Assembly (NCBI RefSeq): GCF_000146285.1
Contig: NZ_GL385912.1
Coordinates: 1,681,251 to 1,745,250 of the forward strand
Direction: 5' to 3'
DNA length: 64,000 bases
Source of the DNA: Mobiluncus curtisii subsp. curtisii ATCC 35241
GTDB lineage: Bacteria; Actinomycetota; Actinomycetes; Actinomycetales; Actinomycetaceae
The notes under the pieces: model-generated
The model's database searches: none
The model's input: the letters and a program-made list of their open reading frames with translations, nothing else
Told to the model about the DNA's origin: nothing
Shown: in pieces, positions 1 through 64,000 of the stretch
Numbering within the stretch: the stretch's first letter is position 1
How the letters are laid out: each line of letters begins with the position of its first letter
Program-made: the position numbers and the translations under genes

Positions 1-2
1 GA

Positions 3-92
3 AACCTCGAGACCAGCACCATCGGCGCAATGTGGCTCACAGAGGCCCGAATCCCCCTGATTCCAGACCTGGAAAAACTATTGAAAGGATAA
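3..92 (+). CDS. C-terminal end of an unidentified gene
   Basis: An open frame enters from the left edge and ends at TAA 90-92, three bases before the ATG of the response regulator. Only 29 residues are visible, ending in DLEKLLKG. Because it sits immediately upstream of a NarL-type regulator in the same direction, a sensor kinase is the obvious guess, but the visible residues carry no kinase motif and the identity is not supported by the sequence. Confidence 0.5.
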   Translation, partial: NLETSTIGAMWLTEARIPLIPDLEKLLKG

Positions 93-94
93 TC

Positions 95-769
95 ATGACC
101 GCAGACACCCACCACCACTACCAGGTCATTCTGATAGACGATGACCACGAAATCCTTGAAGATCTGCGCTTAGTCATCGAAGCAGATCCCGAAATCAGTG
201 TGGCTGGCATCGGCTTTGATGGGAGCTACGTCCTGGACTTAGTGCAAACCCACCATCCCGACGTGGTTCTGATGGATGTAGAAATGCCCAAAGTGGACGG
301 CATCGCCGCCACTCGACAGCTCAAATCCCGATACCCTAACCTGGGAGTAATCATGTTAACAAACTTCCGCCATGATACTTGGCTGAAAGAAGCCCTAGAT
401 GCCGGGGCGGACGGATTCCTGACCAAGGACACGCCCCGCGCCGACTTGTCCGCTGCGATTAAACGTGTCGCCCATGGTGGCAGGTTCATGTCTACCAAAC
501 CCCTCAATATGCTGATAGCCAACTACGAGGACCCCAATTTCACCCCCGACCCCAGGTTCCGTGCCGGGGAAAAAGCTCTCACCGCTACCGAGCGGCAAGT
601 CTGGCAGGAAGCCCTGAGGGGAAAAAGCAACGCGCAAATCGCCAAAGTCATGCAAAGCAAGGAAAGCACCATTAAAACCCACATGAGCGCCATCATGCAA
701 AAATTCTCGGTACGCTCCCGCGCTGAACTCCTGGTTTTCAGTGCCAAAAACGGAGCTATTCGCGAATAA
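95..769 (+). CDS. NarL/LuxR-family response regulator
   Basis: A 224-aa DNA-binding response regulator. The receiver domain (about residues 9-130) has the acidic pair in LIDDDHE, the phospho-acceptor Asp in VVLMDVEMP, the conserved Thr in MLTN and the Lys in LTKDTP. A LuxR-type helix-turn-helix lies at about 170-220 (LTATERQVW, then STIKTHMSAIMQKF). The frame is open back to position 32, but ATG 95 follows GAAAGG at a good distance and is chosen. It is probably in one transcript with the truncated gene ending at 92. No target can be named. The family is certain; the signal sensed is unknown. Confidence 0.93.
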   Translation: MTADTHHHYQVILIDDDHEILEDLRLVIEADPEISVAGIGFDGSYVLDLVQTHHPDVVLMDVEMPKVDGIAATRQLKSRYPNLGVIMLTNFRHDTWLKEALDAGADGFLTKDTPRADLSAAIKRVAHGGRFMSTKPLNMLIANYEDPNFTPDPRFRAGEKALTATERQVWQEALRGKSNAQIAKVMQSKESTIKTHMSAIMQKFSVRSRAELLVFSAKNGAIRE

Positions 770-1031
770 GTCAATCCAGGTACCTCATACCCGCGCATCC
801 TAACCTAGCCATAGTGCACGACTGCCCGCTCCCACCACGCAAAAGTGGGCGAGAAAAGTTACCTATCAACCGAAAAAATCCTCGAAAAATCGCACACTGC
901 CAAAAAGTTTCTGTATGAAGGATAGAATTTTAGGATTAATTGTGTGTTTTTTGTTTGGGTTTTCCCATCCCTTTCCGGCTTTGTCGCCGGTGCGGTACCC
1001 CTTACGTATATCTAGCAAGTCAAGATTTACC
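770..1031. other. Intergenic stretch without a recognisable gene
   Basis: This AT-richer stretch follows the response regulator. Open frames here have unusual composition and no recognisable domain, so I do not call them. A bulged hairpin (roughly 827-852) is possible but lacks a T-tract. The 70-bp repeat described separately begins at 1032. Confidence 0.5.
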
Positions 1032-1101
1032 CGGCGCTGCCCCTCACGGGTTCGAGTCCCCAACCCCTTTAAATATTTTCGGACGGGATAAACCCGCCCG
1101 A
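1032..1101. repeat. 70-bp direct repeat, copy 1
   Basis: The bases 1032-1101 recur without a mismatch at 1212-1281, exactly 180 bp away. The repeat holds a tRNA T-arm-like stretch (GGGTTCGAGTCCC) and the first arm of a hairpin (AAATATTTTCG). Just beyond it, 1110-1127 matches 17 of 18 bases of 1290-1307, which is the 3' end of tRNA-Val with its flanking base. Copy 1 therefore carries a dead tail of that tRNA. Confidence 0.9.
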
Positions 1102-1127
1102 CAAAAAAGTGGACCCAGAAGGACTCA

Positions 1128-1219
1128 GTGATTTTGCTACGCAAAATCACCACCCGCTCGAAATCTTCGATTTCTCACGCCAGCGCCTGAAAACGCTGTC
1201 GCGTTTTCGGACGGCGCTG
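1128..1219. repeat. Cluster of three perfect short hairpins
   Basis: Three inverted repeats follow one another: 1128-1150 (10-bp arms, 3-nt loop), 1160-1174 (6-bp arms, 3-nt loop) and 1189-1208 (8-bp arms, 4-nt loop). The last is enclosed by a further 7-bp stem, CAGCGCC at 1181-1187 with GGCGCTG at 1213-1219. No T-tract follows, so they do not look like ordinary terminators. They fill the space between the two 70-bp repeat copies. Confidence 0.8.
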
Positions 1220-1281
1220 CCCCTCACGGGTTCGAGTCCCCAACCCCTTTAAATATTTTCGGACGGGATAAACCCGCCCGA
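1212..1281. repeat. 70-bp direct repeat, copy 2
   Basis: Identical to 1032-1101. This copy directly abuts the 3' end of the intact tRNA-Val gene, and its second half forms the long hairpin at 1251-1289. Confidence 0.9.
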
Positions 1282-1289
1282 AAATATTT
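1251..1289 (-). terminator. Long hairpin just downstream of tRNA-Val
   Basis: AAATATTTTCG at 1251-1261 pairs with CGAAAATATTT at 1279-1289, with an inner CGGG/CCCG stem around an ATAAA loop. It begins two bases past the tRNA 3' end. The T-rich arm, rather than a separate T-tract, would have to serve as the terminator tail, so the role is inferred from position. Confidence 0.55.
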
Positions 1290-1290
1290 G

Positions 1291-1364
1291 TGGACCCAGA
1301 GGGACTCGAACCCCCGACATCCACGGTGTAAACGTGGCGCTCTAGCCAACTGAGCTATAGGTCC
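1291..1364 (-). tRNA. tRNA-Val (anticodon UAC)
   Basis: A 74-nt cloverleaf on the minus strand. The acceptor stem GGACCTA pairs with TGGGTCC, the discriminator is A, the D-arm contains AGCTCAGTTGG, the anticodon stem CCACG/CGTGG encloses TTTACAC with anticodon TAC, and the T-arm contains GGTTCGAGTCC. No 3' CCA is encoded. It reads GUA valine codons. A partial copy of its 3' end lies 180 bp away (1110-1127). Confidence 0.95.
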
Positions 1365-1444
1365 TAAGGGTTTGCGCGAAACGCAAACACGAGACTATTG
1401 AGGATAACATTTGCCACGGCAAGTTGCGAACTGACCAGCCCGAA

Positions 1445-2045
1445 TCACTCCGCAAAAATAATCTCTCCACCACCTCTAGGCTCCCCCACCGGCAGGCTTG
1501 TATCCGAAGGCCAGCCCACGTCTCCTGCAGTTGCCGCAACAACTACTCTTTTACCGTTGTACGGAACCCACCCTGGGGTGGTATCAACGCCATCTACGCC
1601 CGCATAATATGCGCCCACACAGAGCAGCTTCGCTGAACCGGTTTGCATGCCGGTTCCATCCCCGCTCGTGCCAGCCACTGTTTGTGGTCCATCAAAGACC
1701 AGAATCGCGTACTTTTCATATTTAAAACTCCCGCTATAGTCAGGAAGACGATTTTCCGCAGCCTTAGAATCAGGTCAGCACTTTAAGACCACGGGTTTCC
1801 CAGGTCTGATTCTTTGGTCGTGAATCCCAACCTTTTGAGGCAGCCCGCATCATTAATCCCCCCCCCGCCAACCGCTCCGTGTGCGCCGCGCTTGGTGACC
1901 GGATTGCAGCGTTGTGGCAGACCGGTCGACAGAGCGGGTGTTCCCGCTCCCCCTACGGACCTGTTGCCTTCGACACTCTCAATAGGCACTGTCGCTGGGA
2001 AACCAGAACCATGCCCCATGTCAGTTTCCGCACCGAAATCATTGT
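1445..2045 (-). pseudogene. Decayed reading frame of unknown family
   Basis: Two protein-like stretches in different frames lie head to tail on the minus strand. The upstream one (about 2045-1783) runs into a run of nine C at 1858-1866 (nine G on the coding strand). The downstream one (about 1774-1445) has no start codon near its beginning, includes KYAILVFDG, and ends in EIIFAE. Inserting or deleting one base in the homopolymer does not join them, because a TGA at 1775-1777 intervenes, so more than one lesion is present. I do not recognise the family. It could also be two short unrelated genes, but neither has a convincing ribosome-binding site. Confidence 0.4.
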
Positions 2046-2093
2046 AAAAGACGAGCTATTCGCCCTGCACAACCGTGACTGGCACGGATATAC

Positions 2094-3350
2094 TTGCTGT
2101 CTGTGTCTCATTCTCACTCGATTTCTCGGATTTCTCGGACTCAAGAGGCTTCGACGACTTCGCCCGCTTCGCGCCTGGCGATGATAATTTCCTTGGGCTT
2201 GATTACGGTCTTGACCTTGGCGGGAGTGGTTTGGCTCTGGCCCGATTGGCACCATCTGCAAGAAGTCCGCCAGCTGAACTTCAGTTTCGCGACCGCACCG
2301 GGAGTTTCCTATGAACGCGCCAACATCGTGAAACTCGAGCCAAAGTGTCGAGACACCGACATTTCCTCTTCTGGCGCGCAAAGCCACCTAGACGACTGCG
2401 TCCGCCTGACCGTGCGTCTGACCAGTGGACCCGATTCCAACCAGGTCACCACCCTGGAGGCAGTCGGACCCGGCGCACATTCGGACTTGAAACCCGGTGA
2501 CACTATCCAAGTCATGCGCTCACCAGGGGAAAAACCCGGCGCCGACACCTACACCTTCACCGGCGTCCCCCACGACCTGCCCATTATCCTCTTTGCCATC
2601 CTGTTCGCCGTGATAGTTTTGGCAGTCGCCCGCGTCAAAGGAGCGCTTTCGCTGGTAGGACTAGCGTTCGCGACCGTGGTGATTGTGTACTTCATGCTGC
2701 CGTCCCTGGCCAGCGGTCGACCCGGCATCTGGGTCGGAGTGGTCGGATCGTGCGCCATCATGCTCATCGTCATTCACATCGCCCACGGCATCTCCATGCG
2801 GACCGCATCTGCCCTGCTGGGCACCGTGTGCGGTTTGGGGCTTTCGGCTTTGCTGGGCGCCATCGCTGTGAAAAGCGCGCACATTTCGGGTTACATTGAC
2901 GAAACCTCCTTTGACCTGTCCGCCGCTATCCCGCACCTCAACATGAGCCAACTGTTCGTTGCTGCCACTATCCTGGCGGGACTGGGGGTGCTTAACGACG
3001 TGACCATCACTCAAGCTTCGGCGGTGTGGGAGCTGCGATTGGCAGCCCCAACCTATACTCGTCGCGAAATCTATCAAAGCGCTATGCGCATCGGACGCGA
3101 CCACATCGCGTCGACGATTTACACCATTGTCTTTGCCTACACCGGCGCGGCACTCTCTACGGTGATGCTGATAGTTTTGTTCTTTGAACGCTCACTCAGC
3201 GACCTCTTCACGACGGAGGCTCTCGCCGCCCAAGCCTTGCAAATATTGGCATCCGGTTCTGCCCTCATTGCCAGCGTCCCCATCACCACCGCTATCTCTA
3301 CCTTGGCGGTACGCAAACCCACCCCGCCGGTGACTGAAATTTGCGATTAA
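2094..3350 (+). CDS. YibE/F family integral membrane protein
   Basis: A protein of up to 418 aa of the YibE/F family. It has one N-terminal membrane segment, an extracytoplasmic stretch (about 50-160) ending in a small beta-rich part (KPGDTIQVMR), then about seven membrane helices, with the family's typical PHDLPIILFA entry and the conserved GVLNDVTITQAS segment (around residue 300). The family is common in Firmicutes and Actinobacteria and lacks an established biochemical role; transport has been suggested. The start is uncertain: TTG 2094 and GTG 2103 are open, as is ATG 2181 just before the first membrane segment, and none has a strong Shine-Dalgarno sequence. Confidence 0.85.
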   Translation: MLSVSHSHSISRISRTQEASTTSPASRLAMIISLGLITVLTLAGVVWLWPDWHHLQEVRQLNFSFATAPGVSYERANIVKLEPKCRDTDISSSGAQSHLDDCVRLTVRLTSGPDSNQVTTLEAVGPGAHSDLKPGDTIQVMRSPGEKPGADTYTFTGVPHDLPIILFAILFAVIVLAVARVKGALSLVGLAFATVVIVYFMLPSLASGRPGIWVGVVGSCAIMLIVIHIAHGISMRTASALLGTVCGLGLSALLGAIAVKSAHISGYIDETSFDLSAAIPHLNMSQLFVAATILAGLGVLNDVTITQASAVWELRLAAPTYTRREIYQSAMRIGRDHIASTIYTIVFAYTGAALSTVMLIVLFFERSLSDLFTTEALAAQALQILASGSALIASVPITTAISTLAVRKPTPPVTEICD

Positions 3351-3480
3351 ATCGGGGTTGGGGTGGCCTAAGGTATAGTCCCCCGATTTCTCGCCCCCTC
3401 ACCCGACAGCTCTCGACACGCCAGACAGCAGACACGCGAAAATCCCCCGTATTTGAGCCCTCGTTACAGACAAAAAGAAA

Positions 3481-3514
3481 CCCCCTGAACCGAGCAAAGA
3501 GGCAGTTCAGGGGG
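3481..3514 (-). terminator. Rho-independent terminator downstream of tRNA-fMet
   Basis: A perfect 10-bp stem, CCCCCTGAAC (3481-3490) with GTTCAGGGGG (3505-3514). On the minus strand it is followed by a T-rich run (TTTCTTTTT), and on the plus strand by TATTTATTT, so it could stop transcription from both tRNA-fMet and the YibE/F gene. Confidence 0.85.
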
Positions 3515-3525
3515 TATTTATTTAG

Positions 3526-3599
3526 TAGCGGGGGCCGGATTTGAACCGACGACCTCCGGGTTATGAGCCCGGCGAGCTACCGAGCTGCTCCACCCCGCG
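3526..3599 (-). tRNA. Initiator tRNA-fMet (anticodon CAU)
   Basis: A 74-nt initiator tRNA on the minus strand. It starts CGCGGGGTGGAGCAG, its anticodon loop CTCATAA carries CAT, three G-C pairs (GGG/CCC) flank the loop, and C1 faces U72, the unpaired first position that marks initiators in actinobacteria. No CCA is encoded. The terminator at 3481-3514 lies 11 nt past its 3' end. Confidence 0.96.
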
Positions 3600-3766
3600 T
3601 CAAGCGACCCGTACACTTTACCAGTTCTGAAGTTTTACCTCAACTTGGCAGGCGTCACGGGTCGAGCTCACAAGCCCGCTGCGGCACTTTCCGGGTCGAC
3701 TGACGGTTTCTCAGCCCGGCGATTTCCACCTCGACTAGGGGACTTTCCGCAGTCGACCCTCCCGCG

Positions 3767-6700
3767 TCAGCTAGCGAATTTCCGAGGTTGCGGACGAGCG
3801 CTGGCTGCCGCAGAGGCTTTCACCTTGGGGCTAGCCGCCGGGGTCGCTGCGCCGCTGGGCTGAGCAGTTGGCTGGACGCTAGGGGTATCTCCGGGATTTG
3901 CCGGCTGCGTCGCGTCCGAAGGCAACGGCGCGAAGGTCAGGGCCAGCTGCAGCTGTTGCTTTAGCTCGGTTTGAGCCTTACCGTAGGCTTCCCAATCGCC
4001 TGCCTTCATAGCCGCGTCCGCATCATCCATCGCCTTGCGTGCGCCGTTCAAAGCCGCCTGGAGCTGCTGTTGCGGCGTCAAATTCGGCTTGGCAGGACTC
4101 TGCTCACCATCCGCACCGGCAGCTCCCGGCACGTCATTTTCAGAAGTCTGTACCCCGGCGTCACCACCAAATAGCTGATCCAGGGAAGCCTGCAGCGTCG
4201 GGGCGAAACCAATCTTGTCGCCGAAAGACGTCAGCACGAAACGCAGCAGCGGATAGGACGTACCCGAATTACCCTGCACATACACCGGCTGGACATACAG
4301 CAGCCCCCCGCCGACTGGCAAAGTCAGCAGGTTACCACGAACGACTTCGGTAGATTGCTGGGACAGCAGGTTCAAGGTCTGCGAGACCGTATCGGTGGTC
4401 TTGAACTTGTTGGACACCTGACCCGGACCGGGAACTGCCAGGTCCGAGGGCAAGGACAGCAGCCGTAGCTTGCCATACCCGTCACGAATCTTGCCGGGCT
4501 CTGATCCCGTTTCCGAGTCCACCGTCAAATACCCGGTCAACACGTTTCGGTCCGATTGTCCGTAAGGAATATAGGTCGAGTACAGTGAGAACTCGGTCGA
4601 TTCCTGACCGGGGGCTTTCATAGTCAGATAGTAGGGAGGCTGCAGCGCTGACGAGACGGTTTGGGAACCCTCGTGAGTCGGGTCATCAGGCAGCTTCCAG
4701 AAGTCCGAACCGGAATAGAACGAACGCGGGTCGGTCGTGTGGTAGCGCGCAATGAGGTTTCGCTGCACTTTGAACAGGTCCTCAGGATACTTAAAGTGCG
4801 CCATCAAATCGCCAGAAACCGAACTCAGCGGCTCAATCTGACCGGGGAACACGTTACTCCAAGCGTTGACGATGGGGTCTTTCGCGTCCCACTGGTACAG
4901 ATGGACCGAACCGTCGTAGGCATCAACCACGGCTTTCACCGAGTTGCGCATATAGTTCACGTTATTCATGACTTGGTAGCCGTAGCCAATGTTGCGCGAA
5001 TCAGAGATAGAAGTGTTCAAATCCATGTGGTTTGAATACGGGTAGGAGTTCGAGGTCGTGTAACCGTCAACAATCCATACCACCCGTTTCGGGGTTTTCG
5101 GGTCGCCGTCCATGTCCACGACCGCGGGATAAGCCCGCGAATCCAATGTCAGGTATGGGGCGACTTTCGCCACGCGTTCTTCGGGAGAACGATAAAACAG
5201 GATTTGGGATGATTTATTGACCTGTTGAGAAAAGAAGATTTCAGACGAACGGAACTTGAGGGCATACATCAGCCTCTCCCACAGGTTACCCACGCTGGGT
5301 CCGCCTTTACCCGTAAAGGTGTTGTTCACGCCCTTGTCCTGAGTTACATCCGAAGGGTAATCAAACTCGCGTTTCGGCGCGCCCTTTGGCGCCCCCACGA
5401 TGGAATAATCCGGCGAGAACTGACCAAAGTAAATCCGCGGTTCATACTCACCCAACTCGCCTTGGGAAGGGATACCTTTTTCCCAAAACGCCGGAGAACC
5501 GTCCCCTTCAACCTTGGAACCGTAGGCAGTAACGACCCCGAAACCGTGAGTGAACACCGTATGCTGGTTGACCCAGGACTTTTGAGAATCGCCCAGCTGG
5601 TTCGTATCCAGCTCGCGAACCGCAATCACGGTGTCTTGTGCCTTGCCGTCAATCGTGTAGCGATCTACCGCCAGGTTGGAGGCAAAACGATAGTACTGCC
5701 GGTTCTGTTCCATCTGGCCAAAAGTGCGGGACACTACCGAAGGGTCCAACAGACGAATCGAGGCGGTAGACTCGCTGTCCGACCGGAGCTGACCGGCAGT
5801 CGCCTCCGTGGTCGCTTTATAGGTTTCTTCCTTTACGTCAGCGATTCCAAAGGCGTCACGAGTCGCTTTGATGTTGTTCGAGATGTAGGGCGCTTCAAGT
5901 TCCTGCGCGGAAGGATCGACCTGGAACCGCTGCACCAGCCACGGGTATAGCCCACCCACCAGCACTGATGACAGCACCATGACACCGACCCCGGTGGCGG
6001 GAATGACCCAAGACTTCCGAAATGCACCGATGATGAACAATACCGCGATGACCAAGGAAATCCCTACCAAGATGTTCTTGGCTGGCAGGACGGCATGAAT
6101 ATCGGTATAGGACGCCCCGGAGAATTTGTCGTGCGTGCCCAGCAGCAGCACGAACCGATCCAGGTAGTAGCGCAGACCGATGATGGCAGCCAGGATAGCC
6201 AGCAACACCGAAATATGAATCCGGGTGCGGTTGGGGATTTCAGCAATCTTCGTGGACAAGTTACCTTGCAGATAGTAGCGACCCAGGGTAAACATTCCGG
6301 CAGCCACCACCACATAGAACAGCAGGGTGGTCAACTCGGAAAATACTGGCAGAGAGAACACAAAGAATGACGAATCGCGAGCGAAGATGGGATCCTTGAC
6401 CCCAAAGTTACTCCGGTGGAACCATGCCGCGAACAACTCCCACTGCGAAATCAACGGGGTGGCGACCATCAGACCCACCACCAGCGGCAGAACCACAATC
6501 AGGAATTTACGCCACGGCTGCAGAGTATCGTGCAGGGCTGCCACCGCGGGACGCTCGGAGCGGCGGGTAGCACGCCGGAATTCCTCCTCCAAATCAGCCG
6601 TGTCAAAGACCGTTTCAAACTCAGCATCCAAGTCAATAATTTTTTCCGAGTCAGCAGGCTTGTCGGCACCTTTACGGTCCGTTGACTGTTCGCCTGGGTA

Positions 6701-7222
6701 GAGAGTTTCATCACTCTGCGAGTCTGGCTTTTCCTGCTTACCGGTATCTGGGTTAGTTTTTTTACCGTTACGCTGCGCTTGGCGTTTCGCCGCGTCCATC
6801 TTGCGTTCCGCGTTGCGACGTTTCTTAGCTTTGCCGCGTTGCGAAGCATCGGGACTCGCCTGTGCCGCAATCATCAAGTTCACCCATGTCACCGCGGCCG
6901 CCAACAACATTGCCACGACCACCAGACCAATGCGCCACCCCCAGGCTGTCAACACCACGGAAATGCGACCCAGCTGCTGATACCAAGCCAGTTCTGCCCA
7001 AACTTTGGACATGACACCTACCACGGCGATAAGCACCGCGATAATCGCGACGACCATGCCCAATGTCTTGTTTCCACCCTGCGGAGCGGAATTCGTTCCC
7101 CCGGCAGCGGGACGTGGCATACGGGGCGGCTGCATCCCGCCCGGACCACGCGAAACACCCCCCGGAGGACCGGCAAAAATGTTGCCAAAGAATGAACCGT
7201 TGGAGGGATGCCCTGTACTCAC
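3767..7222 (-). CDS. UPF0182 family large membrane protein
   Basis: 1151 aa, of the UPF0182 family (Rv3193c/Rv0064-type). The N-terminus is Gly/Pro rich and is followed by two membrane helices (about 50-75 and 90-115). A highly charged cytoplasmic linker (about 120-240) precedes about five more helices (about 240-440). A large extracytoplasmic domain (about 450-1050) and an Ala/Pro-rich tail complete it. The start is GTG 7222 behind GAGG. No function is established for the family. Its gene here faces PPA1309 and forms one end of a gene block conserved in actinobacteria. The long charged linker between helices 2 and 3 looks longer than I would expect. Confidence 0.93.
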   Translation of the reverse strand: MSTGHPSNGSFFGNIFAGPPGGVSRGPGGMQPPRMPRPAAGGTNSAPQGGNKTLGMVVAIIAVLIAVVGVMSKVWAELAWYQQLGRISVVLTAWGWRIGLVVVAMLLAAAVTWVNLMIAAQASPDASQRGKAKKRRNAERKMDAAKRQAQRNGKKTNPDTGKQEKPDSQSDETLYPGEQSTDRKGADKPADSEKIIDLDAEFETVFDTADLEEEFRRATRRSERPAVAALHDTLQPWRKFLIVVLPLVVGLMVATPLISQWELFAAWFHRSNFGVKDPIFARDSSFFVFSLPVFSELTTLLFYVVVAAGMFTLGRYYLQGNLSTKIAEIPNRTRIHISVLLAILAAIIGLRYYLDRFVLLLGTHDKFSGASYTDIHAVLPAKNILVGISLVIAVLFIIGAFRKSWVIPATGVGVMVLSSVLVGGLYPWLVQRFQVDPSAQELEAPYISNNIKATRDAFGIADVKEETYKATTEATAGQLRSDSESTASIRLLDPSVVSRTFGQMEQNRQYYRFASNLAVDRYTIDGKAQDTVIAVRELDTNQLGDSQKSWVNQHTVFTHGFGVVTAYGSKVEGDGSPAFWEKGIPSQGELGEYEPRIYFGQFSPDYSIVGAPKGAPKREFDYPSDVTQDKGVNNTFTGKGGPSVGNLWERLMYALKFRSSEIFFSQQVNKSSQILFYRSPEERVAKVAPYLTLDSRAYPAVVDMDGDPKTPKRVVWIVDGYTTSNSYPYSNHMDLNTSISDSRNIGYGYQVMNNVNYMRNSVKAVVDAYDGSVHLYQWDAKDPIVNAWSNVFPGQIEPLSSVSGDLMAHFKYPEDLFKVQRNLIARYHTTDPRSFYSGSDFWKLPDDPTHEGSQTVSSALQPPYYLTMKAPGQESTEFSLYSTYIPYGQSDRNVLTGYLTVDSETGSEPGKIRDGYGKLRLLSLPSDLAVPGPGQVSNKFKTTDTVSQTLNLLSQQSTEVVRGNLLTLPVGGGLLYVQPVYVQGNSGTSYPLLRFVLTSFGDKIGFAPTLQASLDQLFGGDAGVQTSENDVPGAAGADGEQSPAKPNLTPQQQLQAALNGARKAMDDADAAMKAGDWEAYGKAQTELKQQLQLALTFAPLPSDATQPANPGDTPSVQPTAQPSGAATPAASPKVKASAAASARPQPRKFAS

Positions 7223-7356
7223 TTAACACCTCAGTTTCAAATCGGGTACTCAAGTGCCATCTTTCCACAAAACCTCGGTGTTCTTCCATTCGGGACATTT
7301 TTCGTCCACTGTGACCGCTCACCTGAGTGATTCCCCGAAGTTTCAACTTTTGATGG

Positions 7357-7362
7357 GATAAT
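7357..7362 (+). promoter_or_regulatory. Candidate -10 box for a leaderless PPA1309 mRNA
   Basis: GATAAT ends 7 nt before ATG 7370, which fits a transcript starting at or next to the start codon. The upstream in-frame ATG at 7361 overlaps the box. Confidence 0.5.
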
Positions 7363-7369
7363 GGAAATC

Positions 7370-8071
7370 ATGAGTGAGTCAAGCAATCCTTTAACGAATT
7401 TTCCCGGCGGGACCGTAATGGGGATGTCATTTACTCCCGATGGGGACTCCCGCCCGACCCCGACCGGAGAAGAATCCGTACCCCCCGCGTCTGAACAGGT
7501 TCCCGTCACGGCTGAGATTCCCGCTATTGTGCGGGTAGTGTGGGAGATTGACGCCCATGCCGAACCACTGACAGACCTGCAAACCGGTCAGCTCTTTACT
7601 CTGCACAAGACCGGGGATGCCGCCCAAATGCTGACCGGACATGCTCCGGATGAGCTGGTCAACGCGATGCGTGATACCGCCGAGTCAGATCCGGAATCGT
7701 TGACTGCATTGCCTTTCCAGCTGCCCAACGATGACGGTTTAGATTTCTTAAAACAGCTGGGGCGCGTGGTATGGAGCGACGAAATCGAAGGCGTGGCGGT
7801 GCTCTATGAAACGAACGCCATGTTGACCGCCGCAGACATGGCAGACGCCCCCGCTGACCCCCAGGAACGGCAAGCCTACCTGGAGAAAAAGACTGCCGGT
7901 CAAGAACGATCCCGCTTCGTTGTGGCAGCCACCCGCACTGAAGCCTGGTCGGTCGTGCACCCGCGCTTCGACACTGACCCGGAGCATATTGAACAGGGCC
8001 CGGCGTTAGTCGCGGATTTGCTGCAGCTGATTACCAACGGCATCAACGGTGGTTCAAACACCGCTTCTTGA
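7370..8071 (+). CDS. PPA1309 family protein
   Basis: 233 aa, soluble, of the actinobacterial PPA1309 family, whose function is unknown. After a disordered Pro-rich leader (about 1-45) comes one compact domain including VVWEIDAHAEP, the ALPFQLPNDDG segment and the RFVVAATR-EAW motif near the C-terminus. The same frame has an ATG at 7361, but ATG 7370 sits the right distance from a -10-like GATAAT for leaderless expression. It is divergent from the UPF0182 gene and convergent with uvrD2, as in related genomes, so a functional link with those genes is plausible but unproven. Confidence 0.85.
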   Translation: MSESSNPLTNFPGGTVMGMSFTPDGDSRPTPTGEESVPPASEQVPVTAEIPAIVRVVWEIDAHAEPLTDLQTGQLFTLHKTGDAAQMLTGHAPDELVNAMRDTAESDPESLTALPFQLPNDDGLDFLKQLGRVVWSDEIEGVAVLYETNAMLTAADMADAPADPQERQAYLEKKTAGQERSRFVVAATRTEAWSVVHPRFDTDPEHIEQGPALVADLLQLITNGINGGSNTAS

Positions 8072-8098
8072 CCTGCGCTAGCGCCGACCGAACCGAGT

Positions 8099-9658
8099 CT
8101 AGTGCCTGCCGGAACGCCGCAGCGTGGCACTGCGGTGAGGCCAAAACGGAGCCAGGAAACGGCACGCCTCACGCTCTTGAGAGGAACCGTCACGGCGGGC
8201 TTTGGCAAAAGACACGATAAGTCGGCTGCGCGCCCGAGTCACCCCGACATAGCACAAGCGACGTTCTTCTTCGATGGTCGCAGCGGTTTGGGCGAGGCTG
8301 ATGGGCAGTAGCCCTTCACTGGCTCCTGCCAGAAACACGACTTCCCACTCGAGTCCCTTTGAAGAATGCAGGGAAGCTAACGTTACGCCGCCGGGTTCGT
8401 CGTCCTCCGTGTCTGTCCCGCTGTTCGCAGTTCCTCCCGCTAGTTTCGTGACCTGGTCCTTGATTACGAAAGGAATTCGTTTCGCCCCCAACGCCACCGC
8501 GAACAGGGCAGCTTGGGCGTTGGTGCGGAATAGCACCGCAATTTGGCGGGGCGACAGACCTTCCGCCAGCAGGTCTTGAATGCGGCGGGCAATTTCCTTG
8601 GCTTCAGTTTCATCATCCGGCGCCACGAACCATGACACTTCCGGACCGGTTTCACGTTGGGATACCAAACGGACAGTACCTCCCAGAGGTCTACCGTCCG
8701 TGCCTTTTGCCTGAGCGAGAACCTGATTCGCCAAGTTTACAATCTGAGGAGTGGAGCGGTAGTCCCGGATGAGTTCCACAACCTTCGCTTCGGGATAGGT
8801 CTGGGTGAACTCGGTCAAGTATTCCGGAGTGGCGCCGGCAAAAGAGTAGATGGTTTGTGCCGCGTCCCCCACTACTGCCAGATCACGGCGGCGACCCAAC
8901 CAGCTCATCAACAGGTAGTTTTGCAGGGGTGAGACGTCCTGATATTCGTCCACCACGAAGTAGCGGTACTGGTTGCGGATGGTCCGCGCCACATCCTCGC
9001 GTTCATCCATCATGCCCGCGCAGAGCAGCAAAATATCTTCAAAATCCAGCATTTCTGCCGCTATTTTCGCGTCCTCATAGGCGTCCAGCAGTTCTGCCAC
9101 TCGCTCGGTGCTCAAATCGGCTACGGCTTCGCGCCCTGCCGCTCGCGCTGCCAGGGCATAATGCGACGGGTCTATTAGTGAAACTTTCGCCCACTCAATT
9201 TCCCCCGCCAGCGCGCGCACCTGCGCTTTTCCGAGGTTCAGCCCCAAACGTACTCCCGCTGCCGTCACCAGGGTCGCTTTCAGCCCGGTCACGGTGGGCA
9301 CGGTCCCCCCCATAACCTGTGGCCAAAAATGCCTGACTTGCGCCAGCGCCGCGGAGTGGAATGTGCGCGCCCAGACCTGTCCCACCCCCAGACCTTCCAG
9401 GCGGGTTTTCATCTCTGCCGCGGCTTTTTGGGTGAATGTCAGCGCCAACACGTTTTCGGGATTGACCTGACCGCTGCGCACCCCGTAGGCGATGCGGTAG
9501 GTAATTGCCCTGGTTTTTCCGGTACCCGCCCCCGCTAGCACGCACAGTGCTCCGTGCTGGTGCTGGGCGACCTCGCGTTGCTGTTCATCTAGGTCATCGA
9601 GCAGTTGGACGGCGCTCACTTCCGGGCTGGGCAGCGCGTCCTGACGCTTACGGTCCAC
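8099..9658 (-). CDS. uvrD2: UvrD2-like superfamily 1 DNA helicase (short form)
   Basis: 519 aa, a 3'-5' SF1A helicase. Motif I is GAGTGKTRAI, motif II is VVDEYQDVS, motif III is VGDAAQTIYSFAGA, and motif VI includes YVGVTRARSRL. The start is GTG 9658 behind GGAGG. Mycobacterial UvrD2 is about 700 aa and carries an HRDC domain and a tetracysteine C-terminal part; here the protein ends about 40 residues after motif VI, so these are absent. Position in the conserved block favours uvrD2 over a second pcrA (a full-length PcrA is encoded at 47549-50182). Confidence 0.9.
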   Translation of the reverse strand: MDRKRQDALPSPEVSAVQLLDDLDEQQREVAQHQHGALCVLAGAGTGKTRAITYRIAYGVRSGQVNPENVLALTFTQKAAAEMKTRLEGLGVGQVWARTFHSAALAQVRHFWPQVMGGTVPTVTGLKATLVTAAGVRLGLNLGKAQVRALAGEIEWAKVSLIDPSHYALAARAAGREAVADLSTERVAELLDAYEDAKIAAEMLDFEDILLLCAGMMDEREDVARTIRNQYRYFVVDEYQDVSPLQNYLLMSWLGRRRDLAVVGDAAQTIYSFAGATPEYLTEFTQTYPEAKVVELIRDYRSTPQIVNLANQVLAQAKGTDGRPLGGTVRLVSQRETGPEVSWFVAPDDETEAKEIARRIQDLLAEGLSPRQIAVLFRTNAQAALFAVALGAKRIPFVIKDQVTKLAGGTANSGTDTEDDEPGGVTLASLHSSKGLEWEVVFLAGASEGLLPISLAQTAATIEEERRLCYVGVTRARSRLIVSFAKARRDGSSQEREACRFLAPFWPHRSATLRRSGRH

Positions 9659-9832
9659 GGTTACCTCCTCTCAATCCCGCGTTTCCGGGTTTCCTCAAGT
9701 GTCCCACGCCGGTCGACACGGCACGAAACCGGGGGTCTGTCCAGCCTGGACGCTGAGTTATCCACAAGCTCTAAATTGTCATTTGAGTTTATTATATATG
9801 TTTTGAGATGCTTTGAATAGAGGTGATATATT

Positions 9833-10849
9833 ATGAAACTAAATGAGGGTATTCACTTGGTTCGGCTACCTGATGGCTCCGTCGAGCTGTGCGCCGGGTT
9901 GGAAACCATGTTTCGCTTTCCGCAATGTTCCGAAAAAGAGTTCCAGCTACTGCAACGCCTGGTGGCAGGCTGTACCCGCCCGGATTTGTCCGATTTTGCC
10001 AAAGCCTGCCGCATCCCCTTGACCAGAGTCTCGGAAATGCTGCGGACCTTGGCTGATGCGGAACTGCTGCAACTGCGCAATCCCCGCCTGTACGGCGGTC
10101 CCGATGACGGTTTTTGGTCACGAGTGGGGGGCGCCAAGATGCGCCGCACCTATCGGCTTCGCCAAAAACTGAGCGTCTCCCTCAATCGAGCCGACCGCAT
10201 GGCACAACTGCTGGCGGTGGAACTGGGCGCCGCCGGCATCGGCAAGATTCAGGTCCCCACCTCCACCCGCAGTCCCGAACCGGACTTGGAAACTGCCCCC
10301 CATCCGCGGCTCACCACGAAAGACCTGGTGGAACAGCGTCGACGGCACGCCACGGTAACGACGCAGCGAATCGCGGCGGACTTGGCGGTGCAGTTCAGCT
10401 GGGGCATCCCCGATCCGGTAGCGGCACAAAAAGCGATGCAGACCAATCAATCTTTCCTGGCAGTGGTGGCAGGCCACGATTTTGTTGAGGTCGGACCGTT
10501 GGTCGTGCCCGGACTGACACCGTGTACATCCTGTCTCGCCCTGCACCAAGCCACAGCGGTGACGCACCTGGCAGAACGCGCCGCGAACCTGCACTGGGCA
10601 GCATTTCCACGGGTAGAAACCGCGTTGGCAGGAGTGGGGGCAGCGATTGCGGCAGCGCAGGCTCTGGCGTTCCTAGATTGCCGTGCTCTGCATCCCGGCG
10701 ATGTCACACGCATCTCGGTGGATGGCACCGTCACCACGCGGCACTTTGAGTCTCACCCGGAATGCGATTGCAGTTACCTCCCGATGGAACTTGACGTCCC
10801 TCCAGAACCGGCATTTGCGAAGCGGGCACGGACAGTTCCCGCTGCCTGA
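9833..10849 (+). CDS. ThiF/E1-like protein with a putative zinc site (adenylation function doubtful)
   Basis: 338 aa. The first about 95 residues resemble a winged-helix or peptide-binding domain. The middle has a Rossmann-type beta-alpha element (LAVELGAAGIGKIQV, about 125-140) as in ThiF/MoeB/E1 proteins and the docking half of TOMM cyclodehydratases. The C-terminal half has CTSC (about 228) and HPECDC (about 307), which together could form a zinc site. I see no clear adenylation motif. GAGGTG precedes ATG 9833. It lies between uvrD2 and the zincin-like gene, as the Rv3196-type gene does in mycobacteria. Its substrate is unknown. Confidence 0.75.
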   Translation: MKLNEGIHLVRLPDGSVELCAGLETMFRFPQCSEKEFQLLQRLVAGCTRPDLSDFAKACRIPLTRVSEMLRTLADAELLQLRNPRLYGGPDDGFWSRVGGAKMRRTYRLRQKLSVSLNRADRMAQLLAVELGAAGIGKIQVPTSTRSPEPDLETAPHPRLTTKDLVEQRRRHATVTTQRIAADLAVQFSWGIPDPVAAQKAMQTNQSFLAVVAGHDFVEVGPLVVPGLTPCTSCLALHQATAVTHLAERAANLHWAAFPRVETALAGVGAAIAAAQALAFLDCRALHPGDVTRISVDGTVTTRHFESHPECDCSYLPMELDVPPEPAFAKRARTVPAA

Positions 10850-12364
10850 CTAGGCGTCAGAAGCGGGATTTGGCGGGCTGTCCGGGTCCGTCCCGTCACC
10901 GGAACCATCGGGAGAATCGGTACCGAAACGGTCTTGTGACACCTCCGCGTCACCCTCCGAGTCGATACCGGGTTCCAACCCTTTGGCGTATCCCAAAGTC
11001 CCTTGCAGCATGGCCTCTAAATCGGCTTCCAGAGGGTCTTTCGGACCTTCTCCTGCCAAACGCGCCACGAACTGGTCGGGGGCGTCGAAGTCGCTTTCCT
11101 CCGGCAGCAGGTCCGGGTGGTCCCACAAGCCTTCTGCCCCGGCTTCTCCGAGCTTTGCCACCAGCTTGGACCACAAGGCGCTGGCTTCGCGCAATCGTTT
11201 GGGTCGCAGTTCCAAGCCGATGAGGGCGGCGAACGCTTTTTCTGCCGGTCCACCGGTGGCGCGGCGCCGATTCATCATCTCTCGCAAAGCGCCTATCTGG
11301 GGTAACGCCCCTGCCAAGCAGCGCGTGGTCACCATGTCGACCCAGCCCTCCATGATTGCCAGCAGGGTTTCCAGACTTTGTTTCGCCGCGGTTTGGTTGT
11401 TCGTCTGGCTGGGAGTCAGCACGCCTTGGGCAATAAGTCTATGCAGGGCATCTTGATCCATCGGGTCCAGCCCTTGCAGGGCAGACTCCATCGCCTGCAA
11501 ATCGAAGTTGATGTCCCTCGCATAGTCCTCAATCGCTTTAATGACGTGCATCCGCAACCACGGCACCGCGTGATAAAGCCGCACGTAGGCAGCTTCACGA
11601 GTCGCCAGGAAGGTCAACACCGGCTCGACTTCCAGGCTGATGTCGGCAGCGAACTTTTCCACGTTTTCCAGCACTATTGCCGCTTGATTCACCTCTCCAA
11701 CCGGCAGCCCGATGTCGGTCGAGCCGAAACTCTCCGCCGCTAAAGTCCCCCAGGCCTGACCAAACTGCAGCCCAAACAGATTTGAGCTCAACACCCCCAG
11801 CAGGGAATCCAGATTCAGCGACGCCGGGTCACCGTCCTTGGAAAACAGCCCCATCAGCTGATGCAGCTCGGGTGGTCCGGAAGAAATCTCAACGTGTAAA
11901 TCCCCGTCCGCAATGTGCGCAGACAATGCCTGTTTCATAGAATCAGACGTCTTCGCAGCCACCGGGGTAACCAAGATTTTCCAGACTTCAGACGAGGCAT
12001 CCAGCCACTTTGGTACGGACAGGGCAGCATAGCTGGCGGGGGGTGGCGTGAGCGAAGTGACCGGGTCGAGACGCAAATTCGCTTCTGACAGAGCTTGACG
12101 CACTCGGTCTGCATCCGCGGAAGTCACCACTTGGGTTGCCCCGCCCAGGCGCCCCAAGGCGGTCATGCGCGCCAAGTCCCAGTTCACCGGTTCATCGGAA
12201 CTGGATAGCAGCGACTGCAACGGGAAAGCAAAAATACCTTCTCCACCAGAAAACGCCGAAAACGGGGTGCCGGAACGGAGCTTTTCTTCCATCTCGCGGG
12301 CTTTTTCCTCGCCAAAAACCTGGCGCAGCATTTGAGCCCAGTCAGGCATCTCACTTTCATCCAT
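10850..12364 (-). CDS. Zincin-like (DUF2342/PF10103) protein, Rv3195 type
   Basis: 504 aa of the actinobacterial family often annotated as zinc-dependent metalloprotease or F420-biosynthesis-associated protein. Recognisable parts are FSAFSGGEGIF near the N-terminus, the helix AYVRLYHAVPWLRMHV (about 255-270), and EGWVDMVTTRC followed by RRRATGGPAEKAF and GLELRPKRLREA (about 340-400). From family memory, the sister branch has EGH at the putative metal site; here it is EGW, so protease activity is doubtful. The acidic tail is disordered. ATG 12364 lies 18 bp from the divergent PDZ-Lon gene; the stop abuts that of the ThiF-like gene with no gap. Confidence 0.85.
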   Translation of the reverse strand: MDESEMPDWAQMLRQVFGEEKAREMEEKLRSGTPFSAFSGGEGIFAFPLQSLLSSSDEPVNWDLARMTALGRLGGATQVVTSADADRVRQALSEANLRLDPVTSLTPPPASYAALSVPKWLDASSEVWKILVTPVAAKTSDSMKQALSAHIADGDLHVEISSGPPELHQLMGLFSKDGDPASLNLDSLLGVLSSNLFGLQFGQAWGTLAAESFGSTDIGLPVGEVNQAAIVLENVEKFAADISLEVEPVLTFLATREAAYVRLYHAVPWLRMHVIKAIEDYARDINFDLQAMESALQGLDPMDQDALHRLIAQGVLTPSQTNNQTAAKQSLETLLAIMEGWVDMVTTRCLAGALPQIGALREMMNRRRATGGPAEKAFAALIGLELRPKRLREASALWSKLVAKLGEAGAEGLWDHPDLLPEESDFDAPDQFVARLAGEGPKDPLEADLEAMLQGTLGYAKGLEPGIDSEGDAEVSQDRFGTDSPDGSGDGTDPDSPPNPASDA

Positions 12365-12369
12365 GAGAC

Positions 12370-12375
12370 TATAGT
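12370..12375 (+). promoter_or_regulatory. -10 box for the PDZ-Lon gene, overlapping the opposite promoter
   Basis: TATAGT ends 7 nt before ATG 12383, which suits leaderless transcription. It shares five of six positions with the minus-strand box at 12371-12376. Confidence 0.6.
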
Positions 12376-12376
12376 A
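12371..12376 (-). promoter_or_regulatory. -10 box for the zincin-like gene, overlapping the opposite promoter
   Basis: On the minus strand this reads TACTAT and ends 6 nt before ATG 12364. The palindrome ACTATAGT (12368-12375) supplies most of both -10 boxes. Confidence 0.6.
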
Positions 12377-12382
12377 TCCGTG

Positions 12383-13600
12383 ATGAACACCGATGCGCTG
12401 GATAAGGGGGCGGACACGCCCGTACCCAAAGATTCACTGACGCTTGCATCCGGAACTGATGCGCCACCAGAAGACCCTGCTGACGCGCCTGAACCGACCC
12501 GCTCCCGCTGGTCTTTGAGTCGTTGGGTCTGGGGTCTCGTCCTCATCGTCCTGGGCGGGTATTTTCTGTTCCTCTATTCCTACCCGGTGGTCATCAACTA
12601 TCCCGGACCGACTTTTGACGTACTGGGTAAGGATTCTAAGCAGACTCCCCTCATCGAGGTAAAAGGCGCGAAAACCTATCCGAATCACAACGGACAACTC
12701 CGCATGACCACGGTTTCTTCCCTGGGCGGGCCCGGTTCCATGGTCAGTGGTTGGGACCTGATTATGGCAGCATTTAACCCGAATGCCACCATCTTGCCGG
12801 TGGATGTGGTCTATCCCCGCAACGTCTCTAGCAAAGATATTAAGAAACTCGGCGTGCAACAGATGGACCAATCCCAGCTTTCTGCCGAGGCGGTGGCATT
12901 GGAAACCTTGGGATATAACGTGAAAATCACCTGGTCTGTGGCTGAAGTTGCCAAGAAATCCCCCGCGTTCGGAGTCTTGCATCGCAAAGACGTGGTACGG
13001 ACCATAGCCCGACCTGGTCAAACCCCGGTGACTGTCCACACGGTCGAGGACTTGCGAAAATTCCTGGAAGGAGTGCCGGGCGGCGACACTATAGAACTCG
13101 GCATCGTCCGCGATGGACAAGCCCAGACGGTGCGTATGAAAACTGCTCCGGCAAAATTACCAAAAGGCAAAATCGGGAAAGGTTCGCAACTCAGCATCTA
13201 TTTGGCTTCGGATGTAAAGATTCCCCTCGACATCACTTTCCATCTGCAAGACGTGGGCGGACCTTCCGCAGGGACCATGTTTGCCTTGGGAATAGTGGAG
13301 CAGCTCACACCCGAACACCTGACAGGGAAATCGGTGATTGCCGGAACCGGGACTATCGACCTGGCTGGAAAAGTCGGTCCTATCAGCGGAATTGCCCAAA
13401 AGATGGCGGGGGCAAAAGCTGACGGAGCTAAGTTTTTCCTGGCTCCGACCCAGAACTGTGACGAAGTCGTGGGTCATATCCCGAAAGGGCTGACGGTGAC
13501 AAAAATCGGCACGTTTTCCGAAGCACTGGACGCAGTGCAAAAAATCCGCGACGGAAAGACCTCTGAACTGCCTCAATGCACGGTTCCCGCCCAGAAATAA
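12383..13600 (+). CDS. Membrane-anchored PDZ/Lon-type serine protease (YlbL/Rv3194c type)
   Basis: 405 aa. A short cytoplasmic N-terminus precedes one membrane helix (about 52-72), a beta-rich region, a PDZ domain (about 200-275) and a C-terminal S16 Lon-like protease domain (about 275-395). The Ser-Lys dyad is visible: the Ser in GGPSAGTMFALG and the Lys in the QKMAGAKADGAKFF region. The active domain should face outside the membrane. ATG 12383 is chosen because TATAGT lies 7 nt upstream; GTG 12380 is also open. Homologues in Bacillus (YlbL) process envelope or checkpoint proteins; the substrate here is unknown. Confidence 0.92.
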   Translation: MNTDALDKGADTPVPKDSLTLASGTDAPPEDPADAPEPTRSRWSLSRWVWGLVLIVLGGYFLFLYSYPVVINYPGPTFDVLGKDSKQTPLIEVKGAKTYPNHNGQLRMTTVSSLGGPGSMVSGWDLIMAAFNPNATILPVDVVYPRNVSSKDIKKLGVQQMDQSQLSAEAVALETLGYNVKITWSVAEVAKKSPAFGVLHRKDVVRTIARPGQTPVTVHTVEDLRKFLEGVPGGDTIELGIVRDGQAQTVRMKTAPAKLPKGKIGKGSQLSIYLASDVKIPLDITFHLQDVGGPSAGTMFALGIVEQLTPEHLTGKSVIAGTGTIDLAGKVGPISGIAQKMAGAKADGAKFFLAPTQNCDEVVGHIPKGLTVTKIGTFSEALDAVQKIRDGKTSELPQCTVPAQK

Positions 13601-13606
13601 TAGACT
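13601..13606 (+). promoter_or_regulatory. -10 box for a leaderless rph mRNA
   Basis: TAGACT directly follows the stop codon of the PDZ-Lon gene and ends 6 nt before ATG 13613. rph may thus have its own start besides read-through from upstream. Confidence 0.5.
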
Positions 13607-13612
13607 GTGGAT

Positions 13613-14386
13613 ATGACTGAGAGAATAGAGCGCGCAGACGGTCGTCGGATGGACCAGCTCCGCGAGGTGACTTTGCACATGGATTGGGTCAGTGCCCCGG
13701 AGGGCTGTGTGTTGGTGTCTTGCGGGAACACCAGGGTGCTGTGTTCCGCCAGCTTAACGGAGGGGGTCCCCCGGTGGCGCAAAGATTCTGGCTTTGGCTG
13801 GGTCACCGCCGAGTATGCCATGCTCCCCCGTGCTACCGACACCCGTAACACCCGCGAGTCAGTCAAAGGGAAAATCAGCGGGCGCACCTCAGAGATTTCC
13901 CGACTCATCGGACGGGCGTTGCGCGCTGCGGTGGATTACGCCGCGCTGGGGGAAAACACTATTGCGATAGACTGCGACGTTTTGCAAGCCGATGGGGGTA
14001 CCCGTACCGCCTCGATTACCGGGGCTTGGATTGCCCTGCAGCGCGCCATTGCCGTGGGGCGGGACAGCGGTTTTATCCCCGGCAATCCCACCCGTGACTC
14101 GGTCTGTGCTATTTCGGTGGGTATCATTGATTCCATCCCCCGCCTGGACCTGCCCTACGAGGAAGATTCTCGTGCCGAAACTGATATGAACGTGGTGATG
14201 ACCGGCTCCGGATCCCTGGTGGAAGTACAGGGAACCGCAGAAGGCGCCCCGTTTAGCCGTGCCGAGCTGGACGCTTTGCTGGATTTAGCACAGGCTGGTT
14301 GCCGTGACTTAACCCGGCTGCAGCGCGCGGCAGTAGACAGCGCACCCGGAGCGGTGCTGACGCTAACAGATGGAGTAATCGCGTGA
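13613..14386 (+). CDS. rph: Ribonuclease PH
   Basis: 257 aa, the phosphorolytic 3'-5' exoribonuclease that trims tRNA 3' ends. It begins with [12 protein letters not shown], typical of RNase PH, and shows the conserved TRNTRES segment (about 85), the core [13 protein letters not shown] and [13 protein letters not shown] with the catalytic Asp. Length is normal. GTG 13607 is also in frame, but ATG 13613 fits both the family N-terminus and the TAGACT box. It overlaps rdgB by four bases (GTGA), so the two are translationally coupled; rph-rdgB is a common actinobacterial pair. Confidence 0.97.
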
Positions 14387-15078
14387 GTATTTTGACTTCT
14401 GTACCGGATTTGCGGGATAAGAACGCTCAGAAACTGAAACTGCCACCGGAGGCTCAGGTGGTGATGGCTACGGGTAATACCCACAAAGTTCGGGAAGTTG
14501 AAGAAATTTTGCGTCCTTTGGTGCCCAGTCTGCGCCCTGGGGGGATTGTCGCCGCCGGCACGTTGGGAGCGCCAGAACCGCGCGAGGACGGTACATCATT
14601 CTCTGCCAACGCTCTGATTAAGGCACGGGCCTTGGCCAGCGTGGTGGATGTGCCGATTTTGGCAGATGACTCCGGTTTGAGCGTGGATATTTTGGGTGGC
14701 TCCCCAGGAATTTTCTCCGCTCGGTGGTGCGGGCATCACGGCGACGACCGCGCCAACCTGGAACTTTTGTTGAACCAGCTGCAAGACATTGACGATGGCT
14801 ATCGCACGGCAGCTTTTATCTGTGCCGCGGTGCTGCTGATTCCGGGAGGCGGAACATACCTGGGAAACGGGGTTATGGGCGGACGATTGGTGCGCGAGCC
14901 GAAGGGAAAAAATGGCTTCGGATACGACCCAATTTTCCTGGCAGACGGTCAGGAGGTCACCAATGGTGAGCTCAGCAAGGACGCCAAGAACGCTATTTCA
15001 CACCGCGCCAAAGCCTTTAGCCAGATTGCTCCGCAGCTCGAGGCAATGCTGGGGGTTCGCACTCGTCTCACCCGGTAA
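14383..15078 (+). CDS. rdgB: XTP/dITP pyrophosphatase (house-cleaning NTPase)
   Basis: 231 aa, HAM1/RdgB family; it hydrolyses XTP, ITP and dITP to the monophosphates. Motifs are [16 protein letters not shown] (substrate-binding SxNxxK-type region), [14 protein letters not shown] with the catalytic Asp, GFGYDPIF and ISHRAKAF. A leader of about 27 residues before the core is longer than usual. GTG 14383 overlaps the rph stop. Confidence 0.96.
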
Positions 15079-15302
15079 CGGCGGCGTCCCCCTCCGGACT
15101 GCCCTCATCGCGCTGGGGCGCAACCGACGCTGCCTCAATTGTCCAGACAAAATCTGTGAGTCGCCTGTAAGGAGGGAGAATTTTTCTTTGATTTTTCCCC
15201 GCAGTCTAGCCTTTCACGGGTCAAAATGGCACAATGGACGGTGAGAGCAAAGGATTGCCCTCGCGGAGTCGTTTAACTTCGCCAGAGTTTCAGGAGGAAA
15301 TT

Positions 15303-15572
15303 ATGCTTTCAACAGATGTAGTTGGGGCGATAAACCCCGCGTTGACAAATCAGGCTTTCACCCGCCCGGCTCCGGAGCCCAGTGGGAAAGCAGACAAGCC
15401 CGAGCCCATTTCGAACACCTCGAAAACCGAGGCTGCGGCTACCGGCGGTCACAGTGCCTTGAACGGTAACGTTGCTGAATTCAAGCCTGTCGTTGGTCCT
15501 TCACAACCGACCCATGCGGATTTGCCGCACACCTACAAGTCATCGAATTCGCACCTCGATGTCATGCTGTGA
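15303..15572 (+). CDS. Small 89-aa protein, polar and Pro/Ala/Thr rich
   Basis: ATG 15303 follows a strong CAGGAGG (15290-15296), which is the main evidence that this is a gene; the frame is open back to ATG 15234 without a ribosome site. The protein starts MLSTDVVGAINPAL, has a disordered Lys/Pro/Thr middle and ends SNSHLDVML. It has no signal peptide, membrane helix or known domain. The next gene, 34 bp downstream, is another tiny protein also ending in an LDV-containing segment, so the two are probably one transcript and functionally linked. Confidence 0.75.
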   Translation: MLSTDVVGAINPALTNQAFTRPAPEPSGKADKPEPISNTSKTEAAATGGHSALNGNVAEFKPVVGPSQPTHADLPHTYKSSNSHLDVML

Positions 15573-15606
15573 CGGTTATCCGAGGTACTGAGGAAAGGAC
15601 GGAGTC

Positions 15607-15771
15607 ATGAACCCAATTTCTGGCGCTGCGCCGATTATGGACGCAGAAACGATGAAAGCCCTGATGGTAACGGCTGTCGCTGCACAGACAGCCACCGCGA
15701 CTAAAGCTGCTACGGCAGCCGCAGCGCTAAAGGTCATGAACCCGCAAGGCGGGCTCGACGTTTACGCCTAA
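15607..15771 (+). CDS. Small 54-aa Ala-rich helical protein (possible YjfB-like motility peptide)
   Basis: ATG 15607 follows AAAGGACGGAG. The protein has an N-terminal MNPISGAAPIMDAE, an Ala/Thr/Met-rich helix of about 30 residues and the C-terminus NPQGGLDVYA. Length, a helical middle and a Pro-x-Gly-x-LDV-like end recall the YjfB putative motility proteins of Firmicutes, but similarity judged by eye at this size is weak. There is no signal peptide. With the 89-aa gene before it, it forms a two-gene unit facing murI, 18 bp from the murI stop. Confidence 0.65.
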   Translation: MNPISGAAPIMDAETMKALMVTAVAAQTATATKAATAAAALKVMNPQGGLDVYA

Positions 15772-15789
15772 GGTTCAGTAATCTGATTT

Positions 15790-16599
15790 TCACACGCGCT
15801 CGACCGCAGTGACCTCCGGTCCCAAGAATCTGCGTGCCAGCCGTGTAAAGGTTTGCGTATCCCCCGTTGCCAAGAACTGGTAACGGGGGTTTACCGTATC
15901 TGTGCCGTCATCTGTGTTCAACCAGTCCTTGTCCAACAGTTGACGATAGACATCGTGAGCAGTCTCCTCGGCAGAAGAAACCAAAGTCACTTCCGGTCCC
16001 ATAACGTAGCTGATGATACCGGAAAGCAACGGATAATGAGTGCAGCCCAACACCAGGGTGTCCACCCCGGCATCACGGATTGGTTCCAAGTATTCTCGCG
16101 CTACCGCTAGCAATTCCGGACCCGAAGTAATGCCGCGTTCCACGAAGTCCACGAATGCCGGGCAAGCTTTCGCGCTGACCTGCACTTGCTGGTAAGCGTG
16201 CAGGGCGCGTTGATAGGTTTCCGTTTCAATAGTGGTGTGGGTAGCGATGACCCCGATATGCCCATTTCGGGTAGCGGACACGGCACGATGCACGGCTGGT
16301 GAAATGACTTCCAGGACGGGAATCCCCAACTCATCATACTTTGACCGCGCCGCAAATACTGCCGTAGCCGAAGCCGTGTTACAGGCGATGACCAGCATCT
16401 TTACCCCGCGATCCACCAGCTTGTCCATGACGCTCAGGGACAGTTCTTTGACTCGTTCCACCGGTTTGGTGCCGTAGGGGCTATTGGCAGTGTCTCCGAT
16501 ATAAGTCACCGATTCACCCGGCAGCTGGTCGATGATAGAACGAGCCACTGTCAGCCCGCCCAGCCCGGAATCAAAAATCCCAATGGGTGCGTTATTCAC
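15790..16599 (-). CDS. murI: Glutamate racemase
   Basis: 269 aa; interconverts L- and D-glutamate for peptidoglycan. The [13 protein letters not shown] start with its catalytic Asp, the NSPYG loop, the first catalytic Cys in VIACNTASA and the second in LGCTHYPLL are all present. GTG 16599 is preferred over TTG 16605 because AAAGGA lies 7 nt before it. It follows clpS and the DUF2017 gene in the same direction, an arrangement usual in actinobacteria. Confidence 0.97.
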
Positions 16600-16617
16600 T
16601 ATCAAATCCTTTGCGTT

Positions 16618-17442
16618 CTAACCATCAACGGCATACATTAACGTTTCCAACCACCACGACAAAGCATTATAAATGCTGGCGATGGTGATTTCGTAAGCTG
16701 TGTAGACCCCGGTCTCCGGGTCGGACTCCGCCATCAGCTCGACTTCTTCCGCTCTGGTGTCGTTATCAATGCCCAAGGACCACCCCAAAGCCAACCGTGC
16801 ATCGTTGATAGCGGTGACCCACACTTTCAAGGCTTCCGGCTTCACCATCACGGCACCGTTGCTGTGGGCAGCCCACCGCAGGCTTTCAGCGACCGTTCGC
16901 ATGGCAGCAGTTTTTTTCGCTGCCAAATCGGGGGTGGTCAAGGCGCGCAGTTCCGCAGCTTCTTCCGGGTCCTGGCTCATGGGGCGCAAGATTGCCGCAA
17001 TGTAGGGGTTCGCTGGGCATGGACGCGGACCCAGGGGGTCGAAGTCTAGCGCCGCTAAGGTTTGATCGTCGGTCATGCCCCGTGAGTTCGGTTCAAAGCC
17101 GGTGTTTCCGCGGCGTGGGGTGGCGGATTCACCAGGCTGTTCGTGGGGCTGATTGAGGTCCGTTTCCGTCTCTGTTTCCTCACTGGCGCTGTGCAGTTCG
17201 GGACGCGAGGTGATGGAAGACACCGTATCTACTCCCAACAGTTTCTCAAACATGAGAGTGTGTTCTTTCGGGGAATTCGGATCGAGGTCCACCCCCATCA
17301 TGTCCAGGACGTCGCGCTGTTCTTCGGCTTCCATCGCGTCAGCCAGTTCCTCGAAAATCCCCGCCAGCAAGACCGCCTCGTGCGGCTCAACCCTGCTGAA
17401 CCACCCTTCTGAAGGCGCGTTCAGCGCTGCAAATGCACGCAT
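16618..17442 (-). CDS. DUF2017 family protein
   Basis: 274 aa, longer than most DUF2017 proteins (about 200) because of a polar linker (about 85-125). The family's N-terminal MRAFAAL and the EPHEAVLLAGIFEEL helix are clear. The C-terminal half is helical. Function is unknown, but the gene almost always follows clpS, as here with 15 bp between them, and may act in ClpAP/ClpCP proteolysis or in cell-wall control through its link with murI. ATG 17442 follows a GAGGGGG-type site. Confidence 0.88.
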   Translation of the reverse strand: MRAFAALNAPSEGWFSRVEPHEAVLLAGIFEELADAMEAEEQRDVLDMMGVDLDPNSPKEHTLMFEKLLGVDTVSSITSRPELHSASEETETETDLNQPHEQPGESATPRRGNTGFEPNSRGMTDDQTLAALDFDPLGPRPCPANPYIAAILRPMSQDPEEAAELRALTTPDLAAKKTAAMRTVAESLRWAAHSNGAVMVKPEALKVWVTAINDARLALGWSLGIDNDTRAEEVELMAESDPETGVYTAYEITIASIYNALSWWLETLMYAVDG

Positions 17443-17457
17443 CGTGTCCGGTCCCCC

Positions 17458-17760
17458 TCAATCAGCTTCCTGTTCGAGCGTCGCCCACAGCCCGTATTCA
17501 CTCATCGCCAACACGTCAGCTTCCATCTGTTCACGGGTTCCCGCACTCACCACTGCGCGACCTTTAAAATGGACTTCTTTCATCAGGTGCTCCGCGCGCT
17601 CGTGCGAGTACCCGAAATAGGTCTTAAACACCCAGGTCACATAGCTCATCAGGTTCACGGCGTCGTTCCACACCACTGTGTTCCACTGACCGGGAAGGAC
17701 CCGGTCCAGCTGGGCGACCGCAGACGGAGCATATTCGGTACCGGGTTCGACAATACTCAC
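17458..17760 (-). CDS. clpS: ATP-dependent Clp protease adaptor ClpS
   Basis: 100 aa; binds N-degron substrates and delivers them to ClpC/ClpA. The core runs from WNTVVWNDAVNLMSYV through the helix HERAEHLMKEVHFKG to a C-terminal helix. The N-degron pocket region VNLMSYV is normal. Start GTG 17760 has no ribosome site but has a TAACCT box 6 nt upstream, so the mRNA is probably leaderless. First gene of clpS-DUF2017-murI. Confidence 0.96.
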   Translation of the reverse strand: MSIVEPGTEYAPSAVAQLDRVLPGQWNTVVWNDAVNLMSYVTWVFKTYFGYSHERAEHLMKEVHFKGRAVVSAGTREQMEADVLAMSEYGLWATLEQEAD

Positions 17761-17766
17761 GCTTTA

Positions 17767-17772
17767 AGGTTA
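17767..17772 (-). promoter_or_regulatory. -10 box for a leaderless clpS operon
   Basis: TAACCT on the minus strand ends 6 nt before GTG 17760. No Shine-Dalgarno sequence is present. Confidence 0.6.
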
Positions 17773-17833
17773 AAGGTTTTTGACCAGGCGCGCAGGATTA
17801 CCGCGCCTCGAAGCAAAAAGCTCCACCAGCATC

Positions 17834-17983
17834 TTAGAGCACCAGTAAACCGACCAAACCTGCCAGGAGCAGCACCACCAGGAGGGCGACGACAGCCCTG
17901 GTCACTCTGCCGCTGCCGAGCTTGTGGGCATTTGACACGTGGGGAACTAGGTTTTTACGGGAATCAGCATCATCCTTGCGCAT
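17834..17983 (-). CDS. Small 49-aa single-pass membrane protein
   Basis: The protein begins MRKDDADSRKNLVPH, has about 27 polar, basic residues and then one C-terminal hydrophobic helix (about 30-49) made almost wholly of Val, Leu, Ala and Gly, ending at VGLLVL. That is a tail-anchored topology. TAGCAT lies 6 nt before ATG 17983, the same leaderless pattern seen at clpS and pncB, which supports it being expressed. It belongs to no family I recognise. Confidence 0.7.
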   Translation of the reverse strand: MRKDDADSRKNLVPHVSNAHKLGSGRVTRAVVALLVVLLLAGLVGLLVL

Positions 17984-17989
17984 AGCTTT

Positions 17990-17995
17990 ATGCTA
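17990..17995 (-). promoter_or_regulatory. -10 box for the leaderless 49-aa membrane protein gene
   Basis: TAGCAT on the minus strand ends 6 nt before ATG 17983. Confidence 0.55.
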
Positions 17996-18124
17996 CCGGC
18001 TCCCGTCACGCCACCGAGACGGGAATGAACAGATGCCGGCTTTATCCCCGTCCTGGTGACAGGTAAACGCGCGAGCGGGATGCCGGCGTCTCCAAGTTGA
18101 AACGGAAAACCCGCCGGACGCGAC

Positions 18125-18130
18125 TATAGT
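18125..18130 (+). promoter_or_regulatory. -10 box for a leaderless pncB mRNA
   Basis: TATAGT ends 7 nt before ATG 18138; no ribosome-binding site is seen. Confidence 0.6.
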
Positions 18131-18137
18131 TATACCT

Positions 18138-19475
18138 ATGAACACGCGCGAATCGACTGCCTTACTGACTGATATGTACGAGCTGACCATGGTGGACTCC
18201 GCTTTGGAGCACGGGATGGGACAGCGCCAATGCGTGTTTGAGATTTTTACCCGACGATTTCCCGCTTCGCGGCGTTTCCTGGTGATGGCTGGAGTGGCGC
18301 GGATTTTGGAGGGACTCAAGCGTTTCCAGTTCGATGATTCTCAGCTGAAATACCTCTCGGATCACAAAATCGTCGGACAGAAAACGATTAAGTTTCTGGA
18401 GGATTACCAGTTTTCCGGCGACATTTTCGGCTATCCCGAAGGCGAAGTATTCATGGTGAATTCGCCAATTTTGACGGTTCGCGGGACGTTTGCCGAGACT
18501 TGCCTGTTGGAAACCTACCTGCTGTCGATTTTGAACTTCGACTGTGCGGTGGCGTCGGCGGCATCCCGGATGACCATTGCCGCTCACGGCAGACCCTGTC
18601 TGGATATGGGGGCGCGCCGGGTACATGAGCGGGCGGCTGTTTCCGCTGCTCGCGCCGCACAAATTGGCGGTTTTCAGGGTACGTCTGACTTAGAGACCGG
18701 GAAACGATACGGGATTCGCGCTATCGGCACTGCTGCCCACGCCTTTACCCTGCTGTTTGAGGATGAAGAAGCCGCTTTCACCGCTCAGATTGAGTCGATG
18801 GGTCCGGACACTACACTGCTGGTAGATACCTACGACGTGACTGCTGCCGTCGAGAAAGCGGTGCGAATTGCCAGAGCTGCCGGGGGGGAACTGGGTGCGG
18901 TTCGTTTGGATTCGGGTGACCTGGTGGCAGGCGCGTTTAAAGTTCGCCAACAGCTCGATGATTTGGGGGCGACTTCCACCAAGATTACGGTGACCAATGA
19001 TCTGGATGAATACGCTATTGCCGGTTTGGGCGCCGCGCCAGTGGATTCCTACGGGGTGGGCACCCGATTGGTGACCGGTTCGGGGATTCCGACCGCTGCC
19101 CTGGTCTACAAGCTGGTCGCTCGTGAGGACGCAAACGGGAATCTGGAATCGGTGGCGAAACGCTCGGTTGAGAAGTCGACTCGGGGCGGATTGAAATGGG
19201 CGGGACGCGCTATTGAGGATCACACTGCCATGACCGAGCTGCTGGTGACTGCCCCGAACCGGGAGGCTGCTACGGAATACTTCGCGAGTCACGAGGCTCG
19301 CCCGTTGCAGCGGGATTTCGTAATCGACGGGACTATTGACAAATCTTGGATTGGTCCCGATGCCCTGCAGCGCGCTCAGCAGCACCACATCGAGGTCCGT
19401 AACGAACTGCCTTATCAGGCGTGGCGCTTGAGCGAAGGCGAAGTGGCTATCCCCACAGAATACGTGGACCTTTAG
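18138..19475 (+). CDS. pncB: Nicotinate phosphoribosyltransferase
   Basis: 445 aa; converts nicotinate and PRPP to nicotinate mononucleotide in NAD salvage. It shows the N-terminal LLTDMYELTMVDSAL, the autophosphorylated His in GTAAHAFTLL, the PRPP site VRLDSGDL and the Gly-rich DSYGVGTRLVTG. Length is normal. It is convergent with the DUF3039 gene and overlaps its end by four bases. Confidence 0.97.
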   Translation: MNTRESTALLTDMYELTMVDSALEHGMGQRQCVFEIFTRRFPASRRFLVMAGVARILEGLKRFQFDDSQLKYLSDHKIVGQKTIKFLEDYQFSGDIFGYPEGEVFMVNSPILTVRGTFAETCLLETYLLSILNFDCAVASAASRMTIAAHGRPCLDMGARRVHERAAVSAARAAQIGGFQGTSDLETGKRYGIRAIGTAAHAFTLLFEDEEAAFTAQIESMGPDTTLLVDTYDVTAAVEKAVRIARAAGGELGAVRLDSGDLVAGAFKVRQQLDDLGATSTKITVTNDLDEYAIAGLGAAPVDSYGVGTRLVTGSGIPTAALVYKLVAREDANGNLESVAKRSVEKSTRGGLKWAGRAIEDHTAMTELLVTAPNREAATEYFASHEARPLQRDFVIDGTIDKSWIGPDALQRAQQHHIEVRNELPYQAWRLSEGEVAIPTEYVDL

Positions 19476-19780
19476 CTCTCAGAGCCACCGAAAAAGGGCC
19501 AGCCGGGTTGACCGTTATGGTCCCCGTTCATAGATTTCATGATTTCTTTGCACGCCGGGCAAATCGGAAAATTCTTAGGGTCGCGCATCGGCACCCAGAC
19601 TTTGCCGCACAGGGCGATGACAGCTTGACCGGTCACAGCCGAGGCGGTAATTCGGTCTTTGCGCACGTAGTGGGCGTAACGCTCGTTGTCACCAGGATTA
19701 CGTTTCAGTTCGGTTTCGGTGCGTTCCAGCACCGCCGTGCCACCTTGAGTCAGGGGCTGACCCGCAGTTGTTTCGCTCAT
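19472..19780 (-). CDS. DUF3039 family protein
   Basis: 102 aa of a small actinobacterial family of unknown function. Its signature is intact: RYAHYVRKDRI, then ALCGKVWVPMRDP and ICPACKEIM. The Cys in ALCGK and the CPAC pair suggest a small metal-binding fold. The frame is open to 19864, but ATG 19780 matches family length and has TACAAT 6 nt upstream. Confidence 0.9.
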   Translation of the reverse strand: MSETTAGQPLTQGGTAVLERTETELKRNPGDNERYAHYVRKDRITASAVTGQAVIALCGKVWVPMRDPKNFPICPACKEIMKSMNGDHNGQPGWPFFGGSES

Positions 19781-19786
19781 GCCACC

Positions 19787-19792
19787 ATTGTA
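19787..19792 (-). promoter_or_regulatory. -10 box for the leaderless DUF3039 gene
   Basis: TACAAT on the minus strand ends 6 nt before ATG 19780. Confidence 0.6.
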
Positions 19793-19867
19793 ACCTGTAA
19801 CCGCCCGGGTCAGCCTGGGCTGTGGTGGTGGCAGACTCGGTCCGAGCGACACCCCTAAAAACAAAGC

Positions 19868-19888
19868 CGGTCGCCACGGGGGCGACCG
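19868..19888 (-). terminator. Terminator of the HU gene
   Basis: CGGTCGCC (19868-19875) pairs with GGCGACCG (19881-19888) around a 5-nt loop. On the minus strand it is followed by TTTGTTTTT. It lies 21 bp past the HU stop codon. Confidence 0.9.
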
Positions 19889-19908
19889 CTTCGTACGAGA
19901 TGCTTCGA

Positions 19909-20193
19909 TTACTTGTTGGACACAGCCTTCTTCAGGGTGGAGCCGGCAGAAATCTTAACGCCGTAGCCAGCGGGAATCTTGATTTCTTCGCCGGTGCGGG
20001 GGTTGCGACCGGTACGAGCGGCACGAGAAACGCGCTCCACATTCATCAGACCGGTCACCTTCACGGTTTCGCCCTTTTTGAGGGAGTCAATCAAGATTTC
20101 CTGGAAAGCAGACAGAGCGCCGTCAGCTTCGGTCTTGGACAGACCGGCTTTCTTGGCGATCTCGGCAACAAGTTCAGTACGATTCACAGACAT
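19909..20193 (-). CDS. hupB: HU family DNA-binding protein
   Basis: 94 aa nucleoid protein. The dimerisation helices (1-45) and the DNA-binding beta arm RNPRTGEEIKIPAG are standard. It lacks the long Lys/Ala/Pro tail of mycobacterial HupB, which puts it with the short HU of other actinobacteria. AAAGGAA precedes ATG 20193; a good terminator lies downstream, so it is a single-gene unit. Confidence 0.97.
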   Translation of the reverse strand: MSVNRTELVAEIAKKAGLSKTEADGALSAFQEILIDSLKKGETVKVTGLMNVERVSRAARTGRNPRTGEEIKIPAGYGVKISAGSTLKKAVSNK

Positions 20194-20664
20194 GTGATTC
20201 CTTTCGGATAGATCGTCGATTTCACTTTGGTGAAATCCTCCATTAGAGACTACGCAAATTTAGCGCATTTGTCAGCGAGTTAGCAAACAAATCTCGATTT
20301 TTCCGCGGTTTTCCACCCTCTGGATGCACTCGTTTCACAACGACCACAAAAGCCTCATATTTTAGCCTTGCTGCGGGGCATCCCGACGGGTCGGTACCGC
20401 GCACTTCCCTAGCGACATTTCGTGGCGCGGCTGGTCGGGGTCACGAACGGAACTAACCGTTGCGGGTCACGTCACTCGCCCCACCGGGCTGGTGCGCCAC
20501 AAACGTTGCCCCGACCGCCCCGACTTTCCCCCAACGCATCCAAAATACGGTCTTTTTGGGTTGGGAATGTAAGATTTCTGCGGAGAGAGCCCCGGCTGGT
20601 TTCACAACCCAAAATACCGTTGGCTGTCCCCACTGCAAAATCGAAAAGACAAAGGAAGATTATT
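20194..20664. other. 471-bp intergenic region between HU and the NSS symporter
   Basis: No gene is recognised. The HU side holds its ribosome site and AT-rich sequence. The symporter side holds a set of complementary segments: CCAAAA (20540-20545), TTTTGGGTTG (20554-20563) and CAACCCAAAA (20605-20614). The middle one can pair with either neighbour. The open frames running through this region have no domain and are not called. Confidence 0.5.
20540..20614 (+). promoter_or_regulatory. Possible switchable leader hairpins before the NSS symporter
   Basis: Segment B (20554-20563) is fully complementary over 10 bases to segment C (20605-20614) and over 6 bases to segment A (20540-20545). A:B and B:C exclude each other. 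The start codon at 20665 is 50 nt past segment C. I recognise no known riboswitch core, so this is a structural observation only. Confidence 0.35.
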
Positions 20665-22053
20665 TTGGTAGATGTCAGTGTGGTCCCCGAGCAGCGAGCC
20701 TCGTGGTCAGGAAAACTCGGTTTCGTCCTCGCGGCAGCCGGTTCAGCGGTCGGATTGGGCACTATCTGGCGTTTCCCTTACCTGGCGGCGCACTACGGTG
20801 GGGGCACGTTTATCTTTGTGTTCTTTCTCTTTATGCTGACCTTGGGTGTTGCGCTGCTGGTGTTGGAAATTGCACTAGGGCGGAACACGGGCAAATCCAT
20901 CATCATGGCGTTTGCATCTTTCGGTAAGCAATATCGGTTTGTGGGAATGCTCACCGCCGCGGTCCCCTTCATCATTGCTTCGTATTATGGCGTGGTGGGC
21001 GGCTGGGTGACCCGCTACATGTTCGCCTACGCCGCCGGCATGACGAAAGAACTGGCTGACGGAGGCGATAATTTCGGGGCATTCATCTCTGACGGTCCGC
21101 AATCTGTGGCGTTCATGCTGCTGTTCGGGGCGATTACGTTCATCATCGTGGCACTGGGGGTCAACGGTGGGGTGGAACGCGCTAACCTGATTATGATGCC
21201 GGCGCTGATTCTGGTTTCACTGTTGATTGGAATCTTTACTTTGACCCAGCCCGGCGCTTTGGACGGTTTGCGATATTTCTTGGTTCCCGATTTTTCCAAG
21301 TTTTCACTAGAGTTGCTCATCGCCGCTCTGGGACAGACGTTCTTTGGTCTGTCGCTGGGTGCGGCGACGATGGTCACCTACGGGTCTTACATGAAAAAGG
21401 ACGTCTCGGTGACGTCCTCGGCCCTCCAAACGACCGGCACCACGCTGGGGATTAGCCTGCTGGCGGGATTGATGATTATTCCCGCCACGTTCGCGACCTT
21501 GGGTTCTGCCAACGCCGTGGCAAAGAATTCCGGACCGTCCCTGATGTTCCTGGTTATCCCGGAGGTGTTTGAAAAGTTTGGCAGAATCGCTACCGGTATC
21601 GGTTTCGTGTTTTTCCTGCTGGTCATGTTTGCCGCTCTGACCAGCATGATTTCCCTGGTGGAGGCCTGCGTGTCCATCTTGCAGGACACTCTGGCATGGA
21701 AACGACGCCAAGCCCTGTTGGTCACTGTCGTGGTGCTCAGCTCTGCGGGAATCATCGTGACCTTGGGCTACAGCTCCCTGTCGTTTATTCAGCCTCTCGG
21801 TGAGGGGTCGACCATACTTGACTTCCTGGACTTTATGACCAGCTCGGTGATGATGCCACTGGGTGGTTTGTTGATGTGTCTGTTCTTTGGGTGGCGAAAG
21901 AAGCCAGCAGTACTCATTGACGAAGTGCGTCTCTCTGGGGAGTTCAAAAGAGCCGGGCTGTGGGGTGTGATGATTAAATACGTCGCCCCCATCCTGCTGG
22001 TGGCAATCTTTATCACCAGCGTGTTGAAAACGTTCGGCATTATCAGCTTCTAA
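20665..22053 (+). CDS. Sodium-dependent symporter of the NSS/SNF family
   Basis: 462 aa, about 11-12 membrane helices, LeuT-like fold. The hallmark AGSAVGLGTIWRFPYLA followed by GGGTFIF in helix 1-2 is complete. Bacterial members import amino acids or related zwitterions with Na+. The frame extends upstream to 20422, but TTG 20665 is preceded by AAAGGAAG at 8 nt and gives a normal N-terminus (about 14 residues before the first helix). Followed at once by a bidirectional terminator. Confidence 0.94.
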   Translation: MVDVSVVPEQRASWSGKLGFVLAAAGSAVGLGTIWRFPYLAAHYGGGTFIFVFFLFMLTLGVALLVLEIALGRNTGKSIIMAFASFGKQYRFVGMLTAAVPFIIASYYGVVGGWVTRYMFAYAAGMTKELADGGDNFGAFISDGPQSVAFMLLFGAITFIIVALGVNGGVERANLIMMPALILVSLLIGIFTLTQPGALDGLRYFLVPDFSKFSLELLIAALGQTFFGLSLGAATMVTYGSYMKKDVSVTSSALQTTGTTLGISLLAGLMIIPATFATLGSANAVAKNSGPSLMFLVIPEVFEKFGRIATGIGFVFFLLVMFAALTSMISLVEACVSILQDTLAWKRRQALLVTVVVLSSAGIIVTLGYSSLSFIQPLGEGSTILDFLDFMTSSVMMPLGGLLMCLFFGWRKKPAVLIDEVRLSGEFKRAGLWGVMIKYVAPILLVAIFITSVLKTFGIISF

Positions 22054-22057
22054 AAAG

Positions 22058-22097
22058 AGTTTTGCCTCCGGCGAGTAAATCGACCGGAGGCAAAACT
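22058..22097. terminator. Bidirectional terminator between the symporter and ABC genes
   Basis: A perfect 14-bp stem, 22058-22071 with 22084-22097, whose arms read AGTTTTGCCTCCGG and its complement. It fills the gap between two convergent genes and can end both transcripts. Confidence 0.9.
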
Positions 22098-22730
22098 TTA
22101 CAGTTCCACAAGTTTGCGTCGCTGTAGTCGCAGGGTCACGTCGGCGTTGCGGGCGAGCTCTTTGGAGTGAGTCACCACAATGACGCATTTGCCTTCCTCG
22201 TGGGCAGCCTTTTGCAGGATTTCTGTCACTCCCGCGGCGGTCGCTTCATCCAGGTTGCCGGTCGGTTCGTCTGCCAAAATGACCGGCGCTGCGGACACCA
22301 GGGCGCGTCCGATGGCGACCCGCTGCTGTTGCCCGCCGGACAGCAACAGGACGTTGCGTTTCGCTTCTTTCGCGTCCAAGCCCAACTTTTCCAACATTTC
22401 TGTGCTGGCTTTCGCGTTGACCAAGCGCAGGTTCTCCAGTGGAGTCAGGTAGTCGATGAGGTTGTAGTTTTGAAACACCAGGGAAATTTGGTGCTTGCGA
22501 TGGTAGGAATAACCCTTTTTCGCGATGTCTGCCCCGTCAAATAGGACCGTACCCGCGGTCGGGGCATCGAGTCCTGCCAGCAGACTCAGCATCGTGGATT
22601 TGCCTGCCCCGGAGGCTCCCAGAATGGCATAGAACTTACCTTTCTGAAACTCGTAGTTGACGTCGTCCAGGACTTTTGCCCCAGCACCTTTGTAGGTGTA
22701 ATCGATGTGATCCAACTGTAAAATGCTCAT
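22098..22730 (-). CDS. ABC transporter ATP-binding protein (MacB/LolD type)
   Basis: 210 aa ATPase. Walker A is GASGAGKST, the signature is [16 protein letters not shown], and Walker B is [12 protein letters not shown]. Proteins of this type power FtsX-like permeases that export or extract peptides and lipoproteins. It is the last gene of a three-gene operon, 9 bp after the second permease. No substrate can be assigned. Confidence 0.95.
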
Positions 22731-22739
22731 TTTTTCTCC

Positions 22740-23948
22740 TTAACTCAACTTGGAAAGAATAGATTTCGGGGTTTGACGCATGATGGGGAACAGCGCCAGC
22801 CCCAGCGCGATGATGATGACCAGGAAGCCCAGTCCCAGGGACATCGCATTCCCCGCGATTCCGTTGGCAGGCTCTAGCGCCGCTAACGTCTCATTCCCGG
22901 CTTTGGACAGCACCAGCTGACCCAAGCTGTTTGACAGCAGCCGTCCCAGGATGACTGCCAGCACGGCGCCCAGCGCCCCAAATATGATTGCCTCCAGGAG
23001 GAACTGCAGCCCGACCTCCAGTTTCGTCTTGCCCAGGGACAGCAAGATACCAATCTCGGGCAATCGCGAGCGCACCCAGAATGTCGCCACCAGTGCCAAT
23101 ACCAGCGCTCCTGCCAGGCAGAATCCCCACAGCAGCATTCCTAGCATCTGGTCGACGCCGGAAATGGCTTGGAGCACATCGGCGAACTGCGCCGAATTGT
23201 TTTCCAGGCTCAGCTTGGGGGCCGTGGTCTGAGCGGCTTTCAGGACCTGGGGCAGTTGGTCAGCTCGCTCGGTAAAGTAACGTGCGGTACTGACCTGACC
23301 GCCGAGCTTTTGCAGGGCGTCGAGGTTCGTAAACACTTGGTTTTCGGAGTTCCCCGAGGGCAGCCCGGTACGGTTTTCGGCTTTCCCGGAATAAATCCCC
23401 CCGATTTTCAGTCGCACCACGGTGTTTTCGTGGCGCAGTTCCAGGGTGTCTCCCAAGTGCAGGGAATTTTTCCGCGCGAAGTCGCGGTGAATCATCGCCT
23501 CAACACCAGGTTTACCGATGTGAGAGCCCTGTTCCAAGGTATAAATTTTCCCCAAGAACTCTGGGTTTAGCGACGAATCGCTGGTGCCTTTGATTCCCAG
23601 CAAATCCCCGCCAAACTCGGGGTCCAGCTGGATTCCGCTGGCGGCGCTGACCAGGCTGGCATTTTCCGGTTTTGCTGCAGCTTCGCCTTCATAGGCGTGG
23701 CGTTTGACTCCCGGCAGGTCAGCGAGTTGTTTCAAGGTCTGGTCCGGGAGCTGACCGGTTTGGCTGGTGGCGGTGAACCCCGCCAAAACGTTAGAGCTGA
23801 TGGCATCGCGCACACTCAACATGGTGGACTTTACCCCGGACTGGGCGACCAGGGCGGTAAACACCAGGGTAATAATCGCCACCATCAGCAGGCTGCGACG
23901 CGGTCGGCGAATGACCGAACGCCAAGAACGTGACCATACCCCGTTCAT
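22740..23948 (-). CDS. FtsX/MacB-like ABC transporter permease
   Basis: 402 aa. One N-terminal membrane helix (about 19-37), a MacB-type extracytoplasmic domain (about 45-260) and three C-terminal helices (about 265-395) give the usual FtsX topology. It overlaps the upstream permease by four bases (ATGA), which implies translational coupling and a heterodimer with it. Confidence 0.92.
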   Translation of the reverse strand: MNGVWSRSWRSVIRRPRRSLLMVAIITLVFTALVAQSGVKSTMLSVRDAISSNVLAGFTATSQTGQLPDQTLKQLADLPGVKRHAYEGEAAAKPENASLVSAASGIQLDPEFGGDLLGIKGTSDSSLNPEFLGKIYTLEQGSHIGKPGVEAMIHRDFARKNSLHLGDTLELRHENTVVRLKIGGIYSGKAENRTGLPSGNSENQVFTNLDALQKLGGQVSTARYFTERADQLPQVLKAAQTTAPKLSLENNSAQFADVLQAISGVDQMLGMLLWGFCLAGALVLALVATFWVRSRLPEIGILLSLGKTKLEVGLQFLLEAIIFGALGAVLAVILGRLLSNSLGQLVLSKAGNETLAALEPANGIAGNAMSLGLGFLVIIIALGLALFPIMRQTPKSILSKLS

Positions 23949-25348
23949 TTGTTATCCACCAACAGGGCACGCGGGCTTTTTCGCAGCATCGGCACGGAGG
24001 CAATGACCACGACTATCGCAATCAGCACCAGCACCGTGATTGCAATCTGACCAGCGGATGCCAGGCTCAGGTCGACGGTGAGTTTCTCTAGCGTCTTCAT
24101 AGACGCCGAAGATTCCATATCCGCCCCAAACTGACCGGCTTTCGCCATTTCTTGAGCAGCTTGGTGATTGACCGAGGACAGCACGGAAGTGCCCATCCCC
24201 TGCGCCAGCATTCCCGCCCCGAAATAGGACAGGACGAAAGCAGGAACGGCAATAAAGATTAGCTCCAGGGCGTACTGCGCCATAATGCTCGCTTTGGTCA
24301 CCCCCATCGACAGCAGGGTTCCCGTCTCTTTCTTGCGTTCGTTGAGCCACAGACACAGCACCAGCGCCAAAATGGCTCCTGCCAACACAAAGGTAGCAAT
24401 CGTGGTGGTGGTCATGACACTACGAACCCCGTCAATCGCGCCGGTGATACCGGCGAGGTATTGGGTCGAGCGGCTCAACTGATAGCTGCGCCAGTCGATG
24501 TCTTTGGCAGCGGCAGCTTTCACCACATCGTCAAAGTTGGCGCCCTTTTTCACAAAGAAGTTCGCATCTTGATAGATTTCGGTGGCAGGTGTGACGTTGT
24601 ACAGCGTCCGGGTGGTGTCCAAGTCGGTAAACACGGTGTTAGAAAACAGTTCGTTGCGCGATACCGCCCGGTCTGCGTTTGAGCCAGACACGAGTCCGAC
24701 GATTTCGGTGGTGACTTCATTAGTCGAGTGGTTTTGGTTATCGGCGTCATAAGGGTTGCCCTTGAGTGTCAGTTTGCTGCCGATGGTCAGGTGATTGGCT
24801 TTTGCCAAGTCCTGGTTGATGATGGATTTATTTTTGTCCTGGGCATTCAGGTGGCGACCTGCCACCAGTTTTAACGCCCCGGAGCGGAAGTTATTATCCA
24901 TCTTGGTGTCGTTGACTCCCCACACGTTCACGGCGTTGCCGAACTGGGCTTCTTTCGTTTCGTCATAGTCTTGACGGTCGAGCTTTTGGGCTGTGGCGTC
25001 CACCAGGTCAGCGGTGACGTTCTGGCGGGCGACGTAGTTCTGCACTCCGTCCAGCGAGGCGAGTTTTTTAATGTCGGCGGGCTTCACGTTTCCGGCGCCT
25101 CGCGGCGTGCCGGTGTTGAACTGGGGATTGTTTCCCAGCACAAATCCCTGTCCAGTTTTTGCATCGATTTCCGCCGCGGTGGCGTCAGTAGCGCGGGACA
25201 CGGCATTAGCGGACATCAGCACCGTAGACATCGCCAGAAATATAGCAAAAATGATGATGGTTTTAATTCGTTTCCGGGCGACGTAACGCCAGGACCTTCC
25301 TACGAACGACAATAGATTCCCTCCTGTCGTGGTGTTTAGCGTAAGCAT
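23945..25348 (-). CDS. FtsX/MacB-like ABC transporter permease, first gene of the operon
   Basis: 467 aa, same topology as its downstream partner: one N-terminal helix (about 30-48), a larger extracytoplasmic domain rich in Asn and Asp, and three C-terminal helices. It ends in RALLVDNK. Together the two permeases and the ATPase form a complete exporter of the antimicrobial-peptide or lipoprotein type. No two-component genes of the BceRS kind adjoin it. Confidence 0.92.
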   Translation of the reverse strand: MLTLNTTTGGNLLSFVGRSWRYVARKRIKTIIIFAIFLAMSTVLMSANAVSRATDATAAEIDAKTGQGFVLGNNPQFNTGTPRGAGNVKPADIKKLASLDGVQNYVARQNVTADLVDATAQKLDRQDYDETKEAQFGNAVNVWGVNDTKMDNNFRSGALKLVAGRHLNAQDKNKSIINQDLAKANHLTIGSKLTLKGNPYDADNQNHSTNEVTTEIVGLVSGSNADRAVSRNELFSNTVFTDLDTTRTLYNVTPATEIYQDANFFVKKGANFDDVVKAAAAKDIDWRSYQLSRSTQYLAGITGAIDGVRSVMTTTTIATFVLAGAILALVLCLWLNERKKETGTLLSMGVTKASIMAQYALELIFIAVPAFVLSYFGAGMLAQGMGTSVLSSVNHQAAQEMAKAGQFGADMESSASMKTLEKLTVDLSLASAGQIAITVLVLIAIVVVIASVPMLRKSPRALLVDNK

Positions 25349-25694
25349 AGTGATTTTCTTTGCTCAGTAAGCATAAGCAACTGCGGCGGCACCCGCCCTC
25401 GTGGAGCCTCATACCAGGGTATTAACCCGTCGATTCGTCCTCAGACCAGGGCACCACTTTGCCGAGCTGAGTATCCATATTGTCTGAGGGTCGTTTTATT
25501 CCGAAACAATCATCATAACACGCAAAAAGATCTATTTTCCTGTAGATTTCCTCAAAATATCAGGGGAAATTGCCGGGAAGGCTAAAAGCCCAGGTAAATA
25601 CCCGATGTATGGTGTGAATAGAGAAATAGCGCGTCCTGACGGTATGGATGAAGAATAAAGGCTTGAAAGCCGCTACGGAATCAGGGTGGGGACA
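25349..25694. other. 346-bp divergent intergenic region, ABC operon and pilus locus
   Basis: Must hold promoters for both directions. It includes the inverted repeat ATACC-AG-GGTAT (about 25411-25422), AT-rich DNA around 25490-25560, and a weak promoter-like pair for the pilus side (TTGCCG with a -10-like GTAAAT about 18 bp on, near 25570-25600). GGTGGGG serves as ribosome site for ATG 25695. No gene is seen. Confidence 0.4.
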
Positions 25695-28600
25695 ATGATA
25701 AACCGGGTAATAGTGCAAAAAGCTCTGGCGATAATCGCCACTTTCGCCTTGCTGATAGGTACAGTACAGCTAGTTTCCATGATGGTGCGACCCACACCGG
25801 CCGATGCATCTACAAACACCCAGAACATTCCGCCGGACTACGGTCCCCTCGGCGACGCCGAAAATGATCCCTGGACCACGAACTTCCCACGCCCCGACAA
25901 TGTCGAACATGCCCCCGAATTGACTAATAACCGCGTTGCTTTGGTGTTTAACTTCGAGCCGAGCTACGCCTGGGAAACCATGGGCGGAGCCTATTTCAGT
26001 TACAAAGACGGCAAACCCTACCGCAACTTTGATCAGTCCAATCAAATCATTCAGATGCTCAGCCACCTGCGGGGCGCTCCGGTCTCGGTCGGGGTCTACA
26101 CTTTCCACCGGGCTCGTTCTGCTAACGGGGTATCCCCCAATAACACCCCGAACTTGAAAGCGACTTCCCTGGAGAACAAAGACGGTTTTGACAAGGTCGT
26201 CGCCAAGTTGCGTACCTTGGACGCCACCGATGGGGAAGGCTATCGGATGAAGGCTGAGGACGGCTCGAACTTCGAGTGGGGACTAAAGCAAATCCGCAAC
26301 GATATGGATGCCTATGCGCAGGAATATCAAGCCAAGCACGGAACTGCGCCCTCCCAGCCCCTGTATAACAACATCATCGTGTTCACCACCGGACTGGGAT
26401 ATTGCTACGGCAATCCCAGCAATGAGAAATGCCGACCGGTGTTGGACAGGTTAAATGCCGAAAACGCCGCGTACGATGAAGCCAAAGCGATTGCCGACAA
26501 GGGCGCCCACGTGAACTTTTTAGCTATGGGACCGTCCTATTACAATGATGGCCGACGGAAAGACTTCCTCACCAAATTAGCTGGGAAAGCCGGCGGCAAT
26601 ATCACCGTCATCAAACATAATCTGAACGGCTACGGAACTAAAACCTCGAATACCCTGCTGAACTACGACTGGTATCACTTCCAGGACCCCCGGAATATGG
26701 ACTCTGACTGGTACAACAAACCGACCAATAAGAAAGATGCTGCCCAGCGGGAAGCAATCCGAAAAGCCTGTAACCAATTTGACCCCTCTACCGGTCCGGA
26801 ACCGACGGGCAATCCGTACGACTTAGCTGAACAACGCTGCAATCACGTGCGGGATGGAAAGTTTGCTGAAACCGTCGAGGACTACCTGTTTAGAGACAAA
26901 GGTCTGGAGATTACTGCGGATGCGGTGGATGAAAACTTGGTGTTCCAACACCCCATTGCGAACACCGACTTTGAAATCATCGGTGGCAGGAAACTGTCTA
27001 CCGGCACGGACGGCATCGTTGAAAAACCCACCAGGGGTGAGCGCAGCCTGCAAATTGTGCCTCGACCAAATCAGGAAAAGTACGCCCTGACCCGCCTCCG
27101 GCTGCCGAATGACAAATACTCCCCGGAAAAACTGCCCCGAGAGGCTAACGCCCGGTGCGTAGGTTTCTCCAGCCGCAAAGATCCGTTTACTTTTGCCCCG
27201 GCAGATGCCACGGGTACAAATACCCGCGGCGGGATTTCCCTCGCGCAAGCCGACTTCGATAAGTACACCTATATTAAATGTGGGTTCTATCACCGCCTCC
27301 TGCAAGAATCCGTGCTGCGTAAATCCGTGAAAGTCAGCAATGAGCAAATCCGCTTTGACGTGCTGAAATCCAAGTTTAAAGTGGCGTGGAGTTGTAAGGA
27401 TCCCTACACTGTTACAGACCCCCAGCAGCCCTTTGTAAAAGATTCCAGAGAATTGGTGTTGGCAAAACAAAATACCAGCGGTCCCGACGTCACCCTGAAC
27501 ACTGAATATACCTTCCCCGATATACCCATCGGCACTAAGGGTCGGGATGACGTGCACCGTCTGCCGGTTGGCGCCACGTGCCAGGTGGACAGCTCCGTGA
27601 AGTATCCGCATCGCTGTTACGGCAGGGATCAGTCCGCTAGTTGCCCCGAGCCGTGGAAAAAAGCCGACTGGGACAACCTGATGACCGTCCAGGATACCCT
27701 GGATCACTCGCAATACTTTGAGGTCAAAGAAACCAAACCTGTTGCCCCAGCCGCCAACGGCTACGACTACAGCTTTACCGCCTCCGGGGAGCATTTGACC
27801 AAGCCGGAGTTCGCGGCTCCTACCGAGAAATCCATCTTGGAGTCACTAACCACTTTCACCTCGAAGAAAGCCTCGGTGAAGTTAAAGGTCGAGCTCACCA
27901 ACAAAAGTAACGATCCCGCATTTTCGAGCCTAACTAAGCCAGGGAAAGTGCCGGTTTACTACAACTGCCGCTATATGGGTGACCCGACTCGCCCGCCGGA
28001 GATTCCCGAATCCGGCGCTGCCGCGATGCCCGGTTATGTGGAACTCGGCGCGGTAGATGTGCCTACCAACGGTACTGATTACTACGAGCTGGGGATTAAA
28101 CGTGACCCCACTACCCATGAGCCGATATTGGATAAAGCCGGTCACACCATTCCGACCTGGCCGGTCGGCACCCACTGCCTGTTCACTTCCCTGCCCCCGA
28201 AAGGCGCACCCGGAACCGCAACAACCCACCCGTGGAGCGTAGAGGGCTTTAACATCATCGACAGCTACTCCTCCAACGTGTGCGCCAGTGATTGGAAGGA
28301 TAAGGGCACTGCGGAGAAAAAGTGTACCAATAACTATTTCTGGGTTCATTCCGGGGGACAGAAATCCATTACGCTCCAGCAGGACCTAGTACGGAAGAAT
28401 GCGCAGATAACCTTCACCAAGACCGTGAGCGGGGACGCAGAATTGGTGGGGCGTGAACAAACATTTAAGGAAAACCTCAGCTGTACGCATAATGGCGCGA
28501 ACATCCACACCGGTACCGCGAGCTTTATCGCACAAGCGGACGTGCCCGTCACGGTCACGGTTCCGGCAGCTGCCAAATGTAGCGTTACCGAAGAGAATTT

Positions 28601-31600
28601 GACCGGTGTGCCGAATGCCATCACCGTCACTAAACCGGGGCAAAAGACTTTCGGTCCGATTACGGATACAACCACTCCGGTTCCGGTTACGACCGATACC
28701 AAATTCACGTATAAAACTGTCAAGAAACAGATACAGCACGTTTCCAGCTTTGATACCACTGTCTCTGACCAGGACCTGCAAGATGCTTTGCAGAGTCTGA
28801 CCAAGAAGGTTACTGCTACCTGCACGAAGCCGGGAGTCGCAAAGCCTGAGGTTATTGAAACGAGTATTAACGGTGACGGCACGGTCGATTTGGGAACCCT
28901 TCCCATAGGCACGACCTGTACCTATGCCACGGAGATACCGGGATTACCAGATTTGACGAAAGCGACCGGCGCAAACGGAGCCCCACGCTATCCTGACGCC
29001 AATCGGGTCATCGCCTCTACCACGGTGGAATCCCCTAACGTGACTTTGGATGGGGCTCCCGCAAAAATTACCACCACTTATAAGCTGCAAACTGCTGGCA
29101 ATATCACCTTGCACACCGAATCCGGGGACACCCTGCCCTACGCCTCCCTCAAGTCCGGACTGCCCGACTATTACGACTACACCATTAGTTGTAAGGGTCA
29201 AAGTCAAAACAAAACGGTCAGATTGGACCGGGTTAATGGGGAAACGGTTCTGACCGGGAACACGCAGATTCCCGCGGACACCGAGTGTACCCTGACCCAG
29301 GTCACGAACGATGACCCGAGACTGACCCGGATTACCAAAATGACCCCCTCTAACGGCTACACCGTCAAGCATACGTCGAGCGATACTGGCAATCCCGTAC
29401 TCACGTTTACTTCCCCCACTGCGAACGGTAGCTTGAGTATCAACATTGTCAACGACTATGCGGTGGCATATACACAGCTGACGCTCTCGACCACCACGGA
29501 CGTGAAAACTTCTGCCGATACCGACTCAGCAGCCAACATTAACGTACCTGCGAAGTGGAAGAAAGCCCTGTTCATCCACAAAACGGATACCGGAGCCACC
29601 ACGGGCGACTACAAGGCTCGTGCCAAACTGGTGTGTACCAGCGGGTCGGACAAATACACCATCGCCGGCGACTTTACGGTGAATGAGGACGGCTGGCGAC
29701 TGCCCAACCCGCTGACAGTGCCGGTGGGCTGGAGCTGCCAGATTGACCTCAAACAGCCACGGTTTAAGATTCCCGGCGCTGACCTGGTGGGTGCTGACGG
29801 CAAGGCACTCAACGCCGATGCCCCCTCGGGAGCCAACTTTACGTGGAACGCCGTGGGCGGTTCCGGAACAGATGCCACCCAGAGCGGTTTAACCGGCAAG
29901 GTGGTCACCCGAGCTGGAAGTGCTGCTGATGCCAACAGCCTGACACTGCATATCCCCTACCGGATGCAGCTGGGTTCGTTTAACCTTAAGAAAAAGGTCG
30001 GCGGCGAAGGCACGTCGATGATTCCGGGAAATCACCAGTTCAAGGTCGATTATTCCTGCACGCTAAACGGGGTAAAGATTCCGATACCCGCTGCCCGCAC
30101 TATCAAGGGTAAGCAGGACGTTACTGCCACGTTAGGCAACGACCTCAACGACCGACTCGCGGATTTGGCAGACCAGCAGAGCATCAAGATGGGACGGTTC
30201 GAGCAAGGTGAATGGCACCCGATTGACGCCCTGCCCGCCGGTGCCGTCTGCGCGGTATCCGAAGATTCGACCGTAGCCGAGCGTCCGCACTCCAAGTGGG
30301 ACAACTATTGGGAGCTGAATGAGGGGTTCCGTTCCCGCGAACCGATTGTGTCCAACTGCGAAACGAAAGGCACTGACCTGTGCAGCTACCAGACTGCCAC
30401 TTCGAAAGCCATCGCCCTGGTGAAACTGCCACGCGACGCTGGAACCAAGAAAAACGAATTCTGGTCGGATAAAGACAATCCCGCCGGTTCCACCAACCCG
30501 ATCGTGCCCAAGATACTGCCGGAAAACTTTGCGGGCACGATGGTGCCGTGGAACAACTACACGTTTGAAAAGACCCGCGTAAAGGTAAATCTAAAGATAG
30601 ACGGTAACGGGAAACGCCTGGGCGAGGGCAAAGCAGTCTCCTTGCGTTTGTACTGCAAACCACCCACCCTGGTGGCGAACGGAGTCACGATTCCAAACGC
30701 CGGTAACGCTGCCGCTATCTATAACACCACGCTGAAACTAACCCCCAGTAAGGCTGACCCCTACACGGCTACCGCCGTGTCGGACGTGTTCGTGCCGGTG
30801 GACTATAACTGTGTGCTGGCAGAAATCCGACCGGAGTCCTATGACGCTACGGTGGACTACCAGCTGCACCGAGTGAGTTCGGATACCTCCACCAGTTTGA
30901 CCGATGATATTCCCGCTGATGCCACCGACCCCCTGGCGACCCTGAAAGATCATTTAGCGACCCTATTTGGGGACATTGATGTCAACGGTGGTACCGCAGA
31001 CGGCGTAACATACGCGGCGGATGAAAACCTGGTGCCGGCACAAAACGAAGGCATTCTCAAGGGCTTCCGGGTACATCCCGACTACGTTTCGGCACAGGGA
31101 GGCGAGCAAAAGTACACGGTTTTCGACCTCACCAACACCTACATCCGTCCCGAAGCAAACCTGAGGGTCACTGCCCTGGTGGACACGACGACGCCAAGCA
31201 CCACGTACCAAGAAAACGTCGGTTCGAAGCTCACCATTGCGGGATACCAGGTCAACTACACCTGCACCGATGCTTACCTGCGGAATCCGGCTCAGCCGCC
31301 CGCCACCGAGGACACCCCGGTGACATACACCGGCACCGTGAACGTGGACAGTTCCGGTCACGCTGTTCAGGTCCAGCGGAATGCTGAGACAGAGGGGATT
31401 CTGCCTGCCACGGCTACCTGCGCTTTCACGCTGAAAAACGCCGACACTACCGACCCGATAGCCAACTACCCGACTTTACGTCACCGGCTGGGCGCAGACT
31501 GGCGCGAAGACACTGTGACCAGTGACCCGACACCCAGCACGAAGAAAGTCTCGGCGGAACAATTCCAGTCCGAATACATGGACGATAAATACCCCTGCCC

Positions 31601-32795
31601 AACTGAAACTGACCCGGATCAGCAATGCTCGACCCAGAAATCTGATTTGACCCAGTATCAGCACGCGAAAGGCGTGACCCTCGATCCGACGGGCAAGAAT
31701 CAGACCACCATCACTTTTACGAACACCTACCTGGTGCAAAAGGCCGATATTGGGGTCGTGGCGTATCCGCAAGGCGACCGCGCTGAGCTGCTGCTGGCAA
31801 AGGACACGACAAAGTACCCCTATACCTACCGCTGTACCTATCCGACGCTGCCGGTCACGTATCCAGAAACGGGAAGTCTGCAGTATGAATACACCAGCGC
31901 CTCCCCCGTCGCGGTAGGCGACGCCAAGGCTGCCCAGTTGGCTCGCGCAATCGTGCCAGTAGACACCAAATGCACCATTGTCCCCCAACCGCCCTCGGCA
32001 GATTTGAGCAGCCTGACAAATAAGGGTCTGACACACCTGACCTCGCTGATGACACCGCCACGGGAACAGCTGCTAGACCCTGCCACCGGAACGCCCCGCA
32101 CCGCACCGAAGTTTAGTGACGTGCTCACCGCCGAAGGCAACGTGGAATGGTCGGCAGCTAACCGCGCGGAGGTACCCTCGGCGGGTTTCCCGATGAATGC
32201 TGGCGACGACCCGCGCGTGGTGCTGCACACGATTTATCGAGACAAGGCAAAAGTCCAGGTCCGCAAGGTGGATAAGGATTTCCAGACAGCAATCGATACC
32301 GGGGCTAAGTTCAAGATTTACCCCGTCGACACGAACGGTCAGCCAGATTTAAATCAAGGCATCGAGGTAAGCGCGCAAACGGACGTGAACGGCAACACAA
32401 TACCCGGCGTATTCACGGTCACGCTGGCACCCGGCGGGTATGCGCTGGAGGAAACCAAGTCCGGGATGGGCGAAATGCTGCCGACCTATTGGAATTTCAC
32501 GGTCAGTCCTCAGAATCACCTCGATAGCAACCGGAAATTCGACCCGTACACCGACTTTGGTCAGGACCTCGAGGTCAAATTGGCAGGCTATGTCTCCCAC
32601 ACCGGGATGGTAGCCGTGCGGACCCCCGCAAACGATACCCAGCCGTGGTCTATTGATGTGGCGGAGGTTTCCTCCGGATATTTGCCCAAGACCGGTGGGG
32701 CACGTCTCTGGATTGAGCTGACGGGACTGCTGATTCTGGCAGGTGGGCTCGCCCTGACTTACCGACGCAAGACTTTACTCAAAGAAAACCATTAA
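25695..32795 (+). CDS. Giant LPxTG pilus adhesin/tip protein with DUF5979 repeats
   Basis: 2366 aa. A signal peptide (1-35, ending PADA) precedes a von Willebrand A-like domain (about 60-330) and about ten Cys-containing DUF5979-type Ig-like repeats. A CnaB-like domain near the C-terminus contains YALEETKSGMGEM. The sorting signal is LPKTG, a hydrophobic helix and YRRKTLLKENH. Size, VWA domain and first position fit a SpaC-like tip adhesin. The MIDAS motif expected as DxSxS is changed to NFEPS, so metal-dependent binding is questionable. The start is ATG 25695 behind GGTGGGG; GTG 25686 is also open. The backbone pilin gene follows after 28 bp. Confidence 0.93.
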   Translation: MINRVIVQKALAIIATFALLIGTVQLVSMMVRPTPADASTNTQNIPPDYGPLGDAENDPWTTNFPRPDNVEHAPELTNNRVALVFNFEPSYAWETMGGAYFSYKDGKPYRNFDQSNQIIQMLSHLRGAPVSVGVYTFHRARSANGVSPNNTPNLKATSLENKDGFDKVVAKLRTLDATDGEGYRMKAEDGSNFEWGLKQIRNDMDAYAQEYQAKHGTAPSQPLYNNIIVFTTGLGYCYGNPSNEKCRPVLDRLNAENAAYDEAKAIADKGAHVNFLAMGPSYYNDGRRKDFLTKLAGKAGGNITVIKHNLNGYGTKTSNTLLNYDWYHFQDPRNMDSDWYNKPTNKKDAAQREAIRKACNQFDPSTGPEPTGNPYDLAEQRCNHVRDGKFAETVEDYLFRDKGLEITADAVDENLVFQHPIANTDFEIIGGRKLSTGTDGIVEKPTRGERSLQIVPRPNQEKYALTRLRLPNDKYSPEKLPREANARCVGFSSRKDPFTFAPADATGTNTRGGISLAQADFDKYTYIKCGFYHRLLQESVLRKSVKVSNEQIRFDVLKSKFKVAWSCKDPYTVTDPQQPFVKDSRELVLAKQNTSGPDVTLNTEYTFPDIPIGTKGRDDVHRLPVGATCQVDSSVKYPHRCYGRDQSASCPEPWKKADWDNLMTVQDTLDHSQYFEVKETKPVAPAANGYDYSFTASGEHLTKPEFAAPTEKSILESLTTFTSKKASVKLKVELTNKSNDPAFSSLTKPGKVPVYYNCRYMGDPTRPPEIPESGAAAMPGYVELGAVDVPTNGTDYYELGIKRDPTTHEPILDKAGHTIPTWPVGTHCLFTSLPPKGAPGTATTHPWSVEGFNIIDSYSSNVCASDWKDKGTAEKKCTNNYFWVHSGGQKSITLQQDLVRKNAQITFTKTVSGDAELVGREQTFKENLSCTHNGANIHTGTASFIAQADVPVTVTVPAAAKCSVTEENLTGVPNAITVTKPGQKTFGPITDTTTPVPVTTDTKFTYKTVKKQIQHVSSFDTTVSDQDLQDALQSLTKKVTATCTKPGVAKPEVIETSINGDGTVDLGTLPIGTTCTYATEIPGLPDLTKATGANGAPRYPDANRVIASTTVESPNVTLDGAPAKITTTYKLQTAGNITLHTESGDTLPYASLKSGLPDYYDYTISCKGQSQNKTVRLDRVNGETVLTGNTQIPADTECTLTQVTNDDPRLTRITKMTPSNGYTVKHTSSDTGNPVLTFTSPTANGSLSINIVNDYAVAYTQLTLSTTTDVKTSADTDSAANINVPAKWKKALFIHKTDTGATTGDYKARAKLVCTSGSDKYTIAGDFTVNEDGWRLPNPLTVPVGWSCQIDLKQPRFKIPGADLVGADGKALNADAPSGANFTWNAVGGSGTDATQSGLTGKVVTRAGSAADANSLTLHIPYRMQLGSFNLKKKVGGEGTSMIPGNHQFKVDYSCTLNGVKIPIPAARTIKGKQDVTATLGNDLNDRLADLADQQSIKMGRFEQGEWHPIDALPAGAVCAVSEDSTVAERPHSKWDNYWELNEGFRSREPIVSNCETKGTDLCSYQTATSKAIALVKLPRDAGTKKNEFWSDKDNPAGSTNPIVPKILPENFAGTMVPWNNYTFEKTRVKVNLKIDGNGKRLGEGKAVSLRLYCKPPTLVANGVTIPNAGNAAAIYNTTLKLTPSKADPYTATAVSDVFVPVDYNCVLAEIRPESYDATVDYQLHRVSSDTSTSLTDDIPADATDPLATLKDHLATLFGDIDVNGGTADGVTYAADENLVPAQNEGILKGFRVHPDYVSAQGGEQKYTVFDLTNTYIRPEANLRVTALVDTTTPSTTYQENVGSKLTIAGYQVNYTCTDAYLRNPAQPPATEDTPVTYTGTVNVDSSGHAVQVQRNAETEGILPATATCAFTLKNADTTDPIANYPTLRHRLGADWREDTVTSDPTPSTKKVSAEQFQSEYMDDKYPCPTETDPDQQCSTQKSDLTQYQHAKGVTLDPTGKNQTTITFTNTYLVQKADIGVVAYPQGDRAELLLAKDTTKYPYTYRCTYPTLPVTYPETGSLQYEYTSASPVAVGDAKAAQLARAIVPVDTKCTIVPQPPSADLSSLTNKGLTHLTSLMTPPREQLLDPATGTPRTAPKFSDVLTAEGNVEWSAANRAEVPSAGFPMNAGDDPRVVLHTIYRDKAKVQVRKVDKDFQTAIDTGAKFKIYPVDTNGQPDLNQGIEVSAQTDVNGNTIPGVFTVTLAPGGYALEETKSGMGEMLPTYWNFTVSPQNHLDSNRKFDPYTDFGQDLEVKLAGYVSHTGMVAVRTPANDTQPWSIDVAEVSSGYLPKTGGARLWIELTGLLILAGGLALTYRRKTLLKENH

Positions 32796-32823
32796 TAAAC
32801 ACAGGAAGATGAGGTTAGTTAAT

Positions 32824-34308
32824 ATGAAATCCATAGGAATACCCATTTGGCGTCGCACTGTGGCGATTTTTGCCACCGGAGCGGTCGCCCTGCTGGGGGC
32901 TGCGGGAATGCTCAACGCGCCGGTCGCCTCCGCCGCAGCGATTAACGGTAACGCTACCGGCTCAATCACGGTGCACGCTCTGACTATGCCCACCGGCGGT
33001 CGGACGGCAACCCCCACTGGTATGGAAACGACTCCGTTACCGGCAGGTGCAACGGCAATCGAAAACGCCACCTTTAAACTCGAGAAATCCAACATTGACA
33101 TCACCACCAATGCTGGATATTCGAGTGCCCTCGGATTGACAGCAAAAAATTTCGGCGCCCTGGATCCGACCTTCGCGGCACAAACCGGCAAGACTACAAC
33201 AGACGGTACCCATAAATTCCAGGGTCTAAAGCCGGGCGTGTATCGACTCACGCAGACTGCTGCCCCGGAGGGGAAAACCCTGATGGCTCCGGCGGTCGTG
33301 TTTGTCCCCATGACGGATCCAGCCAACACCGCCAACTGGGTGTATGACATCCATGTCTATCCCAAGAATGGGGATGCCAGCAAGATTAAAAAGACGGACA
33401 TTACTCCGGCAGGTACTCCTATCACGGTCGGTTCCACAATGACTTGGCAAATGGACGTGCCGATTCCAGATATCGACACCAACGACACCTTCGCGACGTT
33501 TAAGGTGCAGGATTTGCCGACCAATATGAAAGCTACAATCGTCTCCTCCGTTACCATCGACCCCGAACACGCGAATACCGGTTTGACTGCTGGCAATGCC
33601 AATGACTACACCGTGGCTACTGACTCACCGACCGCTAACCAGCTGGAGGTCACCTTTACTCCCAATGGTCTAACTAAAATTAACGCTGCCAAGGGCAAAA
33701 CCATGCGTTTGATTGTCAAAACCGAAGTGTTGAACTCGGTCAATACTACCGACGGGGTCACCAACGCCGCGAAGGCTATCTACACCACGGCGAACGGCGG
33801 CGGCGGCGAAACGACTATTGTGTCCGATCCGGATAACCCTGCCAAGACCACTTTCGGCAAGCTAAAGATTTTGAACGAAAACGCTACCGGCACCAAACTT
33901 TCCGGAGCGAAGTTTAAAATCTACCAGTGCGCGGGCGACCCGTTGGGCACCAAAACGACAGGGAACGCGCTGACCATCGGCTCCAACAGTGAGTTCGAGA
34001 TTACCGATGCCGCTAACGGTGTGATCGTCGGTCCGCTGGGCGCCACTGAGGGAGAGCTCTGCCTGGTCCAGACCAAGGCACCGGACGGTTATCAGCAGCT
34101 GGCGGGTCCGCAAAAGTTCGAATTCACTAAGACGAAGATTACCGGCGCTACTGACAAAACCGTAACGGTGACGGTGAAGAACACCTCCACCAGCTCCATT
34201 ACCGGTTTGCTGCCGAATACCGGTGGCAAGGGCATCATCCTGTTCGTCATCGTCGGTTTGGTGCTGTTGGGTGGAGCTGCCGTCTATATGCGTCGCCAGC
34301 GCTCCTAA
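32824..34308 (+). CDS. Major (backbone) pilin, SpaA/FimA type
   Basis: 494 aa. A signal peptide (1-38, ending ASAA) is followed by an N-terminal pilin domain, the polymerising Lys181 in the YPKN pilin motif, a middle CnaA-like domain and a C-terminal CnaB-like domain. LPNTG at about 463-467 is followed by a membrane helix and RRQRS. Class C sortase joins the LPNTG Thr to Lys181 of the next subunit. Both E-box-like segments carry Gln where Glu is usual (RLTQTAAPEG and CLVQTKAPDGY). ATG 32824 follows GAGG; ATG 32809 lies too close to its AGGAAG. Confidence 0.95.
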   Translation: MKSIGIPIWRRTVAIFATGAVALLGAAGMLNAPVASAAAINGNATGSITVHALTMPTGGRTATPTGMETTPLPAGATAIENATFKLEKSNIDITTNAGYSSALGLTAKNFGALDPTFAAQTGKTTTDGTHKFQGLKPGVYRLTQTAAPEGKTLMAPAVVFVPMTDPANTANWVYDIHVYPKNGDASKIKKTDITPAGTPITVGSTMTWQMDVPIPDIDTNDTFATFKVQDLPTNMKATIVSSVTIDPEHANTGLTAGNANDYTVATDSPTANQLEVTFTPNGLTKINAAKGKTMRLIVKTEVLNSVNTTDGVTNAAKAIYTTANGGGGETTIVSDPDNPAKTTFGKLKILNENATGTKLSGAKFKIYQCAGDPLGTKTTGNALTIGSNSEFEITDAANGVIVGPLGATEGELCLVQTKAPDGYQQLAGPQKFEFTKTKITGATDKTVTVTVKNTSTSSITGLLPNTGGKGIILFVIVGLVLLGGAAVYMRRQRS

Positions 34309-34364
34309 GCGCGCTCACCCGCAGTACCGGGATTGAACTCAACTAGCCGAAAGGAGGGGTAAAC

Positions 34365-35336
34365 GTGAGTGGAAAGAACACTGTAGTGTTGGCGCCACGC
34401 TCGGTCGCGAACGCGCCGAAACATATCAACGTCGTCCACTCACGCCCCCGCCTGTGGATTCCTGTGCTGTTGACCATCATCGGGATAGGGGTACTGCTCT
34501 ACCCGGTGGTGGCAACAAACTTCAACAATTACGTGCAGCACCGCCACACCCTGACCTACAGCGAACAAATCGAACAGAGCCGACCCGAGGTACTGGACGA
34601 AATGCTCGCGAAAGCCGAGGAATACAACCGAAGCATCCCCGGCACCCCCGTGCTGGACCCGTGGATGGCGCGCGTGTCCAAGAACAACTATCCCTATCAG
34701 GGGTATCTGCACCAGCTGGACCTGCTGCCCGAGATGGGACGCCTGATTATCCCCAAAGCGCGGGTCGACCTGCCGATTTATCACGGCTCCGAAGTGGAGA
34801 CTCTGGAGCGCGGGATTGGTCACCTCTACGGTTCGTCCCTGCCGGTGGGTGGGAATGACACCCACGCCGTGTTGACCGGACACACCGGACTGCCCACCGC
34901 GACCCTGCTGGACCACCTGGTAGACGTGGAAAAAGGCGATTTGATGTTCCTGGACGTGATGGGACGCAAGATGGCTTACCGGGTTTACGACATCCGCGTG
35001 GTGAAACCCGACGAAATAAAGACCCTCAAAGTCCAGGGCGGACGCGACCTGCTGACGGTCTTGACCTGCACCCCTTATGGAATCAACTCCCACCGCCTGC
35101 TGGTCACCGGGGAACGCACCACCCTGCCCCCCGAGGACTTCCCCGCGGTGCAGGCTCCGCTACAGACCTTGTCTTGGTGGATGTGGGTGCTGGTCGCTAT
35201 CGCCACCGCGGCAGGAGTGCTGGCAATAGTGTGGGTGTGGGGGCAACTACGTCGGCGACGAAACGAAAACTTTAAAGGTGACGCACCGCGTGAAACCGAA
35301 AAAACCAGGGAGATGAAGTCATGGAAACGAAACTGA
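34365..35336 (+). CDS. srtC: Class C (pilin-polymerising) sortase
   Basis: 323 aa. N-terminal membrane helix (about 28-48), the class C lid motif DPW (about 98), catalytic His in LTGHTGLP, catalytic Cys in LTCTPYGIN and Arg in SHRLLVTGER, then a second C-terminal membrane helix (about 275-297), the topology of pilus sortases. AAAGGAGGGG precedes GTG 34365. It lies between the backbone and accessory pilins, whereas many loci have it last. The accessory pilin overlaps its end by 16 bp, so the two are coupled. Confidence 0.96.
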   Translation: MSGKNTVVLAPRSVANAPKHINVVHSRPRLWIPVLLTIIGIGVLLYPVVATNFNNYVQHRHTLTYSEQIEQSRPEVLDEMLAKAEEYNRSIPGTPVLDPWMARVSKNNYPYQGYLHQLDLLPEMGRLIIPKARVDLPIYHGSEVETLERGIGHLYGSSLPVGGNDTHAVLTGHTGLPTATLLDHLVDVEKGDLMFLDVMGRKMAYRVYDIRVVKPDEIKTLKVQGGRDLLTVLTCTPYGINSHRLLVTGERTTLPPEDFPAVQAPLQTLSWWMWVLVAIATAAGVLAIVWVWGQLRRRRNENFKGDAPRETEKTREMKSWKRN

Positions 35337-36358
35337 AAATGCGCCTGACCGCGCTGGGGGCAGGATTTGCGCTGGCTCTCAGCCTGGGTGCCGTGCCCGC
35401 CCTGGCCAGCAACGAAGAGGACCACATTCATGCCGTCACCGGCACCACCACCGGGTTGAACGTAAACGCCATTGCTGGCTCCCAGACCGGCACTATTGAA
35501 GTGCATCTGACCCGCAAGAACCCCAATGATGACCCGAAAAACCCGACCGTACCCAACGGGTCCACCGCAAACTACACGGTAAAGATTTCGAAAGTAAAAG
35601 ACGTCGCCACCACCGGGACAGGCGTGGATTACCGCAAGTTGGCACAGCTGACTGTCACCCAAGCGCGCAAAAAAGGCTTGGAAAGCCCCCAAACCGGCAC
35701 CACGAACTACGCCGGTGCGGTGGAGTTTAAGAACTTAGCACTGGGCGTGTACCTCATCGAGTCCACCCCACCAAACACACCTAACACGAACTTCCTGAAG
35801 TTCTGCCCCTCCCTGGTGACTCTACCCTACGGCGACACGTCGTCTGGCAGCCCCAAATGGAGTTACGGACTGGGACTGGTGCCAAAACCGGTAGCGACCG
35901 CAGCGCCTCAGCCCGGAGGCGGCACTGGCGGTGGCGGAGGTACGCCTGGATTCGCTCCCACGCCCAGCCAGAGCGCCACCCCCAGTCAGAGCCCGAAACC
36001 CAGCGTTAGCCCGGTTCCCTCCCCCAGCAATACCCCGCTGCCAAAGCTGCCGAAAGGGGTCGACCCGAACCGAGTCACCGACCCTTATGACATCCCCGGC
36101 TGGATTTACGACCCAAAGACGAACACCTACATTCCCAACCCGGACGACCCGCGGGTGGCTGGCACTTGGGAAGAATGGGGTCTGACCCCGCTCAGTCAGT
36201 CGCTGCCCGGCAAAGTCGCCGGTGCGCTGGCAAAGACTGGGGTGCAGATAGCCGGAGCCATGACGCTCAGCGCCGGGCTGATTGTGGTGGGGCTGGTGCT
36301 GATGCGCCGGCGCTCTAACTCAAGCGAGCCTGCAGATTCTGATCCAGGACGTTCATGA
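35321..36358 (+). CDS. Accessory pilin with LAKTG sorting signal
   Basis: 345 aa. Signal peptide (1-28, ending ALA), one pilin-type domain (about 45-190) with an E-box-like YLIESTPP, a Gly-rich then Pro/Ser-rich stalk (about 195-245), a short domain, and a sorting signal reading LAKTG plus helix and MRRR. No YPKN motif is present, which suits a terminal subunit (base or tip) that is not polymerised. Unusually, 14 residues follow the basic stop-transfer, and the last 44 bp overlap the convergent icd gene. The ribosome site GGGAGATG lies inside the sortase gene. Confidence 0.88.
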
Positions 36359-37532
36359 ATTCGTCGCTGGTCAACCACGGGGTATCTCCGCCGACCAGCA
36401 GCGCCAAGTCCTTGGTCATCTGACCGCCCTCGACAGTTTTTACGATGACGTCCTCGAGGGTCTCGGCGAACTCAATGACCGCCGGGGTGTTATCGAGCTT
36501 GCCGCGATGCGCCAGCCCGCGCGTCCAGGCATAGATGGAAGCAATCGGATTCGTAGAGGTCTGTTCCCCCCGCTGCCAAGCCCGATAGTGGCGCGTCACC
36601 GTGCCGTGCGCTGCCTCTGCCTCAACGGTGCGCCCATCCGGGGTCATCAGCACGGAAGTCATCAACCCTAGTGAGCCGAAGCCCTGCGCCACCGTGTCGG
36701 ATTGGACGTCGCCGTCATAGTTCTTGCAAGCCCACAGGTAGCCGCCGTGCCACTTGAGGGAACTGGCGACCATGTCATCAATCAAACGATGCTCATAGAG
36801 CAACCCGGCAGCTTCAAACTTGGCTTTAAATTCGGATTCATAGACTTCGGCGAAAATGTCTTTGAACGCCCCGTCGTAGGCTTTCAAAATTGTGTTCTTG
36901 GTAGAGAGGTACACCGGGTATTTCCGCGCCAGGGCATAGTTAAAGCAGGCATGGGCGAAATCGCGGATAGAGTCGTTAAAGTTGTACATGCCCATGGCGA
37001 CACCGCCCGCCTCGGGCATGTGAATAATCTCGTGCTCGATGGGTTTGCTACCGTCGTCAGGCACCCAGCTCAACATAATCTTGCCAGCACCGGGAACCTT
37101 AAAGTCCGTCGCCTTGTACTGGTCACCAAACGCGTGCCGCGCCACCACAATCGGCTTGTCCCAACCCTTGACCAAACGCGGCACGTTTTGCATGATGATT
37201 GGCTCCCGGAAGATGACCCCGCCCAGAATGTTGCGGATAGTGCCGTTGGGGGACTTCCACATTTTCTTTAGCCCGAACTCCTCTACGCGGGCTTCATCAG
37301 GGGTGATGGTCGCGCATTTCACCCCCACCCCGTACTTCTTAATGGCGTTGGCGGAATCAATCGTGACTTGATCCTCAGTCCGGTCGCGATTTTCGATACC
37401 CAAGTCGTAGTACTTCAGGTCTACATCCAGGTAAGGCAAGATGAGTTTTTCGCGAATTTGTTGCCAAATAATGCGGGTCATCTCATCGCCGTCGAGTTCG
37501 ACCACCGAATTTTCCACTTTGATTTTCGCCAT
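36315..37532 (-). CDS. icd: NADP-dependent isocitrate dehydrogenase
   Basis: 405 aa, homodimeric (eukaryote-like) type. It carries the substrate loop [19 protein letters not shown], the [21 protein letters not shown]-terminus, and the [15 protein letters not shown] and [12 protein letters not shown] segments. Catalyses isocitrate to 2-oxoglutarate in the TCA cycle. AAGGAG precedes ATG 37532. A 12-bp palindrome CTCGATATCGAG lies 56 bp upstream and recurs, nearly intact, before sucC. The 3' end overlaps the accessory pilin gene. Confidence 0.97.
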
Positions 37533-37586
37533 TTTTGCTCCTTGTAGAGGTCAATTTTCCGGGCTTAGCGCCACCACCGAAATTTT

Positions 37587-37602
37587 ACTCGATATCGAGA
37601 TA
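37587..37602. promoter_or_regulatory. Palindromic operator candidate upstream of icd
   Basis: ACTCGATATCGAGATA with a perfect 12-bp palindrome at 37588-37599. It matches the element at 46392-46407 in 14 of 16 positions. Both lie upstream of TCA-cycle genes read on the minus strand. A MarR- or TetR-like dimer is the sort of protein that would bind, but none can be named. Confidence 0.55.
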
Positions 37603-37657
37603 AATTTCCAGGAAATTGCCCCCCTAGGGTGGGAGCACCGGGTTCGAGCCGGCAGTC

Positions 37658-39559
37658 TTACTTCACCAGTTTGTCGGCGTAAAGTTCCTCGATTTCGGCA
37701 GCAAAAGCCTCGGCGACCTGCTTGCGCTTGACTTTCATCGACGGGGTCAGCAGACCGTTTTCGACGGTAAAGGCGGTCGGCAAGACCTTGAACTTACGGA
37801 TGGACTCGGCGCGAGACACCCGGGCATTGACCCGTTCCACCGCTCGTGAAATTGCCTGCAACACCTGGGGATTCTTGGAAGCAGTCAGCGGGTCCATCGT
37901 AGGCATACCGTGGTTCTTTAGCCAGGTCGGCAACATATCCGCATCCAGAGTAATCAGGGCAGACACGAACGGCATTCCCTCGCCTACCACCACCACTTCG
38001 TTAATCAAAGCATACTGGCGCAGCGGGTCTTCCAACACGCAAGGCGCCACGTTCTTTCCCCCGGCGGTGACGATAATGTCCTTGGCGCGCCCGGTAATCC
38101 GGACGAAGCCATCCTGGTCGATAGTCGCCAAGTCACCGGTCTTAAACCAGCCGTTTTCAAAAGCTGCCTCGGTTTGTTCGGGATTGTTATGGTAGCGATG
38201 GAAAATCGCGGGACTCTTTGCCAGCAGCTCTCCGGTGGGAGAAATTTTCAAGTCAGTAGCTGCAACGGCAGGACCGACCGTGCCAATGCGGTTGGTCCTG
38301 AGGTTGTTAAAGCACAGGGGCGCGCAGGTCTCGGTTAAGCCGTAGCCTTCCAGCACCGGCATTCCAATACCGCGAAAGAAATGCCCCAATTCTTCGCTCA
38401 ACGGCGCTCCGCCACAAATCACAAACTTGAGGTTCGGACCAAACAGAGACAAAATTCGGCGGTAAACCAGTTGGCAATAGACCAGACGTTTCGCCCGCAG
38501 CCGCCGGTTGGGTCCTTCGGGGGTGTCCAAAGCGCGCGAATACGCCTCGGCGACTTTCACCGACCGAGAGAACAAAATCCGTGAAATCCGGTGCGCTCGG
38601 GCTTGAACCTGAGCCGTGTTGTAAATCTTTTCCAGTACCCGTGGCACCACCATTGCATAAGACGGTGCGAATTCTTGCAGGTCCGTAATCAGGTTGCGGA
38701 TATTGGGAGCATGACCCAGGGTGCCCGCGCCCCAAAGCTGGAGGAACTGCAGATACTGAGCCAAAACGTGCGCCAAAGGCAAGAACACCAGCAGCCGAGA
38801 GGACGGATACCCTGCGACTTCCGGCATCCACCTCATGCCGTTCGCCAGCAACTCAATCCAGTTCCCGTGCGTCAGCTCCACACCTTTGGGTTTCCCGGCA
38901 GTCCCGGACGTATAAATAATCGTGGCAACATCGTCGATAGTCACCGCGCGGGAACGCTCGTCAACCTGAAAATCGGGAACGTCCATCCCGGCTTTCTTAA
39001 TCCTGACCACCGCGGAATCTTCCAGGCACAACACGTGTTTCAGGCTGCGACCGCAATCCCGTTTCGAGCTGACCAGCTCACGCATTGCGTTCGTTTCGCA
39101 CACCACCAATGCCGGGTCAGCGTCCTCCAGAATCCACGCGATTTGTTCCGCGGAATCCGTCTCATAAATGGGAACCACCACCAGTCCGGCGCAAAATCCC
39201 GCGTATTCCAACAGCATCCAGTCATACGAGGTGTGCCCCATGATAGAGAACCGATCTCCGGGTTGTAACCCCATCCCAATCAAGCCACGCGCGACCGAGT
39301 GAACGTCTTCGTTAAACTCCACTGCCGTCATCGAACGCCACCCGCCGAGCTCGGTCTTTCGATCCAGCAGTTTCGCGTTGGGCAGGCGACGCACCCGGTC
39401 TGCCAGTGTCCAAGGCAAAGTTTGATGCTGTTCAGCGGTAAACAATCGGGGGCAATGCCAGAATCGCTCCCCGTCTATTTCCACCCATCCAGGCTTATCC
39501 ATCGGGTTCTGTGCATGGGTGGAAATCTCGTCTCGATTGTTACGTTTTTCATCAGCCAT
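37658..39559 (-). CDS. Long-chain acyl-CoA synthetase (AMP-forming)
   Basis: 633 aa, FadD15-like. The ATP/AMP motif is IIYTSGTAGKPKG, then GYGLTETCAP, and the hinge/C-terminal part includes TGDLATIDQDGFVRITGRAKD and VTAGGKN with the catalytic Lys. It activates fatty acids to acyl-CoA via acyl-adenylate. There is no signal peptide. TAAGCT lies 6 nt before ATG 39559, pointing to a leaderless mRNA. Confidence 0.95.
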   Translation of the reverse strand: MADEKRNNRDEISTHAQNPMDKPGWVEIDGERFWHCPRLFTAEQHQTLPWTLADRVRRLPNAKLLDRKTELGGWRSMTAVEFNEDVHSVARGLIGMGLQPGDRFSIMGHTSYDWMLLEYAGFCAGLVVVPIYETDSAEQIAWILEDADPALVVCETNAMRELVSSKRDCGRSLKHVLCLEDSAVVRIKKAGMDVPDFQVDERSRAVTIDDVATIIYTSGTAGKPKGVELTHGNWIELLANGMRWMPEVAGYPSSRLLVFLPLAHVLAQYLQFLQLWGAGTLGHAPNIRNLITDLQEFAPSYAMVVPRVLEKIYNTAQVQARAHRISRILFSRSVKVAEAYSRALDTPEGPNRRLRAKRLVYCQLVYRRILSLFGPNLKFVICGGAPLSEELGHFFRGIGMPVLEGYGLTETCAPLCFNNLRTNRIGTVGPAVAATDLKISPTGELLAKSPAIFHRYHNNPEQTEAAFENGWFKTGDLATIDQDGFVRITGRAKDIIVTAGGKNVAPCVLEDPLRQYALINEVVVVGEGMPFVSALITLDADMLPTWLKNHGMPTMDPLTASKNPQVLQAISRAVERVNARVSRAESIRKFKVLPTAFTVENGLLTPSMKVKRKQVAEAFAAEIEELYADKLVK

Positions 39560-39565
39560 AGGGTT

Positions 39566-39571
39566 AGCTTA
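39566..39571 (-). promoter_or_regulatory. -10 box for the leaderless acyl-CoA synthetase gene
   Basis: TAAGCT on the minus strand ends 6 nt before ATG 39559; no ribosome site is present. Confidence 0.55.
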
Positions 39572-39610
39572 CCAACTTTCTGAAATATCCTGCCATTGAG
39601 TCATCGCAGT

Positions 39611-39970
39611 TCACCCTGGTAATACCAGCATCACCAAGGTAATTCCTGTTGCCGCCGCGACCAACACCGTCACATCAAAGATGGTCCCGCGCGCCCGAGT
39701 CCACGCGTGGCGGTTGGTCAGGCGAAACACTGCCAGTGCCAACAAAACCACCACTAAGCCCCAAACTGCCGCTTGCCACCATCCGACCACGGAACACACC
39801 AACAGAGCCACTACCGCTGCCCCCAACAGCAGCACCTGAACCCGGCTGGGGGCATCAAACGGATGCGGAGCCGAGTCGGGCACCAAAGTGGGCTGATCAG
39901 GCGTCACGGAGTCCAACGCCTGCCAGTCCGGCGCGGCAGGTTCGGGAGCTTGCGGGTTTGGGGTGTTCAA
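39611..39970 (-). CDS. Small membrane protein, DUF3017-like
   Basis: 119 aa. A disordered Pro-rich N-terminus (about 1-42) is followed by three hydrophobic helices (about 45-62, 66-83 and 98-118). Size, layout and position after purH resemble the actinobacterial DUF3017 proteins; the match is by eye. TTG 39970 follows AGGGAACC. Function unknown. Confidence 0.65.
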   Translation of the reverse strand: MNTPNPQAPEPAAPDWQALDSVTPDQPTLVPDSAPHPFDAPSRVQVLLLGAAVVALLVCSVVGWWQAAVWGLVVVLLALAVFRLTNRHAWTRARGTIFDVTVLVAAATGITLVMLVLPG

Positions 39971-40060
39971 AAGGTTCCCTTGACGTTTTCTGAAGTCGGT
40001 TACGGTTTCGGAGTCACGGCGGGACCAGAAATCGCCAGATTACCGGTCCCGCCAGCACGT

Positions 40061-41905
40061 CTAGTGGAAGAAGTGACGCACCCCGGTGGTAAACATCGCG
40101 ACTCCGGCCTTTTCACACACGTCGATAGTTTCCTGGTCGCGGATAGAACCGCCGGGCTGCACGATAGCTTTCACACCTGCGTTGATGAGAATCTGTGGCC
40201 CATCGGCAAACGGGAAGAACGCATCGGACGCCGCGACTGCGCCCCGAGCTCGCTCGGGCGGAGCAGCCACTGCCAAGTCCTCAGCCCGCGCTCCCCCGGC
40301 GGTATCGCTCTGGCTCGCGGCGGCGTCTCCAGTCTCGCGTCCACCCAGGGTGTTGGCGCGTTCCACCGCCAGTCTGCAAGAATCCACCCGGTTGACCTGC
40401 CCCATGCCGATACCGACCGTCGCGCCGTCACGTGCCAAGAGAATAGCGTTAGACTTCGTGGCGCGGATAGTCTGCCACGCAAACTCCAGGTCATGCAAGG
40501 TCGCTTCGTCAACATCAGGACCGCACACTTTGGTCCATCCGCTGGAGCAATCCCCTGACTCCGCCACATCATCCCGCTGCTGCGCCAGGTATCCCCCGCT
40601 GATTTGGCGCACTTCCAGTGCCCCTCGGGCTGGCGGGGTAACGCGTAACACGCGCAGATTTTTCTTGGATGCCAGGGCTTTCACCGCTCCTGGCTCATAG
40701 GCGGGAGCCAGCACCACTTCGGTGAAAATCGGGGCAATCTGTTTCGCCAGTTCCACCGTCACCGGACGGTTTACCGCAATCACCCCACCGAAAGCACTGA
40801 CCGGATCGCAGGCGTGAGCTTTACGATGCGCGGTCGCGACGTCAGCGGCTACGGCAATCCCGCACGGATTGGCGTGTTTGATAATCGCCACGCAAGGCTC
40901 AGCGTGGTCATAAGCTGCCCGAATCGCCGCGTCTCCGTCCGTGTAGTTGTTAAACGACATTTCCTTACCATGCAACTGAATCGCGTTGGCGATGCCGGGA
41001 GCCGGCTTTGAGTGGGGGTCCGAACCTGCCCGGTCGCAAGCCTCAATATCATCCAGCTCGGGGTAATGCGTGCAAGCGGGACAGTTGCATTCTCCCTGTG
41101 CATTTTCTTCCATCTGGTCCGCAGTCTGTTCCAAATCAACATAGAGCGCCGCGGACTGATGGGGGTTTTCTCCATAGCGCAGGGAGGCAATCCGATCCCC
41201 GGAAAGTTCCACCCATTCCGGCATCGCAGAATCCTCATCCGATTCGTCTGCCGACGCCTGATCCCCGACGTTTTCCATCGCGAAACGAGTCATCTGGTCA
41301 TCAAGCCAAGTGGCGATAGCAGCATCATATTCAGCGGTATGCGCGAAAGCTTGCGACGCCAAGAGCCTGCGTTCGTGCAGGTCAAAGCCACCTGCCTGGA
41401 CTGCTTCGATAACGGCGTCATAAGTGTAGGGCGACACCACGACCGCCACGGAAGGGTGGTTCTTGGCGGCGGCACGCACCATGGAAGGCCCGCCGATGTC
41501 AATCTGTTCCACGCAGGCATCGAAGTCAGCGCCGCTGGCTACCGTATCCTCAAAGGGGTAAAGGTTGCACACCACCAGGTCAATCGGCTCGACCTGCAAA
41601 TCTTGCAACTGCTTGACGTGGTCAGGTTTGCGCCGATCCGCGAGGATACCGGCGTGGATGTGCGGATGCAGAGTCTTAACCCGACCTTCCAAGCATTCGG
41701 GGAAACCCGTCACGTCCTCTACCGGAGTGACTGGCAAACCCGCGGCCGCAATCTTTTTTGCGGTGGAGCCAGTGGAAATGATTTGCACGCCAGCTTCGAC
41801 CAGAGCCTGTGCCAGCTGTTCCAGTCCGGTTTTGTCCCACACGCTAATCAAAGCCCGTTTGACAGGAATCTGAGTATCCTTGTTCCGATTTGTCGTTTCC
41901 GCCAC
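40061..41905 (-). CDS. purH: Bifunctional AICAR formyltransferase/IMP cyclohydrolase with insertions
   Basis: 614 aa, about 90 longer than usual. The IMP cyclohydrolase domain (about 15-205) and the formyltransferase domain (with [21 protein letters not shown] and ASDAFFPF) are intact, so both last steps of purine synthesis should work. Extra length comes from two inserts: about 257-303, acidic and containing CNCPAC plus another Cys, between the YGENPHQ segment and [12 protein letters not shown]; and about 519-552, Ala/Gly-rich, before the [12 protein letters not shown] segment. GTG 41905 follows AAGGAAGG. Confidence 0.96.
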
Positions 41906-42016
41906 CTTGTCTTGCCTTCCTTAATTCAGGTTATTGCTTTTTTCTAAAAATCAACAGTAATTGGGCGTTTTCGGGTCTTGAGCGCAATCCCGTCGCCAGA
42001 AACCCGCGATTCAATC

Positions 42017-42661
42017 CTAGTCACTTTCAAAACCGGCACGAACTTCGTCAATCCACCAGCCGTGCTGCACCATCCGCCCCACGCTGGCGACCAGCTGGGC
42101 GCGTTCGGCAACTTTGATTCTCTGGGTCAAGGTTTCCAGGTCGTCATCATCATGGACAGGAACCGCCACCTGAGCCAGAATCGGACCGGTGTCCATGCCT
42201 GGATCAACGATAAACAGCGTCGCCCCCGCCAGCTTCACACCGGCTCGCAGGGCATCGCGCGGACCGTGGATGCCCACGAAAGAAGGCAGCAGTGAATTGT
42301 GGGTGTTGACCACGCGGGAAGGCCACTGGGCTAAGAATTTCGGACCTAAAATTTTTAGAAACCCGGCACTGACGATTAAGTCTGGCTCCCAGGATTGCAC
42401 CGCTGCCGTGAAAGCGACATCCCAGGATTCCCGGTCAGGAAAGTCCCCCATGCAGACCGTAGCGGTGGGAATTCCTCGTGATTGTGCCCAACGCAATCCC
42501 TCAGCAGTGTCCCGGTCAGAGACAACCCCGACTATTTCCGCACCGTAAGCCGCGTTAGTGGTCGCCGCATAGAGCGCCTGCAGATTAGTGCCGACTCCGG
42601 AAATCAGCACCACCAAACGGGAGGGGCGATCATCGGGTAGCGTAAAGACTCGCTTTTTCAT
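42017..42661 (-). CDS. purN: Phosphoribosylglycinamide formyltransferase
   Basis: 214 aa; transfers formyl from 10-formyl-THF to GAR. Motifs are LISGVGTNLQAL (phosphate loop), VVNTHNSLLPSF with the catalytic Asn and His, and VDPGMDTGPI with the catalytic Asp. Its ATG overlaps the stop of the upstream DUF6350 gene by four bases. purH follows purN as the next gene, 111 bp on. Confidence 0.96.
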   Translation of the reverse strand: MKKRVFTLPDDRPSRLVVLISGVGTNLQALYAATTNAAYGAEIVGVVSDRDTAEGLRWAQSRGIPTATVCMGDFPDRESWDVAFTAAVQSWEPDLIVSAGFLKILGPKFLAQWPSRVVNTHNSLLPSFVGIHGPRDALRAGVKLAGATLFIVDPGMDTGPILAQVAVPVHDDDDLETLTQRIKVAERAQLVASVGRMVQHGWWIDEVRAGFESD

Positions 42662-44070
42662 AAGTCGATTCTAGCAGTGGGCAGAGCCTGCGGATTCTTG
42701 CCCGAGACTCGCACCGCGAAGCGCCGAGTGGCTTCGCGTGTCCAGGGGTGGTTCAGCAGGGCGGTCACCACAAAAGGTACCCCCCAAGCCAGCACTCCCG
42801 CATAGAGAGTCGAACCGAGGGGACCCACGTTGACCAAGCGACCTGGACCTAGTGAACCGCTCACGAACCACACGATGAGCACCCCTCCCAGCAGCAATCC
42901 TGCCAGGAACAGGGCGAGAGACAACGCGGTGTCAGCCAGTCCGAGCTGGTGACGTCCACCCAGGTAGAGTCCCAAACCAATGGCTAACAGCACCGGAAAG
43001 ATTAGGGGCCACCATCCTACCGGTCCGTCCGGTAGCCACGCCAGCACGGGTACCGGCGGCAGGTCACCCCCAATGACTTGACCGGGAGAAAACACCGTCC
43101 CTTGTCCCAAGGTAATCCCCGGGCCGGTAATCCACGCGGCTCCCCACACCAGCAAAGTCGGCAAGTATGCCAGGATAGCCAAGACCATCGCGACAGAACC
43201 CAAAGCGTCCGGTTTGAGACCAATCCAGATAGTGCGCATCTGCTCCCAGCCGGTAAATATACCCGCTGCCAGGAAAATCGTGGAGAGAACCATGCCCCCT
43301 CGAGCCAACACGCGCAGGCAGCGACCTGCCAGACTCAGCCAGGGCCACGGCTCGCCTTCAGGGAAAAACGCGGTCACATTCCACCAGGTCTGATGCCTGG
43401 CGACGACAAAGAACACAATTGCGGCAAAGCACAGCGAAAAAATGATCGCGTGCCACACCACCAGGGAAATCGCGGCAAAACACAAACACCCCCAGGTCGG
43501 GAGGAGGAACGCCAATAGCCCCCAAGCCAAAGCGGCGGCATTAGCCGGTTTCGCCGTCCGTAAACTCGCTGCCAGCAGCAGCCCCATCAGCAGAGTGAGC
43601 CCCCACGGGGTGAGGGAAAACCGCATGGTTTCGTTGGAAAACTCAGCACGGAACGCAACCGCAAAAATAGCGTTGCCCACTGCCAGGGCGTCGCTCCACT
43701 TCGTGCCTTTTTCCGAAGGAGTAGTGGCAGTAGGCATCCACACCGCAATCGCCAACAGCACCAGCACCGCCCAGCTAATCGCCCACGCTTGAAACCCCAA
43801 CCACAGTGAGCGCCAAGTTCCGGCAGGGAACAGTTCGGCGCGGGTTGGTTTGTGGAAAACCGCACGGAATGCGGAGCGGAAGTCGGGATGGCGGAAAGAT
43901 TCTGCCGTGTTCAGCCCCGCAGTGCCGGTTGCGGGCGCCGGCAAACCGGAACCTACCTCGCTGGACTCGACCGGCAGGGTTTGTCCTTCCGGAGCAGTAT
44001 TGACGCGACGCTGACGCCTCCCCGGTCGACTCGGGGGACGTTGACCGGGACGGTTAGACCGTGCGTCCAT
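42658..44070 (-). CDS. DUF6350-type polytopic membrane protein
   Basis: 470 aa, with an Arg/Pro-rich cytoplasmic N-terminus (about 1-75) and about ten membrane helices. The actinobacterial membrane protein encoded just before purN is of the DUF6350 family, and placement, topology and size agree. Function unknown. The frame continues to 44109, but ATG 44070 has GGGAGGAG at 6 nt. Confidence 0.8.
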   Translation of the reverse strand: MDARSNRPGQRPPSRPGRRQRRVNTAPEGQTLPVESSEVGSGLPAPATGTAGLNTAESFRHPDFRSAFRAVFHKPTRAELFPAGTWRSLWLGFQAWAISWAVLVLLAIAVWMPTATTPSEKGTKWSDALAVGNAIFAVAFRAEFSNETMRFSLTPWGLTLLMGLLLAASLRTAKPANAAALAWGLLAFLLPTWGCLCFAAISLVVWHAIIFSLCFAAIVFFVVARHQTWWNVTAFFPEGEPWPWLSLAGRCLRVLARGGMVLSTIFLAAGIFTGWEQMRTIWIGLKPDALGSVAMVLAILAYLPTLLVWGAAWITGPGITLGQGTVFSPGQVIGGDLPPVPVLAWLPDGPVGWWPLIFPVLLAIGLGLYLGGRHQLGLADTALSLALFLAGLLLGGVLIVWFVSGSLGPGRLVNVGPLGSTLYAGVLAWGVPFVVTALLNHPWTREATRRFAVRVSGKNPQALPTARIDL

Positions 44071-44211
44071 AACTCTCCTCCCTGGCGCATTGAGCGCGCC
44101 TCGTCCCATTTAAGTATAAGAAACCCTCAGAACCGCGCCGACTTGCCACACCGGTACGACCCGCCGCAACGCCCTTGTGAACCGACCCAATATCCCCGTG
44201 ACCAGGCAAAA

Positions 44212-44243
44212 GGGCGCGGTCAAAATCAGTTCCGACCGCGCCC
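44212..44243 (-). terminator. Terminator of the sucCD operon
   Basis: GGGCGCGGTC (44212-44221) pairs with GACCGCGCCC (44234-44243). On the minus strand CTTTTG follows. It lies 21 bp after the sucD stop. Confidence 0.85.
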
Positions 44244-44264
44244 CCTAAAAAAGCTAGGGCAGTC

Positions 44265-45188
44265 CTATTTGCTCTGCATGATTTCTCGGGCGATACGCGC
44301 GGTTTCGCTCGGTGTCTTGCCGACGCGCACCCCCACCGCCTCAAGCGCTTCTTTCTTGGCAGCCGCAGTCCCGGAAGAACCAGAGACGATAGCGCCGGCG
44401 TGCCCCATAGTTTTGCCTTCGGGAGCGGTGAAGCCCGCCACGTAACCCACCACAGGCTTGGTGACGTGCTCTTTGATGTAAGCGGCGGCGCGTTCCTCGG
44501 CGTCGCCACCAATTTCGCCAATCATTACGATCAGTTCAGTCTCGGGATCCTGCTCAAAAGCCTCGAGAGCGTCGATGTGGGTCGTGCCGATGATGGGGTC
44601 CCCGCCGATACCGATGCAGGTGGTGAAGCCCAAATCGCGCAGTTCATACATCATCTGGTAGGTCAGGGTGCCGGACTTGGACACCAAGCCGAGCTTGCCG
44701 CGCGGGGTAATGTCGCCGGGAGTGATGCCCACGTTGGACTTGCCGGGGCTGATGATGCCGGGGCAGTTCGGACCAATCATGCGCACCCCGTGAGACTTCG
44801 CGTAGGCAAAAGCGGCGTTCGTGTCCTGGACGGGAATGTGCTCGGTGATAACCACCACCAGCTCCATGCCGGCATCTACCGCCTCAATGATGGCGCCTTT
44901 TGCCCCGGCAGGGGGCACAAAAATGACCGAAGTGTTTGCGCCGGTCGCTGCCTTGGCGTCGGCGACCGTGCCATACACTGGAACGCTGACGGTACCGCCC
45001 TGGACCGAGTCAGCCAACGGACCGTAAGGAACCACGTCAAAATCGACGGTGGTTCCAGCCTTTTTCGGGTTCGTGCCGGCGACCACCTTGGTGCCGTAAG
45101 CGAGCATCCGAGTGGTGTGCTTGCGACCTTCTGAACCGGTCATGCCCTGGACAATTACTTTGGAGTTTTCATCAAGAAAAATCGACAT
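44265..45188 (-). CDS. sucD: Succinyl-CoA synthetase alpha subunit
   Basis: 307 aa. CoA-binding Rossmann domain with [15 protein letters not shown] near the N-terminus, and the phosphorylated His in [24 protein letters not shown] precedes ATG 45188. It follows sucC by 15 bp in one operon; together they convert succinyl-CoA to succinate with NTP formation. Confidence 0.98.
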
Positions 45189-45203
45189 GGTAGTGCTCCT
45201 CCT

Positions 45204-46364
45204 TTACTTCGCTGCCAGCTGCGCAGCCTTGTCAGCGGCTTCGTCCATCGTTTCCATCATGGTGACCAAGGGGTGATTGGCAGCTTTTAGAATCGCGCGC
45301 CCCTCCTCGACCTTGTTGCCGTCCAAGCGCACCACCAGGGGTTTCGTCGCCTGGTCGCCGAGAATCTGGAGCGCACCGATGATGCCGTTGGCAACCTCAT
45401 CGCAGGCGGTGATACCACCAAACACGTTGACGAAACAGGATTTGACCTGCGGGTCGGTCAGGATTACGTCCAGACCTTTCGCCATGACCTCAGCCGAGGC
45501 ACCCCCGCCGATGTCCAGGAAGTTCGCGGGTTTCGTCCCGTACTTTTCGCCGGCGTACGCCACCACATCCAGGGTAGACATGACCAGACCGGCACCGTTA
45601 CCAATAATGCCGACCTGACCCTCCAGACGCACGTAGTTCAACCCGGCCTCTTGTGCTTTGAGCTCACGTTCATCAGCCGCCCGCTGGTCGACCAGTTCGG
45701 CGTGTTCGGGGTGACGGTACCGGGCGTTATCGTCCAAAGTGACTTTGCCGTCCAGAGCGATAATGTCCCCCTGGGGCGTCGCCACCAGCGGGTTCACTTC
45801 CACCAGGGTGGCGTCCTCACCGGTATAAACATCCCAAAGTTTCAGGAAAACCGGCACGACTTTGGCAGCAGTTTCCGAATCAAACCCGGCTTCGTCGGCA
45901 ATCTGACGCGCCACGGTCGTGTCCATGCCGGAAGCAGGAATCGGGACTTTTGCCAGTGCTTCGGGCTTTTCCTTGGCAAGCTGCTCGATTTCCATGCCGC
46001 CCTCGACCGAGCACATCGCCAGGTTCTGGCGGTTCGCGCGGTCCAGCAGAATCGAGAAATAGAACTCTCGATCGATGTCGGTGCCAGCCGCCACCATCAC
46101 GCGGTAAACCGTGTGACCTTTAATGTTCATACCCAAAATCGCCTGGGCGTTGGCTGCGGCTTCCTCTTCGCTGCGAGCCAGCTTTACACCACCCGCCTTA
46201 CCGCGACCGCCCGTCTTAACCTGGGCTTTTACCACTGCCAGCGGAACCTCCAAGGCGGTGAAAGCAGCCTTGGCCTCCTCCACCGTGCTTGCGACTTTAC
46301 CCGGTAAAACCGGGGCTCCGTGTTTATTAAACAGGTCACGCGCCTGGTACTCGTAGAGGTCCAC
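45204..46364 (-). CDS. sucC: Succinyl-CoA synthetase beta subunit
   Basis: 386 aa. ATP-grasp domain starting with [15 protein letters not shown], the [17 protein letters not shown] nucleotide loop, the metal-binding VEVNPLV and the C-terminal [12 protein letters not shown] and NVFGGI segments. GAAAGGAAC precedes GTG 46364. A near-palindrome shared with icd lies 28 bp upstream of the start. Confidence 0.98.
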
Positions 46365-46391
46365 GCTGTTCCTTTCGGTCTAGAAATTATG

Positions 46392-46407
46392 TCTCGATAT
46401 CAAGATA
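46392..46407. promoter_or_regulatory. Palindromic operator candidate upstream of sucC
   Basis: TCTCGATATCAAGATA; the first 14 bases are palindromic except for one pair. It equals the icd element (37587-37602) at 14 of 16 positions, including the core CTCGATATC. Confidence 0.55.
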
Positions 46408-46528
46408 TTTCTAGTGTATCGAAAAATATCAGATTTTCCACCCCGATAATTACCGCCCCGTCCTGCAATTTCCGTCTATGCTGGAGGTATATCTCTGTAG
46501 GGCGTTAGCGGAGCAAAGGAGCGTCGCC

Positions 46529-47506
46529 ATGCAAAACCACGATAACCCGGACAAGCTCTCGACGGCTAAACCGGAACCACCCCTCAAAGTCCCCAATAAA
46601 ATCTATGAAACTGAGCTGTATCGCCTACAAACCGAGCTGGCAAAACTGCAGCGGTGGGTGAAACAAACCGGAGCTCGCATCGTGGTCATCTTCGAAGGTC
46701 GTGACGCTGCCGGAAAAGGCGGCACCATCAAACGCCTGACCGAGTACCTTTCCCCACGTGTCGCCCGAGTCGTGGCGTTGCCCACCCCTACGGAACGCGA
46801 AAAAACCCAGTGGTATTTCCAGCGCTACATCTCTCACCTGCCCGCCGCCGGAGAAATCGTAATTTTTGACCGCTCGTGGTACAACCGTGCCGGGGTCGAA
46901 AAGGTCATGGGCTTCGCCACCCCTATTCAGGTGCAAAAGTTTATGCAGCAGTGCCCGACCTTTGAGCGGATGCTGGTCGAAGACGGCATCATGCTGCGCA
47001 AATACTGGTTCTCGGTATCCGACAAAGTGCAGTACGAACGGTTTTCCCGGCGTTTACATGATCCCTTGCGCCAGTGGAAACTCTCGCCCATGGATTTGGA
47101 GTCCATCACTCGGTGGGAGGACTATTCACGAGCGAAAGACGAAATGCTGGTGCATACCGACACCACGGAATGCCCGTGGTATCAGGTGTCTTCAGACTCT
47201 AAGAAAGCCGCCCGGCTGAATATGATTGCCCACTTCCTGTCCACTATTCCCTATACGGACCTGCCCAGCGATACTGCCCCCATTACCTTGCCTGCACGTC
47301 CGCCCTCGAGCGGATACGTGCGCACCTCGTTTGAGACGGTGCGTTCGGTGCCCAATCATGCCGCCGAGGTGGTGGCACGCGCCAAATCCGGCAAGATCCC
47401 ATTCGTGACCTTGGACGCCTTGCCGGAAGGGACAGAACTGCCGACCGCGGGCAATCCTGCGCCGGGAGTCAATAACAAACCCAAAAAGAAGAAAAAGAAA
47501 AAGTAG
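46529..47506 (+). CDS. ppk2: Polyphosphate kinase 2
   Basis: 325 aa, PPK2 class I type. Walker A is FEGRDAAGKGGTIKR, Walker B-like region is IFDRSWYNRAGVEKVMGF, and the lid holds RRLHDPLRQWKLSPMD. It moves phosphate between polyphosphate and nucleoside diphosphates. The C-terminus ends in a run of seven Lys after NKP, which is not part of the fold. AAAGGAG precedes ATG 46529; the frame is open to 46478. Divergent from sucCD. Confidence 0.96.
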   Translation: MQNHDNPDKLSTAKPEPPLKVPNKIYETELYRLQTELAKLQRWVKQTGARIVVIFEGRDAAGKGGTIKRLTEYLSPRVARVVALPTPTEREKTQWYFQRYISHLPAAGEIVIFDRSWYNRAGVEKVMGFATPIQVQKFMQQCPTFERMLVEDGIMLRKYWFSVSDKVQYERFSRRLHDPLRQWKLSPMDLESITRWEDYSRAKDEMLVHTDTTECPWYQVSSDSKKAARLNMIAHFLSTIPYTDLPSDTAPITLPARPPSSGYVRTSFETVRSVPNHAAEVVARAKSGKIPFVTLDALPEGTELPTAGNPAPGVNNKPKKKKKKK

Positions 47507-47518
47507 CTGAACTTTACG

Positions 47519-47543
47519 GCAGACCGGCATCCCGCCGGTCTGC
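47519..47543. terminator. Hairpin between convergent ppk2 and pcrA
   Basis: GCAGACCGGC (47519-47528) pairs with GCCGGTCTGC (47534-47543) around ATCCC. The T-tract is weak on the plus side (CCGTTTAAT) and on the minus side (CCGTAAAGTT), so efficiency is uncertain. Confidence 0.65.
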
Positions 47544-47548
47544 ACCGT

Positions 47549-50182
47549 TTAATCCACCGGAGTGAGCGGGGCAAAGTTCAACAGCAGCCGCTTGGCAGCA
47601 CCCGTGCGGAACTTCACGGTGGCAATAGTGCCTTTGCCTTGCCCCTCCAAGCCAGTAACCTTGCCTTCCCCGTAAATATCGTGATGGACCCGCTGACCGA
47701 CGTGAAGTTCAGGAATCTTGCCCGCCAGTTTCGCTTTCGCCTTTTTCGCCGGTGCGGCTGCCGAGTCCTTGCCGCCCGCCAAGTCGCGTGCCGTGGTGAG
47801 TCCTATCCGCGAGTTGGCGAACTTGCCCCCGAACGCGGAGCTAGACCCTCGTGACCCAGATTGTCCCTGACCAAAGCGAGACGTCCCGTAGCTACCTGTG
47901 GCTCCCCCGCGTCCGCCACGCCCGCCGTAACCATAAGCGGAGCTGGTCGGTTCACCGTAGCCACGGGACGCCAACCCGCCGAAATAGTCCACAGTGGTGG
48001 CTTCGCGCCGGTTATCCACCAGTTCGGCAGGGATGTCATCCAAGAAACGCGAAGCCGGCATAGTTACCGTCTCACCAAACACCGTACGGGCGGCGCAACG
48101 CGTCAGATACAGCCGCTGGCGCGCCCTCGTGACTGCCACATAAGCCAACCGACGTTCCTCCGCGATGTCCTGAGGATTCTCCAAAGAACGCGAATGTGGG
48201 AACAGACCGTCCTCCATCCCGGTCACGAACACGGTGTTGAATTCCAGTCCTTTCGCGGTATGCACAGTCATCAAAGTCACCTCCGGAGGTGCAGCGGGGT
48301 GTGCCGGGTCAGCAGGGCGTTCGGGTTGGGCGGCGGTGTCAGGAAGCTGATCGGCGTCAGCGACCAAGGAAATCCGCTCCAAGAAATCCGCCAGGCGGGC
48401 ATCCGGCTCGGAAAGGGAAAAATCCTGCGCCACGTTACGCAGCTCCGCCAGGTTCTCCACCCGCGCATCGTCCTGAGGGTCATTGGATTTCCGCAGTTTC
48501 GGCAGGTAGCCGCTGTCCTCCAGGGCTGTGTCCAAGATTTCGTCCAGGGGGGCGCTCGCCGCGTCCAAAGCCCGCATTGCATCCAAAACGCCCACGAACT
48601 CGGCAATCCCCGCGCTGGCTTTCGCGCTCAAGTCGCCGTGATGGGTTCCCCCCGGCAGGAATTGGCGCAGAGCCTGACCGAAATCGAGATTTTCACGCAG
48701 CGAAACCTCCCGGATGGTCTGCACCGCTTTGTCTCCCAAGCCGCGTTTCGGTTCGTTCAGCACCCGCAGCAGGTTTCCGTCATCGGCAGGGTTCGCCGCG
48801 GCGCACAGGTAAGCGATAGCGTCTTTAATTTCGCGCCGATCATAGAACTTGGTGCCGCCCACGACCCGGTACGGGATGCCTTCCCGCGTCAGCATTTCTT
48901 CCAGGGAACGCGACTGGGCATTGGTTCGGTAAAACACCGCGAATTCGTCCCAAGATGAGCCTTCCTGACGCAGCTTTTGCAGCTCGCGGACGATGAAAGC
49001 GGCCTCGTCCCGGTCGGTGTCAGCCGCATACAGCACCGCCTGCACGCCCTGACCGGCGTCAGTCCACAGATTCTTTTTCCGCCGCCCCTCGTTTTCCGAA
49101 ATAATCGCGTTGGCGACCGACAGAATCGTGCCGGTAGAACGGTAATTTTGTTCCAAATAAACCGTGGTGGCGCCGGGGAAATCCGACTCAAATTCTTCAA
49201 TGTTGCGGATAGTCGCGCCGCGGAAGGCATAAATTGACTGATCCGAGTCCCCCACTACCGTCAGCTCGGCAGGAGACTGGGCATCGCCCGCCGCGCCCAC
49301 CGTGAGCAAGCGTATCAGCTCATATTGCGCCGGGTTCGTGTCCTGGTATTCATCTACCAAAACATGACGGAATTTGGCTCGATAGCGTGCCAAAATATCG
49401 GGATGTGCTTTCCACAGATAGACCGTGGACGCGATGAGGTCGTCAAAGTCGAACGCGTTGGCGCGACGCAGCAGCTGCTGGTACTCGGTATAGATTTCCG
49501 CCGTGAGCTGGCTCATTTTGTCGACCCCCGCACCGAGAGCAAAGACTTCGGGGGTGATGAGCTCATTTTTGGCTTGGGAAATTTTGGCAGCAAAAGACTT
49601 TGGGGGGAAACGTTTCGGGTCCAAACCTCGCCCTTTAATGATGCGGTTCAGCAGGGCTTTCGTGTCGGCAGTGTCATAGATAGAAAAGGACCGGGTCACC
49701 CCCAGGGTGTCAGCCTCGGCACGTAGAATCCGCACGCAAGCGCTGTGGAAAGTCGACACCCACATGTATTTCGCGGCGTTGCCGACCAGGGATTCGACAC
49801 GCTGACGCATCTCGGCGGCAGCCTTGTTGGTGAAAGTAATCGCCAGGACTTCCCAAGGGCGAATTCGTTCGGTCGCCAGCAGCCACGCAATCCGCCGGGT
49901 CAGCACGCGGGTCTTGCCCGAGCCGGCTCCTGCCATGACCAGAAGCGGACCGGACTCGTGGGTCACCGCGGCGTGCTGTTCCGGGTTCAGCCCGTCCACG
50001 ATTGCGGCAACTTTGCGCGTCCGCCAGTCCTCGCGCTGTGCCGCGTCCGCCTCGGACCAGCCTGCAAAATCAGAGGTAGCGTCGGGAGTTTCAAAATGCG
50101 CGACCGCTCCGCGCGGCAAGACTGCCGACACGGGAATTTCGCCGCCAGAACCTTCTGCGAGGGAAGAAAACAAATCATTCAT
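47549..50182 (-). CDS. pcrA: ATP-dependent DNA helicase PcrA/UvrD1
   Basis: 877 aa, SF1A helicase. Motif Q/I region is LNPEQHAAVTH and GAGSGKTRVLTRR, motif II is VDEYQDTNPAQ, motif III is VGDSDQSIYAFRGA, and motif VI is VAVTRARQRLYL. The C-terminus has a Gly/Arg/Tyr/Ser-rich linker (about 735-815) and a small beta-barrel that in PcrA binds RNA polymerase (GQRVHHDIYGEGKV). ATG 50182 overlaps the sialidase stop (ATGA); GTG 50197 is also possible. An N-terminal extension of about 65 residues precedes the helicase core. Confidence 0.96.
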   Translation of the reverse strand: MNDLFSSLAEGSGGEIPVSAVLPRGAVAHFETPDATSDFAGWSEADAAQREDWRTRKVAAIVDGLNPEQHAAVTHESGPLLVMAGAGSGKTRVLTRRIAWLLATERIRPWEVLAITFTNKAAAEMRQRVESLVGNAAKYMWVSTFHSACVRILRAEADTLGVTRSFSIYDTADTKALLNRIIKGRGLDPKRFPPKSFAAKISQAKNELITPEVFALGAGVDKMSQLTAEIYTEYQQLLRRANAFDFDDLIASTVYLWKAHPDILARYRAKFRHVLVDEYQDTNPAQYELIRLLTVGAAGDAQSPAELTVVGDSDQSIYAFRGATIRNIEEFESDFPGATTVYLEQNYRSTGTILSVANAIISENEGRRKKNLWTDAGQGVQAVLYAADTDRDEAAFIVRELQKLRQEGSSWDEFAVFYRTNAQSRSLEEMLTREGIPYRVVGGTKFYDRREIKDAIAYLCAAANPADDGNLLRVLNEPKRGLGDKAVQTIREVSLRENLDFGQALRQFLPGGTHHGDLSAKASAGIAEFVGVLDAMRALDAASAPLDEILDTALEDSGYLPKLRKSNDPQDDARVENLAELRNVAQDFSLSEPDARLADFLERISLVADADQLPDTAAQPERPADPAHPAAPPEVTLMTVHTAKGLEFNTVFVTGMEDGLFPHSRSLENPQDIAEERRLAYVAVTRARQRLYLTRCAARTVFGETVTMPASRFLDDIPAELVDNRREATTVDYFGGLASRGYGEPTSSAYGYGGRGGRGGATGSYGTSRFGQGQSGSRGSSSAFGGKFANSRIGLTTARDLAGGKDSAAAPAKKAKAKLAGKIPELHVGQRVHHDIYGEGKVTGLEGQGKGTIATVKFRTGAAKRLLLNFAPLTPVD

Positions 50183-51315
50183 GCTTGGTGAGCCCACTGT
50201 TCCGCTAGTGCATCAATGTTACCGAGTTGAGAGAAAGGCAAGATTTCGCAGATCACGCCGTCAGTGCTCTCGAAGGCGATGGCAAACTTGGCTTGGTCTG
50301 CCATTGAAACAATGTCGAGAGCACCGTAGGTTCGCACATCGAACGTCTCTGCTTCTCTAAATGACTTGGCACCATCGGTAGACAGCATCAACACCGTACA
50401 GTCTCCCTGGTCCGTGGTGCGTTCACCGATGTAGCTGAACACGTCCGCATGCGGAGTGCCCGGACAAGCTCCGTGAAACACTTCTTCCAACGGACTCATG
50501 ATGTTAATCAGACGAGAATCTGTCGCGGCAGTGGGCTGTCCAAACGTGCGACCGGCATCGGCTGATTTCGCCCACGTTTTTACCGTCGAGTCTTGGGTCT
50601 TCATCAGCAGCATGACTTCAGTTCCGTCACTGTTGGACACCGCCGTGCAATAATCCACGTTTGCTCCCACCGGAGACGACGCCCACCAGCTGGCACCGTG
50701 GTCATCCGAGCCGATAAACACAGCTTTGCGATCCCCCGATTCGTCCACAACTACTCCCGCGTGGCACAGGCGTTGCGCCCATTGCCCGCTCGTCAGCTGC
50801 GTGCCCCGCCCGCGCGGGATATACGCCTTCGAAAAGTCCCGACCGGCAATAATCATGGAAGTAATATCTTGGTGTTCCCAGCTCAAGCCATCATCATCGG
50901 TCCACGCCACAAAGAGTGCCGTTTGCACCTGTCGCAAGTCCCAATCCGGCACCAGGGAACGGGTATAGAAACAAAACATGCGCCCGGTTACGCAGTCATG
51001 TAGGAACGAGGGGACATGAAATCCGAGAAATTCCTGCGGGCTGCCTGCTGCCAAAGTGCGAGGTTCTTCCCAGGTCAGACCGTTATCAAAAGACCGTGAC
51101 AGCCGCAGACTGGTCGGGCACAGCCTACGGTAATGAGGTTCCTCTAAGCTGGCAGATTTCGCTTTCGCTTGCTCCATCCGGGCAGAGGCGGCGCACTCGG
51201 AGGGCAATGCCTCCCAAATCATCAGCAGCACCCGGCTGGAAGTGCGCGCAATAGCGGGATAGCGCGCCTGCATGAAGCCTGCTGAAGCGTGCGGGGCTAC
51301 CACGGTGCGCTGCAT
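50179..51315 (-). CDS. Sialidase-like (exo-alpha-sialidase, BNR/Asp-box) protein without signal peptide
   Basis: 378 aa, six-bladed beta-propeller type. Asp-box repeats are clear: SFDNGLTW, TDDDGLSW, SDDHGASW, SADAGRTF and STDGAKSF. The N-terminal RYPAIAR stands where sialidases have (F/Y)RIP. No signal peptide, membrane anchor or LPxTG is present, so the protein should be cytoplasmic or exported by another route. Catalytic triad residues cannot be assigned with certainty by eye. AAAGGAAC precedes ATG 51315. The stop overlaps the pcrA start. A glycoside-binding propeller without sialidase activity is an alternative. Confidence 0.85.
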   Translation of the reverse strand: MQRTVVAPHASAGFMQARYPAIARTSSRVLLMIWEALPSECAASARMEQAKAKSASLEEPHYRRLCPTSLRLSRSFDNGLTWEEPRTLAAGSPQEFLGFHVPSFLHDCVTGRMFCFYTRSLVPDWDLRQVQTALFVAWTDDDGLSWEHQDITSMIIAGRDFSKAYIPRGRGTQLTSGQWAQRLCHAGVVVDESGDRKAVFIGSDDHGASWWASSPVGANVDYCTAVSNSDGTEVMLLMKTQDSTVKTWAKSADAGRTFGQPTAATDSRLINIMSPLEEVFHGACPGTPHADVFSYIGERTTDQGDCTVLMLSTDGAKSFREAETFDVRTYGALDIVSMADQAKFAIAFESTDGVICEILPFSQLGNIDALAEQWAHQA

Positions 51316-51426
51316 GATTGTTCCTTTTCTGACCCGAAAATAATTGCGCCTTTACGTTATCATCTCGCAGCCGTTTGCTTCACCTTCGGTGAGCTTTCCA
51401 CAGGCGCTCCGCAGGCTCCCCGCGGG

Positions 51427-52128
51427 TCAGCTAATCCGACGATCCTGGGCCCATTTGGACAGTTCATAGCGGTTGGACAGCTGCAGTTTGCGCAGCACGG
51501 ATGAAACGTGCGTTTCCACAGTTTTCACAGAAATATACAGCTCAGAGGCGATTTCTTTGTAAGCAAAACCGCGGGCAATGAGGCGCATGACTTCGAACTC
51601 GCGCTCAGTGAGCGAATCAAGTTCGGAATCATTACCCACCATATCGGTGCGCGCCGCCCCGAACGCGTCCAGCACGAAACCTGCCAGCCGCGGCGAGAAA
51701 GCCGCGTCTCCCCCCGCTACCCGGACGATGGCATCGACCAGGTCAGGTGTCGCAATAGTCTTGGTCACGTAGCCACGAGCCCCTGCCCGAATGACCGCCA
51801 CCACGTCTTCTGCGGCGTCAGACACCGACAGCGCCAAGAACCGGGTCGGCACTCCCAGACACGCCGCCGCGACTTCGGCGCCCCCGCCACCGTGACCACC
51901 TGGCAGATGCACGTCCAGCAGCGCCACCGTGGGAACGTTCTGACGCACTGCGGCAACAGCATCCTCCACGCTGTCCGCCTCTCCCACGACCTGGACTTCG
52001 TCAGGATATTTGCTCAGTTCCGCAATCACTCCCGCCCGAAACAGTCCGTGATCATCAATGACCAGCACCGAAATGGGACATTTTGGATGTTCCCCACCAT
52101 TCTGGGGGCTCCCGTCTCTGTCACTCAT
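51427..52128 (-). CDS. NarL/LuxR-family response regulator of the PspC kinase
   Basis: 233 aa. Receiver domain with VIDDHGLFRAG, phospho-acceptor Asp in VALLDVHLPGG, a Lys in GYVTKTI, and a LuxR helix-turn-helix (LTEREFEVMRLIARG, then TVETHVSSVLRKLQ). GGAGGAAAC precedes ATG 52128. It follows the sensor kinase by 28 bp and is surely its partner. Three tandem 11-bp repeats upstream of the kinase gene are candidate binding sites. Confidence 0.95.
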   Translation of the reverse strand: MSDRDGSPQNGGEHPKCPISVLVIDDHGLFRAGVIAELSKYPDEVQVVGEADSVEDAVAAVRQNVPTVALLDVHLPGGHGGGGAEVAAACLGVPTRFLALSVSDAAEDVVAVIRAGARGYVTKTIATPDLVDAIVRVAGGDAAFSPRLAGFVLDAFGAARTDMVGNDSELDSLTEREFEVMRLIARGFAYKEIASELYISVKTVETHVSSVLRKLQLSNRYELSKWAQDRRIS

Positions 52129-52156
52129 CTTTGTTTCCTCCCTAGTCTTGCCCAGT

Positions 52157-53416
52157 TTAGCGGGGCACTTTCATCGCGACTTCACAGCCACTGTGTCCCG
52201 ACCGGATGGTCGCACTGCCACCGTGACGCTCCAGCCTCTCAATGATGGAATGTTTCACGCCCTGATGTCCTTGCGGAATAGCGGCGAGGTCGAACCCAGT
52301 GCCGTGGTCGCGCACGAAACATTCCACCGCGTCCGACCCCACTTCCAGATAGACCGAAAACGGTGGCGCACCGTGGCGTGCCGCGTTCGTCAGGGCTTCT
52401 CGGGTCGCCGCCACCAGCGGCTCGGACCACGCTCCCGGAACGGCATCTCCCACCGTGACGGTGTCTAAAACCACTCCGTAACGGTCCTCGATTTCGCCTG
52501 CCAACTCCTTGATAATCTGGGACAGCGACGAGTCCACATGTCCGCGGTCTTCATAGAGCCAAGCACGCAGCTGACGTTCCTCGGCGCGAGCCAATTTCGC
52601 CACCTCTGCAGCGTCATCAGCCCGAGTACGAATCAACGCGAGGGTTTGCAACACCGAATCGTGCAGGTGGGCAGCCATATCGGCACGGACAGTTTGGCGA
52701 GTTTGCTCCGCCAGAGATGCCTTGTAAGACATCCAGAAACGCGCCCACAGCGGCAAAACTGCCAAGCTCAGCGCGGCGATAACGACCAGGGTAATGAGTC
52801 CCCCGCGCAGCGCGTCCCGCAGACTGATAGTTCCAGAGAATCCAAACATAACCGCAAAAATCACCAGGAGGGCACCGGGAATGGCAAACCCCAGGAATCT
52901 TCCCATCCGCAGCTCGGACGGAGATGAACCCGCCGAAGCCCCCGCCCAAATCAGGGCGATACCGGTGATGAGAATGATGATGACGATGAGGGGACGTAAA
53001 TCGCTCATGATTTTCGGTCCGGAATAAGCGCCGACCCCAGCTATGGCGATTAATCCCAGCGCCAGCAAAATTGTTGGAACGGTCACATTTCGCCAGCGTT
53101 CATTGCCACCAAAGTGCCCCTCGAGTGGCGCGTTAGAGGTTGCCAGCCGCGAATCTGTGCGAAACGGTAGTCCCGCCGCACCCCAAGGATTGCCGCGTGG
53201 CACAAAAATCCACAACCAGGCGTACAGCAAAATGCTGACTCCGGTGGGAGCTAAAACTACCAGAATGAGTCGCACCAGCCACAGCGGCATTCCCAGATGC
53301 AGAGCCAATCCCGCGGCTACTCCAGCCAACACCCCGTCCTTACCGGGCGGGACTGTCCCGGACACCGGACGTAGCAGGGGAAGTCGCATACGGGGGGCGG
53401 CTGCAGATGTTGACAT
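52157..53416 (-). CDS. PspC-domain sensor histidine kinase (HisKA_3)
   Basis: 419 aa. An N-terminal PspC domain (about 15-75, GVLAGVAAGLALHLGMP) leads into four or more membrane helices (to about 220), a HisKA_3 dimerisation domain with the phosphorylated His in AAHLHDSVLQTLAL and an ATPase domain with REALTNAARHG and DHGTGFDL. This PspC-kinase architecture is common in actinobacteria and is thought to sense envelope stress. Possible -10 CAAACT lies 6 nt before ATG 53416. Confidence 0.95.
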   Translation of the reverse strand: MSTSAAAPRMRLPLLRPVSGTVPPGKDGVLAGVAAGLALHLGMPLWLVRLILVVLAPTGVSILLYAWLWIFVPRGNPWGAAGLPFRTDSRLATSNAPLEGHFGGNERWRNVTVPTILLALGLIAIAGVGAYSGPKIMSDLRPLIVIIILITGIALIWAGASAGSSPSELRMGRFLGFAIPGALLVIFAVMFGFSGTISLRDALRGGLITLVVIAALSLAVLPLWARFWMSYKASLAEQTRQTVRADMAAHLHDSVLQTLALIRTRADDAAEVAKLARAEERQLRAWLYEDRGHVDSSLSQIIKELAGEIEDRYGVVLDTVTVGDAVPGAWSEPLVAATREALTNAARHGAPPFSVYLEVGSDAVECFVRDHGTGFDLAAIPQGHQGVKHSIIERLERHGGSATIRSGHSGCEVAMKVPR

Positions 53417-53456
53417 AAGTCCAGTTTGCCACGGCTTCGCGGGATTTTACCCGGCT

Positions 53457-53489
53457 TCAGGGATTAATCAGGGATAAATCAGGGACAAC
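53457..53489. promoter_or_regulatory. Three tandem 11-bp repeats, likely response-regulator operator
   Basis: TCAGGGATTAA, TCAGGGATAAA and TCAGGGACAAC follow each other without gaps. A period of about one helical turn puts the TCAGGGA blocks on one face of the DNA. They lie between the divergent PspC-kinase operon and the PspC-domain gene, 41-73 bp before ATG 53530. Confidence 0.6.
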
Positions 53490-53529
53490 CCCCATAGCCA
53501 CAGCGCGACACTGCGACCATGATGGAATC

Positions 53530-55893
53530 ATGAACGAAAATATGGATTCAGAGCATCTCTCAAACTCAGTTCCCCCCGTCGGGGGCGAACCTCGCGATGG
53601 TGGCGAACCTGCCGGCACAAACCCTGCTGCCGGCGCGACCCCGCCTGGTGCCACGACGCCAAATGGGACTGGTAACACCGGATTTAGCGCACCTTATCAG
53701 GGTGCGCCTAACCCAGACGGTACCAGCTACCGTCCTGCGGGCCACCCCGGTTCCGGCAATTTTTCCAACAACGGCGCAAACTATGGCACCACGGGCGCGG
53801 GAGGCTACCCCGGAGGTCCAGATTCCGCCGGATCGGCATGGATGCGGTCCCCCAACCGGGTCATCGGCGGAGTTTGTGCAGGAATTGCCTCACGCCTGAA
53901 CATCGACCCCGTAATTGTGCGCGGTTTGGCAGTGGTCGGTTTGCTGTTCTTTGGGTTTATTCCCCTGCTCTATGGGACGCTTTGGCTGTGGATGCCCAGC
54001 CAAACCACCGGACGCAGCTTGTGGACCGATTGGCGCGCCGGCTTACTCAATCAGGGCGGTGCCGTCACCGGTGCGATTTTGTTGATGTGTTTCGGGGCGA
54101 TGCGGATGCTGCCCCAGGGCATTTTTCTGTTCAACATATTTGATATCTGGGACAGCGGGGACGGTTTTGACGATTTACTCGCTTTCTTTTTCATAGTTCT
54201 GGTTTTGTGCCTGATGCTGGCGCCTCTAGTAGTGATAGTGCTGGTCATCGTTCACGTTGTAAACCAGAGCAAGACCGGCACCTCGCCAGTCACGAACACT
54301 TACGTTCCCGGACCGACCGGCTTCGTTCCCACCCCACAGGCACCCACACCTACCATGCCCAACCCCACAGACGGGCTTATGAACACCCCCGTCTCTCCCG
54401 CCACGACCGCCGCTGGCTTTACGCAACCAACCACCGGATTTGCGACCCCCAGTGCCGACTTCACCGTCCCCCCGGCTGCTGCCACGCCACCCTTCAACAG
54501 CGCCACAACTATGTCTGCGCCACCGTATCCGCGACCGGGCGCTCCCCTCAAGCCGTTGATTCCCGGACCGAGCCGCGCCCTCAGTCTCACGGTTTGCGGA
54601 CTGGCGCTGCTGTCGATTTTCACCGGCGTCTTGTTGCCTCTGATTGGAGTACTCGATGCGCTCAGTTCCGCGCTTTTGGCAGTCGGGCTGCTGACAATGG
54701 TGTTGGGGGGTGGCATGTTGATAGCCGCCCTGCAAAAGCGCCGGACGGGCTGGCTAGCCGTCGTCACCCCGTTGGTGATTTTGTTCGTGACGCTGCCTCT
54801 GGCAACAGTGGGAATGTCCGTGATGCCCCAGCTGCGCGTGCTGCGTTCCAGCATGGACTGGGGCGATTTTCCCGAAACGTTTAGCTACCAAAGCAATGAG
54901 TTACACCCCGGCGATGAACTCAGCGCCATGCGGGGCGGCGCGGACATCGACCTGCGTGCCACCACTCCAGGGAAACCCATCAAAGTCAATCTGGCGAACG
55001 GGGATGTTTCGATTTATACGCTCCCGGAGCAAAACGTTGACTTGAAAATCAACCTGGCACAGGGCAAGGTGCGGACGTCTACCCTCAAAAACAGCAAATG
55101 GAACATGAGTGAAGCCTTCCTCAAGTCCTCGTCCAAAGACAAGCACCGCCCGCAATACTTCACGATGGACGGCAATCAGCGAGTGGAATTCATAGATCGA
55201 ACCAAGGAATATGAGGCTGCCAGTATCAGTCTGGGCAGTTCGGATGTGACGAAACTGAAAATTCGTCACCACGTCCCGCTGTCGGACGGCTCGCGAAACA
55301 TTAAGACGAAATCCCAAACTATCGAAATCAATCTGGCACAAGGAAGTGTGTCACTCTATGAACGTCCCGCCATGGACTTATGGAACGGTGCGGTACTGCC
55401 TGACGGGCATTTCCTGGTCAACTACGTGTTGAACGGTCGGACTTTGATGACTGACGAATTGGAGGAATATAACAGCACTGAAACTGGCGCCGAGGGCGAG
55501 AGCGGGGTCGCGCTGCAAGAGTTTCGCCGCCGTGCCGTATCCGGGGACGGAGTTATAGACGTCAAAACTGCAGGCGGAGATGAAAGCGTAGCTCTGGCAC
55601 TGAACGGAAAAGATGTATCTGAATTAGACCTAAACAACACGCTAACCCTCGCTGACGTGCAGGCAGGCAAGACCGGTCCGTGGAAGGATGTCAACCAAGA
55701 CGGGTTCAATGACCTGTTCCAGCCCGGCGGCAGCTTGTGGAAACCCGGCGATAACCTGTTCGACCCGGTAAACGGAACCCCGCGTTCCGCGGGAATGTCC
55801 AACGGAACACCGAGCATACCTGCGACACCGGTTCCCCCGGATTCATCCACAACGCCTTCCCCGTACCGCACTCCCGACATTGAGAACAACTAA
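53530..55893 (+). CDS. Large PspC-domain membrane protein with toast-rack-like C-terminus
   Basis: 787 aa. A Pro/Gly-rich disordered N-terminus (1-95) precedes a PspC domain (about 98-155, RVIGGVCAGIASRL), membrane helices (about 175-250), a second Pro/Thr-rich linker and three helices (about 355-440). The extracytoplasmic beta-rich domain (about 450-720) has repeated segments such as INLAQGKVRTST and INLAQGSVSLYE, as in DUF4097/LiaF toast-rack folds. It faces the PspC-kinase operon and is a likely regulated partner in envelope-stress sensing. Possible -10 CATGAT lies 6 nt before ATG 53530. Confidence 0.85.
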   Translation: MNENMDSEHLSNSVPPVGGEPRDGGEPAGTNPAAGATPPGATTPNGTGNTGFSAPYQGAPNPDGTSYRPAGHPGSGNFSNNGANYGTTGAGGYPGGPDSAGSAWMRSPNRVIGGVCAGIASRLNIDPVIVRGLAVVGLLFFGFIPLLYGTLWLWMPSQTTGRSLWTDWRAGLLNQGGAVTGAILLMCFGAMRMLPQGIFLFNIFDIWDSGDGFDDLLAFFFIVLVLCLMLAPLVVIVLVIVHVVNQSKTGTSPVTNTYVPGPTGFVPTPQAPTPTMPNPTDGLMNTPVSPATTAAGFTQPTTGFATPSADFTVPPAAATPPFNSATTMSAPPYPRPGAPLKPLIPGPSRALSLTVCGLALLSIFTGVLLPLIGVLDALSSALLAVGLLTMVLGGGMLIAALQKRRTGWLAVVTPLVILFVTLPLATVGMSVMPQLRVLRSSMDWGDFPETFSYQSNELHPGDELSAMRGGADIDLRATTPGKPIKVNLANGDVSIYTLPEQNVDLKINLAQGKVRTSTLKNSKWNMSEAFLKSSSKDKHRPQYFTMDGNQRVEFIDRTKEYEAASISLGSSDVTKLKIRHHVPLSDGSRNIKTKSQTIEINLAQGSVSLYERPAMDLWNGAVLPDGHFLVNYVLNGRTLMTDELEEYNSTETGAEGESGVALQEFRRRAVSGDGVIDVKTAGGDESVALALNGKDVSELDLNNTLTLADVQAGKTGPWKDVNQDGFNDLFQPGGSLWKPGDNLFDPVNGTPRSAGMSNGTPSIPATPVPPDSSTTPSPYRTPDIENN

Positions 55894-55905
55894 CAGGTGA
55901 CAACT

Positions 55906-56175
55906 ATGGAAAACACGACAGAAACTATCCCCCTCACTGCCAACCTAAAGGAAGAAAACACTGCGGAGACTCCCTCGAAGCCACCCTTGGAACCCCGCCG
56001 TGAACATCGCAGCCTGGCAGCCATCGCTTTCAGCGTGGTATTTATCCTGATTGGATTAATCGTTGTCGGGTCTGCCTTGGGCGTCATCGTGTCACTGTGG
56101 ACGCTAATCCTGCTGATATTTGGAACGTCCGGAATCGCCTTGCTAATCGGCGCCCTGGCGGAATCACGCCGCTAA
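55906..56175 (+). CDS. Small two-helix membrane protein, partner of the PspC protein
   Basis: 89 aa. A polar N-terminus (1-42) is followed by two membrane helices (about 43-65 and 68-83) and a short basic tail. It begins 12 bp after the PspC-domain gene (GTG 55897 would bring it to 3 bp), so the two are cotranscribed. It may help anchor or signal for the PspC protein. No family recognised. Confidence 0.75.
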   Translation: MENTTETIPLTANLKEENTAETPSKPPLEPRREHRSLAAIAFSVVFILIGLIVVGSALGVIVSLWTLILLIFGTSGIALLIGALAESRR

Positions 56176-56187
56176 ACCGCGCAGAGG

Positions 56188-57537
56188 CTAGCGTTGCGCG
56201 CGCAACTGGACGGTATCGAAAGAATCACGCCCCTGTGCCTCTAAGGCATCCAGCGGATAATAGTGCTTGAACTTAGACCAATGCCGCTGGGTGGACAGCC
56301 ACACATAGAGACGCCGCCGCAGGTACCGCAGGGAAAACTGTCTCTCTGCCGGAGCCAGCAGCGGATTAAAGACTTTACCTGCCCGATGCAGCGACTGGAC
56401 TTGGTGGCGCACCGGACCCGTCGTGTACTTCAAAATCAGGCGGATGGGCAACACGGTATAGAGAATCGTGTCAAAGTGACGCGCCGGCTCCGTAGGCTGG
56501 TGATAGATGATGTCATTGATCAAAGCCGGCAGCGGGTTGTTCCCGGCGGCGGTGTTGTAATAGAGATTCCTGCCGATACGGGGGTTCACCTCAAAGAAAT
56601 AGGCCTGACCGGTGGCACTGTCGACCTTGACATCAAAGTTCGCGAACCCATGCCAGTCGATGCCAATCAGGAAATCGCTGACCTGACGATACAGGTCCGG
56701 GTAACTTTCTGTAATCATCGCCGCCGGGTTACCCAAAGCGGTCGGAACGTGGTCTTCCAGCAGTACATGCGCCGACCCGAGGAAGCTGACCCGTTTTTCT
56801 GAATCTACATAAGCGGTGATGGACAGGCTGTGCGTGTCGTTTCCAGACACCCGGGGCTGCGCCACGAACCGACGCGCCTCCGGGGTACCAGCAGTGTGTG
56901 TTTCCAAATCCTGCAGGATTTCTCTGGCTCGGGTCGGGTTCTCCGCAGTATAAACCTTAGATTTACCAGGCCAGCGCAGTCGCTCATAGCCGTAAGACTG
57001 GCAGGGCTTAATAATCAGTGGGTATTTGTCCCGCAGAGTTGCGGTGATGACATCCATCAGCGCGTCCGTGCCGGAATCAAGATGGAGCTCCACAGTCGTG
57101 GGCACCCGCAACCCGTACTTTTCGGCAGCCTGAGCAAAATGCGCCTTATCATTGGTGAGCTCGATGGCATCCACGCTGGGGAAAGCAAAGCGATAGTAAG
57201 GAGCTAGCCGGGAAGCGTTCTTTTGGATATTCACCACGTGGGTATCTTGGTTCGCCACCAGCACCAGCGGGGTGTCCGGGTAACGCGCCGCCAGTTCGGG
57301 ACCCATCTCTATGAGTTTTTCAATGAATACACTGAGGTTCGGGTCAATGCTGCTTTCATCTATCGTTATCGCGTCAAGCAGACGGGAGTGGCGAATCGGC
57401 CCCAGCACCTGAGGGGTAATTATCAGAGATTTCACATGCCATTGCTCATAAAATGACCGCGCAAACGCATACGTTCCAATGTCGCCGGACAGGATAATTG
57501 GCAAAAACGGCGCATCGGACTTTTCAGCTGTGTTCAT
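56188..57537 (-). CDS. ATP-grasp carboxylate-amine ligase
   Basis: 449 aa. The central part is an ATP-grasp fold: YPLIIKPCQSYGYERL (nucleotide-binding Lys), the metal-binding FEVNPRIGRN, and an N-terminal pre-ATP-grasp domain (about 10-110). The pattern FDVKV followed by FEVNPRIG and the basic C-terminal region (KYTTGPVRHQVQSLHRAGK) are like the D-aspartate ligases that build peptidoglycan cross-bridges, but substrate specificity cannot be read from sequence. GAGGAGAG precedes ATG 57537. A single gene between the PspC cluster and pnp. Confidence 0.8.
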   Translation of the reverse strand: MNTAEKSDAPFLPIILSGDIGTYAFARSFYEQWHVKSLIITPQVLGPIRHSRLLDAITIDESSIDPNLSVFIEKLIEMGPELAARYPDTPLVLVANQDTHVVNIQKNASRLAPYYRFAFPSVDAIELTNDKAHFAQAAEKYGLRVPTTVELHLDSGTDALMDVITATLRDKYPLIIKPCQSYGYERLRWPGKSKVYTAENPTRAREILQDLETHTAGTPEARRFVAQPRVSGNDTHSLSITAYVDSEKRVSFLGSAHVLLEDHVPTALGNPAAMITESYPDLYRQVSDFLIGIDWHGFANFDVKVDSATGQAYFFEVNPRIGRNLYYNTAAGNNPLPALINDIIYHQPTEPARHFDTILYTVLPIRLILKYTTGPVRHQVQSLHRAGKVFNPLLAPAERQFSLRYLRRRLYVWLSTQRHWSKFKHYYPLDALEAQGRDSFDTVQLRAQR

Positions 57538-57613
57538 TGAGACTCTCCTCTAATAGGTGACCCGGCGAGGGAATGTCCCCCGCCGAGCCACCGTAGTTTT
57601 CAATAGCGTTACT

Positions 57614-59992
57614 CTATGAGAAATCGCGATCGTCCTCGCCGCGAGAACGATGCGTCCGTCGGCGGGCCCGCTCCCGTGGACGGCGCGGTTCGCTGCTATC
57701 ACGAGGGTCACGGTGTTCACGGTCACGCGGGTCCTCCGCACAAGCTGCGCAGGAGGCAGATTCCGAATCTGCTGCGACTTCGCCGTCCTCATCGTCCACC
57801 ACGGCGTGCAGGGAAAGCTTGCCGCGCTGGTCGATTTCGGCGACCTCGACCTGAACTTGCTGACCGACCTGGAGCACGTCCTCGACGTTTTCCACACGTT
57901 TGCCGCCGACCAGGCGACGAATCTGGGAGATGTGCAACAGACCGTCCTTGCCGGGGGTCAAGGAAATGAACGCCCCAAAGGTGGTGGTTTTCACCACGGT
58001 GCCCACGAACCGTTCTCCGACCTCAGGCATCTGGGGGTTCGCGATTGCATTCACGGCATCACGAGCGGCTTCTGCCGCCGGACCGTTATCTGCCCCGATG
58101 TAGACCGTGCCGTCGTCCTCGATGGTCAGCTCGGCGCCGGTGTCCTCTTGAATCTGGTTAATCATCTTTCCTTTCGGTCCGATAACCTCACCAATCTTGT
58201 CCACCGGGATATTCACGGTGAGGATGCGCGGCGCGGTCGGAGCCAGCTCATCGGGTCCGTCGATAGCGGCGTGCATCACGTCCAGAATCTTCAGTCGAGC
58301 GTCGCGAGCCTGACCCAGGGCACCCTTCAAGACATCAGCAGGAATGCCATCAAGTTTCGTATCCAGCTGCAGGGCGGTAATGAAGTCCTGGGTACCGGCG
58401 ACCTTGAAGTCCATGTCACCGAAAGCGTCTTCCGCTCCCAAGATGTCAGTCAGGGTCGCAAACTGGGTGCCATTTTCACCCGGTTCACTCATCAGACCCA
58501 TAGCGATGCCGGCAATCGGGGCGCGCAGCGGCACGCCCGCATTCAACAGGGACAGTGTAGAGGCACAAACCGAACCCATCGAGGACGAGCCGTTTGAGCC
58601 CATAATCTCGCTGACCTGGCGAATCGCGTAGGGGAACTCCTCGCGAGCCGGAATGACCGGCTCCAGAGCCATCTCTGCCAGGTGTCCGTGACCAATCTCG
58701 CGGCGTTTAGGCGAACCAACTCGACCCGTCTCACCGGTGCAGTAGGGCGGGAAGTTGTACTGGTGCATGTATCGCTTATGCGTGGCAGGACTCAAGTTGT
58801 CCAACTGCTGTTCCATGCGCAGCATATTGAGCGTGGTCACACCCAAAACCTGAGTTTCCCCGCGCTGGAACAGAGCCGAACCGTGAACCCGAGGCAGCAC
58901 CTCGACCTCGGCGGACAGGGAACGGATGTCTTTCAGCCCGCGTCCGTCGATACGCTTGCCTTCGTGCAGCACCCGGGCGCGCACCAGTTTCTTTTCCAAA
59001 GCCTTGAATGCGGCCTTCAGTTCCTTTTCCTGCTCCTCGAACTCGCCACCTTCCACCGCAAGTTTCTCGATAGCGGCATCGCGAATTTCAGTCTCGCGAT
59101 TCTCTCGAGTCAGCTTGTCAGCAATCTGAATAGCCGCGAGCAAATCCGCTTCTACCTCTGATTTCATCGCCTCGAAGTGGTTGTCTTCATAGTCGGGGAA
59201 CAGCGGATATTCCTGAGTTTCCTTGGCAGCCTTGGCAGCCACTGCGGATTGGGCGCGGCACAGTTCCTTAATGAAGGGTTTGGCGGCATCCAGCGCGCTG
59301 GCCACGACATCCTCGGTCGGAGCCTGTTTGCCCTCTTGAATCAAATCCCAAGCGTATTCACCACCGCCGGCTTCCACCATCATGATAGCGACGTCCTCTT
59401 CGGGGGTGCCCTCGTTGACGACACGACCGGCAATGACCATGTTGAATGTGGATTGTTCCATCTCGGGGTAGGTCGGGAATGCCACCCACTGTCCGTCAAT
59501 CAGGGCCAGGCGGGCGCCACCGATGGGACCGGAGAAAGGCAGCCCAGCCAGCTGGGTCGCCATCGAGGAGGCGTTAATCGCCACTACGTCATAAGCGTGG
59601 TCGGGGTGGATTGACAGGACGGTGTCGACGACCTGCACCTCGTTGCGCAGCCCTTTTACGAAAGCCGGGCGCAGCGGACGGTCAATCAGGCGCGCCGCCA
59701 GGATTGCCTCGGTACCGGGGCGACCTTCGCGACGGAAAAACGATCCGGGAATACGTCCCGCGGCGTATTGCTTTTCCTCAACGTCTACGGTCAAGGGGAA
59801 AAAGTCGAATTGATCTTTCGGTTGCTTGCCAACCGTGGTGGCTGCGAACACAACGGTCTCACCGTCTAGGGTGACCATTGCCGAACCGGCAGCCTGCTGA
59901 GCCAAAAGACCCGTCTCAAAGCGCAGGACGCGCTTGCCAAATTTACCATTGTCGATGACGGCTTCAGCCGCCGTGATTTCGGGTCCCTCCAA
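57614..59992 (-). CDS. pnp: Polyribonucleotide nucleotidyltransferase (PNPase)
   Basis: 792 aa. Two RNase PH domains, a KH domain ([18 protein letters not shown]) and an S1 domain ([17 protein letters not shown]) stand in the normal order. It degrades RNA 3' to 5' phosphorolytically. The frame continues upstream, but TTG 59992, preceded by AGAGGGGG, yields [13 protein letters not shown] at the N-terminus, exactly the actinobacterial form. A tail of about 50 residues after S1 contains CAAC and mixed Arg/Asp/Glu, and is disordered. rpsO lies upstream as usual. Confidence 0.97.
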
Positions 59993-60169
59993 GGGATCCC
60001 CCTCTCTTTGTTCAGCGCGGCGGTCATCGATCGAGGTCCACTGGACTGGTCCTCCGCAAATCTCACCGGGCAGACCGAGACATTCGCGAAAGGTCCAGGA
60101 GACCACTACCGAGGACCGATTAACGCTGGGTTCCTACATATACCAGCCGGAAATACCGGCATGAAAAGA

Positions 60170-60195
60170 AAGCTGACCGGGTATCCGGCCAGCTT
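60170..60195 (-). terminator. Terminator between rpsO and pnp
   Basis: AAGCTGACCGG (60170-60180) and CCGGCCAGCTT (60185-60195) pair with one mismatch around GTAT; on the minus strand TCTTTTC follows. It begins 6 bp after the rpsO stop, so it separates rpsO from pnp at least in part. Confidence 0.75.
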
Positions 60196-60200
60196 AGTTG

Positions 60201-60470
60201 CTATTTACGCAAACCGAGGCGCTCTTTGAGGCTGCGGTAGCGTTCGATGTCAATGTCCTGCAAGTAGCCCAGCAGACGCTTGCGCTGACCGACCAGCAGC
60301 ATCAAACCACGACGGGAATGATGGTCATGTTGATGAGTCTTGAAGTGCTCGGTCAAGTCCTTGATTCGCTTGGACAGCAGAGCGATTTGCACTTCGGGGG
60401 ATCCCGTGTCCCCGGGATGAGTCGCGTATTCGTTGATGATTGCTTGCTTTTCTTCCTTGGTCAGAGCCAC
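60201..60470 (-). CDS. rpsO: 30S ribosomal protein S15
   Basis: 89 aa, full length and typical: [20 protein letters not shown] at the start, then [20 protein letters not shown] and a C-terminus ending LGLRK. Binds 16S rRNA in the platform of the small subunit. AGGAG-like sequence precedes ATG 60470. Confidence 0.99.
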
Positions 60471-60710
60471 AGGTTCTCCTTTTTACTAACTCGTTGCGCG
60501 CAGCGCCCAGGCTTTTCCTGGACCATCGGTAGCGCGGCCGACATGACGGCTGTACAAGTCTAGCAAAAACCCGCAACTCCCGCGAATTACACAGATTCTG
60601 CACGAACGACTTTTACGGGAGAGACGACAAATTCATCAGACAGGTGGCAGGTTGCCGTCGCGCTCAAATTCCAGCCCCGGAGCCACAGTCGGTTATTGAC
60701 GAGCCCGCGT

Positions 60711-61709
60711 TCACGACTCGGTAAAGAGCACTATTTTTCCCAAGGGTCGTGCCGTGGCTTTGGCCAGGTATTTGTGCGCGCGTTTTGCTTTGGAAAATGC
60801 CAACGTATGAGCGATAACCGGACGTATCCGTTGCGCCTGAACCAGCGGCCAGACGTGTGTCCCCACGGCACGCACCAACCTGACTTTTGACGCCACATCG
60901 AGACCACGAATGGTAGAACCCTGAATCCGCGCCGATTTGGACAAAACTTGACCCAAATCCAGCTGGGCATGACGCCCCTTTTGCAGACCGATAATGTTGA
61001 GGATTCCAGATGGGGCGAGCAGTTCCAGATTAGTCTCCAAGCCTCCCGCCCCGGCTACGTCCAAGATTAGGTCAAAGCCACGCCCTGCGGTCAGTTCCTG
61101 TTTCATCCGCAACAGTCCCTCCGGGTCGTGATAATCCGCGGCCGCGTCTGCCCCCAAAAGGATCAGTTTGTGGCATCTGTCGGGTTCCCCCGCGGTCGTC
61201 CCCACGGTGGCTCCCAAAGCCTTAGCTAACTGCACCGCTACCGTGCCCACTGCCCCCGAACCGCCGTGAATCAGCACGGCACGCCCCGCCCCCGAATCAG
61301 CGGGGAATCCGCAGTCCACCAGGTTGTGCCACGCAGTCACCGCCGCTTCCAGCAAGGCAGCCCCCGCAACATAGCCGTTGAGCCGCCCGGAAACAGGTAG
61401 AGGCAAAGCCAATTCCGCATTGGCGACACAGAACTGGGCTTGTGCCCCGCCCTCGACCAAAGCCACCGCGGCACGCCCCAGCCACGCCGGGTCAACACCT
61501 GGACCAACTTCCACGACAGTGCCAGCAGCCTCCAGACCAAGTGTCTGCGGCGCCCCTGCAGGCGGCGGATAATGACCCTCGACCTGCAGCAAGTCTGCCC
61601 GGTTCACGCCCGCCGCCACTACTTCAAGCAGAATCTCACCGGCTCCGACCGGGGGACGTTCGACCTCAACCAGAGCTGGCACGCCGTCAACGCCCTGCAC
61701 GCTCCACAT
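60711..61709 (-). CDS. NAD(P)H:quinone oxidoreductase-like zinc-binding dehydrogenase family protein
   Basis: 332 aa, MDR superfamily, PIG3/QorA branch. GroES-like N-terminal half with GVNRADLLQVEGHYPPP, Rossmann domain with IHGGSGAVGTVAVQLAKALG. The catalytic zinc ligands of alcohol dehydrogenases are absent, as in quinone reductases. AAGGGGGAT precedes ATG 61709; the frame runs back to 61760. Substrate not known. Confidence 0.9.
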   Translation of the reverse strand: MWSVQGVDGVPALVEVERPPVGAGEILLEVVAAGVNRADLLQVEGHYPPPAGAPQTLGLEAAGTVVEVGPGVDPAWLGRAAVALVEGGAQAQFCVANAELALPLPVSGRLNGYVAGAALLEAAVTAWHNLVDCGFPADSGAGRAVLIHGGSGAVGTVAVQLAKALGATVGTTAGEPDRCHKLILLGADAAADYHDPEGLLRMKQELTAGRGFDLILDVAGAGGLETNLELLAPSGILNIIGLQKGRHAQLDLGQVLSKSARIQGSTIRGLDVASKVRLVRAVGTHVWPLVQAQRIRPVIAHTLAFSKAKRAHKYLAKATARPLGKIVLFTES

Positions 61710-61818
61710 AAATCCCCCTTCTATTTCGTGTAAAGCCAGTGTAGAACAAGGGTACGCCAACGTGCATTCACCTCGGGCGGGACCGGGAGAGACGGAATCC
61801 GGAAGGATAGCGTCATGC

Positions 61819-61824
61819 TAAGGT
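61819..61824 (+). promoter_or_regulatory. -10 box for a leaderless ribF mRNA
   Basis: TAAGGT ends 6 nt before GTG 61831. The GGGGGG that follows is too close to serve as a ribosome site. Confidence 0.5.
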
Positions 61825-61830
61825 TGGGGG

Positions 61831-62826
61831 GTGCAAATATTTCGTGACAAACCGTCAAATTTCGGACCGAGTATCGTAACCATCGGCACTTTTGACGGGG
61901 TTCACACCGGACACAAACGAATCATTGAAAAGGTCGTGACACTGGCTCACCAGCACGAGGTGGCATCCGTCGTGTTGACCTTCGACCCGCTGCCACGCCA
62001 GGTTCACCATCCCGACCCAAAGAACAAGTTGATTTGTTCCCTGCCAGATCGCCTGACCCGCATTGAACAGCTGGGGGTGGATGCGACCTGGGTTCAACAG
62101 TATGACCTTGATTTTGCCGCCCAATCCCCCGCTGAATTTGTCCACAACTACCTGGTCGCTCCGCTGCGTCCGGAAGTGGTCGTCATCGGGGAAGATATGC
62201 GTTTTGGCGCCCAAAACAGCGGAGATGCCCAGACTTTACGGGAACTGGGCGAAGAATTCGGTTTCACTGTCGAAACGGTGTCAAACATTGTCGATCCGAT
62301 ATTTGGACGCCGCTGGTCCTCGTCTTGGGTGCGCGAGCTCCTGGCACAAGGGCGGGTCGACCAGGCAGCTTACGTGTTGGGGCACGCTCACTCGGTGCGA
62401 GGCACAGTGGTTCACGGCAAGCGGCGCGGACGCGAACTGGGATTTCCCACCGCTAACCTGGATGCGGATTTTATAGAGGCAATTCCCGCTGACGGGGTTT
62501 ATGCGGGTTGGTTGCGGATGCCCTACCCTCCCCACTCAAAAACACCAAGTTCCCTAGAGGTGGTGCCCGCCGCGATTTCGGTGGGGACTTCCCCGCATTT
62601 CGGCGATGTGGGACGTACCGTGGAAGCTCACGTTTTAGGGCGGGCGGACCTGGATTTGTACGGGGAAGAAGTTGTAATCGAGTTCGTCCATCGGATTCGT
62701 GACAACCTGGCTTTTGATTCTTTGGACGCACTGCTGGAACGCATGGATCGTGACCTGTGGGAAACTGCCGTAGTTCTGGGGGTTCCCAAAGCTCAGCGCA
62801 TCGACCCCGCCGCGGTAACAGCCTGA
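61831..62826 (+). CDS. ribF: Bifunctional riboflavin kinase/FAD synthetase
   Basis: 331 aa. FAD synthetase domain with IGTFDGVHTGHKRII, the GRVDQAAYVLGH segment and flavokinase domain with GTVVHGKRRGRELGFPTANL; FMN then FAD are made from riboflavin and ATP. Length is normal. GTG 61831 with TAAGGT at the leaderless distance. Confidence 0.97.
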   Translation: MQIFRDKPSNFGPSIVTIGTFDGVHTGHKRIIEKVVTLAHQHEVASVVLTFDPLPRQVHHPDPKNKLICSLPDRLTRIEQLGVDATWVQQYDLDFAAQSPAEFVHNYLVAPLRPEVVVIGEDMRFGAQNSGDAQTLRELGEEFGFTVETVSNIVDPIFGRRWSSSWVRELLAQGRVDQAAYVLGHAHSVRGTVVHGKRRGRELGFPTANLDADFIEAIPADGVYAGWLRMPYPPHSKTPSSLEVVPAAISVGTSPHFGDVGRTVEAHVLGRADLDLYGEEVVIEFVHRIRDNLAFDSLDALLERMDRDLWETAVVLGVPKAQRIDPAAVTA

Positions 62827-62852
62827 GCATGATTGAATCGCCGGGGTGTTGA

Positions 62853-62858
62853 TATAAA
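62853..62858 (+). promoter_or_regulatory. -10 box for a leaderless CapA-like gene
   Basis: TATAAA ends 6 nt before ATG 62865. Confidence 0.55.
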
Positions 62859-62864
62859 AGTACC

Positions 62865-64000
62865 ATGGGAAACAGACAGATTACCCGCAAAATTAGCTAC
62901 GCTGCCGCGACTACCCTGCTGGTGTTGGGCGGCGCCTGGGGGCTGACGGGCTGCGAAGGTGCTGCCGGAAAAACTGCCGCCAAAGATGTACCCACCAAGA
63001 CTTCCCTGGTGAAGGTCAAACCAAAACCAACCGCCACCCAACCCGCGGAAATGACCTTTACGGTTGCCGCTACGGGCGATGCTCTGACACACGATGCCCT
63101 CATGCCAGACGTGTCGCGTGATACCGCGGGGAATACGCACTTCACCAATCTGATGGCAGGGATCAAACCGTTTCTCGAGGGGGCTGACCTGGCGATTTGC
63201 CATCAAGAGATTGCTTTCGCCGCAGACGGGGCTGCTTACCAGGGGTTTCCTAACTTCGCCATGCCGACGGGCTGGGCGCAAGACATGAAAGACTTGGGCT
63301 ACGACGGCTGTTCCACCGCTTCGAACCACACTACTGACCAAGGCATCGAAGGCGTGTATCAGACGCTCAACGTGCTGGAAAAAGCCGGTCTGGGAGCTAC
63401 CGGTTCACGGCGCAGTGCAACAGAAAAACCCTACCAGATGTATCAGCTGACGAAAGACGGTCGCACCATCAAAATTGCGCACCTGTCCCTAGCGTGGGGG
63501 AAACTGGGCGGGATGCCCTACATTAGAGAAAAGCCTTGGTTGGTCAATGTAGACAATATGAGTGAAATCCTCAAGTGGGCGGCCGAAGCTCGTCAAGAAG
63601 GCGCTAATGTGATGATTCTGTCCGGTCATAACGGGCTGGAATACGAACTGCAGCCCTCCAGCTGGGCGCGCCAATGGGCACAAGAAGCTGCTGCTAGCGG
63701 GCTGATTGACCTCTATATCGGTCATCATCCGCACGTGCCCCAAGGCATTGAGAAACTGCCCGGTGGCGTGGATGGCAAAGGCATGTGGACGTATTGGAGC
63801 GTGGGGAATGTCATTTCGGATATGCGTCCCCTGGCTACCATGCACACCGACTCGGAACAAATCGCCTGGGCGACGATTAAGGTTCCCGCGCAGGGCAACG
63901 CCGAAGTTATTTCAGCCCAGTGGGTAGGGATTGGTCTGGAACCCGATTCGCATATGGTGGTACCGCTAGCTGCCGCTGCGCGAGGACAAATCCCGCCCGG
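62865..64000 (+). CDS. CapA-family (poly-gamma-glutamate synthesis-like) lipoprotein, 3' end outside window
   Basis: The first 378 codons are visible; the frame is still open at the right edge. A lipoprotein signal peptide ends in LTGC (Cys29 region), then a short linker and the CapA metallophosphatase-like fold: AATGDALTH, DLAICHQEIAF, ASNHTTDQG, ILSGHNG and GHHPHVPQ. CapA-like proteins are linked to capsule or poly-gamma-glutamate anchoring, but many actinobacterial members have no proven role. The mRNA appears leaderless, with TATAAA 6 nt upstream. Confidence 0.9.
   Translation, partial: MGNRQITRKISYAAATTLLVLGGAWGLTGCEGAAGKTAAKDVPTKTSLVKVKPKPTATQPAEMTFTVAATGDALTHDALMPDVSRDTAGNTHFTNLMAGIKPFLEGADLAICHQEIAFAADGAAYQGFPNFAMPTGWAQDMKDLGYDGCSTASNHTTDQGIEGVYQTLNVLEKAGLGATGSRRSATEKPYQMYQLTKDGRTIKIAHLSLAWGKLGGMPYIREKPWLVNVDNMSEILKWAAEARQEGANVMILSGHNGLEYELQPSSWARQWAQEAAASGLIDLYIGHHPHVPQGIEKLPGGVDGKGMWTYWSVGNVISDMRPLATMHTDSEQIAWATIKVPAQGNAEVISAQWVGIGLEPDSHMVVPLAAAARGQIPP

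Follow-up and report, generated by a model that had tools for sequence, protein, structure and literature searches.

The closest described systems are the bidirectional promoters of E. coli and Salmonella, in which -10 elements overlap on opposite strands and positions -7 and -11 are reciprocally paired (PMC12825309, PMC10268837). The rules of this class (Warman et al. 2021, Nat Microbiol 6:746) are taken here as those two papers give them: starts on opposite strands lie 7-25 bp apart, 18 bp being the commonest separation (Warman/Grainger; via PMC12825309), the preferred start distances are 10, 18 and 23 bp (PMC12825309), and a T at -18 from each start is common but not strict. In the Actinobacteria, there is precedent for many leaderless (TA-led) genes and for TANNNT elements without a -35 (PMC3160421, PMC3898074, PMC5784534). 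Closely juxtaposed divergent promoters are a common feature of the M. tuberculosis transcriptome, and the divergent neighbours prpD (Rv1130) and Rv1129c have mapped starts that make both mRNAs leaderless (PMC3898074).

Here we describe an 18-bp spacer between two divergent genes of Mobiluncus curtisii subsp. curtisii ATCC 35241, located within a 64,000-nucleotide stretch of DNA that was analysed as a whole (the window). We read this spacer, with a probability of roughly 0.8, as a bidirectional SigA-type promoter of the 18-bp class, from which two leaderless mRNAs would arise at a shared TATAGTA. The site resembles the promoters of Warman et al. in its overlapping -10 elements, its predicted starts 18 bp apart, its paired -7 and -11 positions and its place between divergent genes. 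However, no leaderless pairs were seen among the E. coli and Salmonella examples of the two papers above, whereas both Mobiluncus messages look leaderless and their start codons would consequently coincide with the predicted transcription starts. Similarly, ordinary TA-led leaderless genes each have their own -10 element, and prpD/Rv1129c, although likewise a divergent pair with two leaderless mRNAs, gives no evidence for one common -10 element, while in Mobiluncus one heptamer appears to serve two genes. The mechanism is thus already known, and the site adds an example, well conserved and unusually compact, to a known promoter type. Two features appear unusual: neither message seems to have a leader, and three such sites are recognisable in one 2-Mb genome.

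Both ORFs flanking the spacer are real genes. The minus-strand ORF (window 10850..12364, 504 aa) belongs by profile match to the zincin-like metallopeptidase family (PF10103, TIGR03624; Zincin_2, E 1.3e-103), and the plus-strand ORF (12383..13600, 405 aa) to the PDZ-Lon proteins (SepM/YlbL-like S16 protease; Lon C-terminal proteolytic domain, E 9.8e-9). Downstream on the plus strand, rph (RNase PH; 13607-14386) starts 6 bp after the end of the PDZ-Lon gene and overlaps rdgB/HAM1 (14383-15078), so that PDZ-Lon, rph and rdgB probably form one operon served by the plus promoter. Beyond the other end of the pair, a plus-strand ORF of 338 aa (window 9833-10849) sits between a uvrD-like gene and the zincin gene; it has a weak, below-cut-off match to TIGR03882 (TOMM leader-binding cyclodehydratase family) and matches no Pfam family.

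Read directly from the DNA, the zincin ATG appears as CAT at 12362-12364 and the PDZ-Lon ATG occupies 12383-12385, leaving a gap of 18 bp (12365..12382, GAGACTATAGTATCCGTG) that, from its sequence and its conservation in the genus, is assigned here to both strands as a putative shared promoter. Within it lie an 8-bp palindrome, ACTATAGT (12368-12375), and the symmetric heptamer TATAGTA (12370-12376), which yields TANNNT on each strand. The plus-strand element TATAGT (12370..12375) stands 7 nt from the PDZ-Lon ATG, and the minus-strand element TACTAT (12376 down to 12371) stands 6 nt from the zincin ATG. The preliminary description of this DNA had placed the start codons 18 bp apart, at 12364 and 12383, and had drawn the same two boxes with the same spacings from the palindrome; the former is correct to the base and the latter agrees with the sequence. 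Just 5' of TATAGT lies GAC (12367-12369) and just 5' of TACTAT lies minus-strand GGA (12379-12377), both of which agree with the [G/C][A/G]N extension known from mycobacteria.

The spacings of the two boxes were compared with a census of long ORFs taken across 2.04 Mb of the M. curtisii genome, in which TANNNT was counted 5' of candidate ATG and GTG starts. A leaderless signature was observed genome-wide at spacings of 6 and 7 nt only: TANNNT preceded ATG 114 times at spacing 6 and 62 times at spacing 7, versus about 19-20 times at other spacings, and preceded GTG 80 and 46 times, respectively, versus about 20 elsewhere. The zincin gene has the first of these spacings and the PDZ-Lon gene the second, and inspection of both upstream stretches revealed no Shine-Dalgarno sequence 5' of either start. 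Leaderless mRNAs are the best-supported reading for both genes. No published transcription start map for Mobiluncus was found; the starts that we infer, by the canonical step from each -10 element, would be the A of the zincin ATG (12364, minus) and either the A of the PDZ-Lon ATG or one base before it (12382..12383, plus), the latter being uncertain by one base because the plus box stands 7 nt, not 6, from its ATG. An in-frame GTG, which all four Mobiluncus species share, abuts the PDZ-Lon ATG (12380..12382, plus); it is a possible but less likely start for this gene, because only 4 nt separate it from TATAGT. Each promoter's -35 region had also been said to lie in the coding sequence of the other gene, which holds as to position, but inspection of the locus showed no -35-like hexamer and neither strand carries a sigma-70-like -35/-10 pair. 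Elsewhere in the window, at 18123-18141 (C1:1699373; ACTATAGTTATACCTATGAACA), the same box occurs in the same context, with TATAGT 7 nt before the ATGAAC of a plus-strand ORF in a leaderless-type arrangement.

The spacer was compared with the rules of the bidirectional class. When each -10 element is taken to end at -7, the predicted starts are 12382 and 12364, 18 bp apart, and placing the plus start at A12383 instead gives a distance of 19, inside the small variation that the authors allow in the accounts cited. If transcription on the plus strand starts at 12382, T12375 is -7 and A12371 is -11; if that on the minus strand starts at 12364, the complements of these two bases are -11 and -7, respectively. 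This is the reciprocal pairing of overlapping opposite-strand elements. With these starts, the base at -18 is T12364 on the plus strand and C on the minus strand; in a leaderless gene, the A that opens the ATG can double as the -18 T of the opposite promoter, here on the plus side. The symmetry of the heptamer is by itself cheap evidence, because any TANNNT followed by A also reads TANNNT on the opposite strand, and an A follows 67 of the 394 leaderless-type boxes in this genome (17%). With reverse boxes so often accidental, one of the two could be the only working promoter, the other being a product of inherent symmetry and the gene that it faces being transcribed, with a longer leader, from within its neighbour, as might be suggested by the zincin gene of most relatives, which has a leader with a Shine-Dalgarno sequence. 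Such an arrangement is unlikely, since both genes show the enriched spacings, neither has a Shine-Dalgarno sequence for use with a leader, and the bases flanking the heptamer on both sides are conserved, including those that would serve one direction only.

Constraint on the spacer was observed within the genus, represented by four Mobiluncus genomes. Spacer identity is 17/18 or 18/18 in all four, and also in M. mulieris ATCC 35243, and CATGAGACTATAGTA(A/T)CCGTGATGAAC is found in 4/4, whereas the four-fold-degenerate sites of the zincin and PDZ-Lon genes are 30-42% identical between distant Mobiluncus species, near saturation. Conservation extends through ATGAAC at one end and no further than the start codon at the other. 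This comparison indicates that the 18-bp element is under strong selection, and the arrangement is kept in related genomes, as the preliminary description had proposed to check. At an identity of 0.31 per site, the chance of an 18/18 match is, by simple arithmetic, below 1e-8. It is therefore hardly credible that the arrangement is a coincidence and the shared box functionless, a reading that conservation across the genus contradicts. The raw pattern CAT-N5-TANNNTA-N6-ATG is in keeping with coincidence, being unenriched over 151 genomes of the family (98 matches versus 99 for the reversed control), and long ORFs on both sides were found at none of 20 matches checked (18 in other genera, two in other Mobiluncus genomes). 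In contrast, both ATG-to-ATG matches in the genome of M. curtisii itself lie between real head-to-head genes.

Two aspects of this conservation count against the promoter reading: the whole 18 bp is conserved, which exceeds what the -10 elements alone require, and the conserved GTG before the ATG is not accounted for. The first, together with the 8-bp palindrome and its partly symmetric flanks, would suit a spacer that is mainly the operator of a dimeric regulator recognising the imperfect palindrome GAnACTnnAGTnTC, with promoters elsewhere or secondary. However, T12377 is replaced by A in two Mobiluncus species, which breaks the outer symmetry there, and the spacer has no close second copy. 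GAnACTnnAGTnTC itself occurs three times in 2.04 Mb versus 1.3 expected, and since both remaining copies are intragenic, it marks no regulon. A palindrome kept throughout the genus and repeated before other genes, as would be expected of an operator, was not found. Given that related palindromes form no regulon and that the arms are less symmetric in two species, it is very unlikely that the spacer is an operator rather than a promoter.

The arrangement of overlapping boxes was also observed to recur in the same genome. Among 267 divergent neighbour pairs, leaderless-type boxes occur on both sides within 60 bp in only five, and the -10 elements overlap in three of these: zincin/PDZ-Lon (gap 18), SpoIIM/RDD (gap 18) and SpoU/pyrE (gap 23). 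The latter two lie outside the window. SpoIIM (minus, C1:831936; L196:11936) and RDD (plus, C1:831955; L196:11955) are separated by the spacer GCTGCTAATTTATACTCA; the TANNNTA heptamer is kept there in 4/4 Mobiluncus genomes with gaps of 18, 18, 19 and 20, though leaderlessness is less certain because the two more distant species have a plus spacing of 8 or 9. The SpoU methylase gene (GTG, minus, C1:1532682; L231:12682) and the pyrE-like phosphoribosyltransferase gene (GTG, plus, C1:1532706; L231:12706), with GCTTTACACTTTATGCTTAAAGC, keep overlapping boxes in 4/4 genomes with gaps of 23, 23, 23 and 22. The predicted start distances, near 18 and 23, agree with two of the preferred distances given for bidirectional promoters in the source cited above. 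On the assumption that all gaps of 5-60 are equally likely, we estimate post hoc a probability near 0.02 that three of five fall within the overlapping ranges; a spacing grid over the same genome showed only a weak excess.

The divergent order of the zincin and PDZ-Lon genes, found in 66 of 79 loci from named Actinomycetes, is old. Most relatives have a longer spacer between the two genes, often with the zincin leader noted above, and leaderless-type starts of the zincin gene are seen in several genera. A shared -10 element at this pair extends beyond Mobiluncus, as three genomes of one other genus of the family (L105/L189, L126/L187 and L186) carry CAGTAGTATATCCGCGTG, with the heptamer TAGTATA. 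Here, the one-base offset is the same and PDZ-Lon has a leaderless-type GTG start 6 nt downstream, but the zincin gene retains a leader with a Shine-Dalgarno sequence; the double-leaderless form was seen in Mobiluncus only. Another sequence, CATAACCTTACCRTARAGCGRATG, is conserved between two other genera of the family (L343, L344), where a short minus-strand ORF begins MTRTKRVKAHDE. Because the plus-strand ORF is also short, this probably reflects coding conservation and not a shared promoter.

Taken as a bidirectional promoter, the spacer would work as follows. The symmetric TATAGTA would serve each strand as its -10 element, RNA polymerase would engage it in only one of the two orientations at any time, and transcription would begin at the A of the facing ATG or one base before it, giving two leaderless mRNAs: a plus-strand message for PDZ-Lon, probably with rph and rdgB, and a minus-strand message for the zincin-like protein. 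Overlapping divergent -10 boxes for two leaderless genes, as the preliminary description had it, remain the best-supported account, with leaderlessness a prediction from spacing. Its further claim that polymerase could not occupy both boxes follows from the promoter geometry and has been stated for the class as a whole (PMC12825309), and we infer the same mutual exclusion for this spacer. Exclusion does not, however, amount to the competition between the two proteins that had also been claimed. In E. coli, basal activity was too low for competition at 5/5 bidirectional promoters tested, and competition was seen only on strong one-way activation. By this analogy, shared low-level expression is more likely than antagonistic control: as a rule, one short site would probably drive both genes at a low level through its -10 elements, and interference would arise only where one direction is strongly activated.

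A broader proposal, which is possible but doubtful, is that a small set of Mobiluncus loci (zincin/PDZ-Lon, SpoIIM/RDD and SpoU/pyrE) fuses leaderless translation with -10 symmetry, such that the start codons stand as far apart (about 18 or 23 bp) as polymerase geometry dictates, and selection ties transcription for both proteins of a pair to one mutually exclusive site. If the promoter reading of the zincin/PDZ-Lon spacer is true, this site would be close to the smallest possible start for divergent transcription and translation, needing one -10 heptamer and no leader, -35 element or Shine-Dalgarno sequence. The 18-bp bidirectional rule could then be read from the bare sequence of leaderless-rich bacteria, in which the spacing of start codons would report that of transcription starts, and the zincin/PDZ-Lon spacer would offer a clean test case for whether polymerase exclusion matters.
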